DNA of 23,942 nt, from the IMG/VR virus record IMGVR_UViG_3300010389_000140, positions 1 through 23,942 of that record; one strand, written 5' to 3'. The DNA is from a virus. The notes below the pieces were generated by a model. That model saw only the letters and a list, made by a program, of their open reading frames with translations. It was not told the origin of the DNA and did no database searches. Position numbers and translations under genes: made by a program. Of this stretch, positions 1-23,942 are shown piece by piece (positions within the stretch are counted from its first letter, which is position 1; every line of letters starts with the position of its first letter).

Positions 1-13
1 TTTCTTGTGGCAT
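1..13 (-). CDS. Start of a structural gene running off the window (partial)
   Basis: An ATG on the minus strand at 13 is followed by codons for M-P-Q-E before the window ends. It lies 9 bases after the gp8 stop codon, and an AAGTAAGA stretch upstream may serve as a weak ribosome binding site. In marine T4-type cyanophages a large virion protein that starts with MPQETN often follows gp8, so this is probably that gene. Only four codons are visible, so the identity is inference from position. Confidence 0.45.
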
Positions 14-22
14 AATTCTTAC

Positions 23-1561
23 TTAGAATTGCAAAATAACTTTGATATCTTCTTTTTGGTTTAATGATCTAGTAATAGAAGGTCTATTATCTATATAAAT
101 CATTTCTCCAGAATATTTTTTAACCTCTGGATTTGACAAACCATTCGAAAAGTATTGACCAAGATTGTATGTCATACTATTTATAGTAGTACTTAAACCA
201 GTAAAAGCAGTATCTACAGATAAATTATTTGAAACTCCATTGATGGTTCCACCGGAAGATGAGAATCTAATAAGATCTGATCCAAATTCTGGGGTACGAA
301 TTAAAAAACTTCCGCCAGTTCCAAATCCAACAATGCTTCTATCTTGCCAGTATTTCAAAACACCTGTTTTATTATCATACGATACAACTCTACCAACTGC
401 AGTCCCTACTCCAGAAATGGTTTGAGTTATTATAGAGTTTGGAAGGAATGATGCAGTTTCAAAATTTCCCGTAAGTTTAATGGCGTATGTATTACTTGCT
501 TTTTGTGATAAAAGAACACTATTAGTTCCAAAAGAAACTGGATTCTTAATAATTCCAATTCTAGCAACTTTATTTCCGGTAATAAAATCCGGATTCAAAT
601 TATCATTTTCTATTCTAGAATACACCAAAGTGCTTATAGCACCCAATTCTCTATAAACATTTTTTCCATGACCACCTGGAGGAGGAATAATTACATTAAA
701 TGTCGGCAGCACATCTCCAGTTACTCCGGCTGAATTTAAATCTACTATCCCATAAGTATAATCTTGTCCACCTCTGGTTATATTGATTGATTCTACTGTG
801 GAATCATTTCCAACAACTATAGTTGCCTCTGCTCCAGATCCATCTCCTAAAATCGGAACATTTGTGTATGATCTAGATGTTCCGAGACCACTTCCTCTAT
901 CAGTAATAGTAATTATCTTTAATTGACCACTTGAAGCACTATTTGCATTATCTCTAATAGTAGCATTCTCTGCACTAGTTTCCCAATTCCTTGGTGTAGG
1001 AATATAGTTTAATGAATCAAATTTTACAATATCATTTGGTTTGATAGTGTAAAGATATTTCCAAACATATCCATCTCCACTTGTACCTGCGGGTCTTGGT
1101 TCCAAATCCGTAAACGTTGGTTCATCTATTGAAGGTCTTCCATTTACATTTTCTGGATCAGTTCCATTTTGTAAGCAGATATAGACTCTATAATCACTAT
1201 TCATGACATAAAAGTCTGATTCATATAGACTTGTTTTGTTTGATGGTTTGGATAAATTATTTCTACTTATGTCATGTCGATACATATCATAAGTTATTCC
1301 TGATTGCCAATCTACCTTCCTAATTACTTGTCTGACATCATCAGAATTAATTTTTTTCAGGGCAATTATTGTGTCCCAAATATCATTATAGTTGTCAAAT
1401 GAATCTATTGGAGAAGGCGGAATTTCTTCCCAAGTTACACTATAATCTGTTGAATTTGTTAATCCAACAAAAGAATAATATGAATTGGCAGTCGATGCAA
1501 TAGATAAAGAAAAATTCTCTGCACTTAATATTCTAAATTGATCTGTTATAATCGCAGACAT
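23..1561 (-). CDS. gp8: Baseplate wedge protein gp8
   Basis: A 512-residue protein matching T4 gp8, a baseplate wedge subunit of the contractile tail. The best evidence is the C-terminus, SGEMIYIDNRPSI (about residues 484-496), against remembered T4 SGEMIYMENRPPI. Near residues 160-175 GDGYVWKYLYTI matches T4 GDGYVWEYLFEI, and near 75-95 VIRKVDW matches VIPRRDW. T4 gp8 has 334 residues. Most of the extra length lies at about residues 205-430 and contains glycine-rich segments such as RGSGLG, GDGSGAEA and RGGQDYTYG, like the repeats in the two large neighbouring proteins. The gene is last of the visible wedge cluster, 33 bases after the 1503-residue gene. No clear Shine-Dalgarno precedes the start; a late-promoter-like GAATAAATAC lies 20 bases upstream. 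Confidence 0.88.
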   Translation of the reverse strand: MSAIITDQFRILSAENFSLSIASTANSYYSFVGLTNSTDYSVTWEEIPPSPIDSFDNYNDIWDTIIALKKINSDDVRQVIRKVDWQSGITYDMYRHDISRNNLSKPSNKTSLYESDFYVMNSDYRVYICLQNGTDPENVNGRPSIDEPTFTDLEPRPAGTSGDGYVWKYLYTIKPNDIVKFDSLNYIPTPRNWETSAENATIRDNANSASSGQLKIITITDRGSGLGTSRSYTNVPILGDGSGAEATIVVGNDSTVESINITRGGQDYTYGIVDLNSAGVTGDVLPTFNVIIPPPGGHGKNVYRELGAISTLVYSRIENDNLNPDFITGNKVARIGIIKNPVSFGTNSVLLSQKASNTYAIKLTGNFETASFLPNSIITQTISGVGTAVGRVVSYDNKTGVLKYWQDRSIVGFGTGGSFLIRTPEFGSDLIRFSSSGGTINGVSNNLSVDTAFTGLSTTINSMTYNLGQYFSNGLSNPEVKKYSGEMIYIDNRPSITRSLNQKEDIKVILQF

Positions 1562-1580
1562 TGATTTGTAGACTTTTTTT

Positions 1581-1590
1581 GTATTTATTC
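1581..1590 (-). promoter_or_regulatory. Candidate late promoter before gp8
   Basis: Minus-strand GAATAAATAC resembles the T4-type late promoter core TATAAATA (ATAAATA shared) and lies about 20 bases before the gp8 start, in one of the few gaps of the structural cluster. A similar motif precedes gp25 at about the same distance. This is motif matching in AT-rich DNA, so chance is possible. Confidence 0.35.
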
Positions 1591-1594
1591 AAGT

Positions 1595-4500
1595 TTATAT
1601 AACATTATAATTTTGTGAACGTAATGGGTTATATCTTCTTACTACTGGAGTGCTATTAAGACCAACTACACCATAATTTGCATTTACCAAAAACTCATTT
1701 GAAGTCCTTAAAACATTAATAACTCCCCAACTATAATCCCCAAAATATGAACTATAACCAATTCCAGACAATCCACTATAATCTGCAACACTAACCGCGA
1801 CTTTTTTTACCGTAGCACTACCTACTCCATATACATCAGTAGTTCCAGTAGACACTGATACTACTTGATATATGTTATCTATTGCTGTAGTCCCTATTCC
1901 AATTATAGAACCATCGCTCCCTAAAGAAATAATGCCATTACCAACATTAGAATTTGAAACTTTTATGTAATATCCTTCTAATATTTGACTATTTTCTATG
2001 ATTGGATTTGTAATAGAAGAATCTCTTAAATAAGAATTTTGTGGAATATAAAGATCGAATATGAGAGCAGTGGATGCTAGTCCAACACTACCAGTATTAA
2101 TTCCAGTAATTATACCAAAATCACCAAAGTAGGAAGCATTTTCAATATATTCTCTCTTTAAAGTTGGTGGTTCTATAAAGACCAGAGGTGGATTACTAGA
2201 TACATATCCATTTCCAGAAGAAATAATATCTATAGATGTTACTATTCCGGCAGTAATTGATGTTTGCAATACCGCTCTTCCTGTAGATCCAATACTAATT
2301 GGATTTTGAATAGAAACTGCTGGGTTTGTAGTATATCCAACTCCACCATCAATGATATTGACAGACTCCACTATTCCTTCTGCGGAAATTGTGGCGACTG
2401 CAGATGCAGATCTAAGAACAGAATTATCGATTATTTCTATTTTTTTGACAAAACTACTTTGTACATTTTCATTTTCTGGATCAAATATAGATTTAATAGA
2501 GTCTACAAATATTTGAGTAGATCCAATGCCAACTGATCTTATCAAATTTGATGTTGGATTTATAACTGGTTCATATCTTACCCTACTTTTATTCACTTCT
2601 ACTCCATCAACTACAGTATCATTCCTCTGTCTGCACCATTTGAGAGGTCTAATATACTCAAAATTTGTTGTAACTCCAATAGAATTGTAATTGCTTGTTT
2701 CCGTAGTATCTGGTAAAATAATATCAGTAACAACTCTTTTATTTTCTGTTAGATTAAATCTTGAACCTATTAGTTGGATGGTATCTCCAATTTTAACTGT
2801 TTCTAGAACATCTGTGTCTACTACATCAACATTTGGAGTTCCTTTATAGAATATCATTCTGCATTTATCTCCCTTTTTGGGTGCTTCTGTGAATGAAATA
2901 TTACTTCCACCGTTAAACGTATATGACACATCAGGTTCTTGTAATATATCATTAACAAAGATTAATAATACTGATTTTAAATCTATTCCACTTTTAGAAA
3001 TAATAGAAAATCTATTTCCATTAACAGATATTGGGAAAGATCTCCTAAAACCATCAAATAAAGAGTCTACATCGTCCAATTTTTGCAATTCACCTACCGA
3101 CCAACCACTAAAATCATCTGTATAAGTTCTCTTAACCTCAATTAAAAATGGTTCAAAAGGTTTTGAAGTATCAGTTGGTATTCCAGATAATCCGCCCGTT
3201 TCTATTGTAAGAATATCTCCTTCTTTATACGAATATCCATAATTTGTTATAGTAAAATCTATTATACTAGATCCTTGACCAACAATAATATCAATCTTTG
3301 CCTGTGATCCAATACCACTACTAGAATTAGTATGTATTAATTCTAAATCCGAATATGAAAGCGGATCGTCAAAAACTACTTGTGGGGGATTTGATGAAGT
3401 ATATCCAGATCCAGGATTTGTTATTGCAACACTTACAATATTCCCACCAACCGCTGATGCTACTCCAATATATTCTATATTTGGAGTTCCTGTACTTAAA
3501 GTTTGCACTCCAACTCTTATTATTGGTTGGGATGTGTATCTATACCCAGAACCACTATTTCCAATACTAACTGATTGTATTGTTCCTGCTATAGATACAA
3601 TTGCAGTTCCTCCAGCAGATACTAATGGTTGATATCCAAACCCATTACTAGAACCAACCGATACTATTATTCCCCCTCTAGGAACTCCTGCGTTATTGGG
3701 ATCATACAGTGCTGATGTTGCAGTACCTGTAAAATTTAACTCAGTTTCTGATAAAGATTCTGATAAATTGTAATCATTTTCTGGACTTTGAAATATATTA
3801 TTTACTAATATTATTGAGTTTGAAGTTGAAAATCCAGTAATATTTTGTTCACTCGAAGTCAGAGTAAAATCTTTAATGACTGAATCAAATTCTGAAGAAA
3901 TGTCATCAAAAATATAATTTTTTTCGTAAGTATGTTCACTTGATCCAACAATTCCTGATCTTAAAAACACTCTTCCCTGAAAACTTGATCTGACATATAG
4001 ATCGCCATTAATATTATCATATATTGCTCCATATGGAGCCTCTGAAAAATATATTCTATTTTTGAATATGTTATAATTTCCTTTTAATTTTGTTATGAGG
4101 GATCCTGAAGTGTGGGTTTTTAATATAGTCCCCAATTCAGGTCTTTCTACTTTTACAAAATTTGTACTACCAACACCAACGGAAGTTATTTTCATAATCT
4201 CATCATCTATCTTAATCAAATCTCCGGAAAAGAAAGATAGTATATCCGAAAAATGTAGGATATTGTCTAATAATTCTAAATTATTTTGAATGCTTGCTGT
4301 TATTCCTGTCGAAACAACCGGGGACTGTATTATATTATCAAGCGCAATTATACATTTTGCATTTTGATTTGTTGAAGTAATATAGTGATTATTTCCTATT
4401 CCTACAGAAGTAAAGTTAATTAAAATTGGATCTCCTGATAAAGCATCTTGTGCGGAAGTGCATAATCCTATAAATTTATTATCATATTTGTATACATACA

Positions 4501-6106
4501 GTTCTCCACTCAATTTGTCTGTAACACCAACTCCGGAAATATAAGTATTTTGAATTCCAATTGCAGAAATTGTTGAAGGATCTGTTGAATCTGATTCGAA
4601 TAATCCATATACAGTAACTGCAGAACCAACTAGTATTTCTGAACTAATAGTGCTGGCCAGAGATACTGAATTTGCGGTTAAATTTGTGATTGGAATATAA
4701 TCTCCAAGAAAAAGATAATTATCTATTTTCATACCAATTGTTGACTCTACACTAATAATATCTGTCCCTATTCCTGCGGTTGAAGTTGTTTGCGTTGTTA
4801 TTAATTCAATAAAAGAAAAATTTTCCGAACTATAAGTTACCTTTTCTCCGCTGTTGAAAAAATGTCCGGGAAGATAAATTAAGTTCTCCTCTAAATTTAC
4901 ACCAGAAAAATTAAACCTATTATATGCAATTGAACCATTAAATCTTTTTTCAAAAATAGGAGCAAATCTATGATTTAATTCGAAACCATTTTTGAACAGA
5001 ACATCACCACTACTAGCAGAAAACTTACTTATTCCTGTGGATATTTCTGCATTTTTAAAGTCAATTGATTGTGGAAAAGCAGAAAACTCTAAGTATGACA
5101 ATGCATGTTTTAATAATGTAACTGATAAATTAATATCTGGGTTAGGAATAAAAAGTAGTTCTATTGAAGATGCGGTAATTGTAGCATTAAAAGTGCCAAG
5201 TGAAGCATTAGAATACACATTACCATATTCAATAATAGTGGACTCTACTTCATTATTAAGAACAGCAATTTCTGAAATTTGAATTTGATTATTTGTGGTA
5301 TCTGTTACTTGAACTATAAAGTATCCAAAATTATAATTAAAATTATATGATGCAATTGATATAGGAACAACTTCAGGTGCAATAGTAGAAGCTATTCCAA
5401 TATTTTCTGATGCAATATCTGAATATTTTAAGTGTCTAGAATTAACTGCCGTGGAATATGTACTTGCTATAGAAACACCAAAAGCATTACAATTCAATAT
5501 TTCTTCTACGTCTGAATAAAATACCAAATCTAAACCAGAGTTAGATTTTACTATATTATATGTTCCTATTCCCACCGAATTTTTATATGCATCATTTGAT
5601 ACAGTTATTCTCCCAAACTCAGAAAAATAAACATCTGAACCATCATAAACAAAATTTAATTCATTGTATTCGTAATTAGAATTACTTTCACTTGTGGATG
5701 ATAGTTCAACTAAAATTTTTCCTGAAGTGTAATCTGGTGGTATGTTGTATATAACAAGTGATGATGCTGCTCCAACAGCATGAAAAGTGGAGGCAATACT
5801 TACAGTATTACCTAAATCATAAAAGTCTGAATCAAAAATATTTTGTTTTGTATCATATGTTAAAAAACTATATTGATATTCATTATTTCTTCCATCCAAA
5901 GGATAAAAACCCAATATAGCTTGTTTATCAACAGTTGTCACATCAAAGTTTCCAAGTTCATCTTCCGTGAACATTTTACCATACTGATTTAAATATAATT
6001 CATCTCCATCAGTTAAAACTGATAAAATTGATGATTGCTTTCTGTCTGCAAATCTCTCATCTTGTACTGTAAGAAAAAACTTCTTTGCTCTGACTTTAGT
6101 TGCCAT
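1595..6106 (-). CDS. Large virion (baseplate/tail) structural protein, 1503 residues
   Basis: I recognise no enzyme domain. The protein starts MATKVRAKKFFLTVQDERFADR and is rich in Ser, Thr, Ile, Gly and Asn with many short G-[IV]-G-[ST] turns (SVGIGS, AGIGTD, GVGSTN), a composition typical of giant cyanophage virion proteins. The second half has at least four copies of a glycine-tyrosine-proline repeat: NSGSGYRYTSQP (GSGY at 852-855), NPGSGYTSSNPP (899-902), DGGVGYTTNP (about 1255-1258) and SSGNGYVSSNPP (about 1298-1301). Such repeats are compatible with short beta units. It lies between the gp7-position gene and gp8 with gaps of 6 and 33 bases, so it is co-transcribed with wedge genes and probably part of the baseplate or its periphery. 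It has no obvious T4 counterpart, and no Shine-Dalgarno is visible before its ATG. Confidence 0.85.
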   Translation of the reverse strand: MATKVRAKKFFLTVQDERFADRKQSSILSVLTDGDELYLNQYGKMFTEDELGNFDVTTVDKQAILGFYPLDGRNNEYQYSFLTYDTKQNIFDSDFYDLGNTVSIASTFHAVGAASSLVIYNIPPDYTSGKILVELSSTSESNSNYEYNELNFVYDGSDVYFSEFGRITVSNDAYKNSVGIGTYNIVKSNSGLDLVFYSDVEEILNCNAFGVSIASTYSTAVNSRHLKYSDIASENIGIASTIAPEVVPISIASYNFNYNFGYFIVQVTDTTNNQIQISEIAVLNNEVESTIIEYGNVYSNASLGTFNATITASSIELLFIPNPDINLSVTLLKHALSYLEFSAFPQSIDFKNAEISTGISKFSASSGDVLFKNGFELNHRFAPIFEKRFNGSIAYNRFNFSGVNLEENLIYLPGHFFNSGEKVTYSSENFSFIELITTQTTSTAGIGTDIISVESTIGMKIDNYLFLGDYIPITNLTANSVSLASTISSEILVGSAVTVYGLFESDSTDPSTISAIGIQNTYISGVGVTDKLSGELYVYKYDNKFIGLCTSAQDALSGDPILINFTSVGIGNNHYITSTNQNAKCIIALDNIIQSPVVSTGITASIQNNLELLDNILHFSDILSFFSGDLIKIDDEIMKITSVGVGSTNFVKVERPELGTILKTHTSGSLITKLKGNYNIFKNRIYFSEAPYGAIYDNINGDLYVRSSFQGRVFLRSGIVGSSEHTYEKNYIFDDISSEFDSVIKDFTLTSSEQNITGFSTSNSIILVNNIFQSPENDYNLSESLSETELNFTGTATSALYDPNNAGVPRGGIIVSVGSSNGFGYQPLVSAGGTAIVSIAGTIQSVSIGNSGSGYRYTSQPIIRVGVQTLSTGTPNIEYIGVASAVGGNIVSVAITNPGSGYTSSNPPQVVFDDPLSYSDLELIHTNSSSGIGSQAKIDIIVGQGSSIIDFTITNYGYSYKEGDILTIETGGLSGIPTDTSKPFEPFLIEVKRTYTDDFSGWSVGELQKLDDVDSLFDGFRRSFPISVNGNRFSIISKSGIDLKSVLLIFVNDILQEPDVSYTFNGGSNISFTEAPKKGDKCRMIFYKGTPNVDVVDTDVLETVKIGDTIQLIGSRFNLTENKRVVTDIILPDTTETSNYNSIGVTTNFEYIRPLKWCRQRNDTVVDGVEVNKSRVRYEPVINPTSNLIRSVGIGSTQIFVDSIKSIFDPENENVQSSFVKKIEIIDNSVLRSASAVATISAEGIVESVNIIDGGVGYTTNPAVSIQNPISIGSTGRAVLQTSITAGIVTSIDIISSGNGYVSSNPPLVFIEPPTLKREYIENASYFGDFGIITGINTGSVGLASTALIFDLYIPQNSYLRDSSITNPIIENSQILEGYYIKVSNSNVGNGIISLGSDGSIIGIGTTAIDNIYQVVSVSTGTTDVYGVGSATVKKVAVSVADYSGLSGIGYSSYFGDYSWGVINVLRTSNEFLVNANYGVVGLNSTPVVRRYNPLRSQNYNVI

Positions 6107-6112
6107 ATTGGG

Positions 6113-9100
6113 TTATATATTAAATGAATTTACAAATGTTCTTGCTAATGTAATATCAAAACCACTGCTAATATCATCTATTAGCAAAACTCTGTTACCT
6201 AAAGAATTTGAATAATCTTGCAACAATACAGTATTAAATACCACTTCATCTGAAGTTAAATCACCATCTATATAAAAACTATTTTCAGATGCAAGATCAT
6301 AATCTGATACACATTCAACATCTACTATACTATTTACGTCACAAATTGAAGAGAATAATCCCTCATTTTGTGATGTAGAAATTCCAGTATTATTGTTTGC
6401 CGAAGTATTTAAAACAAGATCCCCAAATTTTTTAAATCCCAAAGTGTGATTTAAATTATTTACCACATCATTCCATTGCTGTATTGGGACATCTGATTTT
6501 AATGAATATGAAAAATATTGATAATAATCACTATCTTGAATTCTTTGTAAGTCGTTATTTAAAAATCCAACCTCACTATTCCACCCAATAGGAACGACTG
6601 AAGAAGAATTGATTTGGTAGAAAGATTCTTTATTATAAATTTCTCTAATAAATGCCTGAGATTTTGATGATTCTCCAATTATAAGAGAATTGACTATAAA
6701 TTCATCTTTGGTTTCTATAGTTAAAAATTCATTAGCAGCATCAAACTTTAATACTTTTGCAAATTTTCCAGTATTAGTGAAAATTGTTTCTCCAACAATA
6801 TATGAATTTTTAGATAATGTCGTTTTGAAAGTAGGTAGAGATGTTTCAGCAATTATTTTTCCAGAAGAGTTTATAGGATCGAAAGTTCCAGGGATATCTG
6901 AACCTGTTATATAATTGCCCAGAGAATACTCAACATATGCTCCAGATCCACCAAGACTAGTTTGTACGCCAACAACTGGGAATAAAGAATAGTTGTAATT
7001 TTTAGAGTTGTAACCTTTTCTTGTAGTTTGTATTATTGAGATTCCTTCTATTAGAACATTATCTCCAATAGAGAACGGAAAAGTTTCTGGATCACTGAAT
7101 TCTTTTGCAATATACGCTTTGACATTTTTTGTTACATTATCATATTGCATAAAACTTATGCCTATTCCATTAGAATTATTAATAGAGATAATTTTTGGTT
7201 CTGCATTATAAAGACCTTTTGTATTTTTAATTATAGTAACGGAGTTATCTTCAATATCATAATCTAAGAAAATATCATCAACAACTTTATTTGTAAAACC
7301 ATCTATTACTATCAAATCTGGTGATGTATTATAATTTAAACCAGGAGAAATTATTTTTATTGATTCAATAGTAGTTAGAGGTTCAACTCTCAATATTGTG
7401 GGATACTTAACTCTTGGCCTAATAGTATTATCGACAGAATAGTCATAACCTATATCCACAATATTTAAAGAATTTATTTTTCCTATAGTATTGCTTTGAG
7501 GTACTAGTATTGCTCCGCTACCTGTTGAGGATATAACCGAAGAAATAGAAGGAAGTCTTTCATAATTTTTTCCACCAGAAGTTAATTTTAAAGATTCTAT
7601 TTTTCCAGTTTCATTTTCTGAATTTGTGTAGTATCTAAATGATCCTTCTCCTTGTGAATAAGAATCTGCAGTATAATCAAACTCATTATAAAAACTAAAT
7701 GTATCGGAAGTAACTTCAGTTACTACTTTCTGTCCACTCAATATGCTGTTAACAAAGGTTATTTTATTATTTTCATTTACTTCATCATCCACTGTATATT
7801 CATTCTTGATACTTAAATTTGTTTTTGGTACTAAATTATACCAAATAGAATTTAAGAATTGATCATCAACAGTAAATTCTATTTTTGATTCTGTAGATAT
7901 TCCAATTGCTCCGGATTTTACTATCTTGGAAGTTCCATCTGATTTTACAGGGAAATACTTATTTGAGAAATTTTGATCAGAAAATAAATCAAAATCAAAT
8001 GATGAAGTTCTACCTACACCAAATGGTTGCGATAATGATAAATCGGAAAGGTCAAATATAACTTTTTGATTTTTTGTTACATTAATCTTTGGATTTATAG
8101 GTGACAATGTTCCAAAAGAAGAAGAAGTTATATTAATAACCGAATAGTTTTTATCAATAGTATTATAATAAGATTCTGCTAATCTAATCCTATTTCTATC
8201 ATAAACCACAGCATAATATATTTTCTGGTCTTCCAATCCACTTGCGGGAGAAGTTGATGTGTGGATTAATTTTTGACCATTTTCATAGTTATGATTGTCT
8301 ATCGTTATTAGATTTTCATCAACATCAATGGAAGAGAAATCTCTAGGATTTACGACTAGTTTGCGATGATAATCACTATATTTTACCTTGATTGTAGTTG
8401 ATAATCCACTTAATACTTCCAAAATGATATTATCATCTTTTTTGAGAAAATGAGTAGATGCTGTAGATACAGTTACTGTATTTTTCGTCACATTTCCTTC
8501 TGAAACATTTTTAAATTTAGTAGTAAAGCTATGATAACTTCCTGATCCAGGAGATGTGAAGAAAAGAGTAGATGAAGTTTGTGATATTCCAACAAATTCG
8601 CCAGTTGTACCTATCCCAACTTTAACCGTAGATATTCCTACTAAGTCTTTTGATATTCTTGCGACATATACGATGCTATTATCGCTTAATACAAATCCAG
8701 ATCCCAATCCAGAATTTTGAGTAACTGATACTCCTATACCACCATTAGTTTTATATAAAAGTTCATCACCAGTGTTCAAACCATGATCTTTCAAATAAAT
8801 TGATTTTTCTGGAATTATAATTGAAGTTAAACCTATTCCTGGATTTGAAAATACAATAGTGTGACCAAATCCAACTACAGTACCAATACCTAAAGACTCT
8901 GAAGGATCAAAATATAATTCTCTATTTACCTCATATTCTTTATTTTTTATATTATCTCTCAGTTCAATAAAGAACTTTCTTGGATTTTCATATAAAATTG
9001 AATATACAGAATGTGAGATTCCAACTGTCGAATCTTGTTCTCTCAATACTTTAATTCTAGATGTTACTTTATCAATATTGAGCACTTTTACTTTTTCAGA

Positions 9101-12100
9101 GTTAATTGATAGAATATCGTTTTCTCTGATTACAGGATACTCTAATAATCCAGAAACATAAAAATACGTAACTATTCCAGTTACACCTACAGTTCCTACT
9201 CCCAATGCAAGAATAAAATTATCGGACCTAACGCCAACATTAAATGAGTTTTCTAAGATTTCATCATAATTTGACAAAGAATCAATTTTTATAAAATCAC
9301 CATTATCCAAATTATGTGGAACAGAAGAAAATCCAATTACTCTATTTTGTGAGAATGACGGATAAAATTCAACATCCGTTATTGAGGTTGAAGTTTGAGA
9401 AATTCCAATTATAGACTTTCCTTTTATAAAGTCAACTTTAGCAGATGCCGATGATCCTCCAGATCCTTCATTGTTAAAAACGACTTTATCTCCCACTTTA
9501 TAATTATTACCATCTGAGATAATTTTTATTGATCCTACAGTTCCTCTAGAAATACTTTTAACCTTAGAACTCAAATCATCAGAAAATTTGAAGTATTCGT
9601 ATGTAGAATTATTATCTAATGTATTAAATGGATTTGTATTTCTAACTATATCAGAATATTCAAAATCAAATTTATTTTGATTGATATTTGAATCAAAATC
9701 AAAGTCTATTGGTTTTGACTTGAAAGAATTTCCAATTATATAAGGAAATTTTGGTTTTTTGTCGCCAATAAAAGGACCAGAATCTTCTTGTATAGATCCC
9801 AAAGTCATAAAATATGCATAAGTTCCATTTGGAAATTCTGGAGTTACACAGAATCTTCCATTATGCTCGTCTAAGTCACCTCTGTTTCCAAACTGATAGT
9901 CTTCAACGAAATATCCTGCAGGAAAAATCTTTTTATTTGGTCTGTTTTGTTGATTGTCAATTGGATCTAAGTAACCACTAATAATGAGTCTTACTTTTTT
10001 ATTTGATGGAGAATCATAACCATATGGTCCATATATTGGATTGCCATCATATGCCCATCCAAGTAAAGGTGAATGATATTTTTCACTCTCAAAATCATTT
10101 TGATAATCACTTCTATACTTTACATTTCCTTCTTCTATATTTTCTGAAAATACCTTTTTTCTTAATGGTCTAGGCGAATATAGATGTGTATATTGTAAAC
10201 CGTATTCTTTATTGCTGCCAACAAAAACTACACTATCATTGGTTGATAATTTGGAGGTTTTAAGCAATTTTTCAAATTTGTTTATAGTCCAAATCTGAGG
10301 ATTGAATTTTAATTCACATCCACTACCCGGAGATACAGTCTCAATTGTGGTATTTTTTTGTTCATATCCTATTCCACTATTGACAATCTTTACATCAACT
10401 ATTTCTCCATTTTGAACAATAGGAGTTAAAATTGCACCAATACCAAAACCTCTGACAATTAAATCTGGTGGAGAATTATACTCTCTTCCTCTTTCATTGA
10501 TGATTACATCTACTATTCTGCCATTTGAAACAACAGGAATTATTACGGCACCAGTGCCAAATTTTAATCTATAATCTGGTTGTTTGTTGTAATTGATAAT
10601 ATCCGATGACCCATATCCAACACCACCATCATAAACAAAAGTAGAAACTACTTTTCCTCTAAAGATTGGTTGAACCTTAGCGGTAACATCGACTTGAGAT
10701 ATTGTAGATATACCAACCTTCCCAGAGATATTAACTGTTATTGGTTCATAATCAAATATATGATATCCCGACCCTTTAGTTGTAAAGTTAATATACTGCT
10801 TTGTTTTAAAATAAAAATCTGAAGCAGTAGAACCAATGCCAATATTTGATAACTTAAACGATTCTTTACTTATTGTAGTTACAATGTATCTTCCAGTTTC
10901 TAAACCACTTATATTTTGATCTCCACCATAGTAGAAAATGATATCTCCATCATTATATGGATTGTCATAAACATTTATTGTATTATTTGAAGTATTGATT
11001 CCGGAAGAGGAAACTGATATTTTTTTGCTCTTATACCCAGATCCCGAATTAGTTACTACAATCGAACTTATCTTCTTTTTCCTTCTAGTTGATTCTAGTC
11101 TATGATTTCCTACTCCATATGAAGTTATATCTATTGTATTGATACCGACCAAAGAATCATTCAATGTTTTATGCAATTTTATCCTATAGTCATCTATTAC
11201 ATTCACATAATATCTTGATTCTGTCGTTAAACCACTAATAGTTGAACTTCCTCCGGTTTTATAAACGACAGATTCTCCATCGCTAAACTTATGATAAGTT
11301 GAGAATCCTATTATGTTAGATATTAAATTTAATCTCCCATTCGATGCTGAAGAATTAAAATCGACAAAATGATCATAATCAACCATTTTAACTATTGCAT
11401 TGGCACCTTTCCCCCCACCACCAGAAATTGTAACTATAGGAGTATCGATATAATCAAATCCTCCATCAATAATATTGATTTTTTGTAGGGATCCCTCAAT
11501 TCCACAATATCCACGAGCATTAGGAAGTCCTGGAGAAACAGAAAGAACTTCCAATTCTGGTGGATTTATCACATCGTAATTGTTTCCTGGAGAAATTACA
11601 TCAATTGATTTTAATGTGCCATAATATATGTAATCATCGGACTTATAATTTAGTACTTCTACTCCATTAATTAATATTCCCGTTGGGCCTGCTTTAGTTT
11701 CATATTCTTCTCCAGTATTTTCTGGGGATCTTAATAACTTGATTAATCTTTGCGAATCAATATCAGATTGTATATTATCTTTTTTAGAAAATTTGGTTAA
11801 ACCAATAGTATTATTAGTTACACTTGTTGATCCTATAGAGACAAACTTTCCAAATCTAATATCAGATCTGCTCCTTGCTAATTTTATTTCGGTTTCACTC
11901 TCTTTTTTTACAAAATAAACTCCAGATTGAATATCAAATCTATTATTTGGAGATGATTCATTTTCTGGTGAGTAAATTATAGACTCTCCAGTTAAAAATC
12001 CATGACTTTGACCATCATTGACTATTTTTAGTGTTTCTCCTGAAAAAGATCCATTTAATATGATTTTATAATCTTGAACATCTTCATCAACATTTACTCC

Positions 12101-13774
12101 ATATGAAGGTAATGATGATGAAGTTACATATAATTCATCAGAATTAAAGTCTCGATATACATTTAATACATCAGAAATAAATTTATTTGAAAATCTTGAT
12201 AAAATTTTCTTAACATAGAAAATTGAGGATATATCAAAACCATTTGTCTGTATTTGGAAAATTTTTCCAGGCAAACTACCTATAGGCAGTTTGACATTAG
12301 ATCCATCAATAATTGTTGTTTGTCTTGATCCTGTAATTAAATCAATATATTCTATTTCTACGATATCACCTTCATATATTCCATTATCATCATAAGTTTC
12401 GATAGTATACTTAAATTCACCATCAGAAGTAAATGATTTTACTTCGCATTTTACTGTCTTGTTAAATATCCAATTGTTATCCTTGAGATAATTTTTATTA
12501 TAACCCAAGGTAAGTAACTTTGCAACATCTCCCTTTTCATAATAAAAACTTTCCTCAGGCAATTCAATATCTTGAATCACCCCAGTAATTCTAAACCTAA
12601 TTTCATTTCCAGAAGAGTCATATCCATATGCATATGTGTTTAATGATATATCTGTACCAGATGCAATAGATTCGGCAATTCCGCTGCAGTTCAGAAACTG
12701 GTTAATTGTTTTTCCATTATAACTTATTAAAATCGATTCATTTCCTTCACCAACAATCAATTCTCCAGATTCTGGAAATCCAATAGTAGAATCAACTACA
12801 ATATTATCAGAAAAATCTTGAACATTGTCAGATATTACTGTTTTTGGATGTATTTTTAATTCACCAAATATAGATCCAGATACAATAATATCTTTATCAA
12901 AATCATAATCAATCATCAAGGTATAATATTCCTTTCCATTCTTTATGGTTCTCTGAGTATCTGTTACAGTACCGAAAGATTTTGATATATCTCCATATTG
13001 ATCCTGAAATATTGTTTTATTTAATAAATCTTCTATGTTACCTTGAATAGATTCGACAACAAAATTTCTTGTAACTCTATATTGTGCATTCGATGGTTCA
13101 ATTAAGTATTTCTTAGGCAAAACAACTTCAACATCTTTGCCATACAGTACTCTAAAAAGAATTTCAAAAGATCTATCTGTTCCTTTTGAAGTATAAAAAT
13201 CTTTAGATTGCTTTACGAATAGATTTTTATCAATTCCGGTATATAACTCCCTATTATCAAAACCATATGCAAATTGCTTTTTAACTTTATTAAAAAATTC
13301 TTTTAAGAATATTGCACTAAGGTTTAAAACTTCAGTTCCACTTAAGTGTTCTTGTATTTCTGTAGAAGTAAAAACAAGATCTTCAGAATTACCAACTGAA
13401 TAATCTGTTATTCCACTAAATCCTCTTACGCAATCATTGAATGAAGTGGTCGTTTTTGATTTATACAATATTATTTCATTTCCAATCTGTATAATTCCAT
13501 AAGTTTGCGGAAATCCTTCTGTATTACTTACATTTATAATGTTGTCGGAAAATGTTACCTCTGTAGTAGTAGATGTTTTTTCTACCAAATTTGTCAGGTT
13601 ATTTACTTTCACATATTGATCAATATTTTGTAGAATATCATAAGAAGAACCTTTTGATTCCAAAGATCTATAATATTCAGTAAGAAGTTCTGATACAAGA
13701 GGATATTCCTCTCTAACAAAAAGGGGAAGTTGACTATCTACGATTAAGCTAAGTTTGATTTTATTAGTTTCCAT
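6113..13774 (-). CDS. Giant baseplate wedge protein with gp7-like ends and a YHYH-type domain, 2553 residues
   Basis: This gene occupies the T4 gene 7 position between gp6 and gp8. Residues about 15-60 (VREEYPLVSELLTEYYRSL) and 190-217 (DFYTSKG, then FEILFRVLYGKDVEV) resemble remembered C-terminal parts of T4 gp7 (DFYSTKG, FLFKVLYNEEVEI). Near the C-terminus, residues about 2426-2454 (LKSDVPIQQWNDVV, then LGFKKFGDLVL) resemble the last conserved gp7 block (IKSNLPSSRWKSDVI, then VGFGFIAITLL). Between them lie about 2000 residues of cyanophage-type repeats (SPGNNY, DGGVGYGSSD, NSGIGY, SPGLNYNTSPDL and others). A YHYH-like segment has GWAYDGNPIYGPYGY at about 1239-1253, followed by HNGRFCVTPEFPNGTYAYF. 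T4 gp7 is about 1030 residues. The gp7 link rests on recalled motifs without an alignment; the alternative is an unrelated large virion protein in the same slot. Confidence 0.85.
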   Translation of the reverse strand: METNKIKLSLIVDSQLPLFVREEYPLVSELLTEYYRSLESKGSSYDILQNIDQYVKVNNLTNLVEKTSTTTEVTFSDNIINVSNTEGFPQTYGIIQIGNEIILYKSKTTTSFNDCVRGFSGITDYSVGNSEDLVFTSTEIQEHLSGTEVLNLSAIFLKEFFNKVKKQFAYGFDNRELYTGIDKNLFVKQSKDFYTSKGTDRSFEILFRVLYGKDVEVVLPKKYLIEPSNAQYRVTRNFVVESIQGNIEDLLNKTIFQDQYGDISKSFGTVTDTQRTIKNGKEYYTLMIDYDFDKDIIVSGSIFGELKIHPKTVISDNVQDFSDNIVVDSTIGFPESGELIVGEGNESILISYNGKTINQFLNCSGIAESIASGTDISLNTYAYGYDSSGNEIRFRITGVIQDIELPEESFYYEKGDVAKLLTLGYNKNYLKDNNWIFNKTVKCEVKSFTSDGEFKYTIETYDDNGIYEGDIVEIEYIDLITGSRQTTIIDGSNVKLPIGSLPGKIFQIQTNGFDISSIFYVKKILSRFSNKFISDVLNVYRDFNSDELYVTSSSLPSYGVNVDEDVQDYKIILNGSFSGETLKIVNDGQSHGFLTGESIIYSPENESSPNNRFDIQSGVYFVKKESETEIKLARSRSDIRFGKFVSIGSTSVTNNTIGLTKFSKKDNIQSDIDSQRLIKLLRSPENTGEEYETKAGPTGILINGVEVLNYKSDDYIYYGTLKSIDVISPGNNYDVINPPELEVLSVSPGLPNARGYCGIEGSLQKINIIDGGFDYIDTPIVTISGGGGKGANAIVKMVDYDHFVDFNSSASNGRLNLISNIIGFSTYHKFSDGESVVYKTGGSSTISGLTTESRYYVNVIDDYRIKLHKTLNDSLVGINTIDITSYGVGNHRLESTRRKKKISSIVVTNSGSGYKSKKISVSSSGINTSNNTINVYDNPYNDGDIIFYYGGDQNISGLETGRYIVTTISKESFKLSNIGIGSTASDFYFKTKQYINFTTKGSGYHIFDYEPITVNISGKVGISTISQVDVTAKVQPIFRGKVVSTFVYDGGVGYGSSDIINYNKQPDYRLKFGTGAVIIPVVSNGRIVDVIINERGREYNSPPDLIVRGFGIGAILTPIVQNGEIVDVKIVNSGIGYEQKNTTIETVSPGSGCELKFNPQIWTINKFEKLLKTSKLSTNDSVVFVGSNKEYGLQYTHLYSPRPLRKKVFSENIEEGNVKYRSDYQNDFESEKYHSPLLGWAYDGNPIYGPYGYDSPSNKKVRLIISGYLDPIDNQQNRPNKKIFPAGYFVEDYQFGNRGDLDEHNGRFCVTPEFPNGTYAYFMTLGSIQEDSGPFIGDKKPKFPYIIGNSFKSKPIDFDFDSNINQNKFDFEYSDIVRNTNPFNTLDNNSTYEYFKFSDDLSSKVKSISRGTVGSIKIISDGNNYKVGDKVVFNNEGSGGSSASAKVDFIKGKSIIGISQTSTSITDVEFYPSFSQNRVIGFSSVPHNLDNGDFIKIDSLSNYDEILENSFNVGVRSDNFILALGVGTVGVTGIVTYFYVSGLLEYPVIRENDILSINSEKVKVLNIDKVTSRIKVLREQDSTVGISHSVYSILYENPRKFFIELRDNIKNKEYEVNRELYFDPSESLGIGTVVGFGHTIVFSNPGIGLTSIIIPEKSIYLKDHGLNTGDELLYKTNGGIGVSVTQNSGLGSGFVLSDNSIVYVARISKDLVGISTVKVGIGTTGEFVGISQTSSTLFFTSPGSGSYHSFTTKFKNVSEGNVTKNTVTVSTASTHFLKKDDNIILEVLSGLSTTIKVKYSDYHRKLVVNPRDFSSIDVDENLITIDNHNYENGQKLIHTSTSPASGLEDQKIYYAVVYDRNRIRLAESYYNTIDKNYSVINITSSSFGTLSPINPKINVTKNQKVIFDLSDLSLSQPFGVGRTSSFDFDLFSDQNFSNKYFPVKSDGTSKIVKSGAIGISTESKIEFTVDDQFLNSIWYNLVPKTNLSIKNEYTVDDEVNENNKITFVNSILSGQKVVTEVTSDTFSFYNEFDYTADSYSQGEGSFRYYTNSENETGKIESLKLTSGGKNYERLPSISSVISSTGSGAILVPQSNTIGKINSLNIVDIGYDYSVDNTIRPRVKYPTILRVEPLTTIESIKIISPGLNYNTSPDLIVIDGFTNKVVDDIFLDYDIEDNSVTIIKNTKGLYNAEPKIISINNSNGIGISFMQYDNVTKNVKAYIAKEFSDPETFPFSIGDNVLIEGISIIQTTRKGYNSKNYNYSLFPVVGVQTSLGGSGAYVEYSLGNYITGSDIPGTFDPINSSGKIIAETSLPTFKTTLSKNSYIVGETIFTNTGKFAKVLKFDAANEFLTIETKDEFIVNSLIIGESSKSQAFIREIYNKESFYQINSSSVVPIGWNSEVGFLNNDLQRIQDSDYYQYFSYSLKSDVPIQQWNDVVNNLNHTLGFKKFGDLVLNTSANNNTGISTSQNEGLFSSICDVNSIVDVECVSDYDLASENSFYIDGDLTSDEVVFNTVLLQDYSNSLGNRVLLIDDISSGFDITLARTFVNSFNI

Positions 13775-13777
13775 TTA

Positions 13778-15688
13778 TTATTTTCTTACTAAATTGCCGT
13801 TTAAATAACTGGAAGAAATTATGTAATTCGAACCGGAAGTATCTGATCCAGATTCAATATTGTCAGGTACAGTATTTACTTCCAACTTATTAGTATCTAT
13901 CTGCAAATACAAGTCCTGTATTCCAAGCACATCATTTGATTCTGGAATTGCAGAAATTTCAACAATTGATGTTCCACCATCAGTTTTGTCTGTAGAAATT
14001 ATCTTTATTGGATTTGTTATTATTTCTCCAATATCATAATTAATGATTCCAACTGATTTTCTAATAATTACTGGATCTGTGTCCGAATTTAGGTAGAACA
14101 AAAATAAAGATCCAGTTTTTCCATTTAAATTTGGAATATCTCCAAAATAAACCGTATTTGATATTCCGCTTACTTTAAAACCAGAAGATTTTATATTATA
14201 ACCTGTTGTATTTTTTATGTGAAATTGATTTCTAAAGCAGATTTCATATTGTGCAAATTGATTTGTAGATACTTTAAGATCCCTTCTCATTTGTAGTTTT
14301 GTAATATTTGAAGTTATTGATGCATCGCTGTCATCAATAAGTTTTTGATATTTGCTATATTTAAATCTTGCTCCATACTTATTCAATTCTTCAGAGTCTG
14401 CATATTTTTCAATATTACTGATTACTTTAGATCTTATAAGATCACTACTTGATGAAGAATTGGTATTATAGTAAATGTTGGAACTTAGTTCCAAATAAAG
14501 ATACTTCAAATCTAAAATTTCTGGAATAATACCAGCTACAGAATATTTTCTCAATTCCGATTTGATATTATCCTTTACTGTATTTGATAAAAATGTTCCA
14601 AAAAATGGTTTTATTGTTATAAAAACTTTTCCATATTGTGGAGGACTTAGTTCTTCTCCACCAAAAGCACTTACTGACTCTGCCTCTGAATAAATTTTTG
14701 GTATTAAAGTCTCATAATCTGATGCAGTTACTGCTCTATTTTGTGATGCATATGCCCTTGGGGCAAAATTTCTAATTGAATTTATTGATTCAATTTCAGA
14801 ACCACCAGATGATGATAAATTTGTTGTAATGAGTGACACATTATCTGAGATTGAAACTCCCCTTCCATCAACTAAGATACCTGAGAAGTTAAAAGAAGAA
14901 AATCCATTTCCTTCTTTACCATTTGAGATTAAGTATGATACTTCAATATAATTATTTTCATCCAATCTTTGACCAAAAACGCCATCACCAAATATCAGTT
15001 CATATCTTTCATCTTCTATTTCCTGTATAAAGAATACTCTTGATGATTCAGTTACATCTAAAATATTGTTAGAATTTATAAATTTCTTTATACTACTACT
15101 TGATTGAGTGTCTCTTACAGAAACTTTTAGTGTTCTAGTATCAATTCCCCTATTTTCTAATATAAACCTCTGATTATTATATTCGCTGTTGATAGCATTT
15201 ACAGTGAAGTTAGTATTTACATAAGATCCTTCATGTATTTCTATTCCATCGAAAGATGCGATTCCATCAACAACTGGAACCGTGATATCATTCAAGATGG
15301 AAAAAACATAAGCAGATCTTCCAAAACTTGTAGTATTACAAACTACCCCACTTTTTAATGTAACAACTTTTGTAAGTGGATTTGTAACTTCCACAAAAAA
15401 ACTAATATTTGCCTTTGCTGCTTTTCTTGAACTCGGAATATAACCAATATTTCTTGCTAAAGAAACAATATTCTCTCTTAGTGTTGCACTATCAATAAAA
15501 ACCTCATTACTTACCATATTTGCATTATAGGATGCAATATATGTGTTATATGCTAACATGTCAATCAACACTGACATGTTGGAACCTTCAAAATCATAAT
15601 CAGTAAAATTTGAGTTAGATCTCAAATAATCTTTTATGGAGGTTTTTATCTGATCAAAATCTAAATTTGTGAAATTAACTAGTGACAT
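13778..15688 (-). CDS. gp6: Baseplate wedge protein gp6 (baseplate J-like)
   Basis: A 636-residue protein close in length to T4 gp6 (660). The N-terminus is typical of gp6/baseplate-J proteins: a short acidic and aromatic start, then DFEGSNMSVLIDMLAYNTYIASYNANMVSNE around residues 32-63 and LARNIGYIPSSRKAAKA around 78-94, the region that in this family marks the start of the wedge core. Gp6 forms the inner ring joining neighbouring wedges. The ATG overlaps the gp25 stop (TAATG), implying translational coupling, and three bases separate its stop from the giant protein. No truncation is visible. Confidence 0.9.
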   Translation of the reverse strand: MSLVNFTNLDFDQIKTSIKDYLRSNSNFTDYDFEGSNMSVLIDMLAYNTYIASYNANMVSNEVFIDSATLRENIVSLARNIGYIPSSRKAAKANISFFVEVTNPLTKVVTLKSGVVCNTTSFGRSAYVFSILNDITVPVVDGIASFDGIEIHEGSYVNTNFTVNAINSEYNNQRFILENRGIDTRTLKVSVRDTQSSSSIKKFINSNNILDVTESSRVFFIQEIEDERYELIFGDGVFGQRLDENNYIEVSYLISNGKEGNGFSSFNFSGILVDGRGVSISDNVSLITTNLSSSGGSEIESINSIRNFAPRAYASQNRAVTASDYETLIPKIYSEAESVSAFGGEELSPPQYGKVFITIKPFFGTFLSNTVKDNIKSELRKYSVAGIIPEILDLKYLYLELSSNIYYNTNSSSSSDLIRSKVISNIEKYADSEELNKYGARFKYSKYQKLIDDSDASITSNITKLQMRRDLKVSTNQFAQYEICFRNQFHIKNTTGYNIKSSGFKVSGISNTVYFGDIPNLNGKTGSLFLFYLNSDTDPVIIRKSVGIINYDIGEIITNPIKIISTDKTDGGTSIVEISAIPESNDVLGIQDLYLQIDTNKLEVNTVPDNIESGSDTSGSNYIISSSYLNGNLVRK

Positions 15689-16089
15689 TATCGTGTTGAT
15701 TGTAGTGCAAATGTGAGTTGTTGGGGTAATGCATCTATACCAACCACATAGTATTTAACAGTAACGTTAAATTCGTAAGAATCGTAATTTGGTTCAACTT
15801 CTACATCGATCAATTCAACTCTTGGCTCATAGTTTTCTATTGTATTTCTTATTTCATCCTGAAGAATAGATGCAGAAACATCATCAATATTTTCAAAAAG
15901 ACTTTGTGATGTTTTTGAACCTAAATTTTGATTAAAAAATCTTTCACCTGGCAGTGTAAGCACAAGGTTGCGAATAGAGCGAGCAATTGCTGTTTCATTT
16001 TTTACATCAATTAGGTCATAGTTTAGAGGATTAACCTGCAATGATAAACTAATATCCTTAAATTGTTTACTAACTCGCTCTATTGGCAT
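15688..16089 (-). CDS. gp25: Baseplate wedge protein gp25 (lysozyme-like fold family)
   Basis: The 133 residues match the length of T4 gp25 (132). The family hallmark EPR triad is present in NYEPRVELIDVEVEP (about residues 87-101), and the TLPGERFFNQNLGS segment (about 49-62) is the usual GER/GS-containing stretch. Gp25 is among the most conserved contractile-tail proteins; in T4 it joins the wedge to the start of the sheath. It is first of the visible wedge operon, with a late-promoter-like TGATAAATA 22 bases before its ATG, and its stop overlaps the gp6 start by one base. Confidence 0.93.
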   Translation of the reverse strand: MPIERVSKQFKDISLSLQVNPLNYDLIDVKNETAIARSIRNLVLTLPGERFFNQNLGSKTSQSLFENIDDVSASILQDEIRNTIENYEPRVELIDVEVEPNYDSYEFNVTVKYYVVGIDALPQQLTFALQSTR

Positions 16090-16110
16090 CAGAGAGGATT
16101 AATTCTATCT

Positions 16111-16119
16111 TATTTATCA
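16111..16119 (-). promoter_or_regulatory. Candidate late promoter before gp25
   Basis: Minus-strand TGATAAATA matches the T4-type late core TATAAATA except at one or two bases and lies 22 bases upstream of the gp25 ATG, at the head of the wedge cluster and in the short gap after the 80-residue gene. Position supports it; the sequence alone could arise by chance. Confidence 0.4.
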
Positions 16120-16359
16120 CCCAAAAATAGGTTCTGTACCATATTCCCAGTCATCGTAGTCTTGATCATTACGAATTTTTGAATGTAATTCATTTTGTAT
16201 TGCAAAATCATGCTTTTTGGGTGTAATATCATCATTTGAGATCTCACGAAGCATCCTTTGCTTCGAAATTTTCTCCTCCCAACCATATTCTGATGATAAA
16301 AATTCAGTTCCCCACTCATTTTTCATAAAATTTGTGTTTTTATCAACTTTTTTAGTCAT
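16117..16359 (-). CDS. Hydrophilic hypothetical protein, 80 residues
   Basis: I do not recognise this family. The protein is strongly charged and polar, has no membrane segment, and has two aromatic-acidic parts: NEWGTEFLSSEYGWEEK (about residues 14-30) and a C-terminal DYDDWEYGTEPIFG. The ATG is preceded on the minus strand by AGGAGC at good spacing and overlaps the stop of the 219-residue gene by 8 bases (ATGACTAA), so the two are probably translated together. An alternative frame with an ATG at 16319 covers much of the same DNA but has a worse start; I prefer this one. Position before gp25 suggests a late accessory or structural role, which is inference. Confidence 0.7.
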   Translation of the reverse strand: MTKKVDKNTNFMKNEWGTEFLSSEYGWEEKISKQRMLREISNDDITPKKHDFAIQNELHSKIRNDQDYDDWEYGTEPIFG

Positions 16360-17011
16360 TTTTTTGCTCCTGATTTGTAGAATCAGAACTTTTTACGGGG
16401 TTGCTATCCCGTTTATCAATATAAAAACCTTCTCTTAGATAATCTTTGTCTTCTATAAAGGTTAGATTTTCAAATTTTTCTATTTTTTCTCCAATCCAAA
16501 CTGGAATAGCAATATTATTTCCATATCTAAAGTCAGGATTTCTTCTAAAATGTACTTCTATAAGATTATTGCCAATAAATTCACAATTTATCCACTCATA
16601 ATCACCCTTTAAATTATTTAAAATCTCTGGAAACTTTACTTCTTTATCTATTCTATACCACTTTTTCCATTTGTAAACGGGATCACTTAACTCTTTCTCT
16701 CCAACTACAACTAATTCCGATTTTTTCTTATAGAAATCAACACTTATATGCTCACCTTTAAAGATTTCACACCAAAATTCTGCAGGATGAAAGTGCTCTG
16801 TTTCTTTATCTATCCACTCTATACGAGAAAATCGTCCCATACCAAGTAAATTAATACTTGGTCGGACGATATAATTACCTGAATATGGAACAGACACCCC
16901 TGTAGGTCCACAGAGGTGTCTTAGGCGAGTATTTAAAATTAGTTTGTTATAGACCCATAGATCTTCTATATGAATTGATTTCCATTCTTCTTTAGAATCG
17001 AAATAATACAT
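16352..17011 (-). CDS. Conserved cyanophage-type protein, possibly ATP-grasp-like, 219 residues
   Basis: The first two thirds contain blocks recalling ATP-grasp enzymes: LCGPTGVSVPYSGNYIVRPS followed by INLLGMGRFS (about residues 33-62), FWCEIFKGEHISVDFY (about 79-94) and a late NCEFIGNNLIEVHFRRNPDF (about 141-160), where the Glu and Asn/Arg positions resemble a metal-binding strand. That suggests a ligase-like or degenerate nucleotide-binding fold, but I cannot confirm the fold or a substrate. The last 25 residues are polar and probably disordered. It is followed with 8 bases of overlap by the 80-residue gene and is preceded by the 44-residue basic protein gene. A GC-rich inverted repeat lies inside the coding region near residues 31-40. 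Confidence 0.8.
   Translation of the reverse strand: MYYFDSKEEWKSIHIEDLWVYNKLILNTRLRHLCGPTGVSVPYSGNYIVRPSINLLGMGRFSRIEWIDKETEHFHPAEFWCEIFKGEHISVDFYKKKSELVVVGEKELSDPVYKWKKWYRIDKEVKFPEILNNLKGDYEWINCEFIGNNLIEVHFRRNPDFRYGNNIAIPVWIGEKIEKFENLTFIEDKDYLREGFYIDKRDSNPVKSSDSTNQEQKND
16892..16921 (-). other. Strong hairpin inside the 219-residue gene
   Basis: Plus-strand arms AGACACCCCTGT (16892-16903) and ACAGAGGTGTCT (16910-16921) flank a 6-base loop. On the minus strand, which is the mRNA sense, the only mismatch becomes a U-G wobble, giving 12 continuous pairs about 90-120 bases into the reading frame. It stands out in an AT-rich gene. It is not a typical terminator because no U-run follows. Confidence 0.55.
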
Positions 17012-17037
17012 ATTCGAATCTGTAAGTTTATTTCTAT

Positions 17038-17172
17038 TTAACCTTTACCTTGACCACGATACTTTTTCTTTTTACCATTACGAGAAGTTGCGCTTAGTAG
17101 TGTACGAGCAGAACGACCTTGACGAGTCTTCTTTGGGGCTCCGGGTTCAAAAACAGTTTTATTCAGTGCCAT
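17038..17172 (-). CDS. Small basic protein, 44 residues
   Basis: The protein starts MALNKTVFEPGAPKKTRQG and ends KKKKYRGQGKG, with an arginine/lysine-rich body (about a third Lys or Arg), as expected for a nucleic-acid-binding or ribosome-like tail. I believe similar short basic proteins occur in other T4-type cyanophages near structural genes; the function is not known to me. A very good Shine-Dalgarno, GGAGGAAAT, directly precedes the ATG. The start lies inside the last codons of the 52-residue gene (14-base overlap in another frame), implying coupling. Confidence 0.8.
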   Translation of the reverse strand: MALNKTVFEPGAPKKTRQGRSARTLLSATSRNGKKKKYRGQGKG

Positions 17173-17317
17173 AAATTTCCTCCAGTTCAATTAAATTAGG
17201 ATCAATATCATCTCCAGAATAAAACTTTTCTGCGAGATCTTGAAGAACCTCAGTACAATCTTCTGCACTGAGGTTTGAATAAATTTTACGTCCTTTATAA
17301 AGTACGTTATAGTTCAT
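17159..17317 (-). CDS. Small acidic hypothetical protein, 52 residues
   Basis: MNYNVLYKGRKIYSNLSAED is followed by CTEVLQDLAEKFYSGDDIDP and NLIELEEIYGTE. A short strand-like start leads into a predicted helix and an acidic tail. It resembles small conserved cyanophage proteins of unknown role that I recall with a VLYKGR...LSxEDC...VLQDLAE pattern. Its ATG overlaps the stop of the glycosyltransferase-like gene (TAATG), and its 3' end overlaps the basic 44-residue gene, so the three form a coupled set. Confidence 0.8.
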   Translation of the reverse strand: MNYNVLYKGRKIYSNLSAEDCTEVLQDLAEKFYSGDDIDPNLIELEEIYGTE

Positions 17318-18087
17318 TAGATTACGCGAGTTTTTTCATGCCCCACACGAATTCGCGGATCACACCAGATATCAAACCCTGCTTCCTTTGCATCAAGACA
17401 GAATGAGACATCTTCTCCACACATGTCTTGTACTGCACCAGACTCAAAGACTTGCATCTTTGGAGCAAACCAAGGATACTCAAGATTCTCAAAAACACCC
17501 TTTTGAATGAGCACCCATCCAAAACCTGTATAATCCACAGTGAAAGGCTTACGCCGCTTACTGATCGATTCTACAGTTTCGTGGTTCATGACTCCACCAT
17601 TATTGCGGAAATCATCTTCTTCTAACCAATGTGCAACTGATGTAGTACGACCATCTTCAGTACAATACCAACCAGCAACAATTTCTTTTTCTTCCCCTTC
17701 TTCGTTCAATGCAAGATCACAAAGTTGCCAAAACTTATTTGAATCAAAAACAATATCACTATCAATCCATAGTTGATAATCATATTCAAGTTTCCCATCC
17801 CAAGGAATTTGCTTTGGTCCACGAAGAACATTTGCACCTAAACACTTACAACGTGCAAAGTTAACCATTGATGAATAATCTTGACTAATCTGAATACTCA
17901 TTCCATTTTGTACAAGATCAAAACAAAGTTGTACAAATGCTTTTAGAAAAATAAAAGAACATCCACGACCAGGAAGACAAAAAACAATTGACTTGCCTCT
18001 CATCCTTTCCTTGATTGCTTCATAGTCCCATTCAGTTCCTTCTGATTTAATTGGTGCTTTTGCTTTTACAGTAAATCCTTTTGCCAT
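17317..18087 (-). CDS. Glycosyltransferase-like (GT-A fold) protein, 256 residues
   Basis: After a lysine-rich N-terminus, a strand IVFCLPGRG (about residues 34-42) starts the fold. YQLWIDSDIVF (104-114) supplies a DxD-like D109-S110-D111, the usual nucleotide-sugar/metal site of GT-A enzymes. GEDVSFCLDAKEAGFDIWCD (224-243) with the following VGH matches the ED...G...(D)P...GH end of family-2-like transferases. It probably transfers a sugar to a phage or host component, but the acceptor is unknown and it could be a degenerate structural relative. It carries nine Cys, more than expected for a simple GT-A enzyme. The gene starts a coupled set with the 52- and 44-residue genes. Upstream minus-strand sequence has CATATATAGAC, a possible promoter element. 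Confidence 0.82.
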   Translation of the reverse strand: MAKGFTVKAKAPIKSEGTEWDYEAIKERMRGKSIVFCLPGRGCSFIFLKAFVQLCFDLVQNGMSIQISQDYSSMVNFARCKCLGANVLRGPKQIPWDGKLEYDYQLWIDSDIVFDSNKFWQLCDLALNEEGEEKEIVAGWYCTEDGRTTSVAHWLEEDDFRNNGGVMNHETVESISKRRKPFTVDYTGFGWVLIQKGVFENLEYPWFAPKMQVFESGAVQDMCGEDVSFCLDAKEAGFDIWCDPRIRVGHEKTRVI

Positions 18088-18141
18088 AAGAAAAATAAAC
18101 CTTCAGTTCAATTTTAACAGTCTATATATGTCTTGTCAATA

Positions 18142-18333
18142 TTAATGAGATGAATTTAAAATCGTCTCCTTATTTACATACAATTCCTCATAAGACAAAT
18201 CCTCAACACTATAATCAGTCTTCATTAGACCAACCATATTGTTGAGTGTATTCCAAGTTGCTTGGAAATCTTCTTCTTTTATCGAATGAAGTAAACATCT
18301 ATCCTTTGCATAGATGTGATAAACCTTATCCAT
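18142..18333 (-). CDS. Small conserved hypothetical protein, 63 residues
   Basis: MDKVYHIYAKDRCLLHSIKE leads into an EEDFQATWNTLNNMVGLM helix and an acidic DYSVEDLSYEELYV stretch. I recall closely similar proteins in marine T4-type cyanophages, always annotated as hypothetical. A CCGGAGAT ribosome binding site precedes the ATG. It follows the 53-residue membrane protein gene by 35 bases and precedes the glycosyltransferase-like gene by 54 bases. Confidence 0.8.
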   Translation of the reverse strand: MDKVYHIYAKDRCLLHSIKEEDFQATWNTLNNMVGLMKTDYSVEDLSYEELYVNKETILNSSH

Positions 18334-18368
18334 ATAAAAAATATCTCCGGAATTTTTTGTAGTAAACC

Positions 18369-18530
18369 TTAATTCACTACCGCATTATATATCAATACAA
18401 TCAAAAACCCAAGGGGGAATAATATAATTCTTCCCATTGTCTTTGGATATCTGATTATCCAACCTGCGAGTATCACCCTCCAAAAATTCCAGTAAGGATT
18501 TCTATGGTGGCGGTTTTTGAGTGCTGTCAT
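18369..18530 (-). CDS. Small membrane protein, 53 residues
   Basis: The product starts MTALKNRHHRNPYWNFW. Its first part is basic and aromatic, followed by two hydrophobic stretches: VILAGWIIRYP (about residues 19-29) and a clear membrane helix IILFPLGFLIVLIYNAVV (about 35-52). The positive charges lie N-terminal of the main helix, predicting an inner-membrane protein with the N-terminus inside. A CCGGAAG site precedes the ATG. It is the first gene on the structural side of the boundary. The role is unknown; superinfection exclusion, lysis control or membrane anchoring would all fit and none is shown. Confidence 0.72.
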   Translation of the reverse strand: MTALKNRHHRNPYWNFWRVILAGWIIRYPKTMGRIILFPLGFLIVLIYNAVVN

Positions 18531-18774
18531 ACTTCCGGAAAATTTTTATGAGATTGATATATCTTGGTCGATTTGTCACCTCTGTAGGTTAGGGTAGTTA
18601 TCGATTTTTATAAACGCAACGCCCGATATAAACAATAAACAATAAATTAAATTAACTGCGAATAAGAATACGAATAAACTGCGATTGCACGAATAAAGAA
18701 TTACAAACTCACTGTGTAATTAGAATTAACTAAGAAAGGGGAGAAGTATAACTTACTCCCCTATCAGTTAGTAA
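18531..18774. other. Non-coding boundary with AT-rich direct repeats
   Basis: No convincing reading frame is seen on either strand. The stretch contains AAACAATAAACAATAAAT (about 18628-18645) and three copies of CGAATAA (about 18659-18700), two preceded or followed by ACTGCGA. A terminator-like hairpin lies at its right end, and a minus-strand TATAAAAATC (about 18607-18618) might serve as a -10 box for the 53-residue gene. It separates the structural cluster from the accessory genes. Confidence 0.5.
18736..18763 (-). terminator. Hairpin after the 46-residue gene
   Basis: Minus-strand AGGGGAG pairs with CTCCCCT with an inner AAGT/ACTT extension, and TTTCTT follows. It begins about a dozen bases past the stop at 18775, the right place to end the accessory operon that starts near 19691. 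The U-tract is short, so efficiency is uncertain. Confidence 0.55.
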
Positions 18775-18915
18775 TCAGAACTCGATAGGATCTGCAGTGG
18801 GTTCGTTGTTACTTACCTCAGCAGATTCATCACTCATCAGTGTATCCAGAATTGACAGAATCTCAGTGCCAGTGTTACCTTGAGCAAGCAGAGAAAGCAT
18901 CACGGTCTTAGACAT
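18775..18915 (-). CDS. Small hypothetical protein, 46 residues
   Basis: MSKTVMLSLLAQGNTGTEIL continues as SILDTLMSDESAEV and an acidic-polar tail ending DPIEF. I recall similar MSKTVMLSLLAxGNTGxEIL starts in cyanophage small proteins with no known role. It is probably helical in the first 30 residues and disordered after that. No clear Shine-Dalgarno is visible, but a minus-strand GACTATAAAC about 45 bases upstream may be a -10 box. It is the last gene before a terminator-like hairpin. Confidence 0.7.
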   Translation of the reverse strand: MSKTVMLSLLAQGNTGTEILSILDTLMSDESAEVSNNEPTADPIEF

Positions 18916-18991
18916 AATAACGAAAGAAAAGAGTAGAGAACTGTTCGGTGTTAGTTTATAGTCATAACCCAGGACTGTTTGTGTTACTAAC

Positions 18992-19183
18992 TCAACGAAC
19001 TTGTGTCACAAAGTTAGTGCCACTGCTACGGTTAGTTCTACAACGATTCCCCTTAGTTTGTGTCATGATCAGATCAGAACTACGGGGTTTCACTGTTGCT
19101 AACCGTGTCACCTTTACTTTACCTTGAACCTCAGCAATCACGAGGTCGATGTTAGACAGTGTTGCGAACTGGGTAACAGTCAT
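18992..19183 (-). CDS. Small basic hypothetical protein, 63 residues
   Basis: MTVTQFATLSNIDLVIAEVQ is followed by GKVKVTRLATVKPRSSDLIM and an Arg/Lys/Asn-rich tail. The product is basic and unlike its mostly acidic neighbours. I do not recognise a family. The frame fits the spacing of the operon (36 bases after the previous stop, 76 before the next start), but no Shine-Dalgarno is visible; the leader contains CCACCACAC, also seen before the 83-residue gene. The last codons contain a near-palindrome ACTTGTGTCACAAAGT. Confidence 0.55.
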   Translation of the reverse strand: MTVTQFATLSNIDLVIAEVQGKVKVTRLATVKPRSSDLIMTQTKGNRCRTNRSSGTNFVTQVR

Positions 19184-19219
19184 GATCGAAAAGTGTGGTG
19201 GGGTTGGTGTTACTGGAGA

Positions 19220-19471
19220 TCAGAGATCTTCCAGCATTTCGTTGATCTCAATGTGGTTAATCTTTGCAGAATCCCACTTCACACCGTCAGGAGTTTCAGT
19301 AGAACCACATTCATAAAGACCAGCGATCACATCATCATATGAATCACAACGTTGGGCGAAATCATACAAACCAGGATCATTCTGAATCCACAGAGATACA
19401 TTCCAGGTCTCATAATTCGTCCAACCGTTATAGTTGGTGTCGGTGATGTTGGTCTGGAAAGTGGTGGTCAT
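19220..19471 (-). CDS. Small protein with an NYETWxVxLW motif, 83 residues
   Basis: The signature is NGWTNYETWNVSLWIQND (about residues 15-32), shared by a widespread family of small phage and bacterial proteins of unknown function. The rest is acidic, with a RCDSYDDVIAGLYECG segment and a helical NHIEINEMLEDL end. The start has no Shine-Dalgarno but a CCACCACACAATC leader. It lies 34 bases after the cassette-A gene and is probably read from the same promoter. Confidence 0.8.
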   Translation of the reverse strand: MTTTFQTNITDTNYNGWTNYETWNVSLWIQNDPGLYDFAQRCDSYDDVIAGLYECGSTETPDGVKWDSAKINHIEINEMLEDL

Positions 19472-19505
19472 GAGAGTGAAGATTGTGTGGTGGAAAGTGT
19501 GAGAA

Positions 19506-19691
19506 TCAACCGTCGAAAGAGTGTCGGGGATTCTTTACACCCCAGAAACCGAATCGACCGCAAAGGTTACAGAAACCTTCGAACTCCCAATCAGTTGCAG
19601 CATTGTCATTCTCACGAAGTGCGCGAAAGAAAAACTCACGCTCACGGGTGGTGAGATCATCAATGCTGCGGGTTGCGGTGTTGGTGTTCAT
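19506..19691 (-). CDS. Small hypothetical protein with a CxxC, 61 residues
   Basis: I choose the start at 19691 (MNTNTATRSIDD) because GAGGAA lies at the correct distance and the upstream codons run through a promoter cassette. The protein has a charged helix LTTREREFFFRALREND and then WEFEGFCNLCGRFGFWGVKN, a single CxxC in an aromatic context. One CxxC could bind metal only as a dimer or with other ligands (a His lies near the end), so zinc binding is speculation. It is the first gene of cassette A. Confidence 0.75.
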   Translation of the reverse strand: MNTNTATRSIDDLTTREREFFFRALRENDNAATDWEFEGFCNLCGRFGFWGVKNPRHSFDG

Positions 19692-19726
19692 CGGTGTGTG
19701 TTCCTCGACCCTTTTATAATCCCATA
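19692..19726 (-). promoter_or_regulatory. Cassette A promoter and leader
   Basis: Reading the minus strand: ATCTATGGGAT, a TATAAA -10 box (19713-19718, 22 bases before the ATG), then GTCGAGGAACACACACCG and the start codon. The GTCGAG...ACACACCGATG leader recurs before three other genes. The GAGGAA part is the ribosome binding site. Confidence 0.7.
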
Positions 19727-19749
19727 GATCGGTGGAGAGATCAAGAGGT

Positions 19750-19777
19750 CTTGTGCCAGAGATTTGACTGGCACAAG
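19750..19777. repeat. Cassette A dyad/stem-loop
   Basis: A perfect 10-bp inverted repeat, CTTGTGCCAG and CTGGCACAAG, has an 8-base loop; its core is TGTGCCA-N10-TGGCACA. The centre is 48 bp upstream of the -10 box, and the element starts 10 bases after the stop of the 105-residue gene. No U-run follows, so it may be an operator, a stem-loop terminator without a U-tract, or both. Confidence 0.75.
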
Positions 19778-19787
19778 GTATAAACAA

Positions 19788-20105
19788 TCAATCCAGAATC
19801 ATACCCTCATCAAACACAATGTCTCCGCTGTTAGTTGATACAAACCACTCACCCTTTTTCTGATAGATTCGCTCACCATTCCCGTGCTTGGAAAGAATAG
19901 CATTGAGGCGGGATTTTGTGGTGTTTGTTTTCCACCCACAGTTGAAGATCTGCAACCAAGTGTCACCAATGGTTGCAATGTGATTACCATGAAGCATCAC
20001 ATAGTTTGCATCACGCTCAGGAGAATAGATCACCTGAGTGTTATCATTCTTCCAGTTGATGCACTTGTTGATTGCATCATTCATCTGGGTTTCGATCTTG
20101 CGCAT
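19788..20105 (-). CDS. Phage protein with an NTTKSRLNA motif, 105 residues
   Basis: The start is set at 20105 (MRKIETQMNDAINKCINW) because the 32 codons upstream run through cassette B. The protein has a YVMLHGNHIATIGDTWLQIF segment, the signature GWKTNTTKSRLNAIL (about residues 57-71), and RIYQKKGEWFV near the end. I recall this combination in small proteins from many unrelated phages; their role is unknown to me. The leader has GTCGAGATCACC instead of the GAGGAA ribosome binding site of the other cassettes, so translation may be weaker or differently controlled. Confidence 0.82.
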   Translation of the reverse strand: MRKIETQMNDAINKCINWKNDNTQVIYSPERDANYVMLHGNHIATIGDTWLQIFNCGWKTNTTKSRLNAILSKHGNGERIYQKKGEWFVSTNSGDIVFDEGMILD

Positions 20106-20140
20106 CGGTGTGTGGTGATCTCGACCTTTATAGAATACAT
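20106..20140 (-). promoter_or_regulatory. Cassette B promoter and leader
   Basis: Minus-strand TATAAA (20127-20132) lies exactly 22 bases before the ATG, followed by GTCGAG and CACCACACACCG. It is the same layout as cassette A, but lacks a clear Shine-Dalgarno. Confidence 0.65.
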
Positions 20141-20165
20141 GATTTTGAACCCTGTGCTCATTTAT

Positions 20166-20189
20166 TGTGCCACTAATACTTTTGGCACA
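20166..20189. repeat. Cassette B dyad
   Basis: TGTGCCA and TGGCACA are separated by exactly 10 bp, as in cassette A, and the centre is again 48 bp upstream of the -10 box. The flank GGTATCAACAATCA also matches cassette A (GGTATAAACAATCA), so the whole block is a duplicated unit. Confidence 0.72.
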
Positions 20190-20212
20190 TGGTATCAACA
20201 ATCAGGGGCAAC

Positions 20213-20386
20213 TTACCACTTATCAGGTACACTTAGATCCTCAACATAAGCATCACACTTCTCTGCAGGTTCCAACTCAAATAACTTCTCCCAGTCAATC
20301 TGATGTGGGTCGAAGTCAGGAAACGCCTGAATGTCCAGAGTGACCCTATAACGCTGCTTCTGTGCTTGAGAATACGCAACCGACAT
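20213..20386 (-). CDS. Small acidic hypothetical protein, 57 residues
   Basis: MSVAYSQAQKQRYRVTLDIQ leads to AFPDFDPHQIDWEKLFELEP and an acidic end VEDLSVPDKW. The (Y)RVTLDI...F.DF.PHQIDWEKLFELEPAE pattern is one I recall from cyanophage small proteins of unknown role. An AGGAGC ribosome binding site precedes the ATG. It is served by the minus-strand TTGACA promoter at 20414-20442, and cassette B follows its stop. Confidence 0.8.
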   Translation of the reverse strand: MSVAYSQAQKQRYRVTLDIQAFPDFDPHQIDWEKLFELEPAEKCDAYVEDLSVPDKW

Positions 20387-20413
20387 AAGTTTGCTCCTGA
20401 TGTGTATGGGAAT

Positions 20414-20442
20414 ACTCTAAGATGCTATGAGGTTTATGTCAA
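20414..20442 (-). promoter_or_regulatory. Leftward sigma70-like promoter
   Basis: On the minus strand TTGACA (20437-20442) and TAGAGT (20414-20419) are separated by 17 bases. The -35 is perfect and the -10 matches four of six positions. It lies 28 bases before the start of the 57-residue gene and belongs to a divergent pair with the promoter at 20513-20541. Confidence 0.65.
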
Positions 20443-20677
20443 GGGGTTGAGCGTATTTATCAGGGCCTGGTGTTATTTTTGAGAGATCTGTGTGGATTTT
20501 GTGACGGGGTGCTTGACATTTTCGCGGAGTTCTGATACAATGCTCGCTAAGATAACAAGACCTCAGCACATTTATAAGACCATAAATGTCAGACCTGAGC
20601 ACATTTATAAGACCATAAATGTCAGACCTCAGCACATTTAGAGAGACATAAACACATACTATCTGATACGAATTCAT
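20417..20677 (-). CDS. Doubtful repeat-containing reading frame, 86 residues
   Basis: An ATG at 20677 has a strong Shine-Dalgarno (AAAGGTGAT) and opens a frame across the 33-bp repeats, giving the in-frame 11-residue unit LRSDIYGLINV. The second half reads through both promoters and is Cys/Arg/Pro-rich with no protein-like pattern. I think the frame is more likely an accident of a 33-base period than a gene, but the start signal is too good to leave out. Confidence 0.22.
   Translation of the reverse strand: MNSYQIVCVYVSLNVLRSDIYGLINVLRSDIYGLINVLRSCYLSEHCIRTPRKCQAPRHKIHTDLSKITPGPDKYAQPLDINLIAS
20513..20541 (+). promoter_or_regulatory. Rightward sigma70-like promoter into the hairpin repeats
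   Basis: TTGACA (20513-20518), a 17-base spacer and TACAAT (20536-20541) give a near-consensus promoter on the strand opposite to every gene here. The predicted start is near 20548, just before the 33-bp repeats. No supported protein gene lies downstream on this strand, which suggests a non-coding transcript. Confidence 0.65.
20558..20653. repeat. 33-bp tandem repeats, two with a perfect hairpin
   Basis: Two full units (20558-20590 and 20591-20623) differ at one base, and a decayed third follows (20624-20653). Each full unit holds AGACCTCAGC or AGACCTGAGC, then ACATTTAT, the loop AAGACC, and ATAAATGT, a perfect 8-bp stem on either strand. AGACC occurs both in the linker and in the loop. The third unit keeps the linker but loses the pairing. 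Confidence 0.85.
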
Positions 20678-20690
20678 ATCATTATCACCT

Positions 20691-20800
20691 TTCAATAACA
20701 ATAATTATCAGCAATACAAAACATTCATTTATATTTTTAATTACATTTTTAATTGATTTTTATTGTTTTTTAGCATAAAATCACCTCTTTAACAATAAAA
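20691..20800. other. AT-rich stretch with short direct repeats
   Basis: Very AT-rich non-coding DNA with two TTTTTAATT copies, two ATAAAATCAC copies 21 bp apart (20775-20784 and 20796-20805) and T-runs on the plus strand that could end a rightward transcript. On the minus strand TCACCTCTTT (20781-20790) reads as a near-perfect Shine-Dalgarno before a reading frame of only 11 codons (20741-20776). Confidence 0.5.
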
Positions 20801-20938
20801 TCACACATAAACATCCTCACCTTCTACATCACAGAACTCCATCAGATAATAATCAAGAGTAACACCTACCTGTTGTGCTTCAGTATAATACTCTTGATAT
20901 TGTTGACCATCAAGAATAAAGTAATCAGTTTCAATCAT
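20801..20938 (-). CDS. Small acidic Tyr-rich protein, 45 residues
   Basis: MIETDYFILDGQQYQEYYTE, AQQVGVTLDYYLMEFCDV and an EGEDVYV tail give seven Tyr and many acidic residues. I do not recognise a family. The start overlaps the stop of the previous gene by 8 bases (ATGATTGA) with no separate ribosome binding site, so translation is probably coupled. It is the last gene of the cassette-C operon. Confidence 0.68.
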   Translation of the reverse strand: MIETDYFILDGQQYQEYYTEAQQVGVTLDYYLMEFCDVEGEDVYV

Positions 20939-21044
20939 GAGTTCGATAGTATTCACGACGTTCGTAATCTTCTGCACTCATGTAATCATCATGTTCACGA
21001 TCTTCCTCTTCATAATAGTCATCAAACTTTTCAGAATCAGTCAT
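20931..21044 (-). CDS. Very acidic Tyr-rich protein, 37 residues
   Basis: MTDSEKFDDYYEEEDREHDD followed by YMSAEDYERREYYRTHD has 16 Asp/Glu and 6 Tyr in 37 residues. The family is unknown. The charge pattern would suit a nucleic-acid-mimicking or protein-binding peptide, which is only a suggestion. The ATG overlaps the previous stop by four bases (ATGA), and its own stop overlaps the next start by eight. Confidence 0.65.
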   Translation of the reverse strand: MTDSEKFDDYYEEEDREHDDYMSAEDYERREYYRTHD

Positions 21045-21205
21045 AATGAATTAAATTGATTTACGATACGTTGTGCTTCTTGTGATGAGTTACATCTGGT
21101 GATAATGTAACTATAACCGAATGAGAATGTTCTACGAATCTGATTACCTTCTTGTGTATAAGATCCATGTTTGACTGGTATCAGATTCAGAAGAGATTTG
21201 ATCAT
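21041..21205 (-). CDS. Small hypothetical protein, 54 residues
   Basis: MIKSLLNLIPVKHGSYTQEG, NQIRRTFSFGYSYIITRCNS and SQEAQRIVNQFNSL look like a small domain with a beta hairpin followed by a helix. The C-terminal SxEEAQRxV-type helix recurs in the 43-residue protein (21817-21948), so the two may be distant paralogues. ATGA overlaps on both sides show translational coupling. Confidence 0.68.
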   Translation of the reverse strand: MIKSLLNLIPVKHGSYTQEGNQIRRTFSFGYSYIITRCNSSQEAQRIVNQFNSL

Positions 21206-21387
21206 TTTGCATTATCAATGAGATCTTGTTCAATTTGATTCAGTGTTTGAACTGTCCAGTTGGCGATGTCACCATGAGGTGCATACAGTTGACTATAACG
21301 AAATCCATAAAGATCAGGATTTAGATCTTGCAACTTTTCAAGAGTTTCAGCAATTTGAACACTGAGTTGGTGTTGAGTTTCAGTCAT
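21202..21387 (-). CDS. Small hypothetical protein, 61 residues
   Basis: MTETQHQLSVQIAETLEKLQ starts a mostly helical protein with a central YGFRYSQLYAPHGDIANW segment and an NQIEQDLIDNAK end. No family is recognised. It is coupled by four-base overlaps to the 141-residue gene before and the 54-residue gene after. Confidence 0.72.
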   Translation of the reverse strand: MTETQHQLSVQIAETLEKLQDLNPDLYGFRYSQLYAPHGDIANWTVQTLNQIEQDLIDNAK

Positions 21388-21809
21388 GAGAAATAAGAAT
21401 TGAAAAGGTTTTTAATTACATTGCCATCACACTTCTTTTGATATGATGCTTCACCTGTATGCCAGTTAGTAATACCCCACATAAGATCACCATTTGAATT
21501 ATAAAAGTATCCAGGGAAATGAATACATGAACTGACATGTTTCATATAGAAATTATAAAGTTGTTCAAAGAAGTTAGCATAACACTCTTCGATACAATAC
21601 AATCCTCTTACTGGTCGATGCAATTCAATTCCTAAAAAGTCACACAAGCATCGAATGTTCTCGATATTAAATGCACCACTTGATTGAGATTTTCCTTGAT
21701 ACTTAACTCGAATTGCTTTGATTGGAACTAATTTTTGATCATTAACCTCAATCAAATCAGGCAGATTAGAATAACCGAAAAAAGCAGGATGAAAGATCTC
21801 GGTGTTCAT
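21384..21809 (-). CDS. Hypothetical protein, 141 residues
   Basis: The largest gene of the accessory region. I take the start at 21809 (MNTEIFHPAFFGYSNLPDLI), 7 bases after the previous stop; an upstream ATG at 21842 would overlap that gene by 26 bases. It is rich in aromatic residues and has a core IRCLCDFLGIELHRPVRGLY, then CYANFFEQLYNFYMKHVSSC, and a Trp-containing LMWGITNWHTGEASYQKK. Five Cys and several His could bind metal but form no known motif. The function is unknown. Confidence 0.75.
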   Translation of the reverse strand: MNTEIFHPAFFGYSNLPDLIEVNDQKLVPIKAIRVKYQGKSQSSGAFNIENIRCLCDFLGIELHRPVRGLYCIEECYANFFEQLYNFYMKHVSSCIHFPGYFYNSNGDLMWGITNWHTGEASYQKKCDGNVIKNLFNSYFS

Positions 21810-21816
21810 GATTGAA

Positions 21817-21948
21817 TCAAATAAGTTGGGCAGGTGATCCACAAGAACGATAGAAATCTACCATCCTTTGTGCTTCTTCAAGTGTAGAGAATGATTGTGT
21901 TCTCCACTCACAGTTGTTATAAGGCGTTTGATACTTAATTGTGAACAT
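21817..21948 (-). CDS. Small hypothetical protein, 43 residues
   Basis: MFTIKYQTPYNNCEWRTQSF, STLEEAQRMVDFYRSCGSPA and QLI suggest a two-strand hairpin plus helix (FSTLEEAQRMVDFY), a compact fold frequent in tiny phage proteins. Its ATG overlaps the previous stop (TAATG). Compare the 54-residue protein with its SQEAQRIV helix. Confidence 0.7.
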   Translation of the reverse strand: MFTIKYQTPYNNCEWRTQSFSTLEEAQRMVDFYRSCGSPAQLI

Positions 21949-22139
21949 TAGGCAATCACCTCAGACCAACGAATAGGATTGTTGGATGTTAATCTCCAGA
22001 TGATCATTGGTGCTCCACCTTCACTGATAGACCAATCAAATGCAACATCTTGAGCATCATCATAACTTGAACAATACTCTGCAGAATAATCATCAAACTC
22101 ACCAAATGACTTAGGTTGAACAGCAAACATTTCAGGCAT
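21948..22139 (-). CDS. Small acidic hypothetical protein, 63 residues
   Basis: The start is set at 22139 (MPEMFAVQPKSFGEFDDYSA), where ATGCCTGA overlaps the previous stop by 8 bases as in other genes here; an ATG three codons later is possible. YCSSYDDAQDVAFDWSISEG followed by GAPMIIWRLTSNNP suggests a helix and a strand, with the W-S-x-x-x-G pattern of small modification-like domains. The function is unknown. Confidence 0.68.
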   Translation of the reverse strand: MPEMFAVQPKSFGEFDDYSAEYCSSYDDAQDVAFDWSISEGGAPMIIWRLTSNNPIRWSEVIA

Positions 22140-22362
22140 CAGTAGCAGAAACAAAAGTGTTAAAGAACAAGTCCCATGCAGGATCATCAGCAACAAAAGA
22201 ATGAATGTTGCACTGATCACATACCCATTCGTATGCCATCTCACAATCTGCATTGATGTTCAACACAAAATCTTGCAGACCTTCGATTGCACTCAGAAAG
22301 GTGGAATCATTGATGAGAGACATACGAAACTTGTTGGTGTGCTGGTCTTGAATGATTGTCAT
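22132..22362 (-). CDS. Hypothetical protein, first gene of cassette C, 76 residues
   Basis: Start at 22362 (MTIIQDQHTNKFRMSLINDS), just behind an AGAGGAA ribosome binding site and the conserved ACACA leader. The body is acidic with CEMAYEWVCDQCNIHSFVAD, where C-x7-CxxC plus His could bind a metal ion (inference). It starts an eight-gene operon that runs to 20801. Confidence 0.76.
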   Translation of the reverse strand: MTIIQDQHTNKFRMSLINDSTFLSAIEGLQDFVLNINADCEMAYEWVCDQCNIHSFVADDPAWDLFFNTFVSATDA

Positions 22363-22400
22363 TTGGTTGTGTTCCTCTCGACTTCTATAGAATCCCATGA
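22363..22400 (-). promoter_or_regulatory. Cassette C promoter and leader
   Basis: Minus-strand CATGGGATTC, then TATAGA (22384-22389, 22 bases before the ATG), then GTCGAGAGGAACACA. Layout and leader match cassettes A, B and D, and it has the best Shine-Dalgarno (AGAGGAA). Confidence 0.68.
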
Positions 22401-22424
22401 ATCGGAGAAGAAATCAAGCGATAG

Positions 22425-22447
22425 TGTGCGGAGATTGAATTGGCACA
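22425..22447. repeat. Cassette C dyad (imperfect)
   Basis: TGTGCG and TGGCACA are separated by GAGATTGAAT, which resembles the loop of cassette A (GAGATTTGAC). One half-site is decayed. Its centre is about 49 bp upstream of the -10 box. There is no gene immediately upstream for it to terminate, which argues that its role is in the promoter. Confidence 0.6.
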
Positions 22448-22535
22448 TATGAAGCGTTTGATCGCTGCTGCTGGTATCGCCTCAAATCTCACCATGCGAC
22501 TCGATGAGATCCCTTGCTATCACTGAAGCAAAAAC
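22448..22535. other. Non-coding stretch upstream of cassette C
   Basis: No supported gene. The DNA is GC-richer than its surroundings. Very short frames on both strands (plus 22449-22526, minus 22385-22495) lack start signals, and one crosses the cassette. It might be a remnant of a displaced gene. Confidence 0.35.
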
Positions 22536-22606
22536 CTGATTTTTCTGCAATTCTACTGATCAGGTAGGATGTGTCATGCTCTACAATGAAATCACAGAAA
22601 AATCAG
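22536..22606 (-). terminator. Large inverted repeat after the cassette-D operon
   Basis: Perfect 12-bp arms CTGATTTTTCTG (22536-22547) and CAGAAAAATCAG (22595-22606) enclose 47 bases. On the minus strand the structure starts 6 bases after a stop codon and is followed by GTTTTTGC. The loop contains a second near-palindrome (CTACTGATCAGGTAG), and CCTGAT at 22535-22540 can instead pair with ATCAGG at 22559-22564. The position fits a terminator; the alternative pairings suggest possible attenuation. Confidence 0.55.
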
Positions 22607-22612
22607 TTATTA

Positions 22613-22768
22613 TCAATTATTGCGACGTTTCAGTTCTTCAACCAATAGATTCAAATACTCATTTGCTTCTGGTGTGTTTAAAAGTGCTGCATCTGAAATC
22701 TCAAAGGATAAATCAGAATCAGCAAGTTCCTTCAGTTCGTCTACAGTGTAGAATCCGTAATTAGTCAT
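22613..22768 (-). CDS. Small acidic hypothetical protein, 51 residues
   Basis: MTNYGFYTVDELKELADSDL leads to SFEISDAALLNTPEANEYLN and a basic end ELKRRNN; mostly helical. The family is unknown. Its start overlaps the previous stop by 8 bases (ATGACTAA). It is last of the cassette-D operon, followed at once by the large inverted repeat. Confidence 0.72.
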   Translation of the reverse strand: MTNYGFYTVDELKELADSDLSFEISDAALLNTPEANEYLNLLVEELKRRNN

Positions 22769-22964
22769 TGTCTAGTTCTTGAATAGTGTGAATGAGTTTG
22801 ATCAAAAGTTCACGAGTAAACTTTTCAACAATTGGTTTTGGTTCTTCACCTTCTTCACAATCATAATACAACTCACATTCATACTCATAGGCAAGATCAT
22901 CATCATAGAATGTAAGATTCTCAAGTTGTTGTTCGATCGCACGAATTATTCTTTCTTGATTCAT
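22761..22964 (-). CDS. Small acidic helical protein, 67 residues
   Basis: The start at 22964 (MNQERIIRAIEQQLENLTFY) has a strong GGAGGTGG ribosome binding site inside the end of the previous gene, so the upstream ATG codons are rejected. A central acidic block DDDLAYEYECELYYDCEEGE is flanked by two amphipathic helices. The function is unknown. Confidence 0.74.
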   Translation of the reverse strand: MNQERIIRAIEQQLENLTFYDDDLAYEYECELYYDCEEGEEPKPIVEKFTRELLIKLIHTIQELDND

Positions 22965-22965
22965 T

Positions 22966-23199
22966 TCAACCACCTCCATAAACATAGGACACAATACCTT
23001 CAGGATGATTGATATTCTCAATCACTTTAATTGGTGCAGAATTAAACTCTTTTTGAATTGCTTGATTGTGTTGATCATTATCTTCCCATCCAAACTCTTT
23101 CATAAAGAGTTCTTCACATTGAGGCATAGATTCTGCTGCAATGACACACATTCCATCAGTGTAATCATACAGCACTTCGTTGAGAATGTAGAGATTCAT
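22966..23199 (-). CDS. Small hypothetical protein, 77 residues
   Basis: MNLYILNEVLYDYTDGMCVI, AAESMPQCEELFMKEFGWED and an IVSYVYGGG end. The MNLYIL.EVLYDYTDGM.VI.A.S...C start is one I recall from cyanophage small proteins, function unknown. A strand-helix-strand layout is likely. The final Gly codons contain the ribosome binding site of the next gene. Confidence 0.76.
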   Translation of the reverse strand: MNLYILNEVLYDYTDGMCVIAAESMPQCEELFMKEFGWEDNDQHNQAIQKEFNSAPIKVIENINHPEGIVSYVYGGG

Positions 23200-23201
23200 G
23201 A

Positions 23202-23387
23202 TCAGTTCAGAGTGAAAGGAACGGTAGCAAGAACATTATCATCAACATCACACTTTTCATAGATCCATTCATCATCCTCCACATTCAAATAAGTATGCAG
23301 AACACCATTGGATTCTTCTTTCATAAATGCACCAACGTATTTGTCATAATCATAACCAGAAGCAAAAAGTGCATCAACAAAAGTCAT
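23202..23387 (-). CDS. Small acidic hypothetical protein, 61 residues
   Basis: MTFVDALFASGYDYDKYVGA, FMKEESNGVLHTYLNVEDDE and WIYEKCDVDDNVLATVPFTL suggest an alpha plus beta mini-domain rich in Asp and Tyr. No family is recognised. The ATG overlaps the previous stop by four bases. Confidence 0.72.
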   Translation of the reverse strand: MTFVDALFASGYDYDKYVGAFMKEESNGVLHTYLNVEDDEWIYEKCDVDDNVLATVPFTLN

Positions 23388-23569
23388 AGTTCAATGCTCC
23401 AATCAGAATCGTTGAAAAGATTAACCCAGAAGAAGTTTTTGCCATTCAGTGATCGTAGAAATACACGATCACCTTTGTTTTGTTCAATAATACACTCCGA
23501 TTCTTGCCCCATAAGATTACAGAATCGGTTGCGTGCTTTCTTACTCTTTGGTGTCACAAATGCAGTCAT
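23384..23569 (-). CDS. Small conserved hypothetical protein, 61 residues
   Basis: The pattern KKARNRFCNLMGQESECIIE, then NKGDRVFLRSLNGKNFFWVN and NDSDWSIEL, is one I recall from cyanophages and hypothetical there. A short basic helix is followed by a beta-rich part. It is the second gene of cassette D, 3 bases after the first. Confidence 0.78.
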   Translation of the reverse strand: MTAFVTPKSKKARNRFCNLMGQESECIIEQNKGDRVFLRSLNGKNFFWVNLFNDSDWSIEL

Positions 23570-23572
23570 GAT

Positions 23573-23890
23573 TCAGAACTCCAGAGTAGACATTGAACGA
23601 CGCATGTTGCTGCTCAGAAATAAGCAACCCCAAGAATCAAACTTGAACCAAGGCGCAATCGTGAAAGTTCCAGGCACTTCCTTACACTCTTTCAGTGCTT
23701 TCTTTGGAAACCAGATCGTGTGTCGTGGAGTGAGAATAGAACCAAACTGGATTGCTTTTTCAGTCTCTTTAATCTTCTGAACTGGCAGAATGTTAAAGTT
23801 GTGCTTGCGTCCCAGGTTGATGATACAAACATCGTTCTCGTCGATGTTATCATGAACCTGATTGCTGCTTGCGGTTTTGGTGACTGTCAT
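23573..23890 (-). CDS. Hypothetical protein, first gene of cassette D, 105 residues
   Basis: MTVTKTASSNQVHDNIDEND continues as VCIINLGRKHNFNILPVQKI and, near residues 54-80, ILTPRHTIWFPKKALKECKE followed by VPGTFTIAPWFKFD. It is beta-rich with basic and aromatic residues, possibly a small barrel. The family is unknown. AGAGGAACACACCCG precedes the ATG, the same leader as cassette C. It starts a six-gene operon ending at 22613. Confidence 0.76.
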   Translation of the reverse strand: MTVTKTASSNQVHDNIDENDVCIINLGRKHNFNILPVQKIKETEKAIQFGSILTPRHTIWFPKKALKECKEVPGTFTIAPWFKFDSWGCLFLSSNMRRSMSTLEF

Positions 23891-23928
23891 CGGGTGTGTT
23901 CCTCTCGACTTCTTTAATATACACGATC
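23891..23928 (-). promoter_or_regulatory. Cassette D promoter and leader (dyad beyond window end)
   Basis: Minus-strand CGTGTATATTAAAGAAGTCG gives a TATATT/TATTAA -10 box near 23914-23920, then GTCGAGAGGAACACACCCG. By the spacing of the other copies the dyad would be centred near 23962, just outside the window. Confidence 0.62.
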
Positions 23929-23942
23929 TGGGATGCAGTGCT

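Follow-up and report, generated by a model that had tools for sequence, protein, structure and literature searches.

The segment at positions 20513–20772 of a 23,942-nt stretch of viral DNA (hereafter the window), an IMG/VR fragment of a T4-like cyanophage, is probably a replication origin of these phages (Kyanoviridae), at which transcription and a set of short boxes would assist the opening of an AT-rich element. The module consists, in this order, of a promoter, the string GCnnGCwAAGATnACAAG, one to five units of ~33 bp, three to four boxes, and an AT-rich stretch, and it is present once per genome as a rule. A promoter, spaced repeats, boxes, and a low-stability element, combined in non-coding and usually single-copy DNA, make up the anatomy of a replication origin, and the boxes and the AT-rich element look like origin DNA sites. 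The module, common to T4-like viruses of ocean cyanobacteria, may be the start point of their DNA copying. GC skew was monotonic in the window and carried no origin signal; since almost every gene is on the same strand, it is unusable for locating an origin.

Promoter, start region, and flanking genes

The plus-strand promoter TTGACA-17-TACAAT (20513..20541) is of the sigma-70 type with an extended −10, a TG preceding the −10, and is supported by conservation and the promoter-region profile R1. The initial annotation had counted it among the best promoters of the window and had seen no plus-strand gene behind it. The latter holds in the window, and the promoter itself stands with a score of 11/12; its motif score, however, does not exceed chance, as the region contains 105 promoter-like sites versus 99 ± 11 in shuffles. 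The motif alone is thus no proof, and the proof lies in conservation, which was assessed in 72 loci, including the window, with at least 200 bp upstream of the divergent gene. All 72 carry a plus promoter scoring at least 9/12, 70 of them with an exact TTGACA −35, at a median distance of 129 bp (range 126–148) from the divergent start codon. Pairwise comparison puts the promoter of SynMITS9220M01 and S-SM2, the closest isolates at the module, at the same place as that of the window.

The promoter is followed by the conserved start region GCTCGCTAAGATAACA (20542..20557, plus strand; consensus GCnnGCwAAGATnACA, the longer form of which is the string given above), which contains the predicted transcription start; an AAGATnAC-like sequence occurs at this place in 70/72 loci. 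Sequences of the form TTGACn-17-TAAGAn/TAAGCC, lacking a TATAAT-like −10, are observed in P-HM2 (35.6 kb), P-SSM4 (51.0 kb), S-SM1 (48.9 kb), and S-PM2 (19.3 kb). The occurrence of TAAGAn/TAAGCC at 17 bp in divergent phages raises the possibility that the conserved GCTAAGA functions as a −10 or as a protein site in its own right. Since the plus promoter is kept without a coding function in most relatives, its transcript is probably non-coding.

The conserved left neighbor of the module is a small divergent gene on the minus strand (20213..20386; 57 aa, phrog_12516, function not assigned), which served as the query that retrieved 80 IMG/VR loci. This gene is also found apart from the module in L086 (S-B05) and L087 (P-TIM68), so that gene and module are separable. 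A motif search placed a divergent minus-strand promoter, TTGACA-17-TAGAGT, at 20414..20442, and a similar one was recognized by eye in SynMITS9220M01 and S-SM2. On the right, the non-coding region is limited by a small convergent ORF of ~45 aa (20801..20938, minus strand), the frame of which was read by eye and to which the DNA of L078 is similar. No plus-strand intrinsic terminator was found in 20541–23449. The sole match in a search for UvsY/UvsW beside the module was a general helicase family (phrog_16) in Bellamy, ~8 kb off.

Tandem units and the hairpin RNA reading

Repeat comparison resolved three tandem, iteron-like units of ~33 bp at 20558..20656 on the plus strand, namely 20558–20590, 20591–20623 (97%), and 20624–20656 (73%), in agreement with the two units and the decayed third described initially; the 8-bp stem with an AAGACC loop is likewise present in the first two units of the window. 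Among relatives, the copy number ranges from one to four in the loci retrieved with the divergent gene and reaches at least five in L112, and the period is mostly 32–35 bp (overall 32–36). Tandem direct repeats of constant spacing beside an unwinding element, which characterize iteron origins, are therefore seen here, while some relatives have a single unit. The unit starts in L019, L030, L045, L123, and others alternate between AAGACC and AAGGTC, as they do between CTGAG and CTCAG, which would enable neighboring units to pair. A 94-aa minus-strand ORF (20417–20701), which has an 11-aa repeat and crosses the 33-bp units, was judged an artefact and rejected as coding because of the unit length of 32–36 bp in relatives and the TTG start of the ORF.

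Although the plus promoter is strongly conserved (72/72 loci), non-coding DNA lies downstream of it, and the leader of the window folds better than its shuffles (z −2.47), it is unlikely that this promoter yields the small non-coding RNA of the initial annotation, whose repeated AGACC loops would let it serve in trans as a decoy or antisense RNA. Comparison of the stems across relatives, one of the checks suggested there, goes against it: just 2 of 92 units, both of them in the window, have stems of at least 8 bp, and 15% of the 92 units have stems of at least 6 bp versus 9% after shuffling. The leaders of 63 non-redundant loci fold just slightly better than shuffles and show no strand bias (mean z of −0.78 on the plus versus −0.97 on the minus strand), the leader of single-unit relatives such as S-SM2 does not fold, and neither covariation-like nor strand-biased folding of the repeats was found. 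In relatives, the AAGACC element is often replaced by its reverse complement AAGGTC; hence, neither the loop sequence nor the complementarity to GAGG that had been attributed to the AGACCTC linker is kept. Conservation is stronger in the boxes and the AT-rich element than in the RNA hairpins. A trans-acting small RNA would be expected to have a conserved secondary structure or seed and a 3′ end defined by an intrinsic terminator, and neither was found for this transcript. Rfam returned no family match at threshold for 18000–23942 of the window, and an exact search for the repeat gave no match in viral and bacterial collections. A comparison with plasmids also gave no match. The sole cyanophage non-coding RNA that we came upon in the literature is the antisense RNA CfrI of S-PM2 (PMC5931967), which lies 3′ of psbA; the module has no sequence or positional link to it.

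Box cassette and AT-rich element

The units are followed by a cassette of three to four oriented, non-palindromic boxes of ~10 bp, which occupies the same slot in all classes distinguished among 53 non-redundant loci. Class A, in which TTTTCCACA is repeated with its last copy inverted, accounts for 18/53 loci, including S-SM2 and S-SCSM1; class B (TGATACGAAT...ATCATTATCA...ATAATTATCA) for 16/53, including the window; and class C (ATTCTCAAnAATAA...TTGATTCTCAATAA...TTATTGAGAATGA) for 13/53, including S-SRM01 and a degenerate copy in Bellamy; other cassettes, among them the D type of L071, make up 6/53. In the window, the class B cassette (20664..20710, plus strand) comprises three boxes, TGATACGAAT in inverted orientation (20664–20673), ATCATTATCA (20678–20687), and ATAATTATCA (20701–20710), in the slot taken by the TTTTCCACA DnaA boxes of class A relatives. 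On the flanking-gene tree, which is weakly resolved, the cassette classes need at least 17 changes versus 20.5 under random placement. This closeness to random placement points to a cassette that is swapped while the promoter and the AT-rich element remain constant, and it appears that the boxes have been exchanged among lineages. It is possible, and we advance it tentatively, that the module is a family-wide origin in which the swapped cassette carries either boxes for host DnaA or sites for so-far-uncharacterised initiators (classes B, C, and D), such that these phages would switch their replication initiator.

Most cyanobacteria have TTTTCCACA as their DnaA box (PMC4674748). In one cyanobacterial family, 38/38 genomes (a set without marine picocyanobacteria) contain paired copies; clusters of class B and class C boxes occur in 0/38 genomes of this family, so that one of its host proteins is not suggested for these classes. 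A resemblance of the class B and C boxes to Fur boxes is conceivable. A search of 24 cyanophage records for exact TTTTCCACA-N0-30-TGTGGAAAA gave matches exclusively at the module, and the reversed control pattern gave 0 matches. Carriers of the exact pattern are three IMG/VR genomes, S-PM2 (inverted pair at 19231), Syn9 (52565), S-SM1 (48835), P-TIM68 (58194, 185 bp upstream of the promoter of this phage), and DSL-LC03, in which the inverted pair at 80123 lies past the AT-rich element, and the promoter is preceded by five boxes at 80507–80579. S-SM2 has three copies of TTTTCCACA in 190 kb, two of which are at the module. The module of the window contains no DnaA boxes, and the link to DnaA thus depends on relatives: of the two hallmarks of a DnaA-dependent origin, the DnaA-box cluster is absent from the window and present in class A relatives, and the adjacent low-stability AT-rich element is present.

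Two further observations concern DnaA boxes. The 284-kb IMG/VR contig G003 has two copies of the module, at 29.2–29.4 kb and 239.1 kb, with a DnaA box cluster at each; the second cluster, at 29.4 kb, is adjoined by a second, weak match to the promoter profile, and the contig represents either a phage with two origins or an assembly chimera. In S-PM2, the annotated tRNA-Asn and tRNA-Leu overlap the DnaA boxes and the AT-rich element (L164/L176; S-PM2 19177–19333). ARAGORN finds no tRNA in an 8-kb S-PM2 stretch over the module, and these two annotations are thus probably false.

DnaA is dispensable in some cyanobacteria and doubles as a transcription factor. It is conceivable, yet improbable, that replication does not start at the boxes and that they instead bind host DnaA or further host regulators, either as a means of controlling the divergent promoters or to sequester a regulator. 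Their location within a divergent intergenic region and the frequent swaps of their identity, which a change of target regulator could bring about, would agree with this. However, the boxes are located 3′ of the plus promoter, their association is with the AT-rich element and not with any gene, the module is kept in other gene contexts, and the copies per genome would be too few for titration before replication.

The AT-rich stretch TTTATATTTTTAATTACATTTTTAATTGATTTTTATTGTTTTTTA (20728..20772, plus strand), a candidate unwinding element supported by pattern, profile, and stability, gives a place to the T-rich DNA that had initially been reported downstream. Its consensus, TATATTTwwwAATACATTTTTAATtGATTTT, is common to all cassette classes. 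In the window, it coincides with the 60-bp stretch of lowest stability, and its counterparts rank second in S-SM2 and seventh in SynMITS9220M01. A search with the AT-rich pattern that ignored flanking genes yielded 29 IMG/VR loci, other genomic surroundings included, with boxes and repeats upstream wherever the sequence suffices and a TTGACA-type promoter also upstream where the locus reaches that far.

In ~10 relatives, the AT-rich element is replaced, in several of them by a gene for a GIY-YIG endonuclease; the GIY-YIG ORFs (PF01541; two distinct ones were confirmed with Pfam) are of the plus-type strand and lie 290–400 bp past the divergent start codon. Seven retrieved loci (L005, L025, L036, L040, L057, L068, and L079) have a plus-strand GIY-YIG-like ORF directly behind the cassette, which would fit a promoter and leader of a homing endonuclease since lost from the window. 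This origin of the module is very unlikely, since the AT-rich element is disrupted at the endonuclease site and most relatives lack the gene yet have the promoter, boxes, and AT-rich element. A packaging or recombination hotspot (pac-like or terminase-linked), with which one intergenic, repeat-bearing module per genome would agree, is highly implausible given that there is no tie to terminase genes, that DnaA boxes and a low-stability element would be unexpected, and that T4-like phages package by the headful mode, a strict pac site being absent.

If the module is a replication origin, early transcription by the host polymerase from the plus promoter would pass through the units and open the AT-rich element, either with an R-loop acting as primer, the mode of T4 oriF/oriG, or through transcriptional activation. 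A protein bound to the boxes would help to melt the element and load the replisome; this protein would be host DnaA in class A relatives, whereas the class B boxes of the window are not DnaA boxes. The plus-strand RNA would then act as a primer or opener rather than as a trans-acting small RNA.

Distribution among isolates and known origins

Two profiles built on sequence only, R1 for the promoter region and R2 for the AT-rich element, were run on 17 isolates. Both matched on the same strand, ~60–110 bp apart, in three phages that were not in the training set, namely P-TIM68 (R1, E 6.7e-7; R2, E 1.3e-3), S-SSM7 (R1, E 5.6e-3; R2, E 6.1e-3), and DSL-LC03 (R1, E 8.6e-5; R2, E 0.1). S-B05 has an R1 match (E 1.3e-5) and an AT-rich stretch seen by eye, S-PM2 an R2 match (E 4.3e-4) adjoining the DnaA boxes, and Syn9 a weak R1 match adjoining its boxes; P-SSM4 and P-HM2 appear similar by eye, with TTGACn-17-TAAGAn and AT-rich DNA. 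In the divergent phages S-PM2, Syn9, P-SSM4, and P-HM2, the promoters, judged by eye, are weaker and the order is partly different. No convincing profile match was obtained in P-SSM2, S-RSM4, and ACG-2014f.

T4-like cyanophages belong to the most abundant viruses of the ocean, and a literature search conducted mostly outside subscription journals turned up no publication on where their replication origin lies. If true, the proposed assignment would provide a testable origin in the well-studied isolates S-PM2, Syn9, S-SM2, S-SM1, and P-TIM68, link phage replication to host DnaA, reveal a natural series of initiator-site swaps, and make the module usable for finding origins in metagenomic contigs.

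Among known systems, T4 oriF and oriG are each made up of a promoter and an A+T-rich element, in which synthesis is primed from an R-loop formed by the transcript (PMC3016281). The module is similar to oriF (ori uvsY) and oriG in that a promoter is directed into an A+T-rich unwinding element, which is ~100 bp in T4 (PMC3016281), and in its overall length of ~100–250 bp, its location near gene 25, and the opener or primer role proposed for the RNA (PMC3016281; T4 record). As read from the sequence, a promoter is positioned to direct RNA into the element in 72/72 loci, and the A+T-rich element lies 3′ of the promoter. However, oriF and oriG use a MotA-dependent middle promoter, whereas the module has a full −35/−10 (TTGACA in 70/72) and no middle-mode promoter with a MotA box; it would therefore be oriF-like in its working and is not classed as a member of the T4 oriF type. 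It further differs in the box cassette and tandem units between the promoter and the AT-rich element and, unlike oriF, is oriented against the gp25 transcription unit. T4 oriF adjoins gp25 (T4 record), whereas the module, at a distance of ~4.5 kb from it in both the window and S-SM1, is on the opposite side of this gene, so that the synteny is suggestive only. In T4, the GIY-YIG gene segE is near the oriF region; in cyanophage relatives, GIY-YIG ORFs are at the AT-rich slot. T4 oriE shares with the module evenly spaced direct repeats, or iterons (PMC3016281), which are 12 nt in oriE and ~33 bp in the module. Lastly, cyanobacterial oriC resembles class A modules in its direct and inverted TTTTCCACA boxes beside an AT-rich element (PMC4674748), from which the module differs in its location in a phage genome, the transcription unit that runs through it, its few boxes, and, in the window, its class B cassette.
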